Source: Coprothermobacter platensis DSM 11748 (GTDB lineage Bacteria > Coprothermobacterota > Coprothermobacteria > Coprothermobacterales > Coprothermobacteraceae). From it: 64,000 nt of DNA. The stretch spans positions 671,645-735,644 of the forward strand of contig NZ_KB899040.1 of the NCBI RefSeq assembly GCF_000378005.1, read 5' to 3'. The notes beneath the pieces were generated by a model. That model saw nothing but the letters and a program-made list of their open reading frames with translations, did no database searches and was not told the origin of the DNA. Shown here piece after piece: positions 1-64,000 of this stretch (position 1 is its first letter; each line of letters begins with the position of its first letter). A program made the position numbers and the translations under genes.

Positions 1-330
1 TTGCTCAGAGAAACCTTTAGCTTGTAAGTAGGTGGAAAAGGCAAGTTCACTATTCAGTTCTTCTTTTCTTGCATGCTCATCAACATTGATACCATTAATG
101 ATAATATGTTTGATACTTCCGCTCTCTATTTTGGATACTTGCTCTCGCAAAAAAGGACAGGTGAGCCAAAAAACGGTGGGAAATGGTGTCCCATCTTCAA
201 AAAACGGTTCCGTTTCTAAAACCATCGGATAACCGTAAGGGCAAAACACCCTGGGAAACCATGTCCCACGTGGTTTACGGCCCAATTGGCATCTAATGAC
301 CGAATCTAATGACCGTGGCACCGTCAACAT
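1..330 (-). CDS. DUF501 family protein, 3' end beyond the window
   Basis: The first 110 codons are visible. The family match rests on the pattern around residues 15-55: a G-R-x-P-R-G stretch, then C-P-Y-G-Y-P, then E-D-G-T-P-F-P-T, then W-L-T-C-P, which is the usual DUF501 order. The function of DUF501 proteins is not established. In many bacteria they sit just after a septum initiation gene (FtsB/DivIC), exactly as here, and often before an exopolyphosphatase gene. The start is the ATG at 330, the first in-frame start after a stop, overlapping the FtsB-like gene by 38 bases, so translation is probably coupled. The C-terminal part is cut by the window edge. Confidence 0.8.
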   Translation of the reverse strand, partial: MLTVPRSLDSVIRCQLGRKPRGTWFPRVFCPYGYPMVLETEPFFEDGTPFPTVFWLTCPFLREQVSKIESGSIKHIIINGINVDEHARKEELNSELAFSTYLQAKGFSEQ

Positions 331-583
331 CGGTTTTTAAAACATCAACCTGTATTTTTTCATTGTAATATTCACTATTTACGAATAGCATCTCACTCTG
401 CAATGTCTTTTTTTGGCTCTGTAAGCTTTGTAGTGAACTATTCAGGTCACGTACTTGGCTTTGTACAGACAAGCATGCAAAAGACAACAGAACCAACATT
501 ATTCCCAAAGTAATGGCGGTTGTCATAAGAACTTTCACACTGTGCCTTATTTTTAATTCTGCATCACTGTACGTAGTGCCCAT
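293..583 (-). CDS. FtsB/DivIC-like septum formation initiator
   Basis: A 96-residue protein with a short basic N-terminus, one membrane helix at about residues 17-39, and then a heptad-like coiled coil (about 40-75, rich in Q, L and S). This is the architecture of the divisome proteins FtsB and DivIC, which bridge FtsL and FtsQ/DivIB outside the membrane. Sequence in this family is poorly conserved, so the call rests on size, topology and the following DUF501 gene. The ATG at 583 lies inside the last codons of pyk (20-base overlap) and has no clear ribosome binding site, so it is probably translated by coupling. Confidence 0.7.
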   Translation of the reverse strand: MGTTYSDAELKIRHSVKVLMTTAITLGIMLVLLSFACLSVQSQVRDLNSSLQSLQSQKKTLQSEMLFVNSEYYNEKIQVDVLKTDVDGATVIRFGH

Positions 584-2213
584 TGTATATCTTCCCAGTC
601 TCCAGGTCGATCGTTATAACCGCTCCATCTTCAGGCTCTTGAATCCACACAACGTTTCTAAGGAGACTGTTTTCATCAGCCTGTTTACCAAGTAGTAATG
701 TTTTTTCTTGTCCGCCATCATAGTTGGCAACGGCATTTAGACGTTTCACATAATGACCGACCAAATATGATTTTCGTGGATTTCTTACTTCTACATTTCC
801 TATCACCATAGGTATGCGATAAATCTTAACTGAGTTCGTACTGCCTGCAACACCCGTTAAGTCTCCGAAGATATACAGAAGTAAATCTCCCCTACTTGCT
901 ACATTATGTTCCAAAGACCAGTTCACGCTAAGCCTAAGAACTTCTTCTGCTGATGCAGAAGCTTCTATCCTTACCGGCACTACGGCCCGACTAAGGCATA
1001 GTTGTCGCTGCAATCGATCTGTGTGCGTAACAGCAAGAATCGGAACCACAGAACGAAAAGCGGAGGTTATCCTAGCGGAAGAACCTGTCTCTGTCGCAAC
1101 CACAAGAAGCTCTGCTCCACTTTTCTCGGCTATTCGCACTGCACTTTCTACAAGGGCCTCTCGAACTGATTTCGGCGTCAATGAGGTGGGCGACCTGAAT
1201 GGATACGTTTCGGCTGCTTCAATAATACGTTTCATTGTCTGAATAGAAAGAATGGGGTACTTACCAAAAGCTGTTTCCCCTGACAGCATAACAGCATCTG
1301 CCCCATCTATTACAGCGTTTGCCACATCTGTGATTTCAGCTCTACCGGGAAACGGACGATCCATCATTGTGTCAAGCATCTGCGTCGCTACAATAACGGG
1401 CTTACATTGTTCAATACTTATACGGATTATCTCTTTTTGTACCAATGCAAGATCTTCAAGAGGAATGTCAAGAGCAAGATCGCCTCTGGCTACCATTATC
1501 CCATCTGCTGCGTCCACAATAGAACTTAGATTCTCCAGCGCCTCATGACGTTCAATTTTCGCTACAATACCTAGATCTTTTCTGCCGTTCTTATCCAATC
1601 TTTTTCTCAAATCAATAATGTCTTCTGGGTCTCTGACAAAACTCAGCCCCACAAAATCGATATCCTGTTTTACAAGAAAGTCAATGTCTTTTAGATCTTT
1701 TTCTGTCAAAGCTGGAAGTCGCAGTTTTGCACCAGCAAAACTTATGCCTTTCCTTGAAGTTACTACACCACCTGCTACTACAACAGCGGATAAACTATCT
1801 TCGTTTTTATCAACTACACGAAGCTGTATTTTTCCATCGTCCAAATATACAAGAGAATTGACAGATACATCCTCCACAAGATATGGATAATCTACAAAAA
1901 ACACATCATCTGTGCAGGGTTCGGAGCCGAAGCGAATTGTTATCGTATTCCCTTCTGTGAGTACAACACCATTTTTATTCAATGTATTTGTTATGCGTAT
2001 TTTTGGCCCTTGCAAGTCGGCGAGAATAGCCAAGGGACGTCCTAACTCTTTTTCCACTGCTCTTATGTTTTGAATTCTATTAGTATGTTCTTCGTAAGTG
2101 CCATGTGATAAGTTGAGTCTGAAAACATCGGCGCCATTTTTTGCTGCTTCCCTAACTTTATCTAAGTCTTCGAGAGAAGGTCCAGTGGTAACAACGATTT
2201 TTACTAGCTTCAC
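564..2213 (-). CDS. pyk: Pyruvate kinase with C-terminal extension
   Basis: Converts phosphoenolpyruvate and ADP to pyruvate and ATP in the last step of glycolysis. The barrel carries the family motifs: F-R-L-N-L-S-H-G near residue 35, M-V-A-R-G-D-L with its Mg-binding region, K-P-V-I-V-A-T-Q-M-L, and M-L-S-G-E-T-A. A regulatory C domain follows, ending near residue 465. About 80 further residues end in a stretch (V-I-T-I-D-L-E-T-G-K-I-Y-N-G) that resembles the end of the phosphohistidine mobile domain fused to many Firmicutes pyruvate kinases, but no T-S-H-A phosphorylation motif is present. The GTG at 2213 is chosen because GAGGTGAT sits five bases upstream; a GTG nine bases earlier would overlap that site. 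About 549 residues against roughly 470 for the plain enzyme. Confidence 0.95.
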   Translation of the reverse strand: MKLVKIVVTTGPSLEDLDKVREAAKNGADVFRLNLSHGTYEEHTNRIQNIRAVEKELGRPLAILADLQGPKIRITNTLNKNGVVLTEGNTITIRFGSEPCTDDVFFVDYPYLVEDVSVNSLVYLDDGKIQLRVVDKNEDSLSAVVVAGGVVTSRKGISFAGAKLRLPALTEKDLKDIDFLVKQDIDFVGLSFVRDPEDIIDLRKRLDKNGRKDLGIVAKIERHEALENLSSIVDAADGIMVARGDLALDIPLEDLALVQKEIIRISIEQCKPVIVATQMLDTMMDRPFPGRAEITDVANAVIDGADAVMLSGETAFGKYPILSIQTMKRIIEAAETYPFRSPTSLTPKSVREALVESAVRIAEKSGAELLVVATETGSSARITSAFRSVVPILAVTHTDRLQRQLCLSRAVVPVRIEASASAEEVLRLSVNWSLEHNVASRGDLLLYIFGDLTGVAGSTNSVKIYRIPMVIGNVEVRNPRKSYLVGHYVKRLNAVANYDGGQEKTLLLGKQADENSLLRNVVWIQEPEDGAVITIDLETGKIYNGHYVQ

Positions 2214-2281
2214 TTTTATCACCTCTGAGTTATTATAAATCAGTATTTATATTTTAATCGCAAAATGTGTCAAAGACAGGT

Positions 2282-2294
2282 TAAAATAAGTTCA
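2282..2294 (+). promoter_or_regulatory. -10 box of ftsK, probably leaderless transcript
   Basis: TAAAAT at 2282-2287 ends seven bases before the ftsK ATG at 2294, so transcription should begin at or next to the start codon. No Shine-Dalgarno sequence lies in between and the -35 region is weak. The same spacing appears at 7348 and 48239. Confidence 0.5.
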
Positions 2295-4207
2295 TGGCTG
2301 GAAACAAAACAAAAACCACTGCAAAAAAGGCAGTGTCTAAAGCAAACAACAATATCCAACATAAAACGACAAAGACAAGAAGTAAGAAAAAACGAAAGAA
2401 TAATAGACGTCTTTTCTTAGTGTTGATTGTAATACCTGCTATTTTTGCCTTTTTGAGTGCAGTGTTTTACTTCGTAGGCAAAATACTGCTTCAATCTGTT
2501 ACCGTTTGGCAACAGCTTTTTACAATATTAGGCCTACCATCTTGGCTGCTCAGCCTGTTTTTGGCGGCTGCCGTGCTACTCATAGTCGCAGGAGTTGTAT
2601 CAGTTAAGCGTATACCAAAACCGAGCATTCAGCAAATGCCTACGATAAGCGATTCCTCATTTGATATTGTGGAACCTGTTTCAACTCCGGTAGTTATTGA
2701 CATGAAAAAGGAACGTTCTACTTCAAAAAAGAAACGCGGTCAAGTTACTGAGGAGCAAACCGTTGAAGCAAAAGCAGCCCCATTGAACAATACAGAGGTT
2801 CATCAACCAGCAAATGAAGTGAGGCGAAAGCTAAGAACCAGCTCGTTACTTCCACCTATTAGTTTATTAGAACCACCCACGAAACTTTCTTTCGGCGTCA
2901 CAGCAGAAACGCAGTCATTAGCTCAAAAAGTACAGGCTGTTCTTGATACATTCAATATTGGTGGGAAAGTCGTTAACTTTATTACTGGGCCTCATGTTGT
3001 ACGTTTGGAGATAGAACTGTTGGCAGGAACACGTGTTTCGGCTGTCACGTCCAGAAGTCAAGATTTTGCGGTACGATTAGGCATTCCAGAACTGCGTATT
3101 GATGCACCCGTAGCCGGAAAACCTAATACTGTTGCTATAGAGGTTCCAAATCCTAAAAGGCAAATGGTAAGGTTATCAAATTTACTTAACGCTACAAGTG
3201 ACAAATATGCAAGCATTCCGCTACCTATTGGATTAACAGTGGATGGGAAGCCTATTATTGAGGATCTAACAAAAATGCCACACCTCTTAGTCGCAGGTGC
3301 TACAGGAGCGGGTAAGAGTGTAGCGTTGCAAAGTTTCTTGGTGTCTTTTCTAATGAATTTTAGCCCTGACGACGTTAGATTAGTGCTTGCAGATCCAAAA
3401 CACGTTGAGTTTGCTTTTTACGAAGGGCTTCCACATCTCTTGTATCCAGTTATCAACAATCCTCAACAAGTGCTCATCGTTTTAAAAGAGCTGGCTGGTG
3501 AAATGGAAGAACGATACAAAATCTTGGCACAATCAAAGTCAAGGAGCATCGTCGACTACAACAAAACACATCCTGAAGAAAAAATACCAATAATTATCGT
3601 TGTTGTTGATGAGCTTGCGGATATAATGCTTACTGCTCCTTCTGAAATGGAACAGGTTGTCGCCATTCTGGCTTCAAAAGCCAGAGCAGCAGGTATTCAT
3701 TTAATAATGGCCACGCAAAGACCCTCAGTAGATGTAATAACTGGGCTCATAAAAGCGAATATTCCGCATCGTATAGCCTTTGCGGTGAGCAGTCAAGTTG
3801 ATTCAAGAGTAATTCTCGATGTAACCGGAGCCGAGCGCCTTATAGGTGCTGGGGATTTTCTATATTCAAACCCTGCTGTAATGAAACCTATAAGAGGACA
3901 ATCACCCTTTATCTCTGAGGCTGAAATAATGCGTGTGGTGGAACATTGGAAATCCCAACCCTTAGACACGCAATTGAGAGACATACCCACCATAGAATCA
4001 TCTGCTTCTGGTTTTGACAGTTCCGACCCAATTGCTCAAGAAGTAATAGAAATGATCAAAACCATGGATAGAGTTTCTACCTCACTCATACAGCGACGTT
4101 ATAAAATAGGTTATAACAGAGCCGCCCGCATATTAGACATGTTGGAAGAACAAGGTTATGTAGGTCCTCTGGAAGGCGCACGCGGCAGAAAAGTACTCAA
4201 ACATTAA
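2294..4207 (+). CDS. ftsK: FtsK/SpoIIIE family DNA translocase
   Basis: A membrane-anchored, ATP-driven DNA pump that clears chromosome DNA from the division septum. A very basic N-terminus (residues 1-40) is followed by only two clear hydrophobic helices (about 40-62 and 84-104), then a low-complexity linker to about residue 185. The motor has Walker A G-A-T-G-A-G-K-S near 335 and Walker B I-V-V-V-D-E-L-A-D near 440. The C-terminal winged-helix gamma domain (about 575-635, I-Q-R-R-Y-K-I-G-Y-N-R-A-A) binds the KOPS-type loading sequence. At 637 residues it is short, with two rather than the usual four membrane helices. It stands alone on + between two - strand operons. Confidence 0.95.
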   Translation: MAGNKTKTTAKKAVSKANNNIQHKTTKTRSKKKRKNNRRLFLVLIVIPAIFAFLSAVFYFVGKILLQSVTVWQQLFTILGLPSWLLSLFLAAAVLLIVAGVVSVKRIPKPSIQQMPTISDSSFDIVEPVSTPVVIDMKKERSTSKKKRGQVTEEQTVEAKAAPLNNTEVHQPANEVRRKLRTSSLLPPISLLEPPTKLSFGVTAETQSLAQKVQAVLDTFNIGGKVVNFITGPHVVRLEIELLAGTRVSAVTSRSQDFAVRLGIPELRIDAPVAGKPNTVAIEVPNPKRQMVRLSNLLNATSDKYASIPLPIGLTVDGKPIIEDLTKMPHLLVAGATGAGKSVALQSFLVSFLMNFSPDDVRLVLADPKHVEFAFYEGLPHLLYPVINNPQQVLIVLKELAGEMEERYKILAQSKSRSIVDYNKTHPEEKIPIIIVVVDELADIMLTAPSEMEQVVAILASKARAAGIHLIMATQRPSVDVITGLIKANIPHRIAFAVSSQVDSRVILDVTGAERLIGAGDFLYSNPAVMKPIRGQSPFISEAEIMRVVEHWKSQPLDTQLRDIPTIESSASGFDSSDPIAQEVIEMIKTMDRVSTSLIQRRYKIGYNRAARILDMLEEQGYVGPLEGARGRKVLKH

Positions 4208-4223
4208 ATCACATTTAGATTGC

Positions 4224-5531
4224 CTATTCACTGCTTTCGTTTATGAACTCTTCTGCTCGCTCGTATATCAGGTCTATCTTACTATGTAAGTCTGAAAGAT
4301 CGGTTATGGACGTCAATTCATGACCATCAAATAATCCTGAGTTTTCCAATATAGTAATAAAATCCTGTGTTCCATTGTCCCATACCTGTCTTGAGAGTTC
4401 CTGTACCTTCTTGTAAGCTTCTTCTCTACCCATCTTTTCTTGCAGTACGGCAAGAGCTCGCGAAGAAAACAATAGGTTTTTTGATTCAGCCATGTTTTGC
4501 TGCATTCGGTGGGCATCAAAGGTGCTGTTGGACAGCAATGACTTTACTTCACGCAGCATGAATGACAATAAATCAAAGGACAAGGGATAAACGATACGTT
4601 CTGTACTGGAGTGCGATATATCCCGTTCAAACCACAGTGGTACGTTTTCTAAACCAACTATGACTTGTGAACGAAGCACACGACTAAGCCCTGAGACTCT
4701 CTCCCACCGAACAGGGTTGCGTTTGTGAGGCATTGCGGAAGAACCAGCCTGACCCTTAGCAAATTCTTCTTGTGCCTCGCTAATCTCTGTCATTTGGAGT
4801 ATTCTCATATCTTCTGCAAGTTTGTCAAGAATACTTCCTTCCAAACTGAGACTAAACAGTATGGGAGCATATGTATCGCGTGGAACAATTTGAGTAGTGA
4901 CAGGTAATTGGTTGAGATCTAAGATAGATAAGAAACTGGTTTCCACCTTGGGATCTAAATTCGTATAAATACCCAGGGCACCAGACAATTTGCCAGGTAT
5001 GTTGCGTCGTAAGGAAAGCAAGTCCATCTCAGAGCGCTTCAAAGCAACCGCATTTGTCAGAAACCGGAGGCCAAAAAAGTAAGGTTCGGCATGAACGCCA
5101 TGCGTTCTTCCTGCACAACTGGAATACTTGAATTCATTGGCTCTTTTTACGAGTTCAGCAATAACGTTGGCCGTTAAATCTATCACATGAGCTAACGATT
5201 GTTTTAGCTGTAAAGAAAATACAGTGTCCATAATGTCTGATGATGTGAGACCTCTATGCAAGTATTCTGTAAATCGATCAAGCTTTCTGCTTATCACATT
5301 TATAAAAGCCACAACTTCATGACGTGTAATTCTTTCCTCAGCTTTTATTTCTTCAGCAGTAAACACGGGCTTGTTGTCCTTGAGATACTCGAATACTTCT
5401 GAAGGAATCATTTCCAAATCAGCTTCGGCTTTGAGATATGCCAACTCGACATCATAGAACAATTGATATCTGTTTTCTTCACTCCATATTTCTTCTATGC
5501 GCTCATCATTGTATCTGCTCAAAATATCCAT
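4224..5531 (-). CDS. purB: Adenylosuccinate lyase
   Basis: Cleaves SAICAR and adenylosuccinate, releasing fumarate, in purine synthesis. The fumarate lyase signature G-S-S-A-M-P-H-K-R-N-P is present near residue 260, as are R-T-H-G-V-H-A-E and T-S-S-D-I-M-D in the active site. The ATG at 5531 is preferred (435 residues) because GGGAGG lies eight bases upstream; a longer reading frame from 5576 would run further into the fumarase beta gene. The start overlaps that gene by 26 bases. Sitting after fumarase genes is metabolically neat, since the lyase releases fumarate, but the link is only inferred. Confidence 0.96.
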   Translation of the reverse strand: MDILSRYNDERIEEIWSEENRYQLFYDVELAYLKAEADLEMIPSEVFEYLKDNKPVFTAEEIKAEERITRHEVVAFINVISRKLDRFTEYLHRGLTSSDIMDTVFSLQLKQSLAHVIDLTANVIAELVKRANEFKYSSCAGRTHGVHAEPYFFGLRFLTNAVALKRSEMDLLSLRRNIPGKLSGALGIYTNLDPKVETSFLSILDLNQLPVTTQIVPRDTYAPILFSLSLEGSILDKLAEDMRILQMTEISEAQEEFAKGQAGSSAMPHKRNPVRWERVSGLSRVLRSQVIVGLENVPLWFERDISHSSTERIVYPLSFDLLSFMLREVKSLLSNSTFDAHRMQQNMAESKNLLFSSRALAVLQEKMGREEAYKKVQELSRQVWDNGTQDFITILENSGLFDGHELTSITDLSDLHSKIDLIYERAEEFINESSE

Positions 5532-5973
5532 CCACTTCGCCTCCCAAAAAGACATAGAACGGAAATTCCTTAACATTTATGAGGAAAAAAGCTTCGGGCC
5601 CTAATTCCTCGTATTTTCTCTTTAAAACACGTTCTATTCTCACACCATAAAATGCACCCGCTCCTCCAGGTGCTATTCCATAAGCAAGATTTGTTTCTTG
5701 TAGTACATTAAGGACGTCTTTGCTCATGCCTTTAGACACGATGAGCCTCACTCCCAGGTCCTTGCAAGACGGTAAAAAAGGCAGCATGCGGCTTATGCTA
5801 GTGGGGCCACAAGAACCTAAAGGTGCCTTACTATTGCCTTTTAAGGTAGGACCTGCAAAAAAGAGAACACTTGGTAATACTTGATGTTCTTCTATGAGTT
5901 TTTGCAATCCTCGGTCGCGTGCGATGCCCATTTCGCCAGTGTACTTTACCCAGACGCCGCTACTAAGAAGCAA
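5506..5973 (-). CDS. Class I fumarate hydratase (or L-tartrate dehydratase), beta subunit
   Basis: The smaller half of the two-subunit iron-sulfur fumarase, which interconverts fumarate and malate. Family features are A-R-D-R-G (usually A-R-D-A-A-H), G-P-T-S-I-S-R-M, the I-V-S-K-G loop and E-A-F-F-L-I-N-V-K-E-F-P near the end. The start is unsure. The frame stays open up to 6066, but that part is the shadow of conserved alpha-subunit sequence. A TTG at 5973 overlapping the alpha stop fits best, yet leaves the N-terminus about 15-20 residues shorter than usual. A frame slip that joins alpha and beta cannot be excluded. Tartrate dehydratase is the alternative substrate assignment. Confidence 0.8.
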   Translation of the reverse strand: MLLSSGVWVKYTGEMGIARDRGLQKLIEEHQVLPSVLFFAGPTLKGNSKAPLGSCGPTSISRMLPFLPSCKDLGVRLIVSKGMSKDVLNVLQETNLAYGIAPGGAGAFYGVRIERVLKRKYEELGPEAFFLINVKEFPFYVFLGGEVDGYFEQIQ

Positions 5974-6739
5974 TTTCCATCCACTCTGCTCGAAAGGGCC
6001 AACACATAAACGACATGCTAACTGGAACGGCAGAAATGTGTGTCGGCAAAACCCGAAGGAACACATTTCCTACCCAGTTGCCACGTTTTCCTAACGGGTC
6101 TACTTCAAGTCCTTTGATTGACGTTACTAACTCGTCGTATTCATCTTCAAAAGATTGAGGCATATTACTGCCAAAAAGGAATCCCATCTTAGACTGCTTA
6201 CATGCCTCAGCGGCTGTTCCTCCCATAGCTATAGAGATATGAACTGGTGGGCACGCAAGTGCCCCCCTTTCTTTTACCCAAGTCAAGATATCTTTTTTTA
6301 CTGTCGAAAAGTCTGACGTTCCTGGATACACTTTAAGAAATGAGTGCATTTCAGTTCCCGCACCTGAGATAATTGCTCCGATTCCTCTTACATCCCTTAA
6401 CTCTTCCAAAAAACACATTTGCATATCCTCTAATGAATGCTGTTCAATAAAAGGCGAAGACAGCATGGATGGTCGTGCAAAAAGGTTGAATTGAGCTTGA
6501 AAACAGTTCTTTATTGTTTCAATTTGTCCTTTAGTTAGACAATCGTGCCCGACAAACAGCGTAACTACCCCAGTGTCTTGACACAAGGGAAGTTTTAATG
6601 AAGAGCTAACAACCATGTCATTATCTAGTATAGCTTTGAAGCACGCATCATGAACTACATTTAGTGAGTCCTGAGCACGGGTAGGTGTAAACAAAAGCAG
6701 TTTTACCAGATCATCGATTTTGTCAAGATATTCTTGCAT
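5963..6739 (-). CDS. Class I fumarate hydratase (or L-tartrate dehydratase), alpha subunit
   Basis: Carries the [4Fe-4S] cluster of the two-subunit class I hydratase. All three expected cluster cysteines are visible: C-Q-D-T-G near residue 53, A-C-P-P near 185 and M-C-W-P-F-R near 250. The ATG at 6739 is preferred; a TTG at 6763 would start inside a 12-bp inverted repeat, and AAGGGG lies 12 bases before the ATG. The protein ends at the point expected for the alpha subunit, just after the third cysteine. It lies downstream of rpsU and upstream of the beta subunit and purB, probably in one transcript. The enzyme is oxygen sensitive, in line with an anaerobe. Confidence 0.88.
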   Translation of the reverse strand: MQEYLDKIDDLVKLLLFTPTRAQDSLNVVHDACFKAILDNDMVVSSSLKLPLCQDTGVVTLFVGHDCLTKGQIETIKNCFQAQFNLFARPSMLSSPFIEQHSLEDMQMCFLEELRDVRGIGAIISGAGTEMHSFLKVYPGTSDFSTVKKDILTWVKERGALACPPVHISIAMGGTAAEACKQSKMGFLFGSNMPQSFEDEYDELVTSIKGLEVDPLGKRGNWVGNVFLRVLPTHISAVPVSMSFMCWPFRAEWMEIAS

Positions 6740-6761
6740 AATGCTCGTTTTCCCCTTAATC

Positions 6762-6788
6762 AAAGAGAGGGGCTAAGCCCCTCTCTTT
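6762..6788. repeat. Perfect 12-bp inverted repeat between rpsU and the fumarase alpha gene
   Basis: Arms at 6762-6773 and 6777-6788 separated by three bases. Read on -, the hairpin begins inside the rpsU stop codon and is followed by only TTT, then GATTAAGGGG, so it could be a weak terminator or a processing signal between rpsU and the fumarase genes. Read on +, it is followed by a long T-run and would look like a classical terminator, but no + strand gene leads into it; the T-run is simply the lysine codons of rpsU. Confidence 0.75.
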
Positions 6789-6933
6789 ATTTTTTTCTTT
6801 TCTTTTTTGTCTTTGGCGTATAAATCTCGTGTTTCCTAAAATCCTCCAGTATCTTATCCTTTTCTACTTCTTTACGAAATCGTCGCAGCATGTCATCCAA
6901 AGACTCATTTTCTCGTTTTTTTACTTCAGCCAT
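6787..6933 (-). CDS. rpsU: Ribosomal protein S21
   Basis: A 48-residue protein read directly from the sequence: start M-A-E-V-K-K-R-E-N-E-S, then the core L-D-D-M-L-R-R-F-R-K, then a lysine/arginine-rich tail ending K-K-K-R-K-K. This matches bacterial S21, a small-subunit protein that binds near the 3' end of 16S rRNA and helps start-site selection. The ATG at 6933 follows GGAGGGG seven bases upstream. It is 27 bases downstream of the HIT gene, probably in the same operon. It is short for the family (usually 55-70 residues) because the basic tail is brief. It is easily missed by size cut-offs. Confidence 0.92.
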   Translation of the reverse strand: MAEVKKRENESLDDMLRRFRKEVEKDKILEDFRKHEIYTPKTKKKRKK

Positions 6934-6960
6934 TGCACTCCCCTCCTTTCAATATTTGCT

Positions 6961-7290
6961 TTATCCTGGAGGCCAACTTAGGGGCCTTCCACCCAAAAGA
7001 TGAGCGTGAACATGGCAAACGGTCTGTCCAGCATCAAAACCATTATTGAGAACAATTCGATAACCGCTTGTCAAACCGAACTTGGCTGCCATTTGCTTAG
7101 CAGTATCCATCATTTTCATTAAAACACTGGGCTCAGTTTTATCCATATTCGGAAAATGCTCCTTGGGGATGATAAGTAAATGAATGGGTGCTTGAGGGTG
7201 TGCGTCACGAATAACTATAATGTCGTCGTCCTCCCACTCCACAGCAGCAGGACTTTTCTTGTTAATGATGTCACAAAAAACACAATCCAT
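6961..7290 (-). CDS. HIT family nucleotide hydrolase/transferase
   Basis: A 109-residue histidine triad protein. The N-terminal C-x-F-C-D-I-I (residues 3-8) and the catalytic H-V-H-A-H-L-L-G-G near residues 93-101 place it in the HinT/PKCI branch, whose members hydrolyse adenosine phosphoramidates and related acyl-AMP compounds. The cellular substrate is unknown. HIT genes often neighbour rpsU in bacteria, as here. The start ATG at 7290 is the only sensible one for the conserved M-D-C-V-F-C N-terminus. Confidence 0.92.
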   Translation of the reverse strand: MDCVFCDIINKKSPAAVEWEDDDIIVIRDAHPQAPIHLLIIPKEHFPNMDKTEPSVLMKMMDTAKQMAAKFGLTSGYRIVLNNGFDAGQTVCHVHAHLLGGRPLSWPPG

Positions 7291-7324
7291 CTAACCTCTC
7301 GGCACCGCCTTTTCTGGTAAACAT

Positions 7325-7353
7325 TTTACCATACTTTATGGTTCCTATATAAT
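7325..7353 (+). promoter_or_regulatory. Promoter of the FecCD-type ABC genes
   Basis: A perfect TATAAT at 7348-7353 lies 17 bp after a partial -35 (TTTACC, 7325-7330). The expected transcription start, about seven bases on, coincides with the GTG start codon at 7360, so the transcript is probably leaderless; no Shine-Dalgarno sequence is visible. Confidence 0.65.
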
Positions 7354-7359
7354 GAAAAT

Positions 7360-8307
7360 GTGAGGCGAGAAAGTATTCTATTTTTTATTCTACTGTTGCT
7401 ATACATTGTAGTGTTTTTCATCTCCATTTTTTGGGGGCAAACTTCCATACATATGTGGAACATGACTCCAGATCAAATCATGGTCGTACATTACCGTATT
7501 GAGCGATTCTTAGTTTCGTCAGCTGTAGGGATTGTGTTATCCTGTACGGCTTTAACGTTGCAAACGATAACAAGAAACTACTTAGTAGATAGCAGTTTGC
7601 TTGGCGTGAATTCAGGAGCTGTACTGGGCAGGATATTCTCAATGTTTCTGCACGTTGGGCCGAGCCAATTGTTCTCATTGATGGGAAGCCTATTGGGATT
7701 GGGAGCCACTTTTGCACTTGGTAGCATAGGTGGATCCGACATATTACGCCTCGTTGTAGCAGGTGTTGTTGTAAACTCTGTACTATCCAGTGGAATCTCT
7801 CTAATTTCTCTATACCTTTATACATCAGCTTCCAGCGTACTATCTTGGACGCTAGGTCATATAAGAATAGTTACATCGGAAGAATGGGTAGCTATTCTGG
7901 TTGCATTAATCCTTTGCCTATTGCTCGTAAGTAGAAGCAAAAAACTTGATCTTCTAACACTATCGAGAGAAGAAGCTATGACACTAGGCATAAACTACAG
8001 GCAAGAACTAACCTTGCTATTGACTACATCAGCTTTAGCAGGTAGTTTAGTTTCCTCTATTTTTGGTGTTTTTAGTTTTATAGGAGTAGCGGCGCCGAAT
8101 ATGGCACGCCAATTTGTCTCAGGTGGGCATCTTAAAATGTTCTTTTATTCATCACTTATAGGGGCAGAACTCATGGCTTTTTCTGATGTATTTGCTCGTT
8201 CAATAATTCCAGGGTTAGAAGTACCAACAGGGCTCATCGTTAGCTTTGTTGGTGCTGTTTTTTACCTTTACTTTTTCTGGAGAACACCTCATGATCATCT
8301 TGCCTGA
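7360..8307 (+). CDS. FecCD/BtuC-type ABC transporter permease
   Basis: A 315-residue, very hydrophobic protein with about nine to ten membrane helices. It has the family landmarks of iron-siderophore, haem and cobalamin importers: R-x-x-R-F-L-V-S near residue 47, S-S-L-L-G-V-N-S-G-A near 85, and F-I-G-V-A-A-P-N-M-A-R near 243, the loop that contacts the ATPase. It begins with GTG directly after a promoter -10 box. The substrate cannot be read from the sequence, and no binding-protein gene lies next to it. Given the B12-dependent mutase at 33-35 kb, cobalamin is one possibility; iron chelates are equally possible. Confidence 0.85.
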   Translation: MRRESILFFILLLLYIVVFFISIFWGQTSIHMWNMTPDQIMVVHYRIERFLVSSAVGIVLSCTALTLQTITRNYLVDSSLLGVNSGAVLGRIFSMFLHVGPSQLFSLMGSLLGLGATFALGSIGGSDILRLVVAGVVVNSVLSSGISLISLYLYTSASSVLSWTLGHIRIVTSEEWVAILVALILCLLLVSRSKKLDLLTLSREEAMTLGINYRQELTLLLTTSALAGSLVSSIFGVFSFIGVAAPNMARQFVSGGHLKMFFYSSLIGAELMAFSDVFARSIIPGLEVPTGLIVSFVGAVFYLYFFWRTPHDHLA

Positions 8308-8950
8308 AATAAACTTCTCATATGGTTCTGAGTTTTCCTTAAACTTGCCTCACACTGTTATAGACAAGTTCCCCACTTTTTTGGTGGGCCCTAACGGTTC
8401 AGGTAAGACTACACTCCTCAAAATCATTGGCGGCTTCATAAAAACTGCTCGGTCTCCAAAAGTCATGTGGAAAGATCACTTATTGGACACAAAACCAACG
8501 TTTTTCGCTTATTTACCGGCTCGACCCATTTTTGACGTTAATTTCACCGTACGTGATTACCTACTTCTCGCTGGAGATGCAGACCATTTACAAAAAGCCG
8601 TAGAAGAACTCAATTTAGAGAATTGGCTAAACAAAAAAATGGGCAGTCTTTCTTCTGGCTGGTTACAGCGTGTGTTTATAGCAAGAATACTCATGCAGGA
8701 TACCCCTTATATTCTGATGGACGAACCGACAAGTTTTCTTGATCCTGAAGCAAGAAAAGAACTCATCGATATACTTTCCAAGTTTCCCGAAAAACGCATG
8801 ATTGTTTCCTCCCACGATTTGTCATTCTTGTCAAGCTTGGGAAAGTTTGTAATGGGGCTTCGTGATGGACAGTTGGTTTATACTGGGGAACCTAAAGAGT
8901 TTTTCAATAGTGGTATAGAAGATGTTTTTGTGAAAGGCTATATTATATAG
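8291..8950 (+). CDS. ABC transporter ATPase paired with the FecCD-type permease
   Basis: A compact 219-residue ATPase with Walker A G-P-N-G-S-G-K-T-T near residue 33, a variant signature L-S-S-G-W (normally L-S-G-G-Q) near 121, Walker B Y-I-L-M-D-E-P near 142 and the switch histidine in S-S-H-D. The ATG at 8291 is chosen over an upstream start at 8246, which would only be permease sequence in another frame; the gene overlaps the permease by 17 bases. It is shorter than BtuD/FecE homologues (about 250-260 residues). Its end overlaps the convergent mtaB gene by 13 bases. Confidence 0.88.
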   Translation: MIILPEINFSYGSEFSLNLPHTVIDKFPTFLVGPNGSGKTTLLKIIGGFIKTARSPKVMWKDHLLDTKPTFFAYLPARPIFDVNFTVRDYLLLAGDADHLQKAVEELNLENWLNKKMGSLSSGWLQRVFIARILMQDTPYILMDEPTSFLDPEARKELIDILSKFPEKRMIVSSHDLSFLSSLGKFVMGLRDGQLVYTGEPKEFFNSGIEDVFVKGYII

Positions 8951-10104
8951 CTCTCGGGAACAATTTTTACAGGTTTTATACCGTTAAATGGCTGTGAAGG
9001 TACGTAGATGAAATTATCCGTCAGAGCCACGCGGTCGTCTTGCAGAAAAACAGCATCTCTAAACGTGTTCTCTTGCCTGGAAACGAAGCGTTCCTTCAAC
9101 CTCACATTTTCACGGGAAAGTACTTCCATTCTGCGGCTGATAATATCACCATTTAGTGGTTTTAATTCATTTGCTTTAGTCCCAGACCTGGGGGAGAACG
9201 GAAATAAGTGAAGCTTCGAAAAACCAAACAATTCTGTAAATACCATGGTTTTAACAAAATCCTGTTCTGTCTCTGTGGGATAACCTACGATTACATCTGC
9301 TGTAAATGCAAAGTTCTCATCTAAACGAAGTAGTCCCTCAAGCATTTGGGGCAAATTCTGCAACGGCGCACGATTCATGTGTCGTAAAACGCTGTCAGAG
9401 CCACTTTGCAAAGATATATGTAAGTGTCTTGCAAAAGGATATCTCTTAAAGAGATTGATGAACCTATCGGTTACCATCTGTGGGTATACAGATGATATCC
9501 TTACTCGGATACTCTTGTGGTATGCGAGATCGCCAACCTTTTCAAAAAGGTCGAAAATGTTTAGTTCGTTCTGGTGCCATAGCAAAAGATTAGTACCAGT
9601 TAGTACAATTTCCTTTACGCCCTTTTGGACCATCAAGTTTATTTCTTGAAGCACATCGTCCAATGGTCTACTTACAGTACTACCTCTTTCTATGGAACTA
9701 AGACAGTATGAACATCGCCAGCTACAACCATCTTGTACCTTCACAAATGCCCTGCTGTGATTAGGGATATATGGAACTATGTTGGGTGCTCGCACATTCC
9801 AGTGCTTTTCCATATAAGTGTTCATATCTTCAATAGGTACTAACGTAACATTGGGAGAAACTATATCGGTCAGTGTTTGCCTTGTGCCGCACCCCGTTAT
9901 AATGACCTTCTTGCCCTGTTTGAGCCATTTGTTCAGAGTACGTCTAACTTCAGCTTCTGCTTTATGCGTAACGACACAGCTAAAGATAATGACTACTTGT
10001 GCATCATCCACGGATTCTGCCAAATGTTCTTTCAAACCTAATTGCCATCGCGCTGATTCATACTGATTAACTTTGCATCCGAAAACCTCTACAGCAAATT
10101 TCAT
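8938..10104 (-). CDS. mtaB: tRNA t6A37 methylthiotransferase (MtaB-type radical SAM)
   Basis: A methylthiotransferase that adds CH3-S to carbon 2 of t6A37 in ANN-decoding tRNAs. The N-terminal domain has the three cluster cysteines (F-G-C-K-V-N-Q-Y-E, F-S-C-V-V-T-H, I-T-G-C-G-T-R). The radical SAM motif is C-S-W-R-C-S-Y-C near residue 127. The C-terminal part beyond about 335 is a short, TRAM-like region. F-G-C-K-V-N marks the MtaB branch rather than MiaB or RimO. The ATG at 10104 overlaps the rsmE stop as ATGA and has AAAGGA upstream. About 388 residues. Confidence 0.88.
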   Translation of the reverse strand: MKFAVEVFGCKVNQYESARWQLGLKEHLAESVDDAQVVIIFSCVVTHKAEAEVRRTLNKWLKQGKKVIITGCGTRQTLTDIVSPNVTLVPIEDMNTYMEKHWNVRAPNIVPYIPNHSRAFVKVQDGCSWRCSYCLSSIERGSTVSRPLDDVLQEINLMVQKGVKEIVLTGTNLLLWHQNELNIFDLFEKVGDLAYHKSIRVRISSVYPQMVTDRFINLFKRYPFARHLHISLQSGSDSVLRHMNRAPLQNLPQMLEGLLRLDENFAFTADVIVGYPTETEQDFVKTMVFTELFGFSKLHLFPFSPRSGTKANELKPLNGDIISRRMEVLSRENVRLKERFVSRQENTFRDAVFLQDDRVALTDNFIYVPSQPFNGIKPVKIVPESYII

Positions 10105-10832
10105 CCAACTATTCCTTTGATGTAGTTTATACAGGTTATTCCTATTGCCCCAACCCAACGGCTCCGATATATAACAGGTCCTAAACTTACCGTTTTACAG
10201 ATGCTACTCAGTTTTGTTGCTTCCTGCTCATCGAATCCTCCTTCTGGACCGATGACAAGGCATATTCTTTCCGATGTTCTTATTTCCGTATCATAGTCTG
10301 ACAGCCTTTTATCTTCCGCGTTTTCGTACAAGAACAAAGATAGGTCAAAAGTAGGAATCTTATTGTACGCATTGTCTATTGTCATCGCAGGATCTATATT
10401 CGTCGTATTGCAATAACCTCCAACCTTACAAGATTCCATTGCAATTCTTCTCCATCGGTTGAGCTTGGCATCGCTAACCTGTTTAACTGTGGTGCGGCTT
10501 GTTATTACTGGAACTATTTCATCAACACCGAGTTGGCTGCACAAAGCCGTAACATCGTCCATGTAATTACCCTTAGGAATTGCTTGAAAAAGCGTTAATG
10601 AAAAGCCCTTGTTGACGCAATTGGCTATGATATCCCTTATACGCAGAACCTTCTTAGGCATGTCGTATGTAACAATGTACTCTTTTCCAGAGCCATCGAA
10701 CGCGATTAATTGACAATCATCGCCACCTCTTAGCACATTTTCGACATATCTAAAAAGGGTATTATCGGGAACAATTATGCCTTTATCGAGATCAACAAGT
10801 TTATTCTCCACAAAGAAACGATACTTACGCAT
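10101..10832 (-). CDS. rsmE: 16S rRNA m3U1498 methyltransferase
   Basis: A SPOUT-fold enzyme that methylates U1498 in the decoding region of 16S rRNA. G-P-E-G-G-F near residue 190 is the SAM-binding loop typical of RsmE, and a PUA-like domain lies at the N-terminus. The last conserved block normally reads L-G-x-R-I-L-R-x-E-T-A; here it is L-G-P-V-I-Y-R-S-R-W-V-G, so the usual glutamate and one arginine are lost. At 243 residues the length is normal. It overlaps prmA by eight bases and mtaB by four, so this is a tightly coupled rRNA/tRNA modification operon. Confidence 0.88.
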   Translation of the reverse strand: MRKYRFFVENKLVDLDKGIIVPDNTLFRYVENVLRGGDDCQLIAFDGSGKEYIVTYDMPKKVLRIRDIIANCVNKGFSLTLFQAIPKGNYMDDVTALCSQLGVDEIVPVITSRTTVKQVSDAKLNRWRRIAMESCKVGGYCNTTNIDPAMTIDNAYNKIPTFDLSLFLYENAEDKRLSDYDTEIRTSERICLVIGPEGGFDEQEATKLSSICKTVSLGPVIYRSRWVGAIGITCINYIKGIVG

Positions 10833-11619
10833 TGTCTAATTTATATAGGAAAGATACCCATTCTTCACCAATAACTGCTAAATATGGTACTCCGTAGCTG
10901 TTTTCGATCTTGTAAAAATCTTCTATGGGTATGCCAGAAAGCACCAAAAATGACTTAGTTACATTTAGGAGAGTGTCTTTAATATTCAATAGCAAATCTG
11001 TAACCAAGTTCGCACAAGTTATATCGTACTTTCCAGTTAAATTGTAGGCATCCCCTATGCTGAAATCTACATCTACATTGTTAAGCTTGGCATTCTCTTC
11101 AGCATTTTCAATCGAAATGGCGTCGATATCTATTCCTACAACATTACTGCATCCTTTCTTCTTCGCATATATTGCCAAAATACCGCTGCCAGTGCCTACA
11201 TCCAAGAAACTTTTCCCACTCATTGGCAAAAGCGCCAACAAATATAGAGCCAGTTGAGTGCTTGCATGTTCTCCAGTTCCAAAAGCCATACCGGGATATA
11301 TTAATAAGTCTTCTTCGCTATGTTCCTGCCAAGGAGGCAGTATACGAATGTCTGCCACGGATACCCCCTTGAATTTGCCTCGCAGATCGTTTAACCATTC
11401 TGCGTCATCATATCCAACCTGTTCAATTTTCCACATAGATGCAAGATCTTGTGGCAAATGATCTTCTTCAGGTAAATAGAATTCAACTTTAGTCGAACCA
11501 TTTACGTTGTTCAAAATGTATCCCACACCAGGAAGTTCCTCATATAATGAGCCTATGAGATTTTCAAGTTCATCGTCTCTTACTTCAATCGCAAATCTTT
11601 TGAATCTCTTTTCGGGCAA
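10825..11619 (-). CDS. prmA: Ribosomal protein L11 methyltransferase
   Basis: A class I SAM-dependent methyltransferase that trimethylates ribosomal protein L11 (rplK is at 62.6-63.0 kb in this window). Motif I D-V-G-T-G-S-G-I-L-A is near residue 140, preceded by G-M-A-F-G-T-G-E-H, a signature of PrmA, and followed by D-I-D in motif II and a C-A-N-L-V block at motif IV. The N-terminal part (about 1-110) is the substrate-recognition region and is less conserved. The ATG at 11619 overlaps hrcA by 35 bases. The gene order hrcA-prmA-rsmE resembles part of the heat-shock operon of many Firmicutes, with grpE, dnaK and dnaJ missing. Confidence 0.9.
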   Translation of the reverse strand: MPEKRFKRFAIEVRDDELENLIGSLYEELPGVGYILNNVNGSTKVEFYLPEEDHLPQDLASMWKIEQVGYDDAEWLNDLRGKFKGVSVADIRILPPWQEHSEEDLLIYPGMAFGTGEHASTQLALYLLALLPMSGKSFLDVGTGSGILAIYAKKKGCSNVVGIDIDAISIENAEENAKLNNVDVDFSIGDAYNLTGKYDITCANLVTDLLLNIKDTLLNVTKSFLVLSGIPIEDFYKIENSYGVPYLAVIGEEWVSFLYKLDNA

Positions 11620-12568
11620 TTTCTTTCACACCTTTCAAGGTATCCATAATCCTATACAAATCGTTGTCTCTTCTAAAAAAGGTACCCATAAAACCTAACA
11701 CTTTTTGGGTGCTTATATCTGCAAACATGCCAATACTCTGATTTACAAGCATGTCATCGAACAAAACTCCCATATCAATACGCCACAAAATACGGTGGTA
11801 AACATAGCTTAAGTTTTTCTGAGCAGTGTTTAGAAACGTGTTTAATTCTCTGATTGTCTCTGGATGAGGGTTATCACCCAGAATGTAAACTACTTTCGGA
11901 ATGCCTGATATATTTTGTAACACTTTGCAAAGTACGTCCTTTATAGGAACAAACGGTCTATCGAAAAATGATGATTGCGAAATGAGTTCTAAAGCCTCAG
12001 ATGTCTTCTTTCCTTTTATCGTTTGTTCAATTAAACCACTTAGCAGATCGAGTTGCGTTTCGCTGACTACAATGTCTACATTCGCCACACCTGATTCCAC
12101 TGCACCGTCGTCTGTTATAACCATAACGGCAACTTTCTTGCTACTAAGCCTAACAAATTTTACAGAAGATACAAAAGGTCTTACCAGAGCTAATCCAACC
12201 GAAGGTGAACCTGTATACTCGCTTACAATCTGTATGTTATTTCTAAGTATCTCATCTAAAGATATAGCTTCAACACTCTTACTTTGAATATCAACAGAGG
12301 AATTTGTAGCCTTACCATGGACCAGCGATTCCATAATCCTCAAACCGAAATAAAGGGCTAAACCATCTTCCGTTGGTTCATTAGCAGAAACCTTTGTTCC
12401 TTTTGTTATGTAACCTAACCTTCTTAGTTCAACCAGCTCATTCCTTATGGTTGCACTGCTCCATTTGTTGTCAAGTGCTTCGGATATATACGCGGACGAT
12501 GGAGCTTTCCCAGTTTTCAAATAGGAATCAATTAAACAAATTAATATTTCTCTCTGACGCTGTGTCAT
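11585..12568 (-). CDS. hrcA: HrcA-like heat-inducible transcription repressor
   Basis: An N-terminal winged helix (about residues 1-80) contains S-S-A-T-I-R-N-E-L, then L-R-R-L-G-Y, then a P-T-E-D-G tail, the classical HrcA DNA-reading region. The remaining 240 residues fit the GAF-like and insertion domains in length (327 residues) but are divergent. In most bacteria HrcA binds the CIRCE repeat before groESL and dnaK operons, with GroEL as its sensor. No CIRCE repeat was found in this window and no chaperone gene is adjacent, so the targets lie elsewhere. A TATAAT 14 bases before the ATG suggests a very short leader. Confidence 0.82.
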   Translation of the reverse strand: MTQRQREILICLIDSYLKTGKAPSSAYISEALDNKWSSATIRNELVELRRLGYITKGTKVSANEPTEDGLALYFGLRIMESLVHGKATNSSVDIQSKSVEAISLDEILRNNIQIVSEYTGSPSVGLALVRPFVSSVKFVRLSSKKVAVMVITDDGAVESGVANVDIVVSETQLDLLSGLIEQTIKGKKTSEALELISQSSFFDRPFVPIKDVLCKVLQNISGIPKVVYILGDNPHPETIRELNTFLNTAQKNLSYVYHRILWRIDMGVLFDDMLVNQSIGMFADISTQKVLGFMGTFFRRDNDLYRIMDTLKGVKEIARKEIQKICD

Positions 12569-12615
12569 AGCTTTGTCTTATTATTATATCAATAGTACAG
12601 AAAGAGGTGATAAAC

Positions 12616-13098
12616 TTGGAAATCCTGGTTGTACCTGTGAAAAAAAGCGACGAACAAAACGTCATACTGGGTCAAGCGCATTTTATTAAGACTGTAGAAG
12701 ACATACATGAAGCCATCGTAAACACAAACCCAAATATTCAATTTGGTTTAGCTTTTAACGAAGCTTCTGGACCTCGCTTAATCAGGCTTGACGGAAACGA
12801 CGAAAGACTTATAGAACTCGCAAAGGAAAACGCACATAACATAGGAGCAGGACACTTTTTCTTTTTAGTTCTTGAGAACGGTTATCCCATAAACATTTTA
12901 AATGCGATTAAGTCTGTTCCAGAAGTAGTAAACATTTATGCCGCAGGGGCAAATGAGATGCAGGTAGTGGTGGCTAAAACAGAATTGGGCAATGCTATTC
13001 TGGGCGTTGTAGACGGTGGCTCGCCTTTAGGAGTTGAAAACAGCGACGATCAGAAAGAAAGAAAAGAACTTTTAAGAAAAATCGGTTACAAATTCTAA
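12616..13098 (+). CDS. Adenosine-specific kinase family protein (DUF355)
   Basis: About 160 residues, with the conserved blocks of this small family seen along the whole length: [11 protein letters not shown] near residue 22, [12 protein letters not shown] near 46, G-A-G-H near 82, N-A-I-K-x-V-P-E-V near 100, G-V-V-D-G-x-S-P-L-G-V-E near 135 and a K-E-L-L-R-K-x-G-Y-K end. The family is known mainly from archaea and thermophilic bacteria; a crenarchaeal member was reported to act on adenosine, but the physiological role is open. The TTG at 12616 is chosen because GAGGTGAT lies four bases upstream; a GTG at 12607 lies inside that site. Divergent from hrcA, convergent with the tRNA cluster. Confidence 0.85.
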
Positions 13099-13131
13099 CG
13101 GTAAGGAAAAGAGAAAGAGAAAGAGAAAATT

Positions 13132-13205
13132 TGGAGGCGCCTGGCGGAGTCGAACCGCCCTTCAGGGATTTGCAGTCCCGTGCCTTACCGCTCGGCCAAA
13201 GCGCC
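13132..13205 (-). tRNA. tRNA-Cys (GCA)
   Basis: 74 bases including an encoded CCA. The 7-bp acceptor stem closes as GGCGCTT with AGGCGCC. The anticodon loop CTGCAAA reads GCA. Last gene of the six-tRNA - strand cluster; a pyrimidine-rich tract follows on the transcript. Confidence 0.95.
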
Positions 13206-13211
13206 CCTTAT

Positions 13212-13287
13212 TGGAGCGGGCAACGGGACTCGAACCCGCGACCCTCAGCTTGGGAAGCTGATGCTCTACCAACTGAGCTATGCCCGC
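13212..13287 (-). tRNA. tRNA-Gly (CCC)
   Basis: 76 bases with encoded CCA. Acceptor GCGGGCA pairs with TGCCCGC. The stem TCAGC/GCTGA holds the loop TTCCCAA, giving anticodon CCC, which reads GGG codons. Confidence 0.93.
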
Positions 13288-13380
13288 ACCTCGTACATTA
13301 TACCAAATGAGACGTAAACAACTATTACATCCGATGGATGTGAAATCAACAAACATCATTATCGGTTAATGAAATAAAAA

Positions 13381-13456
13381 TGGTGCCGAGGGACGGAATC
13401 GAACCGCCGACACGGGGATTTTCAGTCCCCTGCTCTACCGACTGAGCTACCTCGGC
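13381..13456 (-). tRNA. tRNA-Phe (GAA)
   Basis: 76 bases with encoded CCA. Acceptor GCCGAGG pairs with CCTCGGC. The stem GGGGA/TCCCC holds the loop CTGAAAA, anticodon GAA. Confidence 0.95.
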
Positions 13457-13462
13457 ACCGAG

Positions 13463-13539
13463 TGGCGGGCTCGAGGGGATTCGGACCCCCGATCTCCGGC
13501 TTGACAGGCCGGCGTGCTTGGCCGCTACACCACGAGCCC
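13463..13539 (-). tRNA. tRNA-Asp (GTC)
   Basis: 77 bases with encoded CCA and discriminator G. Acceptor GGGCTCG pairs with CGAGCCC. The loop CTGTCAA gives anticodon GTC. This is one of the four tRNAs that normally carry queuosine, whose late pathway genes lie at 21.5-24.2 kb. Confidence 0.95.
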
Positions 13540-13543
13540 GCAG

Positions 13544-13618
13544 TGGTGGGCGGTAGAGGTTTCGAACCTCTGGCCTCTTGCTTGTAAGGCAAGCGCTCTA
13601 CCACTGAGCTAACCGCCC
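13544..13618 (-). tRNA. tRNA-Val (TAC)
   Basis: 75 bases with encoded CCA. Acceptor GGGCGGT pairs with ACCGCCC. The stem CTTGC/GCAAG holds the loop CTTACAA, anticodon TAC. Confidence 0.95.
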
Positions 13619-13622
13619 ACCA

Positions 13623-13710
13623 TGGTGCAGAGGGCGGGACTTGAACCCGCACGGTCTCAATGACCACAGGACCCTCAATCCTGCGCGTCTGCCTATTCCG
13701 CCACCCCTGC
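13623..13710 (-). tRNA. tRNA-Leu (GAG)
   Basis: 88 bases with a long variable arm, as expected for leucine tRNA, and encoded CCA. The stem CAGGA/TCCTG holds the loop TTGAGGG, anticodon GAG. First gene of the - strand tRNA cluster. Confidence 0.95.
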
Positions 13711-13725
13711 TAAGGTGTCTTTTTC

Positions 13726-13755
13726 ATTATATCTTATGGCCGATAACGATGTCAA
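13726..13755 (-). promoter_or_regulatory. Consensus promoter of the six-tRNA cluster
   Basis: Perfect TTGACA (13750-13755) and perfect TATAAT (13726-13731) on -, with an 18-bp spacer. The predicted start lies a few bases before tRNA-Leu. The promoter of tRNA-fMet at 38.8 kb has the same boxes and the same spacing. Confidence 0.92.
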
Positions 13756-13785
13756 GTCAGTAGAAGGTGTATAGGACGGTTTCCA

Positions 13786-13815
13786 TTGGAAAAACAAATG
13801 GCAATAGGTTAAAAT
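13786..13815 (+). promoter_or_regulatory. Promoter of tRNA-Ala
   Basis: TTGGAA (13786-13791) and TAAAAT (13810-13815) with an 18-bp spacer, placed so that transcription would start a few bases before the tRNA-Ala 5' end at 13825. It lies back to back with the - strand tRNA promoter. Confidence 0.65.
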
Positions 13816-13824
13816 AAAGAAAGT

Positions 13825-13899
13825 GGGGATGTAGCTCAGTGGGAGAGCGCTTGGTTCGCAACCAAGAGGCCGCCGGTTCAAGTCCGGTCATCTCCACCA
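13825..13899 (+). tRNA. tRNA-Ala (CGC)
   Basis: 75 bases with encoded CCA. Acceptor GGGGATG pairs with CATCTCC (one G-T pair). The stem CTTGG/CCAAG holds the loop TTCGCAA, anticodon CGC, reading GCG. It ends 13 bases before the stop of the convergent ABC permease gene. Confidence 0.94.
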
Positions 13900-13912
13900 A
13901 TTAGATTAACTT

Positions 13913-14773
13913 TTAGGCCGCGTTTCTCATTCTTGAAACGATACCTATGCTTATTAGGTAAAATACACCAGTTGTAAGTAGTATTACAGCAACGTGCATC
14001 CATGGTGCGAGCAAATGTCCTCCTAAAGACAGATTAACACCCATGATAGCCTTGAATTTGTCGGTAGCCGATTGCGGGAATGACGCAAACCCATATCTCA
14101 TAGGAGAATCCATCATCAATTGTCTCAATAGAGCTGCGGCGTGGGAAAGTGGAAAGACTTTTATAAGCCACTGCATAGAAGCATTTAACTGACCTATGGG
14201 CACATATATACCTGTCAAGAATCCAATGAGAGTCCCTACAATGGTACTTATTAAGGAAAAAGTCGATTGGGTCTTAACAAATGAAACAACAACAAACAAA
14301 ATACTACTATTCATGAGAATGGTCATAAGTATTGTAGCTAAGACCTTAAGTAACGTCGTCAGGCTTATCAATTCACCGCCCTCTAAAACGATAAACACTT
14401 CTCCTACTGCCAAGGTGACTAATGTAACAACAAATGATGTCAACAAATTAGAAAGAAAATACCCTCCTACAATACGTTCTTTACTTATGGGACTTGAAAA
14501 AAAATCTTTTCTGATTCCTTTAGTGCTATCGTCAACCATGACCGCGTACGCTCCTAAGGAAGATGTAAAAGAAATAACAGCAACCAATCCTGAGATAAGC
14601 CAACTATTTATGATTTCCCTAGCGTTTGTTATATCAGACAAAGATGAAGCCCAAACATCCCCTAGAAACAAAGCATATAGACCTATTATGATCAAACCAG
14701 AAAGAAGAGAAAAGAATACGGCTGCTCGGTCTCGAAAAAATACCTTTATGTTGCGCCTACATAGACCAATCAT
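13913..14773 (-). CDS. ABC-2 type exporter permease
   Basis: A 286-residue membrane protein with six predicted helices and the ABC-2 layout: a first helix at about 20-38 after a basic N-terminus (C-R-R-N-I-K-V-F-F-R-D-R), a large first loop, then a cluster of helices from about 60 to 205 and a last one near 258-280. G-I-Y-V-P-I-G-Q-L in the fifth helix region resembles the G-x-x-x-P motif of drug and polysaccharide exporters. It is coupled to the upstream ATPase by an ATGA-type overlap. The substrate is unknown; drug, bacteriocin or lipid export are all possible. Confidence 0.85.
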   Translation of the reverse strand: MIGLCRRNIKVFFRDRAAVFFSLLSGLIIIGLYALFLGDVWASSLSDITNAREIINSWLISGLVAVISFTSSLGAYAVMVDDSTKGIRKDFFSSPISKERIVGGYFLSNLLTSFVVTLVTLAVGEVFIVLEGGELISLTTLLKVLATILMTILMNSSILFVVVSFVKTQSTFSLISTIVGTLIGFLTGIYVPIGQLNASMQWLIKVFPLSHAAALLRQLMMDSPMRYGFASFPQSATDKFKAIMGVNLSLGGHLLAPWMHVAVILLTTGVFYLISIGIVSRMRNAA

Positions 14774-15693
14774 TCTCTGATCTCCTTTCCAGTTATATTT
14801 ATGAAGGCTTCGTCCATGGTGCCTGACACAACTTCGAACGAAGAAATAAAGTTTTTACACATGTTCAACACGGGTATAGCATCTATTGTTCTCTCAAGAG
14901 AAACAATTACTTGCCCACCGCTAAGCGAGAATTCAACTCCCTCGTTTTCAAGTATCTTCAGCAATTCTCCAAGTTGCTCAGGCAACATAATAAGTTTATC
15001 GCTGGCATAATGCTCTCTAAGATATGCGGGCCTGCCTTGTGCAGAGATTATACCATTATCGATAATAACAACATAATCTGCTTTAGAGGCTTCTTCCATA
15101 TAATGAGTCGTTAGAAAAACTGTGGTCTGCATTTCTTCTTTCATCCTCAGCACACTATCCCATATGTTCTTTCTTGTTTGTGGGTCAAGACCAGTTGTTG
15201 GCTCATCGAGGAAAAGAACTTTCGGGCTACTTAGGAGTGCACGTGCTATATCCACACGCCGACGTTGGCCCCCAGATAACTGACCGTAAAGCCTGCTTGC
15301 GATGTCTGATAAATCTGTTAGCTCTACCGCATTCGCGACTCTATCAAGGATCTCAAAACGATTTAATCCGTACAAAGATGCTCTACATTTTAGATTCTCG
15401 AGCACTGTTAATCTTTCATCTAGAACACTGTTTTGAAAAACAACGCCTATGGAGCGCCTGATAGCATCATTATCCGCACCAAGTTTGTATCCACTTATCA
15501 TGACAGACCCCGCGTCCGCCTTAAGCACTGTACTCATTATGTCAATTGTGGTAGATTTCCCTGCACCATTAGGGCCAAGGAAAGCAAAAAGATCTCCCCT
15601 TTCAACGTAAAAAGAAATGTTTTTTACAGCTTGTATTTTTCCATAAGACTTACTGAGATCTCTTACGTCAATAATGGGTTCATTTCTACTCAT
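14770..15693 (-). CDS. ABC exporter ATPase (DrrA/CcmA-like)
   Basis: A 307-residue ATPase with Walker A G-P-N-G-A-G-K-S-T near residue 38, Q-loop F-Q-N, signature L-S-G-G-Q-R-R-R near 141, Walker B V-L-F-L-D-E-P-T near 161 and switch H in T-T-H-Y. The long C-terminal tail (about 225-307) is typical of DrrA-type exporters, where it holds the dimer and permease together. The ATG at 15693 follows AGAGGTG nine bases upstream. It forms a two-gene export unit with the next gene; nothing in the neighbourhood reveals the cargo. Confidence 0.9.
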   Translation of the reverse strand: MSRNEPIIDVRDLSKSYGKIQAVKNISFYVERGDLFAFLGPNGAGKSTTIDIMSTVLKADAGSVMISGYKLGADNDAIRRSIGVVFQNSVLDERLTVLENLKCRASLYGLNRFEILDRVANAVELTDLSDIASRLYGQLSGGQRRRVDIARALLSSPKVLFLDEPTTGLDPQTRKNIWDSVLRMKEEMQTTVFLTTHYMEEASKADYVVIIDNGIISAQGRPAYLREHYASDKLIMLPEQLGELLKILENEGVEFSLSGGQVIVSLERTIDAIPVLNMCKNFISSFEVVSGTMDEAFINITGKEIRE

Positions 15694-15770
15694 TTATGGA
15701 CGCACCTCTAAAAGCTCCCAAACAATAACATTTCTGCTTCGGGGAAACATATCTACAGTCTATCATAATC

Positions 15771-15805
15771 AGAAAAAGGCCCTGAGAATTTCCTCTCAGG
15801 CCCTT
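15771..15805 (-). terminator. Intrinsic terminator after the carboxymuconolactone decarboxylase-family gene
   Basis: Read on -, a stem of 12 pairs with one G-G mismatch (15794-15805 with 15776-15787) and a six-base loop is followed by TTTTTCT. It starts about 20 bases after the stop codon at 15827. Confidence 0.85.
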
Positions 15806-15826
15806 ACACTAAGTAATCTAATCTAT

Positions 15827-16165
15827 TTATTTCGTCAGATCATCGAGTACATTCATGGCTTCCACAGCATACATAACACCGGGACCACCACTCATCAAAA
15901 CTGCGACACTTAATGCCTCCATTATCTCTTCTCTTGTCGCTCCTGCCTGAAGAGCTGCTCCCATATGCGCAACGATGCAATGAGAACATCTTACAGAAAC
16001 TGCAATACCCAAGGCAATGAGTTCTTTTTCCTTTACACTGAGTGCTCCATCTTTGCTGGCTGCATGGTGAAGTTCACCAAAAGCTTTCATTACATCTGGC
16101 ATTTCCGTACCGAGCTTTGCCATTCCTTCGTTAATTGCCTTTGCTTCTTCTTTTGCATTTGCCAT
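15827..16165 (-). CDS. Carboxymuconolactone decarboxylase/AhpD-family protein
   Basis: A 112-residue helical protein. The core V-R-C-S-H-C-I-V-A-H near residues 58-67 has the C-x-x-C and the histidine of the AhpD-like subgroup, where the cysteines act in peroxide reduction or thiol exchange. True carboxymuconolactone decarboxylases lack the cysteine pair, so a redox role is more likely here, but it is unproven. Strong ribosome binding site (AAGGAGGGG) before the ATG at 16165. It stands as a single-gene unit with its own terminator. The 86-base gap upstream carries possible -10 boxes (TATAAT near 16238, TACAAT further in). Confidence 0.85.
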   Translation of the reverse strand: MANAKEEAKAINEGMAKLGTEMPDVMKAFGELHHAASKDGALSVKEKELIALGIAVSVRCSHCIVAHMGAALQAGATREEIMEALSVAVLMSGGPGVMYAVEAMNVLDDLTK

Positions 16166-16251
16166 GAATTACCCCTCCTTTTAAATCGCACCAAGTATGA
16201 CCCATTCGCAATTGTAATGCATGGCACGATAATAACAATTATAAAACATTT

Positions 16252-16680
16252 TCAGAAACGGAGAACCACGTTTACTGGTCCATCATGCCTTACCATGATG
16301 TCCATGTACGATCCGAAAATGCTACATACCTTGTTTTTAATAGGAATACCACAGCAAAAAGCATCAAAGAGGTCACGAGCCTCGTCAAAAGCCATGGCAT
16401 TATCAAAGGACATACGTTTTCCATCCAAGTTGCCGGCTAACGTAAAATTGCTAATAATCATGATGTCTCCGTCAACATCGTTTAGTGAACGAGACAACTT
16501 GCCCCTTTCATCTTCAAAAATTCTAATATTGGGGATTTTTGAAGATGCTCGTAAAGATGTCTCACGTGTATCGTTTTTTTCAATTCCCACAAAACAAGCG
16601 AGACCATTACCGATACGGCCAATAAAAACACCATCGCACAAAAGTGATGCTTCTCTCACACGCGATACGGCCAAAATCAT
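16252..16680 (-). CDS. dtd: D-aminoacyl-tRNA deacylase
   Basis: Removes D-amino acids and glycine wrongly attached to tRNAs. The 142-residue protein follows the DTD layout: N-terminal V-S-R-V-R-E-A-S, central N-I-R-I-F-E-D-E, the S-N-F-T-L block (usually S-Q-F-T-L) near residue 78, R-M-S-F-D near 90, and the cross-subunit G-P in H-D-G-P-V-N near 135, part of the Gly-cisPro motif that gives chiral proofreading. It follows rel with a one-base overlap, a pairing seen in many bacteria. The Q-to-N change in the first active-site block is unusual. No terminator was seen after it. Confidence 0.88.
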   Translation of the reverse strand: MILAVSRVREASLLCDGVFIGRIGNGLACFVGIEKNDTRETSLRASSKIPNIRIFEDERGKLSRSLNDVDGDIMIISNFTLAGNLDGKRMSFDNAMAFDEARDLFDAFCCGIPIKNKVCSIFGSYMDIMVRHDGPVNVVLRF

Positions 16681-18797
16681 TATTGTTTGCCTTTCGTTAC
16701 TTCAATTATTTCTGGCATTTCTGATAGTTTGTTAAACAACATTTGAAAATCGTCAACATTCCGCATCTTAACTTGTACAATAATCTTTAACTGTTCAACT
16801 TTTTGCTTACGTTGAACAGTGACTTTTTCTATATTCAGGCCGGTAACTGCAAAAACGGAACCGATATCTGCTAACAACCCAAGCCGATCTTTGGCGGTTA
16901 TCTTTATATCTACAGAATATCCGTCCTTATTCTTGCTTCCCTGCAGTTGATCCCAAGTAAGTGCAATGGTTTTACTTGCATTATTGACGTTCTTACATGT
17001 AGCAGCATGGACAACGATTCCATGCCCACTTTCTACAATACCTACAATTTCTTCTGGTGGCAGTGGGCTACAGCACTTAGCCAATCTATACGGAACACCG
17101 ATTACACTATTAGGTGAGAGAGCAGGTTTAGTTGCTACCGCTGTATCAACTGTTTCTTCAACAGGTTCCGCCACAACTACGCCTAAGTTCTTCAACACCG
17201 AATCTAAAGAAGATTGGTTCTTTATGAGGTTTAGTATAGCGTTTTCTATGTTCACATTTTTAGCTTTCAACATGTCAATAAACTCTTGGTAAGTCAGTCC
17301 ATATTTCTTTAAAGGATCCTCAAGCATTTTGCGAGAATCTTCTAATAACTCTTGTCTGTCACGTTTTCTAAACCAGTTATTAATTTTGTCTGCCGCGTGA
17401 GCGGTTTTAACAAAATCCAACCACTCTAAACTGGGGCCAGAACGATTCTTACTCGTTACCACTTCGACTCTGTCGCCCATTTCAAGCTCTTTATCCAAAG
17501 GAACCCATCCACCATTTACGCGTGCTCCAACCGTATGATGACCTATTTCAGTATGGATTCTGTAGGCGAAGTCCAATACAGTAGCCCCTTTTGGTAAAGA
17601 AATAACATCACCCTTAGGCGTGAAAACGAGAATTTCTTCTTTTAATGTATCCATGACCGCACGTGTTATTTCATCAGTACTTTTTACTTTTTCATCTTCA
17701 AACGCAAAAACCTGCTTTAACCAGTTTATGCGTTCCAAGTCAGACTTAGGAGAAACACCCTCTTTATAGGCCCAGTGAGCAGCCACACCATATTCAGCTA
17801 CTTCATGCATCTGCCAAGTTCGTATTTGTACCTCCAAAGGAAGACCTCTCGGCCCAATAACTGTAGTGTGCAAACTTTGGTAGAAATTAGGTTTTGGAAG
17901 AGCTATATAGTCTTTCAATCTACCAGGAATGGGCGGCCATAGAGAATGTACAAGCCCCAATGCTACATAGCATTCTTCTTCTGTGTCCAGTATTAGTCTC
18001 AAACCTACCAAATCGAATATTTCGTCAATGGTCTTATTCTGGGTCAGCATTTTTGTGTAAACAGAATATAGGTGTTTTACCCGTCCTTCAACGGTACCTT
18101 TCATGCCACGCGCAGCCAATGTTTCCTCAATTTTAGCTTTTGCTTCCCTTATAACTTCCTTTTGACCTTTGAGCTTTTGATTGACCAACGCAGAAATGTA
18201 CTCATATTGTTCAGGATAAAGCGTTTTGAAAGCCAAATCTTCAAGCTCCCAACGTATCCTGTAGACACCTAAGCGATGAGCCAGTGGCGCATATACGTCT
18301 AGCGTTTCTTTTGCTACCCTCTTTTGCTTATCCGGAGGCAAATACTGTATAGTACGCATGTTATGGAGTCTGTCCGCTAGTTTGACTATAATGACGCGTG
18401 GATCTTCAGCAGCACTCAGAAATAGTTTCCTTAAGTTCTCTTTCTGGGCGCCCTCCCATCCTGTTCCTTTGGGTAACTTTCTAAGCTTGGTAAGACCATC
18501 TACCAGTAATGCCACATCGCTACCAAAGTTATCCTCGATATCTTTCAACGTAACTTCTGTATCCTCAACCACATCATGTAATAAACCAGCAATTATTGAC
18601 TCTTCATCTGCATAAAGTTCAGCCAAAATAAGCGCAACCCGGAGAGGATGAACCATGTATTCCTCTCCGGAGCGCCTTTTCTGCCCATAATGAGCGTGTT
18701 CTGCAAAAGAAATAGCCTTCTTTATATGATCTGTATTATTGATATATGATGAAGTGTTTTTTAGGAGCTGTCGCTCCAGCTCTTCTACACTGTCAAT
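16680..18797 (-). CDS. rel: Bifunctional (p)ppGpp synthetase/hydrolase, apparent AUU start
   Basis: Makes and degrades the alarmone (p)ppGpp. The HD hydrolase domain is intact ([20 protein letters not shown]), followed by the synthetase ([14 protein letters not shown]), TGS and C-terminal ACT domains. The first ATG (18656) falls in the middle of the HD domain, just before its first metal-binding histidine. The upstream frame continues with family sequence ([13 protein letters not shown]) and holds no ATG, GTG or TTG before its stop. An ATT at 18797, seven bases after AAGGTGA, is the best start and gives 705 residues, the normal length. It overlaps apt by 13 bases. Confidence 0.9.
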
Positions 18798-19312
18798 AGA
18801 TAAGTCACCTTCTTACCTTGTTTTGCCAAACGTTCATAACCTCCCATGTTACCCAACCTAAGTAAGAAACAAAAACCTGCTACTTCTGCCTTTAAACTGT
18901 TAATCAAGTCAGCAGCAGCCTCAGCAGTACCACCTGTGGCCAACACATCATCTACAATCAAAACCGAATCTCCTGGTCCAACAGCGTCTTTATGTATTTG
19001 TAAAACATCCATGCCATATTCCAACTGAAACTCCTTCTCGACCACTTCATAAGGCAGTTTACCTGGTTTTCTAATAGGTACAAAACCCACACCCAAGCGG
19101 TATGCCAACGTTCCTCCCCAAATGAAACCTCTTGCTTCCACTGCAGCAACTGTTGTTATATGCAAACTTTTAACTTCTTCAGCCATTAGATCCACAGTTT
19201 TAGCAAATGCTTCATGGCTTTTCAAAAGAGGTGTTATATCACGAAATATGACCCCTTTACTAGGAAAATCAGGTATATCCCTTATGTATTGTCTCAGTTC
19301 TTCTGTTGACAT
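18785..19312 (-). CDS. apt: Adenine phosphoribosyltransferase
   Basis: Salvages adenine to AMP with PRPP. The PRPP-binding loop [13 protein letters not shown] is at about residues 116-128 and the flexible loop region R-K-P-G-K-L-P near 80; [14 protein letters not shown] near the N-terminus is typical of APRT. Two start codons nine bases apart are possible; the ATG at 19312 is chosen because GGGGTGA lies five bases before it and touches the first ATG at 19321. Its place directly between secF and rel is common in Firmicutes and relatives. Confidence 0.93.
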
Positions 19313-19313
19313 G

Positions 19314-20201
19314 TCATTCACCCCAGTCTACCAACAATGATGCGGCTATGAATATACTTGAATAGGTACCAGTTATTAACCCCACTGTTAATCCCATAGT
19401 AAAATCTGGCAAAAACCTGTAGGCAAAAATCATCAGGCAAATAGCTGCAATTAAAGTCGTGATAGAGGTGTTCAAAGATCTCCTGAACACTGAGTGTATG
19501 GCAGTTTCAACGACATCGGCAGTGGAGGCCTTATTATTTAGTTTTCTATTCTCCCTAACCCTGTCCAGGACAACGATACTATCCTGTAAAGAATAACCAA
19601 CTAATATCAAAAGCACAGCCACAAATGGGCTGTTTATAGGTATATAGAATATTGCAAATATACTAATGGTCACTAATACGTCATGTACCAACGCAAGTAT
19701 GGCAGCAAGCCCGTATTTGAACTTAAATCGAATAGATATATAGACGAGCAGCGCTAACAAAGCAACCGAGATGCTAAGAATGGCATTCTTTATAAGTGAT
19801 CCCGCTACTGAAGCGCCTACATAGTTTTCGTCTGTTATGCTGGCCGTTTTTTGCAGAGATTCACGAACAGTAGGCAGCTCCGATTCGCTTATTTTTGCAC
19901 GTATCTCATATTGATCTGTCCCAACTTTTCTTATCACCGGATCTTTTATACCAGAATTACTAGCTATTCTTTGTAGGTCAGATATGGAATCGTTCTGAGG
20001 AGCATTCACAGTGAATACCACGCCTCCACTAAAGTCAACACCCATATTAACTACTGAACCATAGCGCGCATAATTGACACCCATAAATATGAGACCGATC
20101 ACAATTATTGTTATAGAAAGTGTATAGAATTTCTTCCTGTTTTTTACTACATTCATTCTTAGTTCAGAAAACCAAGGAAAACCAAACCACACGTTTTTCA
20201 T
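19314..20201 (-). CDS. secF: Protein translocase subunit SecF
   Basis: Works with SecD to pull exported proteins through SecYEG using ion-motive force. 295 residues with six helices: one at about 27-46, a periplasmic P1 loop opened by G-V-D-F-S-G-G near residue 62, and five helices from about 140 on. [13 protein letters not shown] and the S-x-x-T-S-I-T-T-L blocks are family hallmarks. The start overlaps the secD stop in ATGA. It has an extended N-terminus (about 15 residues before the usual start). Confidence 0.94.
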
Positions 20202-21475
20202 GCTTGCACCTCCGTCCGTTTAGCCCTTGATGCGACAAAAGAACTAATGATTGGCTCTGCAACCAACCAAAGCAATAGTATGTTTAGAACACCACCTAAG
20301 CCAAGCGTAATGGCAAAACCACGTAGTGTAGGAGCACCCAAGTAGAAAAGTATAAGTGAAACGACGATAACTGAAACGTTGGAATCGATGATCGTATTAA
20401 ACGTATGCATAAACGCGTCCTGAACAGACCGGAGAGGCGTCTTCCCTTTCTTAAGTTCTTCCATAAAACGCTCATAAAAAATAATATTGCTATCGATAGC
20501 CATACCCAATGTGAGTATGAACCCACCTATACCAGACATAGAAAGTACGGCCTTAAACAAACCAATGTATATGGCAGCATCCAATATGATAAATGCTATC
20601 AAACTCACAGTAGATAAAGCGCCAAGGACACCGTAGTTAAAAATCATATAAAAAACAATCAATATGGCAGCCACTACGCCTGCATATTCCATAGCTTGAA
20701 GAGCCTGGCTCCCTACTGAAGGTCCCACATTTCTTAAGGCACTCACTTTCACCTGTGTTGGCAGTGCACCACCTTGTAACAAAGCTGCAAGCTGTTTTGC
20801 TTCTGAAGAAGTAAAATTACCTGTTATTGAAGCTTTCCCGCCGGAAATCGCTTCCTGCACGGTAGGATCAGATATAACTTCTCCATCGAGCTTAATTGTT
20901 ATTGCTTGGCCAACCCACTTTGACGTGGCATCATAGAATTTTTCTGATCCTGCTGATGTGAACTCCAAACCAACAGCGGGCAATCCACTCTGGTCTGTTG
21001 TTACGTAGGCACTCTTTAAATCCGCACCTGTGAGAACAACGGTACCATCAGGAGCCACAAATTCTAATTTTGCCGGTTTTCCAAGAAAGTCTACCACTCC
21101 TTGTGCATCCAAGCCTTTTTCACTTAGGACATCAGCAGGAACTTCTACTACGACCCGTTTCCAATCACCCGGATCATCGTATAGTTTTATTTCACCCAGC
21201 CCTAAAGTGTTAATACGATTCTCTAACACTGTTTTCAATTGGTTTACATCATCTTGAGTCAATGTTTGATTCTCGTAAGGTACGGCTTCCAAAGTAATTT
21301 GAACCCCACCTTTGATATCAAGACCAAAGCGGAATTTTATTCCCCACTGGTCTCTGACCACCTTTTGCATGTCGTAGCCGATGCCCGGCAGATTCACGGG
21401 AAGCGCCAATACCAAGAATAATAGGCTCACCAGAACAAGAGCCACAGCAATACCAATTTTCCATTCCTTGCTCAT
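20198..21475 (-). CDS. secD: Protein translocase subunit SecD
   Basis: The larger partner of SecF. 425 residues: an N-terminal helix (about 7-27), the conserved G-L-D-I-K-G-G-V near residue 53, a periplasmic P1 region of about 200 residues with the V-E-V-P-A block, and five C-terminal helices from about 250 on with L-G-M-A-I-D-S-N-I-I-F-Y-E-R, which carries the aspartate needed for ion coupling. The P1 region is compact relative to E. coli. The gene lies after tgt, as in many bacteria (queA-tgt-secD-secF). Confidence 0.95.
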   Translation of the reverse strand: MSKEWKIGIAVALVLVSLLFLVLALPVNLPGIGYDMQKVVRDQWGIKFRFGLDIKGGVQITLEAVPYENQTLTQDDVNQLKTVLENRINTLGLGEIKLYDDPGDWKRVVVEVPADVLSEKGLDAQGVVDFLGKPAKLEFVAPDGTVVLTGADLKSAYVTTDQSGLPAVGLEFTSAGSEKFYDATSKWVGQAITIKLDGEVISDPTVQEAISGGKASITGNFTSSEAKQLAALLQGGALPTQVKVSALRNVGPSVGSQALQAMEYAGVVAAILIVFYMIFNYGVLGALSTVSLIAFIILDAAIYIGLFKAVLSMSGIGGFILTLGMAIDSNIIFYERFMEELKKGKTPLRSVQDAFMHTFNTIIDSNVSVIVVSLILFYLGAPTLRGFAITLGLGGVLNILLLWLVAEPIISSFVASRAKRTEVQA

Positions 21476-21511
21476 CCTATTTTGCCCTCCTTCACAACAA
21501 TGCCTTTTACC

Positions 21512-22606
21512 TTACTCACTTATTATACGTTTTCGCCATTGTAAGCGAATCTCTTCTTTGAGGCTATCTACAGTGTCTGATGCAATGGCGTTCCTTAGTT
21601 TACCTACTAAGTCTGCCATATAAGAAAGATTTTCAACAGTTGCTATCAACATACCCATTGGCTCACCTGCTTTAAACAGGTGGTGCAAATAGCTATATGT
21701 ATACTGTGGTTGATATTGTAATGGTCTGTGGTCAAACTTATGTTTTCCTCTAACGATGATTTGAGGGCCATCATCCCAAGAGTATACCCATCCATGCCTT
21801 GCATGCCTTGTAGGCTGCACACAATCGAACATATCAATGCCCATAGAGGACAACACTACTATTTGAAAGGGGTCACCTACTCCCATCATATACTTAGGAG
21901 CACCCTTAGGAAGATTGCTAAGCACTTCTGCTGTTAAGTCGAACATCATTTCTTCTGGCTCACCTACGGATAATCCACCTATAGCAAAACCGTCAAACGG
22001 CTGCATAGCAGTTAAGCGAGCACTTTCTTTACGAAGTTGTGTGTTAAATCCTCCTTGCACAATGCCAAAACGTTTCTGTCCCTCTATTCTGTCTGCTTTT
22101 AAGAAACGTTCACCCCAACGCAATGTTATATCCATAGCTTTCTTGGCTTCTTCTGTAGATGCGGGGTAACCTAAACATATATCCAATTGCATCGCTATAT
22201 CACTGCCAATAACGTTTTGCGCGTGAGCGACAAATTCTGGAGTAAAGAAATACGTAGAACCGTCAATGGGTGACTTAAACTCTATTCCATCATGCCTAAT
22301 CTTGCGCGATTTCTTCAAAGAGAATATCTGAAACCCTCCACTATCGGTAAGCACATTGTGATTCCAGGCCATAAAACGATGCGTCCCGCCCAGTTGTTCT
22401 AAGACATCGAGTCCGGGTCTCAAAACCAAATGATAGGTATTATTAAGTATTAGGTTGAAACCAATCTGATTTACCTGCTCCAAAGGAGCAACCCTTATGG
22501 CACCTCTTGTTGCAACTGGCATGTAAACTGGAGTCTTGACTTGTCCGTGACCTAAGTCAAGGGCACCTAAACGACCTTGCTCATGTTCCTCAATAACACG
22601 AAACAT
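21512..22606 (-). CDS. tgt: tRNA-guanine transglycosylase lacking the zinc site
   Basis: Exchanges G34 for preQ1 in GUN-anticodon tRNAs. Catalytic elements are present: T-D-S-G-G-F (general acid near D88), G-I-V-Q-G-G, A-I-G-G-L-S-V-G-E-P and D-M-F-D-C-V-Q-P-T-R with the nucleophile near D261. The usual C-x-C-x-x-C after R-P-L is gone: residues 294-310 read R-P-L-Q-Y-Q-P-Q-Y-T-Y-S-Y-L-H-H-L, about six residues shorter and cysteine-free. The fourth ligand, H in T-L-H-N-L, is E (T-V-E-N-L, near 325). N-A-R-N-G is H-A-R-H-G. Family membership and the queH-queA-tgt context are clear; substrate and metal dependence may differ from the norm. Confidence 0.88.
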   Translation of the reverse strand: MFRVIEEHEQGRLGALDLGHGQVKTPVYMPVATRGAIRVAPLEQVNQIGFNLILNNTYHLVLRPGLDVLEQLGGTHRFMAWNHNVLTDSGGFQIFSLKKSRKIRHDGIEFKSPIDGSTYFFTPEFVAHAQNVIGSDIAMQLDICLGYPASTEEAKKAMDITLRWGERFLKADRIEGQKRFGIVQGGFNTQLRKESARLTAMQPFDGFAIGGLSVGEPEEMMFDLTAEVLSNLPKGAPKYMMGVGDPFQIVVLSSMGIDMFDCVQPTRHARHGWVYSWDDGPQIIVRGKHKFDHRPLQYQPQYTYSYLHHLFKAGEPMGMLIATVENLSYMADLVGKLRNAIASDTVDSLKEEIRLQWRKRIISE

Positions 22607-22618
22607 ATTCAGTACACC

Positions 22619-23641
22619 TCAAAGGATCAGCATTGCGTCGCCGAGGCTGTAAAAACGGTACCTCTCATCTATTGCATGCTTATACGCCTTCAGAATGAGC
22701 TCAGGCGTAGCAAATGATGATACCAAAAGGAGCAAACTTGTCTGGGGAAGATGAAAGTTCGTAATCAGCTTATCTACAACCTTCCAAGTATAACCAGGCT
22801 TTATAAAGAGCGAAGTATCCCCAAATGTAGACTTAACAACGCCATCGCTACCTGCTGCCGATTCTAAACTACGTACGGTCGTTGTACCAACAGCGAATAT
22901 TCGTTTCCCGTCTCGTTTTGCGTCATTAACGATCCTGATCGTGTCTTCTGAAACAAAGAATGTTTCTTGGTGCAGAGCATCTCTTTCTTGCCAATTGTCA
23001 GCAAGCTTTTCAAAAGTACCCAGTGCTACATGCAGTGTAACGTAAGTGACTTTTATGCCCGATTCTTCTAACTGTTTAAGAAGCTCATTCGTAAAGTGCA
23101 AACCAGCAGTTGGAGCCGCTACAGCTCCTGGCTTTTCTGCATATACCGTTTGATATTCTTCAAAACTAACTTTTCTTTTTATGTAAGGTGGTGTAGGAAC
23201 TTCACCCCATTGATTCAAGTACTGATCTAATTCTTGGGGAGACATATAGAACTGCACTATTGCGGTATGATCCATCCGTTGGACAAAAGTTATTTCTGCC
23301 CCGCCGTTTAGAATGATTTTCTCATCTGCTTTTATTCGCCGCAACGGTTTAATCAAACATTCCCACTGGTTTTCAGGCAGCGGCCTGACTAAGAGTATTT
23401 CTACTGCTCCTCCCGTTTGTCTAATACCTCTTACCCGAGCTTTCAAAACCTTAGTATTATTCAAAACAAGGACATCCCCTGGTTTGATATACTCCGCTAT
23501 TTGATAGAAGAACTTATCCTCCAGAACTCCTGTATCGCGATGTAGCACTAGCATCCTACATCTGTCCCGTGGCTCGGTAAGCTCTTGAGCTATTAAGTCC
23601 TTGGGAAGATCATAATTTAATAATTCTTCTAAAGCAGTCAT
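22619..23641 (-). CDS. queA: S-adenosylmethionine:tRNA ribosyltransferase-isomerase
   Basis: Builds epoxyqueuosine on tRNA from preQ1 using the ribose of SAM. About 340 residues, with the family blocks Y-D-L-P-x-x-L-I-A-Q at the N-terminus, R-D-x-x-R-M-L-V-L near 30, A-A-P-T-A-G-L-H-F near 175, H-V-A-L-G-T-F near 200 and F-H-L-P-x-x-x-L-L-L near 297. The ATG at 23641 is five bases after GGAGGTGA; a GTG at 23656 lies before that site. The queH stop codon is embedded in the ribosome binding site. Confidence 0.95.
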   Translation of the reverse strand: MTALEELLNYDLPKDLIAQELTEPRDRCRMLVLHRDTGVLEDKFFYQIAEYIKPGDVLVLNNTKVLKARVRGIRQTGGAVEILLVRPLPENQWECLIKPLRRIKADEKIILNGGAEITFVQRMDHTAIVQFYMSPQELDQYLNQWGEVPTPPYIKRKVSFEEYQTVYAEKPGAVAAPTAGLHFTNELLKQLEESGIKVTYVTLHVALGTFEKLADNWQERDALHQETFFVSEDTIRIVNDAKRDGKRIFAVGTTTVRSLESAAGSDGVVKSTFGDTSLFIKPGYTWKVVDKLITNFHLPQTSLLLLVSSFATPELILKAYKHAIDERYRFYSLGDAMLIL

Positions 23642-23646
23642 AGCTT

Positions 23647-24198
23647 TCACCTCCACAGTAACCCGTACTTATCGAATTCTCGTTCGCAAAGGGAGCCATA
23701 GCAACCACAGTAATTCTGCACGTAAATATTACGGTTCTTGAGCTCTCTGACCTTGCTTTCATATTCATTTTTAGACACTTCAAAATAATACACCTCTATG
23801 GATAATTCAGATTCAAGGTGCTTCAATGTTCGTCTTAGCAAACCTTGATTTTGTGTAGGAGAACTCAACAATGTAGTGGTAAAAACATTAAACCCTCTAC
23901 TTTTTGCACTTTCCATAGAACGCTGAAGACGAAGATTATAACAAAAGGAACATCTGTTCTCCAACAACGCTTCATGCTCGTCATTATTAGATAGCTCCGG
24001 TACAACTTCTGCTGTTACATTAAGTAGACGGCAGATATCAAAGAATGCGCTTGATCTTAGAAGCCACTCTTCTCCTGGCTCGATATTAGGGTTAAAAAAC
24101 GATGCCAATAGCCGAGCATCACCTGCTGATGCAGAAATAGCATCATAGGACGCATATAAACAGGGCCCACAACAACTATGGATGAATAACTTCTTCAT
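23647..24198 (-). CDS. queH: Epoxyqueuosine reductase QueH (DUF208)
   Basis: The non-orthologous replacement for the B12 enzyme QueG in the last step of queuosine synthesis. Three cysteine clusters bind an Fe-S cluster and a second metal: H-S-C-C-G-P-C near residue 10, C-S-F-C near 83 and Y-C-G-C near 163. P-N-I-E-P and S-P-x-Q-N-Q-G are also typical. The ATG at 24198, directly before K-K-L-F-I-H-S-C-C-G-P-C, gives 183 residues and overlaps ruvB by 23 bases; the frame is open further upstream without conservation. Confidence 0.93.
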   Translation of the reverse strand: MKKLFIHSCCGPCLYASYDAISASAGDARLLASFFNPNIEPGEEWLLRSSAFFDICRLLNVTAEVVPELSNNDEHEALLENRCSFCYNLRLQRSMESAKSRGFNVFTTTLLSSPTQNQGLLRRTLKHLESELSIEVYYFEVSKNEYESKVRELKNRNIYVQNYCGCYGSLCEREFDKYGLLWR

Positions 24199-25105
24199 AC
24201 ACAGACAATCCCTTTTCAGTAAGCTTACGCCCTCGACTTGTAACAACGACGATACCCAACATCATCAAGTAGGGCTCCACAACTCCCTCTATGGTTTCTA
24301 CGTCCAACCCCAGTGCAGAACTTAGTACTCTTATTCCCGCAGGTCCTCCTTGGAATCCTTCTGCTAATATCCTTATGTAATCCTTATCTAACGACGAAAG
24401 CCCGAAAGAATCTATTCCCAACACATTAAATAACGCTTTTATGTCATTTATGTCTACTTCTCTGCGATCGTTTAGAGCAGAATATTCAACAATGCGTTTG
24501 CATATTTGCAAAGCTTCTCGGGGAGTACCACGGCTTCTCTTAGCAATTTCTTCTAACCCATCGGCGCTAACAACTATCTCATGCGTTTCCAATTCTTGAG
24601 CTATGATTTGTTGCAGCTCTGCTTCTCCGTAATAATTGAATGGAACTTTTATGGAAAACCTGCTCAGAAATGGCTTACTTAAAAAGGAGACTTTCGTTGT
24701 GGCTCCTATTAGGGTAAATGGTTGTATGTTGAACTTGACAATTCTTGCAGTTTTGTTCTTTCCTATCATAACGCGCAACAAACCTTCATCCATAGGTGCA
24801 TACAATAGTTCTTCCACAGATTTTGGTATTCTATGAATTTCGTCTATAAAAAGTACTGTGGGTCTCGGAAACGACAACAGTAAATTCAGAACATCCTTTA
24901 TATTTACTAAGCTGTTCCCGGTACTCTCAACAAAGCCTGCATTTATTTCGCTGGCTACTAGGCGTGCCATAGTTGTTTTTCCCAAACCAGGTGGCCCAAA
25001 AAAGAGCATGTGATCTGGCATTCTATTCAATCTTTTCGCTGCATCTACGCTAAAAGATATGGCTGATACAACATTCGTCTGGCCAATAAAACCATGCAAT
25101 TCCAT
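24176..25105 (-). CDS. ruvB: Holliday junction branch migration helicase RuvB
   Basis: The AAA+ motor of RuvAB. Walker A G-P-P-G-L-G-K-T-T near residue 38, Walker B V-L-F-I-D-E-I-H-R near 84, sensor 1 G-A-T-T near 132, the R-F motif S-R-F near 147, and a C-terminal winged helix with R-G-R near 298. At 309 residues it is short: it begins right at F-I-G-Q and lacks the usual 20 residues with L-R-P before it. The upstream frame is closed by a stop three codons before the ATG, so the short N-terminus is real in this sequence. Confidence 0.95.
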   Translation of the reverse strand: MELHGFIGQTNVVSAISFSVDAAKRLNRMPDHMLFFGPPGLGKTTMARLVASEINAGFVESTGNSLVNIKDVLNLLLSFPRPTVLFIDEIHRIPKSVEELLYAPMDEGLLRVMIGKNKTARIVKFNIQPFTLIGATTKVSFLSKPFLSRFSIKVPFNYYGEAELQQIIAQELETHEIVVSADGLEEIAKRSRGTPREALQICKRIVEYSALNDRREVDINDIKALFNVLGIDSFGLSSLDKDYIRILAEGFQGGPAGIRVLSSALGLDVETIEGVVEPYLMMLGIVVVTSRGRKLTEKGLSVYEEVIHP

Positions 25106-25107
25106 AA

Positions 25108-25656
25108 CTAATCTTCTTTATTAAGCTTGTCTATGGACCACCGAAGTGCTTCCTCAAAAGACATGGTTCTCCAAGATGGATCTTCTTTAAGCAAAGCCTG
25201 AACATTACGAGCATCATAACCAAGTTCCGCGCAGGCTTCCAATAGTTCTTTCATAAAACTGTCTTCACCATCAGAAAGCGTGTCCAAACTACACCCAAGT
25301 TCCACCATAATCCTCTTTGCAGTACGCTGTCCTATGCCTGGAAGAGATGCAAATGCAGTAGCATCTCCGTTTTTCACCATCGTTTTGAGCTCTCCACTAC
25401 TAAAAAGAGAAAGAATTCTGGACGCTTTTGTATTGCCCACGCCCTTGATGTTTCTTAATGTTTGAAACCAAGTAAATTCTTCCTCGTCAGAAAAAATAAA
25501 ACTGTTTATATCATTATCAAAATTAACATAAACGATATAATTACCCTTACCCGACTTAGGCGTGCACTTTACTACTTGCAGAGCCACATGTTTATTTACG
25601 GAGAGCCATGTGTGTCTTCCGTCTTCTTGTAAATCGCCACTAATTCTGAGCAACAT
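25108..25656 (-). CDS. ruvA: Holliday junction DNA-binding subunit RuvA
   Basis: The tetrameric junction-binding partner of RuvB. Domain I (OB fold) about 1-65, two helix-hairpin-helix motifs (I-K-G-V-G-N-T-K-A near 90 and L-P-G-I-G-Q-R-T-A near 125) and a C-terminal three-helix domain (about 140-182, L-G-Y-D) that contacts RuvB. N-terminal sequence is divergent, but order and length (182) fit. It overlaps ruvC by 17 bases and is followed two bases later by the ruvB gene. Confidence 0.93.
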   Translation of the reverse strand: MLLRISGDLQEDGRHTWLSVNKHVALQVVKCTPKSGKGNYIVYVNFDNDINSFIFSDEEEFTWFQTLRNIKGVGNTKASRILSLFSSGELKTMVKNGDATAFASLPGIGQRTAKRIMVELGCSLDTLSDGEDSFMKELLEACAELGYDARNVQALLKEDPSWRTMSFEEALRWSIDKLNKED

Positions 25657-26119
25657 TTTTTGCCCTCAAAAGAGAATGTACCCACGCAGCAGCCATTGCG
25701 TCTGACGCGTCATCATAAAGTGGTTCGAATAGAAACCCCGTCTCGGCTTGCAAAATCTCCATCAAGCCGCTCTTTGTCTCTCTGCCATAGCCTGACGTAA
25801 GTGACTTTATTTCTGTGGGAAAATACTCATAAACAGATGCCTCATTAGCGTAAGATAACAGTTTTATAATGCCCCTGCATTCGCTTATCTGGAGCAAATT
25901 GTTCTTATTTCTGCCCCAGATAAGCTTTTCTACAGCAACTTCCTGCGGCTTAAATGCTGCAAATATTTGCTGCATATAATGAGCAAGAATTTGAAAACGT
26001 TTATTCTCCTGTATAGTTGTTAATTCCAAACACTGAACATGCAGCCACTTTTTTTCTTCATCATCAAGCACTGCCAAACCGACACGTGTGCTTCCAGGAT
26101 CAACACCAAAAATAACCAC
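25640..26119 (-). CDS. ruvC: Holliday junction resolvase RuvC
   Basis: The RNase H-fold endonuclease that cuts Holliday junctions. All acidic active-site residues are visible: D7 in G-V-D-P-G-S-T-R-V-G, the glutamate in V-E-K-L-I near 65, and the D-D-A-S-D-A block near 140. 159 residues, normal length. The GTG start at 26119 shares its first base with the yebC stop codon. The yebC-ruvC-ruvA-ruvB order is widespread. Confidence 0.95.
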   Translation of the reverse strand: MVIFGVDPGSTRVGLAVLDDEEKKWLHVQCLELTTIQENKRFQILAHYMQQIFAAFKPQEVAVEKLIWGRNKNNLLQISECRGIIKLLSYANEASVYEYFPTEIKSLTSGYGRETKSGLMEILQAETGFLFEPLYDDASDAMAAAWVHSLLRAKNVAQN

Positions 26120-26865
26120 TATTCTTCCGATTCCAAGACCTCTGGTAAATCCGCATTGGTATATACTTCTTGAACATCATCATTGTCATCTAATTCCTCA
26201 AGCATGCTCAGTATCTTTCGTCCGTCGTCTTCAGAAACAGATATATAGTTTTTAGCAATGAACGAGAGTTCTGCACTGGAAGGCTCAATACCTGCTTGTC
26301 CGAGGTAATCCACAACCTTGTACAACGCATCAGGCTGAGTATAGATTGTCACTTGATCATCTTCTTCCACAACATCATCTACGCCAAAGTCAATGAGTTC
26401 CAGCGTTAGTTCATCTACTGATTGGACTTGGCTTTTTTGAAGTTCAATAACACCTTTGCGTTCAAATTGCCAACTCACCGCTCCACTTTCCGCCAAAGTT
26501 CCGCCATGTCTGCTAAAAATTCTTCTTATGTCTGCGGCAGTCCTGTTCTTATTATCCGTAGTTACCTCTACTAAAACAGCAACGCCACCTGGTCCATAAC
26601 CTTCATAAAGGGCCTCTACAAACTCCTGCCCTTCCAAGTTTCCCGCACCTTTAGCAATGGCTTTGTCAATGTTATCTCTGGGCATATTGGCAGCACGCGC
26701 TTTGTCCATCGCCACACGTAATCGTAGATTTGTTTCAGGGTTGGCACCGCCTTCTCGAGCGGCTATAACCAACTCTCTTGTAAGTTTTGTAAATATCTTT
26801 CCTCTTTGGGCATCAACTTTGCTTTTTCTCGCTTTTATGTTATGCCACTTTGAATGTCCTGACAT
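26119..26865 (-). CDS. yebC: YebC/PmpR family protein
   Basis: A 248-residue protein with the highly conserved start [11 protein letters not shown], then K-I-F-T-K-L-x-R-E, then Y-E-G-Y-G-P-G-G-V near residue 88 and G-G-x-L-A-E-x-G-A-V-S-W near 121. Members were described as transcription regulators; more recent work links the family to translation of proline-rich stretches, so the function is best left broad. AAGGAGG precedes the ATG, and a TATAAT at 26894-26899 suggests a promoter for yebC-ruvCAB inside the longer operon. Confidence 0.95.
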
Positions 26866-26893
26866 ATTTAAATACCTCCTTGCAGCATTCTTA

Positions 26894-26899
26894 ATTATA
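26894..26899 (-). promoter_or_regulatory. Candidate -10 box for yebC-ruvCAB
   Basis: TATAAT on -, 28 bases before the yebC ATG and with room for the AAGGAGG ribosome binding site. The -35 is weak (TTAACT at a 19-bp spacing), so this is a tentative internal promoter. Confidence 0.45.
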
Positions 26900-26932
26900 A
26901 CTCAGAAAGACACGACTTAGTTAAGAACTTTA

Positions 26933-28357
26933 CTAAATCAGTTGGGCAAAACGTTCTATAACATCAGAAAAAGAACGTTCACCTCCTAAATCGCAGTCTA
27001 AGAAAGCACTCAACGCAGACCCTACCGCCAACGATGGCTTAATGCTCCCTAACTTCACAGCACGCCCAGTAGTAAGTACAGTCGCGGCAAGCAAATACCG
27101 ATATAGTTCTAATTGTCGTTGTAACAACCTATTTGAAGCCGGGGCAAAGGAAACAATATCTTCTTGTCCTGTGGACATTGTTTGGTTAACCATACTAACA
27201 GGTGATGACAGCAAAGATATTTCCGCAGATAAATCTGCCGAAAGATATTGGACGATCATTAATCCGGAGTCTAAACCAGGTGATTCTGCTAAGAAAGGAG
27301 GAAGTCCTCTATTGAATTCTGGATTTAAGAGTTTTTCCTGTAGCTGATAAAGCACATTTGCCATAAGAGGCAAGAGTGCTCGTACCTGATTCGCCATCAT
27401 GGCGATACTCTCAGCGTGGAAATTACCTTGAAAAATAGGTTCGTCATCTTTAAAAAGCGGATTATCACTAACGGTATTCATTTCAACGTCAAGCCATACA
27501 TCTATGTTACCTATAGTTCTGAGAACAGAAGCGTAGATTTGTGGAAAACAGCGAATTACATACGGTTCTTGTACTTCTTCGCCAGTACGTCTGACATTTC
27601 GTGAATCGCTAAGAACACTTCTCAGCCATTTGTTTATCTCGCCAACAAACGGATCAGGCTTTGCTGTGTCGAGCAATGGGTCCAAAAATGACACAATAGC
27701 CTTTCTGCTTTCCAAATGAAGAGCATAAACCCATCGTGTCATTTCTTCCAGATGCTTTAACTCGTAAAACAAGTGCAAAAAGTGCGATAAAGAGAAATGA
27801 GTTCCATTTATGACAGCAAGGCCCTCTTTTTCGGTGAGAGAAAATGTTTCGAGAGTAATTCTTTTCCCTTCGCCGTCAAATAATGGTCGCTCGCCCATAA
27901 CCGCAAGCATCATTGATGCTAAAAAGGATAGATCGCCACTTGCTCCTACAGAGCCATAATAACCTACTTCAGGAACATAGTCATTGTTGATTATGTAAAC
28001 TAAACGTTCTAATAGTTCCAAACTAACGCCTGATAATCCCTGCCCCAAGCTATGTGCAAGCAATACCATAGCGCCTTTGACAACATTTCTATTTACTGTA
28101 GGCCCCACTGACTCAGCATGGCTTCTTATGAGATTCGTTTGGAACTGTTTCAGAATATCACGTTCCAAAGGTACATCTTTCAGTGAACCAACACCCGTGT
28201 TAACGCCATAGATAACTCTGCCTTCACCGACTAAATCTAATAGCCGCTGCCTCTTATTGTTTATATTATCTCGTGTCGTTGAACTAATCTCCAATGTTTC
28301 TTTACCAGATATGATGTCGAAGAACATGCTTGCGGTCAAATGTTCAGCTATATCCAC
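26933..28357 (-). CDS. Histidine/aromatic amino acid ammonia-lyase family
   Basis: Removes ammonia from an amino acid without redox chemistry, using an MIO group made from Ala-Ser-Gly. The MIO triad sits in V-G-A-S-G-D-L near residue 148; the catalytic tyrosine lies in Y-G-V-N-T-G near 50; S-D-N-P-L-F and G-N-F-H-A-E-S near 305-325 are also typical. The GTG at 28357 follows the GGGGGGA of the decarboxylase gene end. Histidine ammonia-lyase is the likeliest, but no hutU, hutI or other Hut gene is near, and the residues around the MIO (S-F-L-A-S instead of A-P-L-x-H) differ from typical HutH, so a different substrate is possible. Confidence 0.85.
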   Translation of the reverse strand: MDIAEHLTASMFFDIISGKETLEISSTTRDNINNKRQRLLDLVGEGRVIYGVNTGVGSLKDVPLERDILKQFQTNLIRSHAESVGPTVNRNVVKGAMVLLAHSLGQGLSGVSLELLERLVYIINNDYVPEVGYYGSVGASGDLSFLASMMLAVMGERPLFDGEGKRITLETFSLTEKEGLAVINGTHFSLSHFLHLFYELKHLEEMTRWVYALHLESRKAIVSFLDPLLDTAKPDPFVGEINKWLRSVLSDSRNVRRTGEEVQEPYVIRCFPQIYASVLRTIGNIDVWLDVEMNTVSDNPLFKDDEPIFQGNFHAESIAMMANQVRALLPLMANVLYQLQEKLLNPEFNRGLPPFLAESPGLDSGLMIVQYLSADLSAEISLLSSPVSMVNQTMSTGQEDIVSFAPASNRLLQRQLELYRYLLAATVLTTGRAVKLGSIKPSLAVGSALSAFLDCDLGGERSFSDVIERFAQLI

Positions 28358-28360
28358 ACA

Positions 28361-29554
28361 TTATCCCCCCAATAGAGCCAAGAAAATGCCTGCAGCTACA
28401 GCAGTACCAACTACTCCAGCCACATTCGGACCCATAGCATGCATCAAAACAAAGTTGTTTGGATCGTAAGATTGAGCTACAGTTTGCGAGACTCTTGCTG
28501 ACATTGGAACTGCTGACACACCAGCAGAACCTATTAGAGGGTTCACTTTCCCTCCAGTTATGTAGTACATGATTTTTCCTAATAATAGTCCACCAAACGT
28601 TGCAAACGCAAAAGCTAATACGCCTAACAAGACAATTTCTATCGTCTGCAGTGTGATGAACGTCTCTGCCTTCATAGATGCGCCTACAGCCAAAGCCTGA
28701 AAGATTGTTACAATGTTTATTAACTCGTTCCCTGCTGTTTCAGCTAACCTACGTGTCTCTCCGCCCTCTCTGAGCAAATTACCAAACATTATGGCACCTA
28801 TTAGAGGTGTAGAAGCCGGTACAAAAATTGAAGTAATTAGTGTTACTACGATAGGAAAGAGAATACGCTCTGTTTTGCTGACGCTTCTGAGCTCTTTCAT
28901 TTTCGTCGTTGCTTCTTTCTTCGTAACCATCAAGCGCATTATTGGCGGCTGAATTATAGGAACCAATGACATGTAAGTATAGGCTGCAACCGCTATTGGA
29001 CCAAGCAGGTGTGGGGCGAGCTTAACAGTTAAATATATAGCAGTAGGACCATCTGCCCCACCTATAATTCCGATTGCTGCAGCTTCTTTTAAGCTGAACC
29101 CAAGTAATACTGATATTATCATGGCTGCATAAACACCGAACTGAGCTGCGGCTCCAAGCAAAAAAGAAGACGGCTGCGCTATCAATGGACCGAAGTCTGT
29201 CATTGCACCTATGCCGATAAAAATAAGTATTGGATAAATCTCGTTTTTGACACCAAAATAAAGAATATCGCCCAATAAAGGCATTTTTGGACTAACAATT
29301 TGGTTAAGCTGTCCTACCTGTTTAACATAGTCCACAGATAAGAAATAAGATCCCGCCACTGGAAGATTCGAAAGCAGTGCACCAAAACCTATTGGAACAA
29401 GCAAAAGCGGCTCAATTTTCTTAAAAATACCTAAATAAAGGAGAACCAAAGATACAGCAACCATAATCCAATCTTTCCATTGGCCTGCTCCCGCAGCGGC
29501 AATACTGGTTGTGTGCCACAATGTCTGAAATAGGTTTGAAAACGTAATTTCCAT
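28361..29554 (-). CDS. mmdB: Sodium-pumping decarboxylase, beta subunit
   Basis: The membrane carboxybiotin decarboxylase that exports sodium as it releases CO2. 397 residues, about nine or more helices, with the family blocks G-I-G-A-M-T-D-F-G-P near residue 115, the G-I-I-G-G-A-D-G-P-T region near 165 with the key aspartate, and the C-terminal L-M-H-A-M-G-P-N-V-A-G. Beta subunits of oxaloacetate, glutaconyl-CoA and methylmalonyl-CoA decarboxylases cannot be told apart by sequence alone; the neighbouring mutase and epimerase point to methylmalonyl-CoA. Confidence 0.93.
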   Translation of the reverse strand: MEITFSNLFQTLWHTTSIAAAGAGQWKDWIMVAVSLVLLYLGIFKKIEPLLLVPIGFGALLSNLPVAGSYFLSVDYVKQVGQLNQIVSPKMPLLGDILYFGVKNEIYPILIFIGIGAMTDFGPLIAQPSSFLLGAAAQFGVYAAMIISVLLGFSLKEAAAIGIIGGADGPTAIYLTVKLAPHLLGPIAVAAYTYMSLVPIIQPPIMRLMVTKKEATTKMKELRSVSKTERILFPIVVTLITSIFVPASTPLIGAIMFGNLLREGGETRRLAETAGNELINIVTIFQALAVGASMKAETFITLQTIEIVLLGVLAFAFATFGGLLLGKIMYYITGGKVNPLIGSAGVSAVPMSARVSQTVAQSYDPNNFVLMHAMGPNVAGVVGTAVAAGIFLALLGG

Positions 29555-29565
29555 ATGGATAGCCC

Positions 29566-30000
29566 CTATTTCAACAGAACCAATGCATCATGCGTATTTA
29601 CTGTCTGGTTAGGTGTCACAAGAATGCTGTCAACTACACCATCTGATGGTGCTAATATTTCATTTTCCATTTTCATGGCTTCCAGAACCAGCAATAACTC
29701 TCCACGCTTTACTTGCTGACCTACGGAAACATTGATACGAAGTATTTTCCCGGGTAGTGGAGCCTCTACGATATTTCCGCCAGAAGGAGCTTCTGATTTC
29801 TTTTCTGAAGGTCTGCTGATGGTCTGTGAATTTGTGGGAGAAGACGTTGCAGGCACCGGTTCACTCTGTGGTGCAGGTGCAGGTTGACTGTGCACACGAG
29901 ACACATTACGGACCATAATCTCATCGTTTTCTGATTCTATATCCACGTTATATTCTTTACCATTTACCTTCACGACATAATGAAACACATTCTTGTCCAT
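29566..30000 (-). CDS. mmdC: Biotin carrier subunit of the sodium-pumping decarboxylase
   Basis: About 144 residues: an N-terminal region of about 35, a flexible alanine/proline/serine linker (about 38-75), and a C-terminal biotinyl domain with E-A-M-K-M-E-N-E near residue 107, whose lysine carries biotin. It shuttles the carboxyl group from the alpha subunit to the membrane beta subunit. Two ATG codons are adjacent; the second (30000), six bases after AGGAGGGG, is preferred. The start overlaps the stop of the preceding delta subunit gene. Confidence 0.93.
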   Translation of the reverse strand: MDKNVFHYVVKVNGKEYNVDIESENDEIMVRNVSRVHSQPAPAPQSEPVPATSSPTNSQTISRPSEKKSEAPSGGNIVEAPLPGKILRINVSVGQQVKRGELLLVLEAMKMENEILAPSDGVVDSILVTPNQTVNTHDALVLLK

Positions 30001-30329
30001 CATAATCCCCTCCTAACATCTGTTCGGCGTATTACGCCGTAACCAGTTTTCTGCATTCGCATTATGTGATAATGCAATGCTGCAGTTATTGCTGCTACAA
30101 TTTCAGGTTCAATTGCGTCCGTAGAGTTCACCTCCACTGCTGGTGTTTCTTCAAGTTCCCTACTGTTTATATTTGCATTTTTTTCTACAACATCTTTTTT
30201 CTCTTCGCTACTATTGCTACGCCTTCCCCTTAGCAAATATGTAACCAATGCATCGATGCTAAGCACGAGAAAGACAACACATAAACCTACAACGGTCAAA
30301 ACTAAAGTATCCAATAATTTACCACTCAT
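30000..30329 (-). CDS. mmdD: OadG/MmdD-like small subunit of the decarboxylase
   Basis: A 109-residue protein with one N-terminal membrane helix (about 9-30) followed by an acidic, poorly conserved linker and a short C-terminal conserved part (A-A-I-T-A-A-L-H-Y-H near 85). This is the pattern of OadG gamma/delta subunits, which anchor the carboxyltransferase and carrier to the membrane pump. Position between the alpha and carrier genes fits. Sequence similarity in this family is weak. Confidence 0.85.
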   Translation of the reverse strand: MSGKLLDTLVLTVVGLCVVFLVLSIDALVTYLLRGRRSNSSEEKKDVVEKNANINSRELEETPAVEVNSTDAIEPEIVAAITAALHYHIMRMQKTGYGVIRRTDVRRGL

Positions 30330-30341
30330 GTTTTTTCGCCT

Positions 30342-31886
30342 CTAAAGAGGTATATTGCCATGCTTAACGCCCACGGAGTTCTTTTTCGTCAATGTCAGTT
30401 CTAAGGCGTTAAAAAGCGCAATACGGACAAATTGCGGCTCGACAATATCATCTACATACAACCTGGAAGCTGCAACATATGGATTCATGAATTCTTTGTT
30501 ATATTCACTTATTTTTGAAGCCCTAACTTCTTCTGGATTTGGAGAAGACTCTATTTCCTTCTTGAAAACAATATTGGCAGCTCCTGCTGCCTCCATGACA
30601 GCAACCTGAGCACTGGGCAATGCAAACACTAAGTCAGCACCCAAATGCTTTGATCCCATAGCGATATATGCCCCTCCAAAAGCTTTTCGCACAATAAGTG
30701 TAATCTTGGGGACCTCTGCTTCGGAATATGCATAGAGCAGTTTCGCTCCATGTCTGATGATTCCCCCGTATTCTTGCCCAGTACCTGGCATATAACCAGG
30801 TGTGTCAACAAAAGTGAGTATGGGGATATTAAATGCATTACAAGTTCGCACAAAACGGGCTGCCTTATCAGAAGAATCGATGTCCAGAACTCCAGCCATG
30901 AATGAAGATTGATTTGCAACGATGCCCACCACGTGTCCGCCTAACCGACCGAACCCTGTAACCACACTCTTTGCAAAGTCAGACTGAACTTCCATAAAGC
31001 GGCCATCATCCATTACGGCGTTGATCACTTTTCTTATGTCAAATGCTTTATTCGGTTCAGCAGGAATGATATCCTCCAGTTCAGGAACTAATCTTGTAGG
31101 TTCATCATTTGGGTCCATGTACAAGGGTTTTTCAAAAGCGCTATTTGGTAAATAGCTCAATAGCTCTCTAACCAAGTCTAGTGCTTCTTCGTCGCTATCT
31201 GCGACAAAATGTATGTTACCTGCTTTCTCAGCATGCACTAAAGGGCCACCAAGCTGCTCATTCGTTACTTTTTCTCCCGTTACGGTCTCCACTACTTTAG
31301 GTCCAGTTATAAACATGTAGGCATTCTTCGTCATGAAAACAAAATCCATAAGTGCAGGAGAATAAACGGCTCCTCCGGCACAAGGACCAAAAACTACTGA
31401 GATCTGAGGGACAACACCTGATGATTTTACATTTCTATAAAATATATCCCCATAACCTTTTAGCGAATCTACACCTTCTTGTATGCGAGCGCCGCCAGAA
31501 TCGTTCATGATTATAACTGGAGCTTTGTATTGAAGAGCCATATCCTGTATTCTTGCAATCTTTGCAGCGTGCATCTCTCCCACTGATCCGCCAAGAACTG
31601 AAAAATCCTGGGATGCCACAAAAACGAGACGCCCACCCACTGTACCAAAACCTGTAACTACACCATCTGACGGGGCTTTGGTCTTTTCCATACCAAGCGC
31701 CGTTGCTCTGTGCTCAACAAATGCCCCAATTTCTACAAAGCTGTTTTCATCAAGGAAATAGTTTATACGTTCACGAGCAGTAAGCTTTCCACTATCCTTG
31801 ATTTTTTGCAGCTTTTCTTTTCCACCACCCAACAAAATTGTCTCTTTTCTTTTTCTATACTCTTCGAGAATGTCTTCCCATGCCAT
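30342..31886 (-). CDS. mmdA: Methylmalonyl-CoA decarboxylase alpha subunit (carboxyltransferase)
   Basis: Transfers the carboxyl group of methylmalonyl-CoA to biotin. 514 residues in two crotonase-like halves; N-terminal blocks T-A-R-E-R-I and G-G-A-R-I-Q-E-G, and C-terminal G-Y-M-P-G-T-x-Q-E and G-G-A-Y-I-A-M are typical of the acyl-CoA carboxyltransferases (PccB/MmdA). The same fold serves in propionyl-CoA carboxylase, but the linked membrane beta subunit shows that this one works in the decarboxylating, sodium-exporting direction. It follows the epimerase gene after six bases. Confidence 0.94.
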   Translation of the reverse strand: MAWEDILEEYRKRKETILLGGGKEKLQKIKDSGKLTARERINYFLDENSFVEIGAFVEHRATALGMEKTKAPSDGVVTGFGTVGGRLVFVASQDFSVLGGSVGEMHAAKIARIQDMALQYKAPVIIMNDSGGARIQEGVDSLKGYGDIFYRNVKSSGVVPQISVVFGPCAGGAVYSPALMDFVFMTKNAYMFITGPKVVETVTGEKVTNEQLGGPLVHAEKAGNIHFVADSDEEALDLVRELLSYLPNSAFEKPLYMDPNDEPTRLVPELEDIIPAEPNKAFDIRKVINAVMDDGRFMEVQSDFAKSVVTGFGRLGGHVVGIVANQSSFMAGVLDIDSSDKAARFVRTCNAFNIPILTFVDTPGYMPGTGQEYGGIIRHGAKLLYAYSEAEVPKITLIVRKAFGGAYIAMGSKHLGADLVFALPSAQVAVMEAAGAANIVFKKEIESSPNPEEVRASKISEYNKEFMNPYVAASRLYVDDIVEPQFVRIALFNALELTLTKKNSVGVKHGNIPL

Positions 31887-31892
31887 TGAAAG

Positions 31893-32297
31893 TTACGCCC
31901 CTTCCACAAATTCAACTAAGACTTTCCCAGTGCTTTTAGGGTGAGCAAAGGCAATTTTTGTGTTTTCAACGCCTTCTCGGGGTAATTCATCAATCATCCT
32001 TATGCCCCTTCCCTTTAAATCTTCTATGGTGCGAGGTAGGTCGTCTACTGCTAATGCAATATGATGAAGACCTTGCCCTCTGTCCATTAGAAATTTCGTT
32101 ATGGAACTGTCATCAGATGTGGGTACTAAAAACTCAATCTTTGTTTCACCCACTTTGTAGATATACGTTTTTACCCTCTGAGATTCCACAACCTCCACTT
32201 TGTCCGGATCCCTTTGAAAAAGCAAATGCCCTAATTGCAAAGCTTCTTCCTCAGTAGGCATAGCTATACCAATGTGTTCTATTCTACTAACGGTCAT
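31893..32297 (-). CDS. mce: Methylmalonyl-CoA epimerase
   Basis: Interconverts (R)- and (S)-methylmalonyl-CoA, linking the mutase to the decarboxylase. 134 residues of the vicinal-oxygen-chelate fold: I-E-H-I-G-I-A near residue 6 (metal histidine), E-F-L-V-P near 54, G-L-H-H-I-A near 76 (second histidine) and the C-terminal V-L-V-E-F-V-E with the metal-binding glutamate. GGAGGTG lies five bases before the ATG at 32297, inside the end of meaB (11-base overlap). Confidence 0.95.
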   Translation of the reverse strand: MTVSRIEHIGIAMPTEEEALQLGHLLFQRDPDKVEVVESQRVKTYIYKVGETKIEFLVPTSDDSSITKFLMDRGQGLHHIALAVDDLPRTIEDLKGRGIRMIDELPREGVENTKIAFAHPKSTGKVLVEFVEGA

Positions 32298-33201
32298 CGA
32301 TACACCTCCTCATTCTGTCGGCTATGGATTTTGCAGCTACATAAGGTATTTCTTCGCTTGTATAACGTTGATCGACTATGGGTCTCAACATCTGCATCAC
32401 CCATGCCTGATAAAGAGCATTACTCCGCTCCATACGTAGCTTCTCAACATAACCCGTAGACCGTTTATTCTCATAAACCTCGTCAATGGTCTTTAAAAGC
32501 AAATCAATGTTCTGCCTCGCTATGACAGAAACGGGAACAACAGTTGGAGGTTGGTCAAGAAGGCGCGAATAAGCTTCCAATGCGGCCAAGCTTATGTTTG
32601 CATTAGGCATATCCATCTTATTCATAACCAGCACATCAGCTATCTCCATTATTCCGCCCTTTAGAAACTGGATTTCATCACCAAGACCGGGTGACATCAC
32701 CAATACGACTACGTCAGCGAAATGTGTGATATCCACTTCACTTTGCCCAATTCCAACGGTTTCTAAAAAGATGTAATTGAATCCCGCAACCTCCAAAACT
32801 TTCACAGATTCCATAAGAATGGGCGAAAGGCCGCCCAAGGCTCCCTTATTGGCGAAACTCCTAAAGAACAGCTTATTGTTTGGGAAAAGATATTGCAGAC
32901 GTATACGGTCACCCAACAAAGAACCACCAGATTTTGGAGATGTAGGGTCAACAGCCATTATGCCAACCTTTTTATCTTGCTTTAAGAGAACTTCTGCTAA
33001 CGCTCCTACCAAACTGCTCTTCCCTGCACCTCCGAAACCTGTTAGACCAATGAGTGGTGTGTTACAGGATTCTTCGCTGTAAAGAGCTTTTATCAGTTCT
33101 AACCTATCGTCGTCGTTTTTCTCAATAATAGATATGGATTGGGCAATGGCAGCTTGTGAACCCTTTTTTACACCATTTATTAGTGCGTTGTATTTTCCCA
33201 T
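32287..33201 (-). CDS. meaB: MeaB/ArgK-type GTPase, chaperone of B12 mutase
   Basis: A G3E-family GTPase that protects methylmalonyl-CoA mutase and gates cobalamin loading. 304 residues: P-loop G-F-G-G-A-G-K-S-S near residue 57, D-P-T-S-P near 84, E-T-V-G-I-G-Q-S-E near 145 and the N-K-M-D specificity motif near 195. The C-terminal helix pair serves dimerisation. It overlaps the mutase small subunit gene by 22 bases. Its presence next to the mutase supports the B12-dependent pathway. Confidence 0.94.
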   Translation of the reverse strand: MGKYNALINGVKKGSQAAIAQSISIIEKNDDDRLELIKALYSEESCNTPLIGLTGFGGAGKSSLVGALAEVLLKQDKKVGIMAVDPTSPKSGGSLLGDRIRLQYLFPNNKLFFRSFANKGALGGLSPILMESVKVLEVAGFNYIFLETVGIGQSEVDITHFADVVVLVMSPGLGDEIQFLKGGIMEIADVLVMNKMDMPNANISLAALEAYSRLLDQPPTVVPVSVIARQNIDLLLKTIDEVYENKRSTGYVEKLRMERSNALYQAWVMQMLRPIVDQRYTSEEIPYVAAKSIADRMRRCIDDR

Positions 33202-33572
33202 TCTTTAATTGCTTCCACAATTTTCTGGGGAGGCGTACCCGGTCCAAACACAACATCCAAACCATTATTGAGTAATTGCTCTTGATCTTCCGCAGGGATT
33301 ACACCCGTACCTATCATAAGTGGCGAGATACCCAGTTCTTTGATTTTTCTTACTGTTTCTGGAAACAATTCAAGGTGTGCCCCACTAAGATTGTTAAGGA
33401 CCACCACATCAGCAGATTCTTGCAGCACTGTTTGCGCAATCTGACTTGGTGTCTGTCGTATTCCTGTGTAAACGACATCATATCCATTGTCTTTTAGCAC
33501 CCTGGCGATAACTTTGGCTTGTCTATCATGGCCATCTAGACCAGGCTTCGCAACGATCACTTTTTTTCCCAT
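33180..33572 (-). CDS. mcmB: Methylmalonyl-CoA mutase, B12-binding subunit
   Basis: A 130-residue stand-alone cobalamin domain. D-G-H-D-R near residues 13-17 includes the histidine that replaces dimethylbenzimidazole as lower ligand, G-V-I-P-A-E-D near 90 and F-G-P-G-T near 109 complete the pattern. In most bacteria this domain is fused to the catalytic part; the split form is usual in archaea and some anaerobes. It lies 14 bases after the large subunit gene. Confidence 0.95.
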   Translation of the reverse strand: MGKKVIVAKPGLDGHDRQAKVIARVLKDNGYDVVYTGIRQTPSQIAQTVLQESADVVVLNNLSGAHLELFPETVRKIKELGISPLMIGTGVIPAEDQEQLLNNGLDVVFGPGTPPQKIVEAIKEWENTTH

Positions 33573-33586
33573 ATTCCTGCACCCCC

Positions 33587-35245
33587 TTAAAACACTACAG
33601 GCGGCCTATATTCTCCGAATACATCTCGCAATGTATCCATGATCTCGCCAAGTGTGCATCTGTTTTTAACTGCATCAATAATAAGAGGCATAAGGTTTTC
33701 ATTCTCATCTTTAGCAGCTTTATTGAGTAAATCTAACGATTTTTCAGCTTTGTCATTATTTCTTTTGGCTTTCACATTTTTGATTGCCTGAATCTGTTCT
33801 TCCCTAATCTTTGGATCGACCCTCAAAACTCTAAAAGACTGGTCTTCTTGAGGTTCCTGAAATTTATTGACGCCTACTATAACCTTTTCACCGTCAGCTA
33901 CGCCTTTGTAATACTTGTAGGCACTTTCAGCTATGCGCTTTTGCATATAACCAGACTCAATAGCCGCTACAGCTCCACCCATTTTATTGATGGCATCCAG
34001 TTCTTTCTCTATTTCTTTCTCTAAATCGTCAGTCAAATGCTCAATGACATAACTTCCGCCTAAGGGATCCACAGTGTCTGCGACTCCTGATTCATAAGCT
34101 ATGATCTGTTGCGTTCTAAGGGCTACTTTTACCGCTTCTTCCGTGGGAAGAGATAATGCTTCATCATAAGAATTTGTATGAAGTGATTGTGTTCCGCCAA
34201 GGACAGCAGACAAAGCTTGAATTGTAACTCTGATAATGTTATTCAACGGCTGTTGAGCGGTAAGTGTCGAACCTGCCGTTTGTGTATGGAAACGTAACAT
34301 CATCGCTTTATCGCTCTGAGCTCCATATTCATTTTTCATTATCTTTGCCCATAACCGGCGGGCGGCTCTGAATTTTGCTACTTCTTCAAGTAGATTGTTT
34401 TGTGAAGCAAAGAAAAATGAAAGTTGCCCAGCGAAATCGTCTACAGAAATACTACGTTTCAAAACTTCATCTACGTAAGCTTTTGCATTAGCGAAGGTAA
34501 ACGCAATTTCTTCGATGGCATTTGCTCCAGCTTCACGTATATGGTATCCACTTATGGATATAGGATTCCACTTCGGCATCTCTTTAGCGCAAAACTCAAT
34601 TGTGTCAGCGATTAGCCTGAGCGATGGTTTGGGCGGGAAAATGTAAGTACCACGAGCTACATATTCTTTTAGAATGTCATTCTGTATTGTTCCAGACAAT
34701 ACTTTTCTGTCCAAGCCAGTCTCCTCACCGACTACTATGTACATAGCAAGGAGAACAGCCCCCGGTGCATTTATGGTCATGCTCGTAGATACCTTCGAAA
34801 GATCAATACCATCGAAAAGTGCGTGCATGTCTTCTACTGTGTCTATGGCAACACCCACTTTACCAACTTCTCCCAGAGACAATTCATGGTCAGAGTCATA
34901 ACCTATCTGTGTTGGCAAGTCGAACGCCACAGAAAGTCCTGTCTGGCCTTGCTCCAGCAAATACTTAAAGCGCTCATTTGTTTCCTTAGCTGTACCAAAG
35001 CCCGCATATTGGCGCATAGTCCAAAAGCGGCCCCTGTACATGTTAGGTTGAACACCACGTGTGAATGGGTACATTCCTGGCCAACTCAAGTCAGATTCAT
35101 AATCTGTTTTAGTGTTGGTAGGATCATAAACAGGGTCAAGCACAAGCCCGCTGTCCAACGCAAAGACTTTCTGTCTTTCAGCGTGCTTTTGAATGTGCTT
35201 TGTGTAAAGCTCGGACCACTTACCTTTACCTTCCTCAATTCCCAT
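33587..35245 (-). CDS. mcmA: Methylmalonyl-CoA mutase, catalytic subunit
   Basis: Rearranges succinyl-CoA and methylmalonyl-CoA by a radical mechanism. 552 residues forming the substrate barrel: Y-P-F-T-R-G-V near residue 60, R-Q-Y-A-G-F-G near 78, [12 protein letters not shown] near 108, and [10 protein letters not shown] near 332. The tyrosine of R-Q-Y-A-G-F and the D-S-D block are typical of the methylmalonyl enzyme. Isobutyryl-CoA or ethylmalonyl-CoA mutases share the fold, but the neighbours make methylmalonyl-CoA the best fit. The ATG at 35245 is five bases from the ftsH stop, which contributes the GAGGGGTGA binding site. Confidence 0.95.
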
Positions 35246-35249
35246 ATCT

Positions 35250-37076
35250 TCACCCCTCAGATATTAAACTCAAGAACTCATCGGAAGACATTGTTTCCAC
35301 TTCCATGAGTCTTTGCGCCAATGTATGTATTCTCTCCATCCGTTCTGATAATGTTTCTTTTGCCATTTCATAGGCCTCTTCTAAAATATCTTTTGTCTTC
35401 TGATCAATGAGTTGTGCAGTGGCCTCACTGTAGTTTTTGCTCTTGGTTATTTCTCTTCCGAGAAACACCATATCTTGACGCTCTTCAAGTGTTACAGGAC
35501 CCAAATCGGTCATACCCCACTCAACAACCATGCGTCTCGCAATGTCAGTGGCACGCTGGATATCGTTTTCGGCACCTGTAGTCTGCGTATGTAGAAAAAC
35601 TTCTTCCGATGCTCTTCCGCCAAGCAATACTGCAATTTTCTTAATAAGTTCATCACGAGTATACATAACTTTTTCTTCTCCACTACCACCGAAAACGTAA
35701 CCAACAGCCATGCCCCTTGGCACAATGGAGATTTTATGTATTTCCTTCGGGTTATCTAATATGGCTGTGCAAACAGCATGACCTATTTCGTGGTAAGCAG
35801 TGATTTTTTTCTCTTCCGCACTGAGCACACGCCCACGCTGAGGACCAAGCATAACCTTTTCCACAGCTTCTTCGAACTCATCCATGGTTATGATGTTCTT
35901 GTTTTTTCGAGCCGCCAAGAGCGCAGCTTCATTAACCAGATTAGCCAGATCTGCGCCGCTAAAACCAGGAGTAAGTTGCGCCAAACGTTCCGCATCTACT
36001 TCTGGTGCTATAGGCTTTCCTCTCATATGGATGAGCAATATCTGCTTTCTACCATTTACATCAGGCATATCCAAAATAACTTTTCGGTCAAAACGACCAG
36101 GTCTGAGCAATGCAGGATCTAATATATCAGGCCTATTCGTCGCAGCCAGTACGATAATGCCTGCATATGGATCGAAGCCATCCATCTCAACGAGCAGCTG
36201 GTTCAACGTTTGTTCTCGTTCGTCATGCCCTCCACCGATACCAGCGCCTCTTTCACGACCCACTGCATCTATTTCGTCGATGAAAACTATACACGGAGCA
36301 TATTTTCGTGCCTGTTCAAAGAGATCACGAACACGTGCCGCACCAACACCTACAAACATCTCTACAAATTCCGATCCACTTACAGAGAAAAATGGGACAC
36401 CAGCTTCTCCCGCAACAGCTTTAGCCATCAAGGTTTTTCCTACACCAGGAGGGCCAACTAACAAAACTCCTTTAGGTATCTTGGCTCCAATAACCTGATA
36501 TTTTTTAGGATTCTTAAGAAAATCAACAATTTCCAGCAAATCTTTCTTCGCTTCTTCAGCACCAGCAACATCCTTAAAAGTTATTGTAGGTTTATCTTCC
36601 ACATAAAGCCGCGCTTTGGAGCGGGTAAACGAGAAAACTTGGTTACTCCCGGCAGAACTCTGTCTAAACAAGAAAACCAAAAGAAAGATACTGAACAGTA
36701 GTGGAATCCAATTTCCCAGTATGGTTATCCATATGCTCGTCTTCTCTTGTTGAACACTGTAAGCGACATTAGTGGGACTATCTTTTGCTGCATCTAATAG
36801 CATTTGCTCAGATATAATGTCCAAGTCAGCCGTATATACTTTTCCATCCGTCCCTGTTGCTTTCACACTGGTGTTAGAAACAACTACCATAGACTTTATT
36901 TCGCCATTTTTCACCATTTGCACGATCTCGCTGGTACTAACAGCAACAGGAGTGTTTGAAGAGGTCAATGTTCCACCCAGGAAAAATGGACTTATCAATG
37001 CAAGGACCAGGAAAACCAAAATTATGAACATGAGGAACCCTAAGTCAGGTCTTCTGTTATTCTTCATTCTCGACAA
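35250..37076 (-). CDS. ftsH: ATP-dependent zinc metalloprotease FtsH
   Basis: Membrane protease that degrades damaged membrane proteins and regulators. 608 residues: two helices (about 13-33 and 115-137), the AAA+ domain with G-P-P-G-V-G-K-T near 200, F-I-D-E-I-D-A near 260 and the second region of homology (A-T-N-R-P-D near 305), then the protease domain with H-E-I-G-H near 425 as zinc ligands. The TTG at 37076, five bases after AAAGGAG, is preferred over an ATG nine bases later. The tilS-hpt-ftsH order is a classical bacterial cluster. Confidence 0.96.
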
Positions 37077-37129
37077 TTCAACTCCTTTAACCCAATTTTA
37101 TCATTCAACAACCTAACGAATATACCCAT

Positions 37130-37687
37130 TTAACGAGTTTCATAAACGCTTGGACGCAATACACCTATGAAAGGAAGATTCCGATAATACTCGGCATAAT
37201 CCAACCCGTACCCAACAACAAAGGCATTGGGGATCTCGAATCCCACGTAATCGAGATCAACGTCAACTTCTCTACGTTCCTTTTTATCCAAGAGCGTACA
37301 AACAGATAAACTGGCTGGCTTCCGAGCGGAGAGTAATTCAAGGAGGTGCTTCATCGTAATACCTGTATCAACGATGTCTTCCACAATAATGACGTTCCTT
37401 CCCTCTACAGAAATATCGAGATCCTTTAATATTTTCACTATGCCAGAAGAGTCAGTACCTCCGCCATAACTTGAGACTTGCATGAAATCAAGATGGCACG
37501 GTATGCTTATATTTCTTATAAGGTCAGAAAGAAAAATGAATGCACCTTTGAGAATGCCAACAAAAAGTGGTGTTTTTCCTGCATAATCGTAGGATATTTC
37601 CTGACCAAGCTCTCTAATTCTTCTCTGCAAATCATCTTGACTAATAAGAACTTTCTCGACCGATTCTGAGATTCCTAACTCCTCCAT
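37130..37687 (-). CDS. hpt: Hypoxanthine(-guanine) phosphoribosyltransferase
   Basis: Salvages hypoxanthine and guanine to IMP and GMP. 185 residues with the PRPP loop V-I-I-V-E-D-I-V-D-T-G-I-T near 98-110, F-V-G-I-L-K-G-A-F near 42-50, S-S-Y-G-G-G near 72 and the C-terminal Y-V-G-F-E-I-P-N-A-F-V-V-G-Y-G-L-D that stacks on the base. It lies directly after tilS (three-base gap). Confidence 0.95.
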   Translation of the reverse strand: MEELGISESVEKVLISQDDLQRRIRELGQEISYDYAGKTPLFVGILKGAFIFLSDLIRNISIPCHLDFMQVSSYGGGTDSSGIVKILKDLDISVEGRNVIIVEDIVDTGITMKHLLELLSARKPASLSVCTLLDKKERREVDVDLDYVGFEIPNAFVVGYGLDYAEYYRNLPFIGVLRPSVYETR

Positions 37688-37690
37688 AAT

Positions 37691-38635
37691 TCAGCGCACC
37701 TCCAAAGTAAAGAAATCATCGTTTACGCCCAAGTGAAAACTTCCAAAATCTCTATTTACTTTTTTCTTTATGCAGTTAGCAGCATCTTGCAATTGTCCAC
37801 GCCCTGTAATCTTACCGCCTAACGACTGAATGGCGAAGTGCAGTATTACAAGCTTTGAACTGCTCGATAAACGCAAGAAAGCTCTACGTCTCAATTTTAG
37901 CATTTTAGGCGCATGTTCTAACGCTAATTGACCAAGTATGACCAAGCATTGTTCTTCAACGAACTCCTCGTAAACTTCCATTGACGACAGACTGGAGTGA
38001 AGGGTTTTCCTAACATCGTGATTTACCAGTCCCGACCAGAAGGGGATTAGCCGTAAGCGGATTTTATTTCGTTCGTAGTCGTCTGAAAAGTTTGTGGAGT
38101 CATTTCTGTATGGTATGTGGTATTTTTCCCTGTAAGCAGCTATCTCTTCGCTGAAAGCATAGAGCAAAGGTCTGCCCCATGGTTCGTCCAGCAGTGACAA
38201 CCCAACAACCCCCATGAGTCCGCTACCTCGTCCTAAGCGCTGAAGCATTGTTTCGATAGCATCATCAGCGTGATGAGCTGTCCATATGCGGTCAGCACCG
38301 ACATCATCCATGGTTTTTAGGAGGAAGGCTTGCCTTTGCAGCCGTAAAGTGTTCTCATCGGAAAAATCTTTATGCTCCAAACAGCCCACTATAACTGGAA
38401 AACGCATTTGTTGGGCGTATTGAATTACAAGGCCCACATCTTCTACACTATCCTTCCTTATACCATGGTTTAAAGTAGCAACCGTAATGTTTTGGGGAAG
38501 GTGATGTCTGAATTTTCCTACGAGGTCAAGCAGCACCATGGAATCCTTCCCACCAGACACTGCCACTATCAGACCTTTGTTACCTGCAATGTGTGGATTC
38601 TTCCTAAGTGAGCTTATGAAAATACGTTCTAACAT
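37691..38635 (-). CDS. tilS: tRNA(Ile)-lysidine synthase
   Basis: Converts C34 to lysidine in the CAU-anticodon isoleucine tRNA. 314 residues: PP-loop V-A-V-S-G-G-K-D-S near 25-33, L-N-H-G-I-R near 56 and the A-H-H-A-D-D-A-I-E-T near 121. The C-terminal half is short, as in the minimal TilS forms. A TATAAT at 38646-38651 lies ten bases before the ATG, in the short gap after tRNA-Met, so a near-leaderless transcript is possible besides read-through from the tRNAs. No ribosome binding site is visible. Confidence 0.93.
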   Translation of the reverse strand: MLERIFISSLRKNPHIAGNKGLIVAVSGGKDSMVLLDLVGKFRHHLPQNITVATLNHGIRKDSVEDVGLVIQYAQQMRFPVIVGCLEHKDFSDENTLRLQRQAFLLKTMDDVGADRIWTAHHADDAIETMLQRLGRGSGLMGVVGLSLLDEPWGRPLLYAFSEEIAAYREKYHIPYRNDSTNFSDDYERNKIRLRLIPFWSGLVNHDVRKTLHSSLSSMEVYEEFVEEQCLVILGQLALEHAPKMLKLRRRAFLRLSSSSKLVILHFAIQSLGGKITGRGQLQDAANCIKKKVNRDFGSFHLGVNDDFFTLEVR

Positions 38636-38645
38636 AACAAGGATT

Positions 38646-38651
38646 ATTATA
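38646..38651 (-). promoter_or_regulatory. Candidate -10 box of tilS
   Basis: TATAAT on -, placed so that transcription would begin about four bases before the tilS ATG at 38635. A -35 would have to lie inside the tRNA-Met gene, so this may instead be spacer sequence. Confidence 0.4.
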
Positions 38652-38658
38652 ACGTGAT

Positions 38659-38733
38659 TGGTGGCGGCGCAGGGAGTCGAACCCCGGACACGGCGGGTAT
38701 GAGCCGCCTGCTCTGCCTCTGAGCTACGCCGCC
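38659..38733 (-). tRNA. tRNA-Met (CAT), elongator
   Basis: 75 bases with encoded CCA. Acceptor GGCGGCG pairs with CGCCGCC; stem GGCGG/CCGCC holds the loop CTCATAC, anticodon CAT. The loop and T-stem resemble elongator methionine tRNA rather than the lysidine-modified isoleucine tRNA, but the latter cannot be wholly excluded without comparison, especially with tilS next door. Confidence 0.88.
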
Positions 38734-38744
38734 ATAAAAAAAAG

Positions 38745-38821
38745 TGGTTGCGGGGGCAGGATTTGGACCTGCGACCTCCGGGTTATGAGCCCGGCGAGCT
38801 ACCTGGCTGCTCCACCCCGCG
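38745..38821 (-). tRNA. tRNA-fMet (CAT), initiator
   Basis: 77 bases with encoded CCA. It has both initiator marks: an unpaired C1-A72 at the acceptor end (CGCGGGG against CCCCGCA) and three G-C pairs flanking the loop CTCATAA. First gene behind the consensus promoter. Confidence 0.95.
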
Positions 38822-38833
38822 ACCTCATAAAAA

Positions 38834-38863
38834 ATTATATCAGTGCAGTACAACCATTGTCAA
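38834..38863 (-). promoter_or_regulatory. Consensus promoter of the tRNA-fMet/tRNA-Met/tilS run
   Basis: Perfect TTGACA (38858-38863) and perfect TATAAT (38834-38839) on -, 18-bp spacer, with the start a few bases before tRNA-fMet. It heads the 22-kb run of co-oriented genes down to dtd. Confidence 0.93.
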
Positions 38864-39084
38864 GCGTAAAAAGGTACGTAAAGCCATTTACGTCGAAAAA
38901 AGTACTCTATACCATTTTTCTCAACAACCACAAGGCATTTTCCACCATGCCTGAAGAAAGCATTTAGAACCTTAAATGAACAGCTTTGATGAAGGACCAT
39001 AACGTCGAAATCTAGATTACTGGTTATAGAACCTTCCGGCAGTTCTTCTTTTTCATACCTAAACTTAATCTCGCGGCACGGCAT
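38860..39084 (-). CDS. Small hypothetical protein at the end of the hydrogenase operon
   Basis: A 74-residue frame (77 if a TTG at 39093 is used) that overlaps the end of mbhN by about 20 bases and stops inside the -35 box of the tRNA promoter. I do not recognise it. The predicted product is mixed alpha/beta in character with two cysteines in the middle (S-C-S-F and K-C-L-V) and a basic, aromatic end. No good ribosome binding site is visible, so it could be chance. Its place directly after the ferredoxin-like subunit is the only reason to take it seriously. Confidence 0.4.
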   Translation of the reverse strand: MPCREIKFRYEKEELPEGSITSNLDFDVMVLHQSCSFKVLNAFFRHGGKCLVVVEKNGIEYFFRRKWLYVPFYA

Positions 39085-39616
39085 GTTCTTCAATATATTT
39101 CTCTATGCCTGCTTCTATTTCTTCAGGCGTTTTCTCGCGTCTGCACTTGGGACAAACCGAAGCTCTAACCAACGTTTCTGGCGTGTATTTCTTGAATTGT
39201 CGAACAACCAAGGTTCGAGCCGGGCGAAGAATCTTACTACCGCATACGGGACACTCTACATAGGGAACACCATCATTAAGCTTCTCCTTAGTCCTATCTG
39301 TATCTACATATAATCCACTTTTATCATCACCACTTAATGCTGTCGTAGGGCAAGCATCTATACAGTACCAGCAATATATGCATACACCGTAATCGATTTC
39401 ATAATGGAAAAAGTCGCCTTTCTTATCATCAATCGTTATAGCACTGGGCGGACAAACACGCTCACATTGGCGGCAACCGGTGCAATCTTCGGAATCATAT
39501 TGAGGCTTGCCTCTCCACTTAGGTGGTACCTTAACAGGTTCTTTCGGAAAAGGCTTCACCACGGGCCCGCCGATCAACGTATCAACAAGTTTTCCAAAAA
39601 TCTCACCGAACGGCAT
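39065..39616 (-). CDS. mbhN: Membrane-bound hydrogenase ferredoxin-like subunit (MbhN/NuoI-like) with extra C-terminal cysteine domain
   Basis: Carries electrons from ferredoxin into the complex through two [4Fe-4S] clusters, bound by C45/C48/C51 with C89 and C79/C82/C85 with C55. After about residue 115 there is an added domain with two C-x-x-C pairs (C122/C125 and C155/C158) about 30 residues apart, which looks like a zinc ribbon or rubredoxin-like site. The plain subunit usually ends before that. GGGGAGA lies eight bases before the ATG; the gene starts one base after mbhJ ends. Confidence 0.9.
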   Translation of the reverse strand: MPFGEIFGKLVDTLIGGPVVKPFPKEPVKVPPKWRGKPQYDSEDCTGCRQCERVCPPSAITIDDKKGDFFHYEIDYGVCIYCWYCIDACPTTALSGDDKSGLYVDTDRTKEKLNDGVPYVECPVCGSKILRPARTLVVRQFKKYTPETLVRASVCPKCRREKTPEEIEAGIEKYIEEHAVPRD

Positions 39617-40090
39617 CTATATCGTCTCCCCATGTTCAGAAATTTTAACGACTTCCTTATGATAGTTACCTTTACGCTTGAGTTCCAGCACCTCAGCTGC
39701 CTTTAAAATACCAACCATTATCCCCTCCGGTTTAGGAGGACAACCGAAAACGTAGACGTCCACAGGGACTAATGTATCCAGTGGCCCTGCAACGCTGTAA
39801 CCGCCTCTGAAAACCCCACCCGTTATGCCACAAACGCCTACAACGACAATTGCCTTTGGATCCGGAACTTGGTCGATAACACGGAGGACACTTTCCTTTG
39901 CAACGGCAGTTACGGGCCCTGTAGCTACGACTATATCAGCATGTCTTGGGCTACCAACCAACTTCACACCAAACCGCTCCGCGTCGTATTTCGGTGTTAA
40001 CGCAGCCAGTATTTCTATGTCACATCCATTGCAACTTCCTGTGTTCAAATGATAAATCCAAAGCGATTTTTCAGGCTTTAATATGTCCAT
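39617..40090 (-). CDS. mbhJ: Membrane-bound NiFe hydrogenase small subunit (MbhJ/NuoB-like)
   Basis: Holds the proximal [4Fe-4S] cluster next to the NiFe site. 157 residues; the cluster cysteines are C20 and C23 (S-C-N-G-C-D), one in G-V-C-G-I-T-G-G near 86 and one in G-C-P-P-K-P-E-G near 116. This is the short group 4 form, lacking the extra clusters of soluble hydrogenase small subunits. The S-C-N-G-C-D form fits hydrogenases rather than complex I NuoB (which has C-C). GGAGGGG precedes the ATG. Confidence 0.94.
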   Translation of the reverse strand: MDILKPEKSLWIYHLNTGSCNGCDIEILAALTPKYDAERFGVKLVGSPRHADIVVATGPVTAVAKESVLRVIDQVPDPKAIVVVGVCGITGGVFRGGYSVAGPLDTLVPVDVYVFGCPPKPEGIMVGILKAAEVLELKRKGNYHKEVVKISEHGETI

Positions 40091-40103
40091 CTCTTTTCCC
40101 CTC

Positions 40104-41054
40104 CTAAATCAAAGATAGTAAGAGCAGAACGATAGAAGCCAAGCCTGGACCAAGCAAGTAGAATTTGGCACCTTGCTCCACTCGGAATCGTCCGCTGACA
40201 GCACGAGGAACAGTGTAAATCACCAGCACCATAAGTAAAGTTCCGAGAAGCGTCATAATAATATTCAGCCATATATTGCTTGTCACAGGGCTCAAGAAAA
40301 TTGTCCAAAGAAAATATGCATATAGAAGCAATTTCATATGCTTTATCCCGAACAGCACTCCCAATCTCGGTCCATGCATTTCAGCACCATAACCATCCAC
40401 TATTTCAGTCTCCGCCTCTGGTATATCGAAAGGAACCGCACCCACAATAGCTGGTCCAAGTATCAATAACACGAGGAAACTACCGAGAAAAATGGGGTCG
40501 AGTAGCAGCAAGGCCATCTTTTGTTTCAGCACTAAAAAACCTGCTATGGAAAAAATGGTGCTAACAGGCAAACCTGTTAAAAGGATGGCTCTATACCCCA
40601 TAGCGACAATAACTAGAATGAAGGGAATTTCATAACTCAGAAGCATAGAAACCTCCCTTGAAGCACCAACCATGGTATAGGGCGATTTACCACCGAAACC
40701 TATAAGCACATAAACAATGGCAAGCAGGGCAAACACATAAGCCAATATAATCAGGTCGCCACTGGTAGATAACAACTGTGTATAGCCACCAACAGTAGGC
40801 ATGGGCAGAATACTTAAGCCTACTACAACTGCTATGATGCCTACTATTAATGCAACATCTGATACTATGGAGCTGCTTCTTGTAGCTGTCTTCCCACGTT
40901 TTCTAAATAACTTCAAAAAATCTGTAATGTCCTGCCAAAAAGGTGGCCCGTATCGCCCCTGTAAATGGGCAACAATCTTTCTATCTATACCGCCTATAAG
41001 CAGCGACCAAATAAACAGAGCTATAAGCCAGAGTACCCATACACCTATAATCAT
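40104..41054 (-). CDS. mbhM: Membrane-bound hydrogenase membrane anchor (MbhM/NuoH-like)
   Basis: The NuoH-type subunit that links the hydrophilic arm to the ion-translocating membrane arm. About 316 residues, eight helices, with R-K-I-V-A-H-L-Q-G-R-Y-G-P-P near residue 25 and the conserved acidic loop F-D-I-P-E-A-E-T-E near 214. The ATG at 41054 is preferred (its A is the last base of the preceding TAA, and AGGGGGTGG lies five bases upstream); a GTG nine bases earlier is the alternative. Confidence 0.94.
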   Translation of the reverse strand: MIIGVWVLWLIALFIWSLLIGGIDRKIVAHLQGRYGPPFWQDITDFLKLFRKRGKTATRSSSIVSDVALIVGIIAVVVGLSILPMPTVGGYTQLLSTSGDLIILAYVFALLAIVYVLIGFGGKSPYTMVGASREVSMLLSYEIPFILVIVAMGYRAILLTGLPVSTIFSIAGFLVLKQKMALLLLDPIFLGSFLVLLILGPAIVGAVPFDIPEAETEIVDGYGAEMHGPRLGVLFGIKHMKLLLYAYFLWTIFLSPVTSNIWLNIIMTLLGTLLMVLVIYTVPRAVSGRFRVEQGAKFYLLGPGLASIVLLLLSLI

Positions 41055-44000
41055 TACATCCACCCCCTGCCAACAATGAACGCAACAATAAAGAATAGAA
41101 CGATGTACGTAGCATAATCGTTTATAACTCCCGTATAGCTGGAGCGCACTACATCAGCAAAGAAATCAAAGAAGCCTGTGAGATATGAATACCCAATTTC
41201 TATAGCATGTACGGAAGCCTTAGATATCCAAAATCCATAAGGGTAGAACAGATCTTCGAAACCCATGGTCGCTTTTTCTGGTTTGAAAATGGCACTTCCC
41301 GTGTATACTTCTCCTTCACGACGAGATTTCCCAAACAAGGGAAGAAGGCATATAACTGATATGATGAGCGTCATAAAGACAATCCAGAAAAATGCGCCAG
41401 TCCATGACGTTCCAACTGGTATGAAACTTACTCCTATAACTGCAAGAGCGCCTATGAGAAGAGATGCATTCTCCGCACCATTTTTAGCGGTAGTAGTGGT
41501 TCCAAACCAAAGCATGAGCCAACGGGCACTATAAGCTATACTCAGTATCGTTCCAACCATGAGGACTGCCGTCAATAAAGGAGAAAACGCGTAAATGGAG
41601 CTCATATACACGCTCCATTTTGCTAAGAACCCTCCCGTCAACGGCATAGCAGCGGATGCCAACGAAGCAATGACTGTTGCAAATGTAAGTATGCGTCCTT
41701 TATTGCTTCGCTGATGCGCACTTGCTAAGAATAGAATCGCTTCAAAAAGCGCATAGGCAATTGCGAATAGAAATGGAGCATAAGTGACCAGCATGTTGCT
41801 TGTTCCACTTTGCAAACCTTTTGATGCGAGAAACATAGCAATGATAAGAAAACCCATATTGGACAAGGAAGAATAAGCGAGTACTTCTCGCAAATTCTCT
41901 TTGCCAAGAGCGATTAAACCTCCATACAAGATTTGAAACCCAGCTAAAACAAGCACAGGCATGAGCAATGAAGTTTCCACACCGAATTTATAAGAAACGA
42001 TTATGGCTCCCAGTGACAAGATTCCACTAAAAACAGCACCTACTACGGGAGAGCCCTCAGAATAGACCTTAATCATCCATCCATGAAAGCCAAATAAACC
42101 GAGTTTTATGAGAACGCCAATCGTTAACGCAAGCAACCACCAATCTTGTCCCAAATACTGGCCAGCTACGGCAAACATGAAAGCTATACCAGAACACATA
42201 GCCCAACCATAATATGAAGAAGCAATGTCCTTTTTACCCTCACCTACAACCATCATTAGGCCGCTCCAACTCAGTATCTCCCAGGCGATCAGTGTATTGA
42301 GCAATGTTTGCGAGGCAACAAGCCAAAGCACACTTACAAAAGCCAAGGCTACAGCCTCCATTTGAAAAACTTTATTCCTGCCCCAAACATTATCAGAAAG
42401 ACAAATCATGCAAAGAACAACAGCGCTCACAGCAATTAAACCAAGAAAAATCGTAGATGTTGTACTACCGTATGAAAGTCCGAGCATTGTAGCAACATTT
42501 CGAGGGAATACAGCCACACCGATGGCTACAAGAAGCCCGGCATAACCAAGCGCATGCACACTAATGTTGGATAGCAAGAACAAAGCGAGAATACAAAGCC
42601 ACATCCACCCATTGTTAACTAACCATGCAGAGATGTTGAAACCGAAATATTGCAGATCTACGCCTTGATCTGCCGTGAATTTTACTAGACCTTGTACAAA
42701 ATTTGAAATAAAAGGTGTGGCAAAAGACACCGTAATCAAGCCCACACCAAGCAATAGGTAACCGACCATTCTCCAGCTTAATTGTTCCCACCGTGGAGCA
42801 TGCCCACTTGTTGTTGCCAAATAAGAACCATAATAACAAGCTTCAATAATACTTCCTATAGCTAGGACGGCAGCGGCCCAATAAGAGTTTGCTTCGATTA
42901 AGCCAATAAGGATGAAAAGCTTTGAAAAGAATGTTATGAATGGAGGCATACTGGACAGGCCAAGGATAGAACCCAAATTAGCGTAGCTGGTGACAAAGCC
43001 GCTAAGCGTTCCACCTGCCTTATCTAAGTCTCTGTCAGGAACTTGCTGGGAAATATCGCCGCTTAACAGGAATGCCAGAGCCTTACTGATGCCATGCCCG
43101 AAAAGGTGCAATATGCCACCCACGAACCCAACGATATTGCCGGAAAATATGCCTAAAACCATGTAGCCCACTTGAGCAGTAGAAGAAAAGGCGAGCATAC
43201 GCTTTGCATCTTTTTGCCTATAAGCAGATATTTCTCCTACGAGCACGGTTAGAGCTGCAATTACTAACATAAACGAAATAAAACTCGGAATTTGTACCAA
43301 AAAGGAGTGAAAAACAATAAATGTGAAACGGACCATAGCAAGAACGCCTATTTTAATGACTGCACCTGACAATAAAGCAGAAATAGAAGCCGGTGCCGCT
43401 GGGTGGGCATCAGGAAGCCAGGCGTTAAGCGGCCAAATTGCTCCTTCCACGCCAAATCCAACAAACAAAGAAGCGATCGATAAAAGAAGAGTACCTGTAG
43501 GCATGGTTCCGATTTTCTGAGAAATGTCCCACATGTTGAGCGATCGTGTACCCTGATAGAGCAATATCAACGCGAACAAAACAAATGATGTTGCTAACGA
43601 TCCTAGAATGAGATATTTTATGCTTGCTTCGGAAGTTTCTGGCGTTCGATACGCATTAACAAGTGCATATGCGCTGATACTTGCTATTTCTAAAAACACA
43701 TACATGTTGAACAAATCGTTCGTCAGTGAAACGCCAGTAGCACCTGTAGCCATAAGTATTGTGAGAACTACAAAACGCAGCTCGTCATGGACGTGGAGAT
43801 ATGAAAAGTTATATATTAAACTCGCCAAAGTTATGAACCACAACAGAAGAGTAAGACCTATACCAAAGTTGTCTATCCAAAGAGCAATACCAAGCGGTGG
43901 TTTGAAACCAGACATAAATACGAATATGGGCTTTTGCATTGCTTTCGGCATTACAACAAAGAAACCAAAACCAAGTTCAAACAAGGAAAGAAGGATGGCT

Positions 44001-44119
44001 GTTATGGAAGGTACCCACTTCTTTTGTTTGAACAAAATGTTTATAAACGGCATGAGAAATGCCGTGAGCAAAGGTATACCTATCAAGAGCGCTGCAGGTT
44101 GATAAGCTTGCCAAGTCAT
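41054..44119 (-). CDS. Fused tandem antiporter-like subunit of the hydrogenase (MbhH + second H-like half + MbhI-like tail)
   Basis: A single 1021-residue frame holding two NuoL/M/N-type ion-channel modules. Half one (about 1-490) matches MrpD/MbhH: E in N-M-Y-V-F-L-E-I near 145, K in A-V-I-K-I-G near 254, and R-M-L-A-F-S-S-T-A-Q-V-G-Y near 305. Half two (about 495-940) has its own set: W-E-I-L-S-W-S-G near 620, V-L-I-K-L-G-L-F-G-F-H-G-W near 675 and R-E-V-L-A-Y-S-S-L-S-N-M-G near 755. The tail (about 945-1021) resembles the C-terminal lateral-helix part of NuoL or MbhI. No stop or frame break is seen at the junction. Neighbours are coupled by one-to-four-base overlaps. Confidence 0.9.
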   Translation of the reverse strand: MTWQAYQPAALLIGIPLLTAFLMPFINILFKQKKWVPSITAILLSLFELGFGFFVVMPKAMQKPIFVFMSGFKPPLGIALWIDNFGIGLTLLLWFITLASLIYNFSYLHVHDELRFVVLTILMATGATGVSLTNDLFNMYVFLEIASISAYALVNAYRTPETSEASIKYLILGSLATSFVLFALILLYQGTRSLNMWDISQKIGTMPTGTLLLSIASLFVGFGVEGAIWPLNAWLPDAHPAAPASISALLSGAVIKIGVLAMVRFTFIVFHSFLVQIPSFISFMLVIAALTVLVGEISAYRQKDAKRMLAFSSTAQVGYMVLGIFSGNIVGFVGGILHLFGHGISKALAFLLSGDISQQVPDRDLDKAGGTLSGFVTSYANLGSILGLSSMPPFITFFSKLFILIGLIEANSYWAAAVLAIGSIIEACYYGSYLATTSGHAPRWEQLSWRMVGYLLLGVGLITVSFATPFISNFVQGLVKFTADQGVDLQYFGFNISAWLVNNGWMWLCILALFLLSNISVHALGYAGLLVAIGVAVFPRNVATMLGLSYGSTTSTIFLGLIAVSAVVLCMICLSDNVWGRNKVFQMEAVALAFVSVLWLVASQTLLNTLIAWEILSWSGLMMVVGEGKKDIASSYYGWAMCSGIAFMFAVAGQYLGQDWWLLALTIGVLIKLGLFGFHGWMIKVYSEGSPVVGAVFSGILSLGAIIVSYKFGVETSLLMPVLVLAGFQILYGGLIALGKENLREVLAYSSLSNMGFLIIAMFLASKGLQSGTSNMLVTYAPFLFAIAYALFEAILFLASAHQRSNKGRILTFATVIASLASAAMPLTGGFLAKWSVYMSSIYAFSPLLTAVLMVGTILSIAYSARWLMLWFGTTTTAKNGAENASLLIGALAVIGVSFIPVGTSWTGAFFWIVFMTLIISVICLLPLFGKSRREGEVYTGSAIFKPEKATMGFEDLFYPYGFWISKASVHAIEIGYSYLTGFFDFFADVVRSSYTGVINDYATYIVLFFIVAFIVGRGWM

Positions 44120-44460
44120 CCCTTAAGCCTCCTTATTTTATTCATGTCAAAGGTCCCATAATACTTGTGGATCCACAGAGCGATACTCAGTGCCATAGCA
44201 GTAACTGCCACGTCAATAACGATAGAAGTGAGTGTAAGCGCTTGTGGTACTGGATCAGCTACTGCCAGCGTCGGTTTTATGTCAAGAAAGATAGGTGCTG
44301 TAGCATCGATGCCCCAGTAAGCTAAAGATACAATCATAAGATTAAGCCCAGAAGTCGCTACAGAAAGACTAATAATGATTTTTATGAGATTTTTCTTAGC
44401 TAAGACGCCGTAAAGGCCTGCTAAGAATACCCCAGCCATGAGTAGAAAAGCGATCATCAA
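44116..44460 (-). CDS. mbhG: MrpC/MnhC-like subunit of the hydrogenase (MbhG)
   Basis: NuoK-like subunit with three helices (about 3-21, 28-50, 78-105) over 114 residues. G-L-N-L-M-I-V-S near residue 38 and the D-P-V-P-Q-A-L-T-L-T-S-I-V-I block near 69-82 are the standard MrpC/NuoK features; the latter contains residues lining the ion path. It overlaps both neighbours in ATGA junctions. Confidence 0.94.
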   Translation of the reverse strand: MMIAFLLMAGVFLAGLYGVLAKKNLIKIIISLSVATSGLNLMIVSLAYWGIDATAPIFLDIKPTLAVADPVPQALTLTSIVIDVAVTAMALSIALWIHKYYGTFDMNKIRRLKG

Positions 44461-44879
44461 AAATCACCCTCTTTTGTTTCAGCCATCGAAGTGATTACTT
44501 CCACTATGCCGCCAAAAACTTTCACGCCTACAAAGAAATTCATTACAGCCACAACACCCGCACTTAAGATTTTTCCAGTGGTACCAACACCAAGGAAATC
44601 GCCCATAAAGAAACCTGTTTTCCAAAGACCTAAAACAGCTAAACCAGCAAAGCCTATTCCACCCAAAGCTTCTATAAGTGTGTATTGTTCAACGTTGAAG
44701 CGTTTTATAGTAGCATCAGCTCCGAAAACCAAGAAAAATAACGCTGCTATGCTCGCGACGATAACCCCACCTTGGAAACCTCCTCCCGGACTGAGGTGCC
44801 CATGCAAAACAACATAAGCACCAAATGTCATAGCAATGGGAGAAATAAAACGAACGATGGTCTTAGGCACCATAGTCAT
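44457..44879 (-). CDS. mbhF: MrpB/MnhB-like subunit of the hydrogenase (MbhF)
   Basis: A 140-residue protein with four helices. H-G-H-L-S-P-G-G-G-F-Q-G-G near residues 25-37 is the hallmark of MrpB/MnhB, and N-F-F-V-G-V-K-V near 113 is also typical. In the Mrp and Mbh complexes it is part of the sodium-translocating unit. Four-base overlaps on both sides. Confidence 0.95.
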   Translation of the reverse strand: MTMVPKTIVRFISPIAMTFGAYVVLHGHLSPGGGFQGGVIVASIAALFFLVFGADATIKRFNVEQYTLIEALGGIGFAGLAVLGLWKTGFFMGDFLGVGTTGKILSAGVVAVMNFFVGVKVFGGIVEVITSMAETKEGDF

Positions 44880-45262
44880 TTCTGGTCACCTTCTTTTAGA
44901 GACTTTATCATGTAAACAAGCCCGCTAATTGCAACAAAAAGAATAGTTGCTTCTCCTAACGTATCATAGCCCCTGTAACCAAACACTATGGAAGTTACTA
45001 CGTTAGCAGCGTTTACACCGCACTCTCCTCCCGCGAAGTTGCAAGACGGTTTTTGGCCAGTTTGCTGCAAGATTTCAGATTCCGTTATGCTCTTGCCGAT
45101 ATTTCCCATAGACAAAAGTGGATCTTTTGTTTTATTAGGAGATGTTTCCTTATAATCCGCCAAGGGCGTCGTGAACAGTTCATCGTGGCCCTTCACCGCT
45201 GAAAATATACCAAAAAACAAAAAACCGACGATAACCAGTGAAAGAAACTGCCGAAAGCTCAT
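44876..45262 (-). CDS. mbhE: MbhE-like subunit of the hydrogenase
   Basis: A 128-residue protein with a helix at each end (about 5-24 and 100-119) and a hydrophilic middle. N-V-V-T-S-I-V-F-G-Y-R-G-Y-D-T-L-G-E near 85-102 is the conserved block that in MrpA sits at the C-terminal end. In Mrp operons this segment is part of MrpA; in Mbh operons it is a separate gene, as here. Confidence 0.92.
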   Translation of the reverse strand: MSFRQFLSLVIVGFLFFGIFSAVKGHDELFTTPLADYKETSPNKTKDPLLSMGNIGKSITESEILQQTGQKPSCNFAGGECGVNAANVVTSIVFGYRGYDTLGEATILFVAISGLVYMIKSLKEGDQK

Positions 45263-45510
45263 TCTTTCACCTCCTTTGTCCGCTGTAAGATGACAAAGAA
45301 TATTATGGGCACTACAACCACACCCACCGCAGCTTCCGCAATTGCTACGTCAGGCGCATTTAACAAGAGAAATTCCAGTGCAACGAACGAACCCATCACA
45401 GCTTGCCCGATAACAGCCCTTACGAGGTCTTTTTCCAAAACAGTATACCAAGCCGTTATCAGCGCACCTATCAAGTTAATTACATGAAGCCACAATATGC
45501 TACCGCTCAT
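45259..45510 (-). CDS. mbhD: MbhD-like subunit of the hydrogenase (DUF4040)
   Basis: An 83-residue protein of three helices. A-P-D-V-A-I-A-E-A-A-V-G near residues 52-63 is the DUF4040 motif found in the C-terminal part of MrpA and in MbhD; it resembles NuoJ and carries an acidic residue in the ion path. Four-base overlap with mbhE and 11 bases with mbhC. Confidence 0.93.
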   Translation of the reverse strand: MSGSILWLHVINLIGALITAWYTVLEKDLVRAVIGQAVMGSFVALEFLLLNAPDVAIAEAAVGVVVVPIIFFVILQRTKEVKE

Positions 45511-45853
45511 CAGAACCGGCCTCCTTTTTCCCTTTTAAGTGATCAGTAACAGATTTACTCCACATAGGCACACCGGCATAATAGCAAGCTTGAGCGAGTA
45601 CATGCGAAGCAGTGGGGTTCGTAATAAGCATAAAGAGCGCTAACAATAGAGGTTTTACTCCAAAAGATGCAATCAAACCCAGGTTTATCTCTCTTATAAA
45701 CAAACCACACATTATACTTATACAGCCTAATGTAACATTTTTTGTCGATGTCTGCAATTTACAGTAAGGATCCGGCATTCTAAAGATTCCTACAACGCCT
45801 GCAAAATTAAAGAAAATACCTATCCCGTATAAAACATAAGCAACATAATCCAT
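45500..45853 (-). CDS. mbhC: MrpG/MnhG-like subunit of the hydrogenase (MbhC)
   Basis: A 117-residue protein with three helices. The first helix is followed by G-I-F-R-M-P-D-P-Y (about 22-30, normally G-L-L-R-F-P-D-x-Y), and N-P-T-A-S-H near 80 is the usual end of the third helix. Start ATG shares its A with the TGA stop of mbhB. Confidence 0.93.
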   Translation of the reverse strand: MDYVAYVLYGIGIFFNFAGVVGIFRMPDPYCKLQTSTKNVTLGCISIMCGLFIREINLGLIASFGVKPLLLALFMLITNPTASHVLAQACYYAGVPMWSKSVTDHLKGKKEAGSDER

Positions 45854-46107
45854 CAGAGCTCACCTCTAATATAACGAGAATAGGCAACAACCATAATAAA
45901 GTCTAATAATGCTATGACAAGAGCAATATCCAGGTAAATACCTCGATGCATTTCTAATCCCCAGAGTGCTAATATGATGGCCGTTATGGGGGATATGGTG
46001 GATATGGCAACTATGCGATCCATATCTTCGGGCCCCACGATAACCCGATACAACAACGCCACTGCGAAACATAGGAGAATAAACATAACAATAATCTCAG
46101 GGCTCAT
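45853..46107 (-). CDS. mbhB: MrpF/MnhF-like subunit of the hydrogenase (MbhB)
   Basis: An 84-residue, three-helix protein. Y-R-V-I-V-G-P-E-D-M-D-R-I-V-A near residues 21-35 is the conserved MrpF loop (usually R-x-x-x-G-P-x-x-x-D-R), whose aspartate is required for transport in Mrp antiporters. Overlaps mbhA by four bases. Confidence 0.94.
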   Translation of the reverse strand: MSPEIIVMFILLCFAVALLYRVIVGPEDMDRIVAISTISPITAIILALWGLEMHRGIYLDIALVIALLDFIMVVAYSRYIRGEL

Positions 46108-46610
46108 GAGAACAACCTCCTCGCAAAAGGTTCAGCGAAGCCATAAATTGCCTCCGCTCCCTCTTTTGGATCTTCCGTTTCCACATGTATCCAGTGAATG
46201 TACATTTTCTTGTTCTTTTCGTCTATTTCCATAGTAATAGTGCCCGGCGTTAACGTTATTGAATTGGCAATTAAGGTATAGGCCTCATCGGAAGGAAAAT
46301 CCGCATCGATCTCTACAATTCCTGGATAAATAGGAAGCTTAGGATTAAGGGTCCTTAAAGCAAGGTCTACGTTCGCTTTTACAATTTCGCGTAATAGTAC
46401 CAAAAAGTAAACAAATAGTGTAGGCCAGTTCAAGGGATTCAAAACATTTAATAGTTTAGTATCTAACCAGAGGTCATAGGTAAAAAGTGTAACTACAAAG
46501 GTCAAAATGATCCCAAAGATAATTTCTTGGATGTCCACAGACCATGTGAACAACATCCAGAAAATCATACTCAGGATCCATACACCAAAAAACGTCTCAG
46601 TTTTTTTCAT
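46104..46610 (-). CDS. mbhA: MrpE/MnhE-like subunit of the hydrogenase (MbhA)
   Basis: A 168-residue protein: two N-terminal helices (about 8-40), a further hydrophobic stretch near 62-82 and a soluble C-terminal domain. L-R-E-I-V-K-A-N-V-D-L-A near 73 and the T-L-T-P-G-T-I-T near 120 are the landmark MrpE blocks. In Pyrococcus this gene opens the mbh operon; here it follows the large catalytic subunit, so gene order is rearranged. Confidence 0.93.
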   Translation of the reverse strand: MKKTETFFGVWILSMIFWMLFTWSVDIQEIIFGIILTFVVTLFTYDLWLDTKLLNVLNPLNWPTLFVYFLVLLREIVKANVDLALRTLNPKLPIYPGIVEIDADFPSDEAYTLIANSITLTPGTITMEIDEKNKKMYIHWIHVETEDPKEGAEAIYGFAEPFARRLFS

Positions 46611-46629
46611 AACCTATCACCACCCATAT

Positions 46630-47712
46630 CTATCGATCCATACAGCTCATACACGGATCTATGTGCCCAACGATGATAGGAGCATCCGCTAAATTCGCTC
46701 CTCTTAGCATATGTTCTGAAGCTGGCAGATTGATCAAAGTAGGCGTGCGAATTTTCAAGCGAGCAGGTCTGTCTGTACCGTCGGTTATTAGATGATACAT
46801 GAGTTCCCCTCTTGGCGCTTCTACTCTACCAATGGTGTCATTGGGCTGAATTTTCAACACGGTTTTTGGATTTTTGATAGGCCCTTGAGGTATTTTATCC
46901 AGTACTTGTCTAATGATCTTTATGGATTCAAGTGCTTCCAATACCCTAACAAATGTCCGAGACCAGACATCCCCATCGTCCAGAACTATTAACTCAAAGT
47001 TCAAAGATGAATAAACCGAGTAAGTAGCTGTTTTACGCAAGTCTTCTCTTATGCCACAACCCCTTGCTGTAGGCCCTACAACACCAAGTAGGTGTGCTTC
47101 CTTCTGGGTGACAACACCAACATTCTTTGTTCTAGCCAATGTGCTTGCGTCTTTTGTCCATGTATCTTTAAGTTTCAAAGTCAGATCTTCCAACGTATTC
47201 ATGGCAGCCCGTATTTGATCAGCAATGTTTTCATCGATATCCCGCCTGACTCCGCCTATAGTGTTCATGGCGTAGTTAACACGGTTACCTGATAGCAGCT
47301 CAAGCATGTCCATGACCGCTTCCCTGCCAGACCATGTAAACATGAATAATGTATCAAACCCCATTTTGTGAGCCATTGCTCCTAAGTACATTAAGTGGCT
47401 GTGTATACGCTCCAACTCAGCCGTAAGAACCCTGATATATTCAGCACGTTCGGGAATTTCCAGCCCCGCTGCTTTCTCCACAGCTAAGCAGTATGCCCAA
47501 CTATGGTGGAAGGAACAAATACCGCAGGTTCTTTCGACTAATCCCAGATCTTTTATGAAGGTCCTTTTCGTAGCGCTTTTCTCAACAGCCCTGTGGATGA
47601 AACCTATTTTTATTTCAGCGTCAGCAACCATTTCGCCTTCGAGCTCAAGTTCTATGTATTCGCCTTCTTCAAAAGCAGGATGGTATGGTCCCAAAGGAAA
47701 TTTATATCCCAT
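46630..47712 (-). CDS. mbhL: Membrane-bound NiFe hydrogenase large (catalytic) subunit
   Basis: Binds the NiFe centre that reduces protons to H2. Both nickel-binding pairs are present: C63/C66 in R-T-C-G-I-C-S-F-H-H and C354/C357 in D-P-C-M-S-C-M-D-R, so this is a true hydrogenase and not a complex I NuoD. G-P-Y-H-P-A-F near residue 8 is typical of group 4 enzymes. The protein ends at R360 directly after the last motif, with no C-terminal extension to be cleaved, as known for CooH-type and Ech-type subunits. 360 residues. Confidence 0.96.
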   Translation of the reverse strand: MGYKFPLGPYHPAFEEGEYIELELEGEMVADAEIKIGFIHRAVEKSATKRTFIKDLGLVERTCGICSFHHSWAYCLAVEKAAGLEIPERAEYIRVLTAELERIHSHLMYLGAMAHKMGFDTLFMFTWSGREAVMDMLELLSGNRVNYAMNTIGGVRRDIDENIADQIRAAMNTLEDLTLKLKDTWTKDASTLARTKNVGVVTQKEAHLLGVVGPTARGCGIREDLRKTATYSVYSSLNFELIVLDDGDVWSRTFVRVLEALESIKIIRQVLDKIPQGPIKNPKTVLKIQPNDTIGRVEAPRGELMYHLITDGTDRPARLKIRTPTLINLPASEHMLRGANLADAPIIVGHIDPCMSCMDR

Positions 47713-47724
47713 TACGATAGCCTC

Positions 47725-48114
47725 CTATGTCTCCAAATAAATGCCGCGTTTAGCATCATCAGGAATGATTAAACGTTTAGGTCTTGGATGATTGGAAAAT
47801 GTGATATCGAAAAGGTCCATAATTTCACGTTCTGCCCAATCAGCAGCCGGCAACAACGGAGTTATAGATGGAACAGTTTTGTCTTCAGGAACTTTCAATC
47901 TCAATGAAACAACCCAATCTCCTAAGGTGAAGTGGTACTGCATATAGAGATTCTCGTCTTGCGGATATGCAGTAATTGTAATAAAGCGCATATCATCTCT
48001 AAAATCTAAAACGAACTGCATAAGAGATGGTATATCTATGTCTACTATTTCTCTTTCTCCTTCACCTTTTATGCCATAATGTTCAAGTTTTGTCTGACTA
48101 ATTCCCGGCAACAA
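47725..48114 (-). CDS. mbhK: Membrane-bound hydrogenase NuoC-like subunit (MbhK)
   Basis: A 129-residue protein of the 30-kDa complex I family. The C-terminal signature W-A-E-R-E-I-M-D-L-F-D-I-T-F near residues 91-104, followed by P-R-P-K-R-L-I-I-P-D, is clear; the N-terminal half is divergent. Start is a TTG at 48114 after AAAGGGGG; it is the first gene of the hydrogenase operon. NuoC-like subunits help hold the catalytic and cluster subunits together. Confidence 0.92.
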   Translation of the reverse strand: MLPGISQTKLEHYGIKGEGEREIVDIDIPSLMQFVLDFRDDMRFITITAYPQDENLYMQYHFTLGDWVVSLRLKVPEDKTVPSITPLLPAADWAEREIMDLFDITFSNHPRPKRLIIPDDAKRGIYLET

Positions 48115-48172
48115 AATATCGCCCCCTTTTACCGCATATAGTTATTGTGTAGTTGATAAAATAACCTTAACT

Positions 48173-48178
48173 ATTTTA
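48173..48178 (-). promoter_or_regulatory. Candidate -10 box of the hydrogenase operon
   Basis: TAAAAT on -, about 59 bases before the mbhK start, in the 139-bp divergent region shared with hypF. No good -35 is visible, which could mean that an activator is needed. The region is AT-rich and holds several T-tracts. Confidence 0.4.
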
Positions 48179-48238
48179 GCACGTTATTAAATTTTAAACA
48201 GCAAAAGCAACAACATCATCATCACTATTTTAACCTGC

Positions 48239-48251
48239 TATAATTGAATCC
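48239..48251 (+). promoter_or_regulatory. -10 box of hypF, probably leaderless transcript
   Basis: Perfect TATAAT at 48239-48244 ends nine bases before the hypF ATG at 48254. The start of transcription would fall within a few bases of the ATG, and no Shine-Dalgarno sequence is present. The -35 region does not match the consensus. Confidence 0.6.
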
Positions 48252-48253
48252 GA

Positions 48254-50503
48254 ATGAGAAAACGCTACAAAATTAATGGCATTGTACAAGGTGTTGGTTT
48301 TAGGCCATTTGTTGCAAGACTCGCCCAGAATTTGAATTTGACAGGATTCGTTCTCAACACTGGACAAGGGGTAACTATCGAAGTTCAAGGTCCAGAACAG
48401 TGCATAAATTCATTCGAGGAAAAATTGAATGATGAAAAACCGCACGGATCATTTTATATTGAATTTGACGTTTCTGATATAAACGAAATCGATGGAGAAA
48501 ACAAGTTCGTAATACTAAAATCGCAAAACACAGAAGACTTATTTACATTCATTCCCCCTGATCTAGCAACTTGCAGTGATTGTGTAAATGATATTTTTGA
48601 CAATACCAATAGACGATATCTCTATCCGTTAACAAACTGCACTAATTGTGGCCCTCGCTATACAGTGATAGAAAAACTTCCTTATGATAGACCAAACACG
48701 TCTATGAAGGCGTTCCCCATGTGTCATGAATGCGAGACCGAATATACTGACCCCAAGGACAGAAGGTTCCATGCGCAGCCCGTTGCTTGTCCCAAGTGCG
48801 GTCCTAAAACATATTTAGTGTCTAAAGATGGGAACATTATCGATGACGAGCAGCTAATGAAAACAGCTGATCTTCTTTTGAATGGTCACATTGTTTCCAT
48901 AAAAGGATTAGGTGGCTTTTTATTGGCGTGTGATGCTACTAATAAGAGCTCTGTGGAGAAATTGCGCCAATTAAAGGGACGTCCGAAAGAACCTTTCGCG
49001 CTTATGGCTGCATTAGATACCATAAAAGTGCATTGTTTCGTAAATGATGAACAAGAAACGTTATTGCGTTCAAGTGCAGCCCCCATTGTTCTACTAAAGA
49101 AAAAAGCCGAAAGCACATTGCCTGATAATGTCGCGCCTTTACAAAACTACTTAGGCTTCATGCTTCCTTATACGCCTATACACCACATGCTTCTACACTT
49201 GCTTCCACCATCTTTTATCTTGGTAATGACTTCCGCTAATGTGCACGGCGAAGTTATTTATTATGAGAATTCCGATATAGAAAAGTTGCTGCAAATGTCA
49301 GAATATGTGCTGACGCATGATCGGGCCATCGTGACACACGTAGACGACTCCGTAGTTCAAACACTCACTGACGGCCCGCACATAATAAGAAGAAGCAGAG
49401 GTTATGTACCATTACCTGTTAAGTTAAGCAGTAATGTTGGTCCTAACATACTTGCAACGGGTGGCGATCAAAAAGCTACGCCTGCGTTAGCCAAAAACGG
49501 TTATGCTGTACTTGGACAATATGTTGGAGACCTTGATAACCCGCGGACAATGAATGTCTACGAAAACATAATAGAACACTTAAAAAACCTCTTTCAAATC
49601 AAACCTCAGGTCGTAGCAACGGACAAGCATCCCACCTATTATTCGCACAAATATGCTTATGATACCGGACTCCCTGTGATAGAAGTGCAACACCATGTTG
49701 CCCATGCCCTATCCGCAATGGAGGAGAATCGTCTTTCTTCAGCGGTAGCAGTTGTCTATGATGGTACCGGCTACGGAGATGATGGTAAACTATGGGGGTC
49801 TGAAATCTTATTTATAGACGTTGCAAATTATGAACGTCTTTATCATTTTGACTATATGCCTTTGGTCGGTGGAGAAAAAGCCATAAAAGAACCTTGGCGC
49901 TTGGCAGCAGCTTTTCTAACGCCTTTGGAAGCCGAAAAGCGTTTCGGAAATAATGGAAAGCGTGTAAATGAGCTGGCACGCACATGGCGTGCTCCATTAG
50001 CCTGCGGTATGGGACGCATTTTTGACACTGTTTCAGCCTTGTTGAATATATGCACATATGCCACATATGAAGGGCAGCCTGCACAGGAGCTTCAAATGAT
50101 TGCTGAGTTGAGTGATGAGACAGGTGATTTTTCTGACAATGTCAGCATACAAAACAACGTGATTAACACAAAAGACTTAGTAGACAATGTCATATCGCTT
50201 ATTCATTCTGGCTATGATAAATCGGACATAGCAAAGATATTTCATAATACAGTAGTGAGTTTGACAGTTAATATATTGGAAAGAATAGGCAGAGAAAACA
50301 TCGTTCTTACTGGAGGTTCATTCCAAAATGCTCTGCTTTATGGGAATATATACTTTAAACTAAAAGAAAAAGGATTCCATGTTTTTCGGAACAGAAATGT
50401 ACCTATGAACGATAACGGTATCGCCTTAGGGCAAATAGCATACGTTTTAAGGAGGTTTGATAATAATGTGTCTTGGAATACCTATGCAGATAAAAGAAAT
50501 TAA
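48254..50503 (+). CDS. hypF: Carbamoyltransferase HypF
   Basis: First enzyme of cyanide-ligand synthesis for the NiFe centre; turns carbamoyl phosphate into a HypE-bound thiocarboxamide. 749 residues: acylphosphatase domain (about 1-88, G-I-V-Q-G-V-G-F-R-P-F), two zinc fingers (C-S-D-C with C-T-N-C, then C-H-E-C with C-P-K-C, about 105-180), a YrdC-like domain (about 195-385) and the Kae1-like domain (about 400-749) with V-Q-H-H-V-A-H-A near 480. No frame break. It opens the hyp operon, divergent from the hydrogenase operon. Confidence 0.97.
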   Translation: MRKRYKINGIVQGVGFRPFVARLAQNLNLTGFVLNTGQGVTIEVQGPEQCINSFEEKLNDEKPHGSFYIEFDVSDINEIDGENKFVILKSQNTEDLFTFIPPDLATCSDCVNDIFDNTNRRYLYPLTNCTNCGPRYTVIEKLPYDRPNTSMKAFPMCHECETEYTDPKDRRFHAQPVACPKCGPKTYLVSKDGNIIDDEQLMKTADLLLNGHIVSIKGLGGFLLACDATNKSSVEKLRQLKGRPKEPFALMAALDTIKVHCFVNDEQETLLRSSAAPIVLLKKKAESTLPDNVAPLQNYLGFMLPYTPIHHMLLHLLPPSFILVMTSANVHGEVIYYENSDIEKLLQMSEYVLTHDRAIVTHVDDSVVQTLTDGPHIIRRSRGYVPLPVKLSSNVGPNILATGGDQKATPALAKNGYAVLGQYVGDLDNPRTMNVYENIIEHLKNLFQIKPQVVATDKHPTYYSHKYAYDTGLPVIEVQHHVAHALSAMEENRLSSAVAVVYDGTGYGDDGKLWGSEILFIDVANYERLYHFDYMPLVGGEKAIKEPWRLAAAFLTPLEAEKRFGNNGKRVNELARTWRAPLACGMGRIFDTVSALLNICTYATYEGQPAQELQMIAELSDETGDFSDNVSIQNNVINTKDLVDNVISLIHSGYDKSDIAKIFHNTVVSLTVNILERIGRENIVLTGGSFQNALLYGNIYFKLKEKGFHVFRNRNVPMNDNGIALGQIAYVLRRFDNNVSWNTYADKRN

Positions 50504-50699
50504 TGGTAACAAGGCTCTTGCCACGTTTATGAATGTGGAAAGAGAAATCAGGATTGACGTGGTGCCAGGGGTAAAAGTTGGCGACTACGTCATGATTCAT
50601 GCTGGTATGGCCATAGAAATAATGGAAGAGGAAGAAGCTAAAGAAACACTCGAAGTTTGGAAAGAGTTAAATGACGAACAGGAAATTTTCCTCAGATAA
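50466..50699 (+). CDS. hypC: Hydrogenase assembly chaperone HypC
   Basis: A 77-residue chaperone that carries the Fe(CN)2CO unit with HypD and delivers it to the large subunit. It starts M-C-L-G-I-P, where the cysteine must follow the initiator methionine, so the ATG at 50466 is right rather than an upstream start at 50457. AAGGAGG lies ten bases upstream. It overlaps hypF by 38 bases and hypD by 29. Confidence 0.95.
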   Translation: MCLGIPMQIKEINGNKALATFMNVEREIRIDVVPGVKVGDYVMIHAGMAIEIMEEEEAKETLEVWKELNDEQEIFLR

Positions 50700-51723
50700 C
50701 CCCGCGGTACTGATGGAAGTATGTGGAACGCATACCCATGAGTTGTTCAGAACTGGCATACGTTTCTCACTTCCCGATTGGGTGAGATTAATTAGCGGTC
50801 CCGGATGTCCCGTTTGTGTTACCGACGACAGAGATTTAGCCAAAATTATAACTATGGCAAGAACATACAGTGTAACAGTATTGACCTTTGGGGATATGCT
50901 TAGAGTACCTACTCCATACGGTTCTTTGGCTACGCTTAGAAGCGAAGGAAAGAACGTACAAATCGTTTATTCACCCGTCGATGCACTATCTTATGCACGT
51001 GAGCATCAGGAAGAACAATGTGTCTTTTTTGCCGTCGGTTTTGAAACCACCATGCCTGCAGTGGCAGTTGCTATCCAAGACACCGTAAATAGTCGAGATG
51101 TGCAGAACCTGTACTTTCTTATAAACCATAAAAAAGTAATTCCAGCGTTAGATATCCTTTTGAGCTCTAAGCGTGTGAATGTCGATGGTCTAATTCTACC
51201 TGGGCATGTATCTGCAATTATCGGGAAGGATGTCTACGAACCATTACTATATAAACATCATATTCCTGGTGTAGTTACTGGCTTTTCGAAAGATCAGTTA
51301 GCTTTTGGACTGAACCTTCTCATGCACCTCGTTCTGCATGGTCAGGTCAGTGTGTTGAACGCGTATCCAGAAGTAGTAAGAGATGGTGGGAACAAAGAGG
51401 CACAAAACCTGATTGATATGTATTTTGAACCGACAGATGCATATTGGAGAGGTTTAGGTTTTATTCCACAGAGCGCAATGAAGCTTAAAGAAAAGTTTTC
51501 GTCTGTGGACGCTGAAAAAGCTTTTCCTGTGGACGACGTTGAGAGCCAACCAATACCCGGATGTAAGTGTGCTGATGTTGTTATTGGTGCAACAGAACCG
51601 ATAAACTGTCCTTTGTTCGGAAAGGTCTGTACACCACGTAATCCTATAGGGCCTTGTATGGTTTCCTCAGAAGGCACGTGTTCAGCATGGTTCAGATATG
51701 GAGGCGAAGCAGTTCATGGATAA
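50671..51723 (+). CDS. hypD: Hydrogenase maturation protein HypD
   Basis: An Fe-S scaffold on which the Fe(CN)2CO group is put together. 350 residues with the family blocks E-V-C-G-T-H-T-H-E near residue 12, G-P-G-C-P-V-C-V-T near 45, G-F-E-T-T near 125, P-G-H-V-S near 175 and the C-terminal cysteines of the [4Fe-4S] cluster (P-G-C-K-C-A-D-V near 294 and on). The start overlaps the end of hypC. Confidence 0.96.
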   Translation: MTNRKFSSDNPAVLMEVCGTHTHELFRTGIRFSLPDWVRLISGPGCPVCVTDDRDLAKIITMARTYSVTVLTFGDMLRVPTPYGSLATLRSEGKNVQIVYSPVDALSYAREHQEEQCVFFAVGFETTMPAVAVAIQDTVNSRDVQNLYFLINHKKVIPALDILLSSKRVNVDGLILPGHVSAIIGKDVYEPLLYKHHIPGVVTGFSKDQLAFGLNLLMHLVLHGQVSVLNAYPEVVRDGGNKEAQNLIDMYFEPTDAYWRGLGFIPQSAMKLKEKFSSVDAEKAFPVDDVESQPIPGCKCADVVIGATEPINCPLFGKVCTPRNPIGPCMVSSEGTCSAWFRYGGEAVHG

Positions 51724-52684
51724 CATGGATAAGATTCCTCTAAGTGTAGGCAGCGGTGGTGAAGAAATGGCCGAGTTTTTAAAGACCGTAGTTTTCCCAA
51801 ATTTAAAAGAGAAAATCGATGGGGACGCCGCTGTTATTGATGGTATAGCATTCACCATTGATAGTTTTGTTGCAGACCCTCCTTTTTTCCCGGGTGGATC
51901 TATTGGATCTTTGGCGGTTAGTGGGTCTATAAACGACTTGGTCGCTGTTGGAGCAGAACCCATGGCTCTTGCTTTAAGCTTTATAATAGAAGAAGGATTA
52001 GACACAGATGTAATAAGAAGAATCACTAGGGACATTCACCATCTATCCGAAATGAGTGGAGTACATGTGGTTACAGGCGACACAAAGGTTGTTCAGAAAG
52101 GTGCTGCTGATAAAGTCTTTATTACTAGTGCAGGTATAGGTAGAAAATGTATGGATTTTGGAGAACCCGTTGTGGGTGATAAAGTCATTGTTACAGGTGA
52201 CATAGCACGTCATGGTGTAGCCATGCTTTTAGCTTCAAATCAGTATCAATTAACAGCGGATATAGAAAGCGATTGTGAACCACTATATTGGTTGCCGCCT
52301 GCAATCAGTTCCTTTGGTTCCCATGTAAAATGGATGAGAGATCCAACCCGAGGCGGTGTAGGGACTATTCTTCATGAGTTTTCTAACGCTTTTTCATTGG
52401 GAGTTAGATTATTTGACCAAGATATTCCTATAAAGCCAGAAGTTAGGGGCGTTTGCGAACTGTTAGGTTTAGAACCACTCCATTTGGCATCCGAAGGGCG
52501 TATGGTTATCATAGTGGACAATTCCAATGCGGATGCATTGATAAATGAACTCTTAAGTCATGCCCCTGGCAGTAGAATCATAGGTGAAGTAACTTCTGAC
52601 CATAAAAGCGTGACTCGCGTCGTAGACAATTACGAAACATTCGTTCCACCTTTAACAGGGGAAATACTCCCCAGGATATGCTGA
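51716..52684 (+). CDS. hypE: Carbamoyl dehydratase HypE
   Basis: Dehydrates the carbamoyl group to cyanide on its own C-terminal cysteine. About 322 residues ending P-R-I-C, the required tail. An AIR synthase-like ATP-binding fold: G-S-G-G near residue 12, D-S-F-V-A near 45, G-D-T-K-V-V near 117 and R-D-P-T-R-G-G near 212. The ATG at 51716 is preferred since GGAGG lies 11 bases upstream; an ATG at 51698 overlaps that site. It overlaps the hypD stop by eight bases. Confidence 0.95.
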   Translation: MDNMDKIPLSVGSGGEEMAEFLKTVVFPNLKEKIDGDAAVIDGIAFTIDSFVADPPFFPGGSIGSLAVSGSINDLVAVGAEPMALALSFIIEEGLDTDVIRRITRDIHHLSEMSGVHVVTGDTKVVQKGAADKVFITSAGIGRKCMDFGEPVVGDKVIVTGDIARHGVAMLLASNQYQLTADIESDCEPLYWLPPAISSFGSHVKWMRDPTRGGVGTILHEFSNAFSLGVRLFDQDIPIKPEVRGVCELLGLEPLHLASEGRMVIIVDNSNADALINELLSHAPGSRIIGEVTSDHKSVTRVVDNYETFVPPLTGEILPRIC

Positions 52685-52691
52685 TAGGGTT

Positions 52692-53057
52692 ATGCATGAG
52701 TATTCTGTAGCAAAGTACGCTGTTGAAGAAATCTTGGAACTGTTGGGTAATAAAAGCCCGGAATTGGTTACCGCAGTAGGGCTGAAAATTGGCAAGATGT
52801 CAGGAATCGTACCCGACTCGCTCCTATATTACCTTGGCATACTTGCACCAGAGTCAGGGTTAAAAAACGTTACTTTCCATACTTCGCTTCAGCCTGTACT
52901 TTTCAAATGCAATAACTGTGAAACGCTATTTGAACCATCAAGGGAACTGTTTTGGTGCCCCCGTTGTGGGAGCAGTGACGTAACATTTGTCAGTGGAAAT
53001 GAACTTGAAATTGATTATATAGAAATGGAAAAGGAGGTCAAAAAACATGAGGTTTAG
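52692..53057 (+). CDS. hypA: Nickel insertion protein HypA
   Basis: Delivers nickel to the hydrogenase large subunit together with HypB. 121 residues, starting M-H-E-Y-S where the second-residue histidine binds nickel. The zinc loop is C-N-N-C near residues 76-79 with C-P-R-C near 92-95. GATAGGG lies a few bases before the ATG; hypE ends seven bases upstream. Confidence 0.95.
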   Translation: MHEYSVAKYAVEEILELLGNKSPELVTAVGLKIGKMSGIVPDSLLYYLGILAPESGLKNVTFHTSLQPVLFKCNNCETLFEPSRELFWCPRCGSSDVTFVSGNELEIDYIEMEKEVKKHEV

Positions 53058-53766
53058 GCAGCGACTTTTTGAACACTTGGAAGGGCATGGTGCGCCTCAA
53101 GATACTGTGCGCTTAGATGTAGGTAAAGATATTCTTGATGCAAATAATAGAGTTGCTCACGATGTCCATCATCTGTTTACTGACAGAGGTATTCTTCTCG
53201 TCAATGTTATGGGTTCGCCAGGCAGTGGAAAAACAACCTTAATCAAGACGCTATGTACTTCTTTGAAAACAGCTGTGTTGGAGGGCGACATCGCCTCCTC
53301 TGTAGATTCAGTGGAGTTTGCCAAAATGGGTGTACCTGTGGTACAAATAAATACCGATGTCTATGGGTCTGCATGCCACTTGGAGGCTCCATGGATTGCT
53401 GATAAACTGCAAATACTTGCCGAATACAAACCCGAGTATGTTTTTATAGAGAATGTAGGTAATTTGGTCTGCCCTTCGGATTTTGATTTGGGTGAGCATG
53501 AGCGCTTGGTCGTTTATTCTATTCCCGAAGGGCCTGACAAACCTATAAAGTATCCTCCTATGTTTATGAAAGCTTCTGCCATTGTACTCACAAAAACCGA
53601 TCTATCAGATGCAATGCAGCTCGACCCACAAGATTTTCAGCTAAGTGTTCAGAAAATTAACCCTCATGTCCCGATGTTTCTTTTTAGTTCAAGGCAAAAA
53701 GAGAGCATAAATGCACTATTAGACTACTTAAAGGACAAAAGACAATCACTTTTGAATACTTTATAG
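53047..53766 (+). CDS. hypB: Nickel-loading GTPase HypB
   Basis: GTPase that drives nickel insertion. 239 residues; P-loop G-S-P-G-S-G-K-T-T near residue 57, the metal site in A-C-H-L-E-A near 112, E-N-V-G-N-L-V-C-P near 138 and T-K-T-D-L near 182. The N-terminal C-x-x-G-C-x-x-C high-affinity nickel motif of E. coli is absent, as is the histidine-rich tract of other HypB proteins. AAGGAGG lies eight bases before the ATG. Its last 43 bases overlap the convergent ribF gene. Confidence 0.95.
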   Translation: MRFRQRLFEHLEGHGAPQDTVRLDVGKDILDANNRVAHDVHHLFTDRGILLVNVMGSPGSGKTTLIKTLCTSLKTAVLEGDIASSVDSVEFAKMGVPVVQINTDVYGSACHLEAPWIADKLQILAEYKPEYVFIENVGNLVCPSDFDLGEHERLVVYSIPEGPDKPIKYPPMFMKASAIVLTKTDLSDAMQLDPQDFQLSVQKINPHVPMFLFSSRQKESINALLDYLKDKRQSLLNTL

Positions 53767-54665
53767 AGCTGATTGATTTTCTCCATTATTAATGGAGAAT
53801 CTTTCGCCAATTCTTGCTCATCAGCGTGTATCTGCTCTACCAAAGCTTGTGGAGTATCAAATCTTGCTTCTTCTCTTATAAAATGGTGAAAGCCATAAAG
53901 GACTTGCTGTCCTTCTCCCACGACAATATGTTCATCTGGAACATATATTTCCAGTAATACATCTTTCCTGTCAAATGTGGGCGCCTTTCCAAACGATGCT
54001 AAAGCAGGACCATGCCAATTTTCCGTTATTAGTAACCCGTCATAAACTCCATAAGGAGGCCGAGTTTTATGTTGATTCCAATGCAAGTTTATTGTGGGAA
54101 TTCCTAATTTGTGGCCAATTTTGTTTCCTCCCACTCTCTGCCCTTTCAAAAAATAAGGATACCCAAGCAGCTCCATTGCTTTTTCGACGTTTCCTTGATG
54201 AATGTATGACTTTATTAATTTTGTAGATATTGTCTCACCATTCAGCGTAGACAGCGGTTCCACGATCAATCCTTTGCCATTTGCTACACACCACTCGTGC
54301 AAAAGAGCAATATCCCCTTTTGCATCTTTGCCAAAGTGGAAATTTTCCCCTACAACGATTGTACCGACTGACGATAGATAGTTGTCCAAAAAGATAAACG
54401 GCTCTAAATCTTTTATTTTGTCAAAAGGTATTTTGGCTATCATCTGAATTCCCATGGAAGATATAGCGCAGATACGTTCGTCCTCAAGCAAAATACGGCT
54501 CGACGTATAGCCTAACGCCTCTTTGGGAAGTGGATCAAAGGTGACCACTGCACTCTTATCAAATTCACTTAAGTGATTAAGGAGCTTTCTATGACCGACA
54601 TGCAATGACTCAAAACCTCCAATAGCAACAGCGTCTACTCCGTCTATTTCCTTGTCAACAGTCAT
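53724..54665 (-). CDS. ribF: Bifunctional riboflavin kinase/FAD synthetase
   Basis: Makes FMN and FAD from riboflavin. 313 residues: the nucleotidyltransferase half begins with G-G-F-E-S-L-H-V-G-H (usually G-x-F-D-G-x-H-x-G-H), F-H-F-G-K near 108, and I-S-T-K-L-I near 147; the kinase half has G-I-P-T-I-N-L near 189 and Y-G-V-Y-D-G near 205. The ATG at 54665 shares its A with the truB stop TAA; an ATG nine bases earlier is the alternative. The truB-ribF pair is common. Confidence 0.93.
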   Translation of the reverse strand: MTVDKEIDGVDAVAIGGFESLHVGHRKLLNHLSEFDKSAVVTFDPLPKEALGYTSSRILLEDERICAISSMGIQMIAKIPFDKIKDLEPFIFLDNYLSSVGTIVVGENFHFGKDAKGDIALLHEWCVANGKGLIVEPLSTLNGETISTKLIKSYIHQGNVEKAMELLGYPYFLKGQRVGGNKIGHKLGIPTINLHWNQHKTRPPYGVYDGLLITENWHGPALASFGKAPTFDRKDVLLEIYVPDEHIVVGEGQQVLYGFHHFIREEARFDTPQALVEQIHADEQELAKDSPLIMEKINQLYKVFKSDCLLSFK

Positions 54666-55528
54666 TACCACCATGTTTGCATCGCCATCTTTCCCTTTTC
54701 AATGTTCGCTACACCTAAAAAGCGTTCTTCCAAGAATACTTTCGTAAGTCCCGCATTTGCATCGTTAGAATATGGTATTTCACCCACGTTTTTCAATCTT
54801 TGCTCCTGCAATCCATCTATCTGTGTGGCAGGCATAAAATAAAGAGCGTCAGCTATCGCAACGACATCATTGGGTGTAATTTGTTCTAAAGAGACAGCAT
54901 TTGCCAACCCAACACAACCTACATTGGTTCTAACCAGCTCAGAAACAATACACGGCACATTCAAGCAGTCGCCAATCTTCTTTGCCAAACCCCTGATGTA
55001 TGTACCTTTGCTAACTTCAAAGAATACTAATGCTTTTTCTAATCCCTGTGAAGATTCTTCCACCCCAAAGACAATAGTCCTGCTAACTTCCGCTTCACCT
55101 GTTAAATCTAGAACGGGTTTGCCATCATAGAACAAATCATATAAACGATGTCCGTTTACTTTCTTTGATGAAAGCGGTGGTACAGGATATTCTATGGTAC
55201 CTTTGAGATTTCCCAAACAGGAGAAAAAATCATCAGCAGAAGACCTTTCGTCCGTAGAGAACTGGACTTTGCCAGTTCTGTCCCAAGAATCAGTCTGAAC
55301 ACCAAAAGAAAGTAAAGCCAAATAAGACTTTGTAAGCGAATGGAAATAATCTGCAAACTTGCATGCCTTCCCAAGGCATAGTGGCATTACTCCACAAGCA
55401 TAAGGATCCAAAGCACCAACATAACCAACTTTTTTAGCACCCAAATAGGTTTTAGCTTTCTCCACATATGCCATGGGTTTCAAACCCCGCGGTTTGATAC
55501 CCCAAATAATACCGTCTAAACTAAACAC
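54665..55528 (-). CDS. truB: tRNA pseudouridine(55) synthase
   Basis: Makes pseudouridine 55 in the T-loop of tRNAs. 287 residues. The catalytic aspartate sits in G-A-L-D-P-Y-A-C-G-V-M near residues 38-48 (normally G-T-L-D-P-x-A-x-G-x-L). The N-terminal G-I-I-W-G-I-K-P-R-G block, and V-P-P-L-S-S-K-K-V-N-G-H-R-L-Y near 117 and G-T-Y-I-R-G-L near 174 follow the family. A C-terminal PUA-like region closes the protein. The start overlaps the preceding DHH gene by 13 bases. Confidence 0.93.
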   Translation of the reverse strand: MFSLDGIIWGIKPRGLKPMAYVEKAKTYLGAKKVGYVGALDPYACGVMPLCLGKACKFADYFHSLTKSYLALLSFGVQTDSWDRTGKVQFSTDERSSADDFFSCLGNLKGTIEYPVPPLSSKKVNGHRLYDLFYDGKPVLDLTGEAEVSRTIVFGVEESSQGLEKALVFFEVSKGTYIRGLAKKIGDCLNVPCIVSELVRTNVGCVGLANAVSLEQITPNDVVAIADALYFMPATQIDGLQEQRLKNVGEIPYSNDANAGLTKVFLEERFLGVANIEKGKMAMQTWW

Positions 55529-56730
55529 GTTTTGTCTACCTGCCGAGCGAAAATGCGCTCCAAAAAACTGCTGTAGTCCGATAAATCGTCACTTTTCAAG
55601 ACCCATTGGGCTAAAGAATGGATTGCATTTAAGTCTATTTTTTGCCGAACTATTTTAGCAGCTTCTTCTGCGCGTGCGCCCTTTTCCAATAAACTCCGTA
55701 TCGTTTTCAAACCGTTGATATCAATGCCATTGCTGAGTAGATCAGTACGCCTGTACATTTCAGCTAATTCCATATCAATATCTCTGACTTTTTCGTCAGC
55801 TATATAATTCGTTGTTGCTGCATCTTGATCTATCAAAGATTCCACCCGTGGCAGGCATCCCACCAAAGGTTCACTTATCTTAGCAGCAGCAGCCATTCTA
55901 TGTCCCCCTCCACCGAAAGCCAAAGCGTATTTTATTGCCTCAAAAGGCTCTCTGGAACGAAAAGAGAGGTTAACAAACTTGCCATCTTCGGCCTCACGCA
56001 TTGTTGCAAACAGAAAACCTTTTCCTATCCATTGCATTATGGATAGAGCTATGCTGAAATCGGAATCTGTGTACCCATTTTCTATGCGGTCCTCTCTGTT
56101 TATCGTCAGTATGAAAATACCTGGTTTATACTCTATTACTTTAGACAAAAGCATGGCAACGCGTTTAGCCTGAACGATACCGCAAATCTTTGTTGCTTCC
56201 TTATATGCTTCGTCCCATTGTGCGCCCGTATCTACCAAGGTTATTACGTCATCCAAGCAACGAACATCAACATTACTATAAGCAAGCACTCCTGTATCAG
56301 CTAACGTTCCAGCCAAAAAACAAGTAGCAGATCTCTTATCCAGCTGGTCTGTAAACAGCTCAGTAAGTAAGGACGCAGTAGCACAACTTGCTGGGTCGAT
56401 GATGGCATTTCCGTTGAAATTCTTACTTGGCGAATGATGGTCAACTATTATAGTTGGCAACACATCATTAAAGCCAAAAGTTCTTTCTGGTTCATGAACA
56501 TCAACAACCACTTGTAAATCCACCGAGTCTGCATTGTTATAAGGACGCAGTTTTCGAGAGAAAGAAACCCATGATTCTACAGTTATATTAGTAGGGAGTC
56601 CCATTTGATGAAATACCCATCCTAATCCAGAGCATGACCCCAAAGCATCTACGTCTGGCCGTTCATGGGTAACGATACTTATTCCCTGCCTACTATTTTT
56701 TATCCTCTCCATCAGATTGGTTACTGTCAA
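55516..56730 (-). CDS. DHH-family phosphoesterase (NrnA-like)
   Basis: Probably a nanoRNase/pAp phosphatase like NrnA, whose gene often lies between rbfA and truB. D-V-D-A-L-G-S near residue 26 (catalytic metal motif), D-V-H-E-P near 77, V-D-H-H near 95 and the DHHA1 end G-G-G-G-H-R-M-A-A-A near 275. It has 404 residues against about 320 for NrnA; the last 85 or so form a helical tail that I do not recognise. The TTG at 56730 follows GGAGGG at 11 bases; an ATG at 56712 is possible but lacks a binding site. It overlaps rbfA by 38 bases. Confidence 0.85.
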   Translation of the reverse strand: MTVTNLMERIKNSRQGISIVTHERPDVDALGSCSGLGWVFHQMGLPTNITVESWVSFSRKLRPYNNADSVDLQVVVDVHEPERTFGFNDVLPTIIVDHHSPSKNFNGNAIIDPASCATASLLTELFTDQLDKRSATCFLAGTLADTGVLAYSNVDVRCLDDVITLVDTGAQWDEAYKEATKICGIVQAKRVAMLLSKVIEYKPGIFILTINREDRIENGYTDSDFSIALSIMQWIGKGFLFATMREAEDGKFVNLSFRSREPFEAIKYALAFGGGGHRMAAAAKISEPLVGCLPRVESLIDQDAATTNYIADEKVRDIDMELAEMYRRTDLLSNGIDINGLKTIRSLLEKGARAEEAAKIVRQKIDLNAIHSLAQWVLKSDDLSDYSSFLERIFARQVDKTCLV

Positions 56731-57076
56731 CGTCTTTTTTACCCTCCAGATCTTCTAGAAGTCTCACCATGCGAACGCCTCTTTCGATCGAATCATCGAC
56801 TTCGAATTTAATCTCAGGAGCAAACCGCATTCTTAATGTCCTCGATATTTCACCACTTATATAACCTTTTGCCTTTTCTAGTGAAGAGAGGATCTGTTCT
56901 GCATCTTGACCAGGCATTGTAGAGAAAAATACTTTTAAGTATTTTTGATCCTGTGAGATTTCAACGTCGGTAATCGTAATAAGACGCAGACGTTCATCGT
57001 TCATGTCCTCAAGGAGTTTTTTTGAAAGTTCTTCCTTAATGGCTTCTTGAAGACGCTCTTTGCGTAGGGGTTTCAT
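56693..57076 (-). CDS. rbfA: Ribosome-binding factor A
   Basis: KH-fold factor for maturation of the 30S subunit and the 16S rRNA 5' end. 127 residues; R-K-E-R-L-Q-E-A-I-K-E-E-L near the N-terminus, I-T-I-T-D-V-E-I-S-Q-D near 32, and P-E-I-K-F-E-V-D-D-S near 87 are typical. A charged C-terminal tail. Lies in the standard infB-ylxP-rbfA order. Confidence 0.93.
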   Translation of the reverse strand: MKPLRKERLQEAIKEELSKKLLEDMNDERLRLITITDVEISQDQKYLKVFFSTMPGQDAEQILSSLEKAKGYISGEISRTLRMRFAPEIKFEVDDSIERGVRMVRLLEDLEGKKDVDSNQSDGEDKK

Positions 57077-57098
57077 TTATATCACTCCTCACTGCAAA

Positions 57099-57380
57099 TC
57101 AGTAAATGTTTATATCTTTATCAATGATTTCTAATTCGTAATTGTTCTCAACAAAGTCAATTACCCATTCAATAGATTCGCGCACTTTTTGCATTTGGTT
57201 ACCCACGGTGGCAAAACCAAGTTCTGCCACCGATGTATTATCTAAACTACCTATTTCCGCAGTTGACATGTTTCGACGTGCCTTAACAGTATCCAAGATC
57301 GACCTCACAACTTGGCGTTTATCTTTCAATGTTCGCGAACCTGCTATTAAAAGCGTTAGCTTTAGTGTTCCCACGAACAT
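57099..57380 (-). CDS. ylxP: DUF503 (YlxP-like) protein
   Basis: A 93-residue protein of unknown detailed function that sits between infB and rbfA in Firmicutes and related groups. The family pattern S-R-T-L-K-D-K-R-Q-V-V-R-S near residues 15-27 and V-A-E-L-G near 51 are clear. A role in ribosome assembly has been suggested for the Bacillus protein; nothing more can be read here. Two bases separate it from infB. Confidence 0.9.
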   Translation of the reverse strand: MFVGTLKLTLLIAGSRTLKDKRQVVRSILDTVKARRNMSTAEIGSLDNTSVAELGFATVGNQMQKVRESIEWVIDFVENNYELEIIDKDINIY

Positions 57381-57382
57381 AG

Positions 57383-59143
57383 TTAGGCCGTTTCCTCCTG
57401 AATAGTGTAAACTTCGAAGATATCGCCTTCCTTGATGTCATGAAAATTGTCCAACCCGATTCCACACTCAAATCCTTGAGCTACTTCCCTCACATCATCT
57501 TTGAAACGCTTCAAGCTGGCTATGCCACTTTCAGCTACGATGATACCATTTCTAAGAACACGTACCTTTCCGTTTCTTGTTATCTTTCCATCAGTAACGT
57601 AACAACCAGCCACTGTTCCTACTCGTGGAACTCGGAATGTTCGTCGAACTTCAGCGTGTCCAAGAATGACCTCGACTTCCTTCGGCTTTATAAGACCTTT
57701 AAGCATGTTTGATACATCATCGACAAGATCATATATGATACGATAGGTCAATACTTGAATACCCTTTTCATCAATGAGCTTGTTTGTCTTACCTACGGGC
57801 CTCACATTGAAACCGACGATTATTGCCTTGGACGCTTCAGCAAGTATTACATCACCTTCAGATATAGCTCCCACACCAGCGTGTATGATGTTTAAGTCCA
57901 CTTCACCTTTTTCTAATCTTAGCAAAGCGTTCTGAACGGCCTCCAAAGAACCTGCTGTATCCGCTTTCAATATTATGTTTAAAACAGGCCGTGCCTCTTC
58001 AGATCTACTTAGTATTTCTTCCAATGAGAACTGCTTCCGGCTCTTTTGTTGTTTATCACGCTCTTCGTCAGCATTGCCATGTGAAAGTTTCTCGGCTTCT
58101 TCTTGTGTATTTACCTGTATGACCGGTGTACCCGCTTCTGGCACATCTTCAAGTCCCATAATCTCAGCTGGCATAGAAGGACCAACTGATGAAATACTCT
58201 TCCCTTTATCATCGAACATAGCTCTGATTTTCCCATGTGTGGTTCCCACAACTACAAAATCACCAACGTGGAGCGTTCCTTCCCTAACAACCACAGTAGC
58301 CAGAGGCCCTCTTCCTTTATCTAAGCGAGACTCTATAACATATGCCTTCAATGGAGCTTTGGGATCTCCTCTTAAATCCAGTAAGTCTGCTATGAGCAGT
58401 ATTGCCTCTAGTAAATCTTCAATGCCCTCTCCTTTGATCGCAGAAACGGGGACATATATGGTATCTCCGCCCCAACTTTCTGGAATAAGACCCATAGATG
58501 CTAATTGATTCATAACCCTGTCTGGGTTAGCACCAGGTCTATCCATTTTGTTCAAAGCAACAATGATCGAGACCCCGGCCGCTTTAGCATGGTTCAATGC
58601 TTCAACTGTTTGCGGCATTACGCCTTCATCAGCAGCAACGACCAGTACGACAATGTCTGTTACCATGGCACCTCTGGCCCTCATCTCTGTGAAGGCTTCG
58701 TGCCCAGGCGTATCTATGAAAACGATCTTTTGCCCTTTGTATTCCGCGACTGAAGCACCAATGGACTGAGTTATGCCGCCTACTTCCTTTTCAGCAACAT
58801 GCGTACGTCGGATAGCATCGAGTAAAGTCGTTTTTCCATGGTCAACATGACCCATCACGGTTACTATTGGCGGTCTTTTTGGTGCTAGTTTTTTAGGCTT
58901 TTCTTCTGTTTTACTTACTCCACTACTCACATTTTCTTTTTTGCTCTCACTTTCACCTGTAGAAGAACTCATTTGCTCGCTTTTAGGTTCATTTTTTAAA
59001 AGTTCCCTAAGTAAATCGGCTGTTTCTTCATCTACGGTAGATTGATAAGATACTATATCTATACCGAGCTTCTTTAGCTCTTCTACCAGTTGCTTGGAGG
59101 GAACTCCAATTTCTTTCGCCAGTTGATAAACCCTAATTTTCAT
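57383..59143 (-). CDS. infB: Translation initiation factor IF-2
   Basis: GTPase that brings fMet-tRNA to the ribosome. About 586 residues, short for the family because the N-terminal linker is only about 90 residues. The small N-terminal IF2_N module (residues 1-50), G1 G-H-V-D-H-G-K-T-T near 101, D-T-P-G-H near 147, N-K-M-D near 201, then domains II-IV. The ATG at 59143 is preferred, five bases after AAGGTGA; GTG and ATG codons a few bases earlier are alternatives. It overlaps the nusA end by 11 bases, with no ylxR or ylxQ gene between them. Confidence 0.96.
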
Positions 59144-60167
59144 CAGCATCACCTTCCCTCACGTCAATTGTCCATCCCGTTAATTGCTCAGCCAGCTCGA
59201 CGTTTTCTCCATCTTCGCCGACCACTACCTTTATGTTATCGGAGGAAGTATGCACAAGCGCTATTTTGCTCTTGGGATCAGTGATCTCTACCTTATCTAC
59301 CTTGCCAGGCGAAAGAACGTTTTCTATGAGCTTCACAGGATCTGTATCCCATCTTACTACGTCAATTTTCTCATTAGCAAGACTTTTGGAAATAGCTTGT
59401 ATGCGTTGCCCTTTGTAACCTATACAAGCTCCTTGAGGATCCAAACGCGGATCTATACTCATCACTGCTACTTTTGAGCGTCTACCGGGTTTCCTAGCCA
59501 CGCCCATAATTCGTACAACTCCATCGGCAACTTCAGGAACTTCTAATGTAAAAAGCGCCCTTAGTAGTTCTGGTGAAGAGCGGGACAAGGATACTCCTTG
59601 GCCATACTGGGGTATGTTTTTTGCGCCCAGAACCAGACATCTTATCGTTTCTCCAGGAATGTACCTGTCTGTTGGCAACTGGTCAGCCGGCTCCAGCACG
59701 CATTCGACACCATCTACGTCCAATAACACTAATCGCGTTTTCGGGTCCTTTCTTATAACTTTTGCTGTTACTACTTCTCCTGCAAATTGAGCAATCCTCT
59801 TTATAGCTTTTTCTTTGCTTTTTTCGTTCATTCTATTCTTTAATGTATTCTCAGCAGTTTGCACAGAGACTCTGCTTAAACTACTGAGGGGGAATTCTAC
59901 CCAATCCTCTAATGCTTCATCCTCACATATACCGTTGTCGCAGTATTGCCTCATAACAAGAACTTTTAAGTTCGAACCATTTCCTTCTATTCTTATTGCA
60001 TTTGAAGCCTCTTCTTTAGGTATATCAAGTTCTTTCCTTACAGCAGATAAAAGTGCATCTTTAAGCGCATCTAACACTTCCTCGGCAGACAAATCCAAAT
60101 CATTGGATAGCTGCCTAACATATTCACTAAGCGCTTTTTCTATGGCTTCGTTTTTGTTTTTTTCCAT
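59133..60167 (-). CDS. nusA: Transcription termination/antitermination factor NusA
   Basis: Binds RNA polymerase and nascent RNA. 344 residues: N-terminal polymerase-binding domain (about 1-125), S1 domain (about 130-200, with G-E-V-V-T-A-K-V), and two KH domains (about 205-340; L-S-R-S-S-P-E-L-L-R, then D-P-x-G-A-C-I-G-Y-K-G-x-R-I). The acidic C-terminal repeats of E. coli NusA are absent. The ATG at 60167 has AGGAGGGG six bases upstream; a longer frame to 60242 is only rimP read in another frame. Confidence 0.95.
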   Translation of the reverse strand: MEKNKNEAIEKALSEYVRQLSNDLDLSAEEVLDALKDALLSAVRKELDIPKEEASNAIRIEGNGSNLKVLVMRQYCDNGICEDEALEDWVEFPLSSLSRVSVQTAENTLKNRMNEKSKEKAIKRIAQFAGEVVTAKVIRKDPKTRLVLLDVDGVECVLEPADQLPTDRYIPGETIRCLVLGAKNIPQYGQGVSLSRSSPELLRALFTLEVPEVADGVVRIMGVARKPGRRSKVAVMSIDPRLDPQGACIGYKGQRIQAISKSLANEKIDVVRWDTDPVKLIENVLSPGKVDKVEITDPKSKIALVHTSSDNIKVVVGEDGENVELAEQLTGWTIDVREGDADEN

Positions 60168-60636
60168 GCTTTTCCCCTCCTTCTTCGAAGACCAATTTTG
60201 CTTTACGGATACGGTTGAAGGGAATACGGTAATAAGTTCCATCTACGTCTACAATGACATCCTCATTATCTTTCCCAACCAAGGTTGCTCTTAACGTCTG
60301 TACATTTTCGTCCCTGGTAAAAGTTATATCAACTTTTCGACCTTTAAATATTTCATATTCCTCTTCCCGTTTTAATACTCTATCTAAGCCAGGGCTCGTA
60401 ACCTCTAACTGGTCATTATCTCCAAACCAAGGCTTACTCTCCAGTAGCGGTAAAAGAGCTTTTGTAATGTTCTCACAATCGCCTATGGTCACCGAAGGTT
60501 CCTTATGTATGACTACTGATAATATGTGCGATCCCTTTTCAGTACGCTCTTCGAAGTCGACAAAATAAAAACCTCTGGCAGTAATTATCTTGGACATTTC
60601 TTGCATTAAATCTGTTTTTTCCTTTGGTGGCAACAT
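60127..60636 (-). CDS. rimP: Ribosome maturation factor RimP
   Basis: Needed for assembly of the 30S subunit. 169 residues; the C-terminal half of the N-domain has L-E-V-T-S-P-G-L-D-R-x-L-K near residues 78-90, the family signature. The SH3-like C-terminal domain ends in a lysine/arginine-rich tail. The ATG at 60636 is nine bases after GAGGAG; a GTG six bases earlier is too close. It overlaps nusA by 41 bases and opens the rimP-nusA-infB operon. Confidence 0.92.
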   Translation of the reverse strand: MLPPKEKTDLMQEMSKIITARGFYFVDFEERTEKGSHILSVVIHKEPSVTIGDCENITKALLPLLESKPWFGDNDQLEVTSPGLDRVLKREEEYEIFKGRKVDITFTRDENVQTLRATLVGKDNEDVIVDVDGTYYRIPFNRIRKAKLVFEEGGEKHGKKQKRSHRKSA

Positions 60637-60662
60637 ATTCACTCACTCCTCAAGTAACTTAT

Positions 60663-60699
60663 AAAGAAGAAGTGGGACGCTCGGCCCCACTTCTTCTTT
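60663..60699 (-). terminator. Intrinsic terminator of the rplJL operon
   Basis: Perfect 14-bp inverted repeat (60663-60676 with 60686-60699, nine-base loop) that begins 39 bases after the rplL stop on -. The stem ends in TTCTTCTTT followed by AT, serving as the U-rich tail. It separates rplL from rimP, so rpoB does not follow rplL here. Confidence 0.88.
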
Positions 60700-60737
60700 C
60701 TACATTATATACTGTTAACAAACGCTTTGCAAAGAAA

Positions 60738-61112
60738 TTACTTAAGTTCTATTACTGCTCCTACCTCTTCAAGTTTCTTCTTCAAATCCTCTGCTTCTTC
60801 TTTTGTCGCTCCTTCTTTAATTGGCTTCGGAGCGCTCTCGACTAGATCTTTTGCTTCTTTAAGACCAAGGCCAGTAATTTCGCGAACAACCTTAATGACC
60901 TCTAACTTCTTCGCGCCAGCTTCTTTAAGCACTACATCAAAAGAAGTCTTCTCTTCTTCTGCAGGAGCGGCTGCTGCAGCCGCTGCAGGGGCAGCTACCG
61001 CCATAGGCATAGCCGCTGAAACACCAAATTTGTCCTCAAGAGCCTTTACCAGCTCTGCCAACTGAGAAACGGGCATTTTTTCAATTTCACTAACGATTTC
61101 TTCTACAGTCAT
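60738..61112 (-). CDS. rplL: Ribosomal protein L7/L12
   Basis: Forms the flexible stalk that recruits translation GTPases. 124 residues: an N-terminal dimer domain (about 1-35), an alanine/proline hinge (about 38-53) and the globular domain with L-K-E-A-K-D-L-V-E near 83-91 and the usual ending [15 protein letters not shown]-type site precedes the ATG at 61112. Confidence 0.97.
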
Positions 61113-61131
61113 GTTTTAATTACCTCCTTTA

Positions 61132-61671
61132 TTATGCAGCTTGTTCCTTTTTTTCTTTTACTGCTTGCAATGCATAAACTAAGTTCCTGTAAGGGCCTGA
61201 AAGGACTGTAACAAGACCCCTGATCGGGGAAGCAACTGCCCCGACAACCTGAGCATAAAGCTCTTGCCTACCGGGAAGAGCAGCAACAGCATCAATTTCT
61301 GAAGCTGGAACCCAACGGCCTTCTAGAATTCCACCCTTTGGTTTTAAAGCCTCATGTTTTTTCGCTTGATCCGCGAACGCCTTAAATGCCGCCAATTCAT
61401 CCGTGTTTGATAACAAAATCGCTGTTGTTCCTTTAAATAAAGAGCCATCTACAGTAAGACCACGGTCTTTTAAGGCAAGCTCCAACAAACTGTTCTTGAT
61501 AACCTTTACCAGCAGGTTATCCTTTTTTAGGTCAGCTCTCATAGCTTGCATATCTTTGCTTGTGAGGCCTTCAAATGAAAAGAACACAACACTTTGACTG
61601 GCTTCCAACCAGTCCTTTAGTTGAGAAACCAATTCTTCTTTCTCTGGCCGTATCCTGGTTACATATGTCAA
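61132..61671 (-). CDS. rplJ: Ribosomal protein L10
   Basis: Stalk base that binds several L7/L12 dimers. 179 residues; V-V-F-F-S-F-E-G-L-T near residue 29, L-x-V-K-V-I-K-N-S-L near 54 and the G-R-x-V-x-A-S-E-I block near 117 are typical. The start is a TTG at 61671, four bases after GGAGGTGA. An attenuator-like hairpin sits directly upstream. Confidence 0.95.
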   Translation of the reverse strand: MTYVTRIRPEKEELVSQLKDWLEASQSVVFFSFEGLTSKDMQAMRADLKKDNLLVKVIKNSLLELALKDRGLTVDGSLFKGTTAILLSNTDELAAFKAFADQAKKHEALKPKGGILEGRWVPASEIDAVAALPGRQELYAQVVGAVASPIRGLVTVLSGPYRNLVYALQAVKEKKEQAA

Positions 61672-61806
61672 CGTATCACCTCCTTATCAAAAAGGCCACC
61701 GACGGTATGCCGGTGGCCTTTCATTTTTCCACTCAACAACCTCCGCCGGTAGCCCTTACGGGCATTTAAAACCGACTTCTTCGGCTTTTTTTGCACTAAT
61801 ATTTTA
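61672..61806 (-). promoter_or_regulatory. L10 leader with attenuator in front of rplJ
   Basis: The 140-base gap between rplA and rplJ holds a candidate promoter (TAAAAT at 61801-61806 with a partial -35 17 bp upstream) and a structured leader. Hairpins include GCCC-GTAA-GGGC (61752-61763) and a strong one at 61690-61722 followed by a T-run. The arrangement matches the ribosomal L10 leader, where L10 with L12 binds the RNA and lowers expression of its own operon. Confidence 0.7.
61686..61722 (-). terminator. Attenuator hairpin in the L10 leader
   Basis: On -, the arms AAAGGCCACCG (61711-61721) and CGGTGGCCTTT (61691-61701) enclose a nine-base loop and end in TTTTT just before the rplJ ribosome binding site. 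This has the form of an intrinsic terminator placed in the leader, so rplJL expression is probably set by premature termination. Confidence 0.78.
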
Positions 61807-61811
61807 ACATA

Positions 61812-62519
61812 CTAAGCTTGTTTCTTTAATGACTCCTCAACAGTCTGTCTCGGATCCATCTTTACAGATGGTCCCATGGTACTGCACATTGACACAGCCT
61901 TAACGTAAGTACCCTTGGACGTAGCAGGTTTTGCATGAACAATAGCAGCAGTCACTGCATAAAAGTTATCCAAAAGCATCTGAGCGTCAAAGCTTGCCTT
62001 TCCAATGGGAACATGGACATTACCGGTTTTATCATTTCTAACTTCAACTTTACCAGCTTTGAATTCTTTAACTGTCCTTTCAATATCCATCGTTACTGTG
62101 CCTGTTTTTGGGTTAGGCATTAAGCCACGAGGTCCAAGAATTTTTCCCAAACGTCCTACAGTACCCATCATATCGGGCGTGGCAATAACGACATCAAAGT
62201 CCAACCAGCCGTCTTGAATCCTTTGAACCATGTCATCCGCGCCAACGTAATCAGCACCAGCATTTGTAGCTTCGGTTACCTTTTCGCCTTTTGCGAGGAC
62301 AAGTACCCTTACAGTTTTTCCTGTACCATGCGGAAGAATGACAGTAAAACGCACATTTTGCTCTGGATACTTTGGGTTTATTCCAAGCTTGTAATGAGCT
62401 TCTACTGTTTCATCAAACTTCGCAGTAGCCAGTTTCTTGACAAGTTCCACAGCCTCTGATGGGCTATAAACTTTGCTCAAGTCATATTGTTCCAATAATT
62501 GCGTCAATCTCTTAGCCAT
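61812..62519 (-). CDS. rplA: Ribosomal protein L1
   Basis: Stalk protein next to the E site; often also a translational repressor of its own operon. 235 residues with F-D-E-T-V-E-A-H near residue 35, L-P-H-G-T-G-K near 62, [11 protein letters not shown]-x-G-T-V near 125 and G-K-V-E-x-R-x-D near 160. The ATG at 62519, after AGGAGGTGA, is correct; the open frame extends to 62567 without conservation. Confidence 0.97.
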
Positions 62520-62589
62520 ATTTCTATTCACCTCCTGTGGTTTACCGAGCACTGTGTGCTCTCCCACGAATTACCTTCACGAACCGTGC

Positions 62590-63015
62590 TTATTCAATAA
62601 CCTCTATGCCCATGCTTCGCGCTGTACCTTCAACAATACGCACAGCAGCTTCAATGTCATCAGTATTCAAATCTCTCATCTTTTGCTTAGCAATATCTTC
62701 AACCTGCGCCCTTGTGACCTTACCAACATGGACTTTATTAGGCTCGCCAGAACCCTTTTCCACCTTCGCGGCCTTTTTAAGTAGAACAGACGCCGGTGGA
62801 GTCCTTACTTCAAAAGTAAAGCTCTTGTCAGCATATACCGTTACGTCTACTGGTACCAACACATCACCGATATTCGCCGTTGCCGCATTGAAACGCTTGA
62901 TAAACTCCATTATGTTCACGCCACGTTGTCCTAATGCAGGACCAACTGGCGGAGCTGGAGTGGCTTTACCGGCAGGTAGCAACAGCCTAAACTGAGCAGT
63001 TATTTTCTTAGCCAA
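62590..63015 (-). CDS. rplK: Ribosomal protein L11
   Basis: Binds the GTPase centre of 23S rRNA and is the substrate of PrmA (10.8-11.6 kb). The TTG at 63015 is chosen: GAGGTGA lies six bases upstream, the product begins M-A-K-K-I and has exactly the usual 141 residues. A TTG six bases earlier sits on the binding site. [17 protein letters not shown] near residues 12-28 is unmistakable. Confidence 0.97.
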
Positions 63016-63040
63016 TGCCAATCACCTCTTAATTTCTCGG

Positions 63041-63589
63041 TTAACTTTTCTTTCTTACTTGCACAGCGTCAAGGTCTGAGACAACTTCCCTACCAAACAT
63101 ACTTATCTTAACAAAGACTTTCTGTTTTTCGTGATCAACATCCACAACTACACCAGAGAGACCTTTCAGAGCACCGTCACGCACTTCAACTTCATCGCCT
63201 GTTTGTAAGTCAACTTTAACAGCTTCTTGTTCTCTACTCTTCTGCAAGACTTTTTCCATTTCGTTATCTTGTACGGGTATCGGTGTATGATCTGGAGTTG
63301 ATATAAAACCTCTAACTCCTGGAGTATAGCGTATGAGTGACCATGTTTCCGGATCAATGACACCCTTTTCAGGATCTACTTCGACTTCTACAAAAACATA
63401 ACCAGGATATATAACCCTCTGTACCCTCTCTGGTTTAGGTTTTTTGCCGCGATACTCAAGTCTCCACTCTTTAGGCACTAATACATCCGTTATTGACGTA
63501 TTACCAGCATTTTCCGCTCTAAGCTTAATAGCCTCTGCAACTGGAGATTCTTTGCCGTGGACAGTTGTTACGATATACCATTTTTTCAT
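63041..63589 (-). CDS. nusG: Transcription antitermination factor NusG
   Basis: Links RNA polymerase to Rho or the ribosome. 182 residues: NGN domain (about 1-120) with W-Y-I-V-T-T near the N-terminus, Y-P-G-Y-V-F-V near 63 and V-R-G-F-I near 94, and a KOW domain (about 130-180) with V-R-D-G-A-L-K-G-L-S-G. Nothing unusual. secE lies 19 bases upstream. Confidence 0.96.
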   Translation of the reverse strand: MKKWYIVTTVHGKESPVAEAIKLRAENAGNTSITDVLVPKEWRLEYRGKKPKPERVQRVIYPGYVFVEVEVDPEKGVIDPETWSLIRYTPGVRGFISTPDHTPIPVQDNEMEKVLQKSREQEAVKVDLQTGDEVEVRDGALKGLSGVVVDVDHEKQKVFVKISMFGREVVSDLDAVQVRKKS

Positions 63590-63608
63590 ATCAGCATTTG
63601 TCCTTTTA

Positions 63609-63827
63609 TCATTTCATCAACAGAGGCAATAGTCTGGCAAACCCCATATCCAATACAGTAACCAGTGCAGCCCAAATACCAGAAAATACGATGATAGCCA
63701 ACACAGCATTGATCGTCTGTTGTCTAGAGGGCCAACTAACCCTTCCGAGCTCAACCCTGGCACTATGGAAAAAGTTCCTTATAGATGTGCCCCACGTCCG
63801 TTTTTCAGTCACTCGTTTTTCAGCCAT
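63609..63827 (-). CDS. secE: Protein translocase subunit SecE
   Basis: A 72-residue single-helix form of SecE. The amphipathic helix F-F-H-S-A-R-V-E-L-G-R-V-S-W-P-S near residues 19-34 and the following membrane helix (about 40-62) match. Adjacent to nusG in the usual order. The clamp subunit of SecYEG, working with SecD and SecF at 19.3-21.5 kb. Confidence 0.93.
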   Translation of the reverse strand: MAEKRVTEKRTWGTSIRNFFHSARVELGRVSWPSRQQTINAVLAIIVFSGIWAALVTVLDMGFARLLPLLMK

Positions 63828-63851
63828 TTAGCATCACCATTCATTAGAATA

Positions 63852-63927
63852 TTGGCAGGGGCGGAGGGAGTTGAACCCCCAGCCTGCGAATTTGGAGTCC
63901 GCTGCTCTGCCAATTGAGCTACGCCCC
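63852..63927 (-). tRNA. tRNA-Trp (CCA)
   Basis: 76 bases with encoded CCA and discriminator G. Acceptor AGGGGCG pairs with CGCCCCT. The stem GCGGA/TTCGC holds the loop CTCCAAA, anticodon CCA. Lies between rpmG and secE, a common place for this tRNA. Confidence 0.95.
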
Positions 63928-63933
63928 TTCAAC

Positions 63934-64000
63934 CCTATCTTGTTTCCTTGTGCAACGTGTGTTTCTTGCAATTAGGGCAGTATTTCTTAAACTGCAATCT
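63934..64000 (-). pseudogene. rpmG: Ribosomal protein L33, 3' end with apparent +1 frameshift
   Basis: The window ends inside rpmG. The visible tail reads L-Q-F-K-K-Y-C-P-N-C-K-K in one frame and continues as H-T-L-H-K-E-T-R-stop in another: a typical L33 end (Y-C-P-x-C-x-x-H-T-x-H-x-E-T) with one extra C in AAACCACACG near 63957-63964. Without the extra base the normal stop at 63934 is reached. Read straight, the frame would run through tRNA-Trp. L33 is not essential in some bacteria, so either a sequencing/assembly slip or a real lesion is possible. Upstream cannot be seen. Confidence 0.75.

Follow-up and report, generated by a model that had tools for sequence, protein, structure and literature searches.

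Two complexes of Pyrococcus furiosus are the closest described systems to the locus analyzed here. The MBH hydrogenase (PDB 6cfw) has Mrp-type subunits A to G and a single antiporter-like subunit, MbhH, together with MbhI. The MBS complex (membrane-bound sulfane sulfur reductase, Mbx; PDB 6u8y) has two antiporter-like modules, MbsH and MbsH′, which are separate proteins placed beside the anchor MbsM (PMC7684303). In MbsH′, TM15 packs on MbsM, the loop joining TM15 and TM16 is located at the electron-transfer site, and helix HL extends across both proton modules (PMC7684303). The relay residues are E138, E219, K250, H330, and K393 in MbsH and E128, K217, K248, H336, and K399 in MbsH′, of which E128, K248, and H336 form the central axis of MbsH′ (PMC7684303). 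The MBS large subunit lacks the full [NiFe] Cys set. MBS was reported to have no Glu equivalent to E21 of MbhL (PMC7684303). Several antiporter-like modules also occur per chain in the energy-converting [NiFe] hydrogenase CooMKLXUH, whose CooM subunit has about 1255 aa and 29 to 33 predicted membrane helices in one chain (PMC4257681). In bacteria, [NiFe] hydrogenases with two separately encoded antiporter modules are common, and CooM is a known multimodule chain. The new elements are the fusion of H and H′ (H::H′) within a complex of MBH type and the relay loss in the second module of that fusion.

The window, a 64,000-nucleotide stretch of the Coprothermobacter platensis DSM 11748 genome, contains a hydrogenase operon with the transcription order K-L-A-B-C-D-E-F-G-(H::H′)-M-J-N, all on the minus strand (Table 1). 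Comparison of L with PDB entries identified 6cfw_L (MbhL) as the best match at 304 bits; Glu16 of L aligns to MbhL E21, and the C terminus directly follows CMSCMDR. The CGIC and CMSC motifs, which hold the four Cys ligands of the [NiFe] site, were found both in L and in every relative of the fusion. Mrp-type subunits A to G are present, E being a weak match, and set the operon apart from the CooM type, which lacks them and differs in gene order and chain length (about 1255 to 1282 aa). In contrast to P. furiosus MBH, no separate MbhI gene was found in the operon, and a second antiporter module in the same chain takes its place. Resemblance to MBS extends to the two modules, the gene order H, H′, M also seen in bacterial MBS-type operons, the Glu at TM7 of H (E219), and a TM15-16 and lateral-helix tail on H′. 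However, H and H′ are separate in MBS, and its large subunit does not share the four Cys of L. Since L carries all four Cys, matches MbhL, and has the E21 equivalent, and since putative hyp genes adjoin the operon, the locus is, as judged from sequence, a hydrogenase whose arm has two modules, as in MBS.

Table 1. Features of the hydrogenase locus, in positions of the window
Feature	Positions	Strand	Basis
H::H′ fusion, 1021 aa	41054..44119	(-)	single frame, ATG start, two antiporter-like (PF00361) modules
Half 1, residues 1-486	42662..44119	(-)	MbsH-like, best PDB match 6u8y_H
Half 2, residues 487-1021	41057..42661	(-)	MbsH′-like, best PDB match 6u8y_X
Half-2 tail, residues 908-1017: predicted TM15, loop, long helix, TM16	41069..41398	(-)	half-2 model
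Leu703 codon (TM8 Lys site)	42011..42013	(-)	residue alignment
Glu793 codon (ALF-E change)	41741..41743	(-)	residue alignment
MbhK/NuoC-like subunit	47725..48114	(-)	PF00329
MbhL-like [NiFe] large subunit, four Cys ligands (CGIC, CMSC)	46630..47712	(-)	best PDB match 6cfw_L
MbhA/MrpE-like	46104..46610	(-)	operon position and homologues
MbhB/MrpF-like	45853..46107	(-)	ORF and homologues
MbhC/MrpG-like	45500..45853	(-)	ORF and homologues
MbhD-like	45259..45510	(-)	PF13244
MbhE-like, weak	44876..45262	(-)	PF20501, 21.5 bits, under Pfam cut-off
MbhF/MrpB-like	44457..44879	(-)	PF04039; NF006248 over cut-off
MbhG/MrpC-like	44116..44460	(-)	PF00420
MbhM/NuoH-like membrane anchor	40104..41063	(-)	PF00146; best PDB match 6cfw_M
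MbhJ/NuoB-like small subunit, four Cys	39617..40090	(-)	PF01058
MbhN/NuoI-like, two 4Fe4S motifs	39065..39616	(-)	Fer4
hypF, hypC, hypD, hypE ([NiFe] maturation), divergent neighbors	48254..52684	(+)	names read from ORF translations

An earlier note on this DNA held that MBH enzymes normally have one antiporter module, which holds for Pyrococcus but not for bacteria. In the Mrp-linked bacterial clusters sampled that have the [NiFe] Cys, H and H′ are separate genes, and three of these clusters carry a third module. Representatives of this type (L099, L100, L107, L109, and L110) share the [NiFe] Cys, the Mrp subunits, and the two modules with the C. platensis locus but differ in gene order (M-J-K-L-H′-DE-F-G-H-A-B-C-N), in keeping the genes separate, and in their second Cys motif, CYCCTER.

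The frame encoding the fusion is free of stops along all 1021 aa. Two PF00361 stretches were detected with Pfam, the best at residues 134-425, and a profile search of the genome returned the modules as two separate matches, of 188 and 72 bits, in one stop-free 1022-codon frame. Half 1 scored higher against P. furiosus MbsH (222.8 bits) than against MbhH (6cfw_H; 203.6 bits). Half 2 searched alone gave MbsH′ as its top PDB match, as did, by a wide margin and over the full length including the tail, a profile built from second halves together with free-standing H′ proteins; half 2 alone matched the tail region of MbsH′ weakly. Both halves matched profiles of antiporter-like subunits (PF00361, NuoL/M/N, MrpA/D), and the H and H′ modules of MBS, with the TM15-16 tail on H′, are present in fused form. 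By homology, the protein is an H::H′ subunit, predicted to be a single chain, of an MBH-type, Mrp-bearing [NiFe] hydrogenase. The ORF, Pfam, and genome searches thus agree with the earlier note, which had described one uninterrupted frame with two antiporter modules; its lateral-helix-like tail within a hydrogenase operon corresponds to the MbsH′-type tail of half 2, and the comparison of the second half with antiporter-like subunits that it had proposed gave a match by profile and by predicted fold.

Structure prediction of half 2 with AlphaFold2 (31 rows) gave a pLDDT of 79 and a pTM of 0.81. Helices 7 and 12 of this model are broken, as expected in antiporter-like subunits, and Foldseek matched it to MrpD, HycC, MbsH′, and NuoN; as modeled, half 2 folds as an antiporter-like subunit. 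The tail helices lie at 422-449, 479-506, and 513-531 of the half-2 model, with a low-confidence loop between. A full-length model from five fused sequences was of low confidence (pLDDT 42.5). Substitution rates (NG86) came from the G001-G003 pair only, as dS between the host and G001 was saturated; half 1 had a dN of 0.035 and a dS of 0.64, and half 2 a dN of 0.071 and a dS of 1.63. These values indicate strong purifying selection on both halves. Decay of half 2 was rejected, since dN was far below dS in this pair, and half 2 is maintained.

The distribution of the fusion was examined in nine genomes of the phylum of Coprothermobacter. The fusion, again without interruption and with its operon order unchanged, was found in G001 (same genus; 73% identity), G004 (same family; 63%), and G005 and G006 (a sister family of the same order, records L055 and L056; about 33% each). 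Five genomes of two families, host included, therefore carry it in the same gene order, and the comparison with relatives suggested in the earlier note was positive in another Coprothermobacter, another genus of the family, and the sister family. Both pieces of the fusion are present in G003, split by contig ends only. The 78% complete genome G002 gave no match, and G007 and G008, which are more distant members of the phylum, lack the fusion. A profile survey covered 386 bacterial genomes but may report fusions by single modules and is not a census of all fusions; among the matches listed, those that ran uninterrupted over both halves fell only in the order of Coprothermobacter. A long-frame check added one further H::H′ fusion, of 1088 aa (L092), in G051 from another bacterial phylum, and, in G031, a CooM-like chain of 1282 aa bearing three PF00361 stretches, the number recorded for CooM of L042. 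Open frames of >900 aa in G240, G249, G330, and the G004 MBS cluster were discarded because each joined neighboring genes across a stop codon. Among plasmid records, the only matches were single-module MrpD-like proteins of haloarchaea. Literature searches of open-access papers found no description of this H::H′ fusion; for strain 3DAC, of a related clade, MBH and MBS clusters are reported with no mention of a fusion (PMC10356935).

In phylogenies, the fused first halves formed one clade (support 99/97), as did the fused second halves (support 97/90), the latter with long branches. Because each set of fused halves is monophyletic, the fusion probably arose once, prior to the split of the two families of the order. 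In MBS-type operons, H and H′ abut or overlap; of seven such operons, three (L093, L094, and L045) have both genes in one frame with a single stop between them, so that losing this stop would yield a fusion. Loss of a stop codon between adjacent mbsH- and mbsH′-like genes is the probable route.

Alignment of the relay positions revealed a difference between the halves. Half 1 has the full MbsH relay set, as E144, E225, K256, H338, and K400. Half 2 retains E614 (TM5), K672 (TM7), and K834 (TM12) but lacks the full MbsH′ set: Leu703 occupies the K248 position, Phe785 that of H336, Tyr789 that of the neighboring His, and Glu793 that of the TM11 Lys. The TM8 comparison depends on a motif that is one residue shorter in Coprothermobacteraceae (SLG versus SKxG), although the SGILS block and TM7 anchor the alignment. 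In all four Coprothermobacteraceae sequences, half 2 is without the TM8 Lys and without either TM11 His, with Phe or Tyr at H336 and Tyr at its neighbor. A basic TM8 residue (Lys or Arg) was present in 25/25 other H′-type proteins and 2/2 sister-family proteins, and the H336 His in 23 of the 25; the TM7 and TM12 Lys (K672 and K834) were invariant across all 31 aligned proteins.

The earlier note had paired membrane Lys residues in the two modules. Both are present, but not at equivalent positions: in half 1 the TM8 Lys is K256 and TM7 carries Glu225, and in half 2 the TM7 Lys is K672 and TM8 carries Leu703. Its view that the modules are unequal stands, although the reason it gave, the ALFE change, is weaker than the absence from half 2 of a TM8 Lys and TM11 His. 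Glu793 was set aside as the key difference because it is common to G005 and G006, sister-family proteins with an intact TM8 Lys and TM11 His, and the MBS H′ of G004 also has Glu at this position. Lys711 of half 2 is Gln in G004.

From its retained residues, half 1 would be a working MbsH-type proton module. By analogy with MBS, half 2 and its TM15-loop-helix-TM16 tail may stand in for MbhI, lying between the anchor MbhM and half 1 and relaying a conformational or electrostatic signal. Because the TM8 Lys and both TM11 His are lost, half 2 of Coprothermobacteraceae most likely carries no proton by the usual route and would serve as a coupling spacer, whereas the sister-family half 2, with its relay intact, probably still pumps. 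We assign a probability of about two in three to the whole reading, in which a fused chain of single origin has a pumping half 1 and a coupling half 2. The doubled ion-pumping unit proposed in the earlier note is not supported for C. platensis, since half 2 lacks the usual central relay residues.

The main rival to the coupling spacer is a working second pump with a rearranged path through Glu793, polar residues, or water, yielding more ions per H2 than Pyrococcus MBH. A conserved Lys of the family is also missing from Escherichia coli HycC (PMC9474812), so that loss of a single residue does not decide function, and Glu793, Lys711, other residues, or water chains could carry protons in half 2. 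The retained TM5 Glu and the invariant TM7 and TM12 Lys, the strong purifying selection on half 2, and the full relay set of the sister family all fit a second pump. However, four central positions differ together in all four Coprothermobacteraceae sequences, two of the three central axis residues of MbsH′ (PMC7684303) are among those lost, and the little free energy available from H2 production does not require a second pump. On the sequence evidence, we favor the coupling spacer and regard the altered pump as unlikely, though still a serious contender.

Two further explanations concern the fusion itself. H and H′ are usually separate genes, and the chain might be cut or translated as two proteins, with no effect of fusion on the complex. 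This is improbable: no internal start codon with a Shine-Dalgarno-like stretch was found near the junction of the halves, the frame stays open in two families, and CooM, a comparable chain, was observed as one 136-kDa protein on a gel (PMC5371261). Removal of a stop codon by an assembly or sequencing error would need only one wrong base, given that H and H′ share a frame with a single stop between them in some relatives, but the independent occurrence of the open frame in G001, G004, G005, and G006 refutes such an error and makes it the least credible explanation by far. The same open frames dispose of a missed stop or assembly join near residue 490, which the earlier note had named as something that would refute its reading.

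Tentatively, and at somewhat less than even odds, the coupling-spacer reading can be extended to a second pump module that was locked to the first in one chain, had its relay switched off in one family, and was kept as a mechanical or electrostatic coupler. If this is true, comparison of Coprothermobacteraceae with the relay-keeping sister family would read out how many pumps can be driven per redox step. The authors of the MBS study asked what effect adding or inactivating one pump would have (PMC7684303), and the matter touches on how relatives of complex I match ion-pump number to the free energy of the redox reaction. A low-energy hydrogenase with a two-module arm, whose second module is complete in the sister family and apparently disabled in Coprothermobacteraceae, offers a natural test pair. 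That a module can lose central relay residues yet stay under strong selection supports a coupling role apart from pumping. The fusion also fixes the module ratio at 1:1, which is convenient for expression and mutagenesis.

The G051 fusion resembles that of C. platensis in lying between MrpC-like and MbhM-like genes and in its type of tail. It differs in keeping all H′ relay residues, and its half-1 TM11 His position aligns to Leu. Since the large-subunit candidates of G051 lack the [NiFe] Cys set, its complex is probably of MBS type. A shared origin of the two fusions was disfavored for half 1 (AU p 0.01) and gave an AU p of 0.06 for half 2, both with long branches.

At the position of the TM5 glutamate of the antiporter-like subunit H', glycine was found in 6/13 and aspartate in 2/13 of the H' sequences from [NiFe]-type complexes (L036, L037, L095, L097, L099, L100, L103, L104, L106, L107, L108, L109 and L110). 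By contrast, this glutamate was retained in all seven H' sequences from MBS-type complexes (L035, L045, L093, L094, L096, L098 and L102). These residue comparisons suggest that H' may have been weakened repeatedly in complexes that make H2.

Three Mrp-linked [NiFe] hydrogenase clusters (L095, L097 and L103) each encode three antiporter-like subunits in separate genes. In the MBS-type cluster L045, H and H' lie in one frame, parted by a single TAG. The fusion of H to H' in L092 retained all H' relay residues; it is probably part of an MBS-type complex, with the contig stopping short of the large subunit.

The second hydrogenase of the window's own genome (L046) has a single antiporter-like subunit and no Mrp genes, and thus offers a one-module comparison inside the same cell as the two-module hydrogenase.

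The C-terminal extension of [NiFe] large subunits is usually removed in maturation. The window's large subunit lacks this extension, as do those of relatives carrying the H-H' fusion.

Location of the large subunit and of compared loci
Feature	Location	Strand	Remark
Large subunit	window 46630-47712	-	terminates directly at DPCMSCMDR
Second group 4 hydrogenase	L046 = G000:C1:44000-63000		[NiFe] Cys present
H-H' fusion, 1088 aa	L092 = G051:C53		bacterial phylum other than the window's
MBS-type cluster	L045 = G004:C1:93500-112500		additional complex in the related Coprothermobacteraceae genome G004
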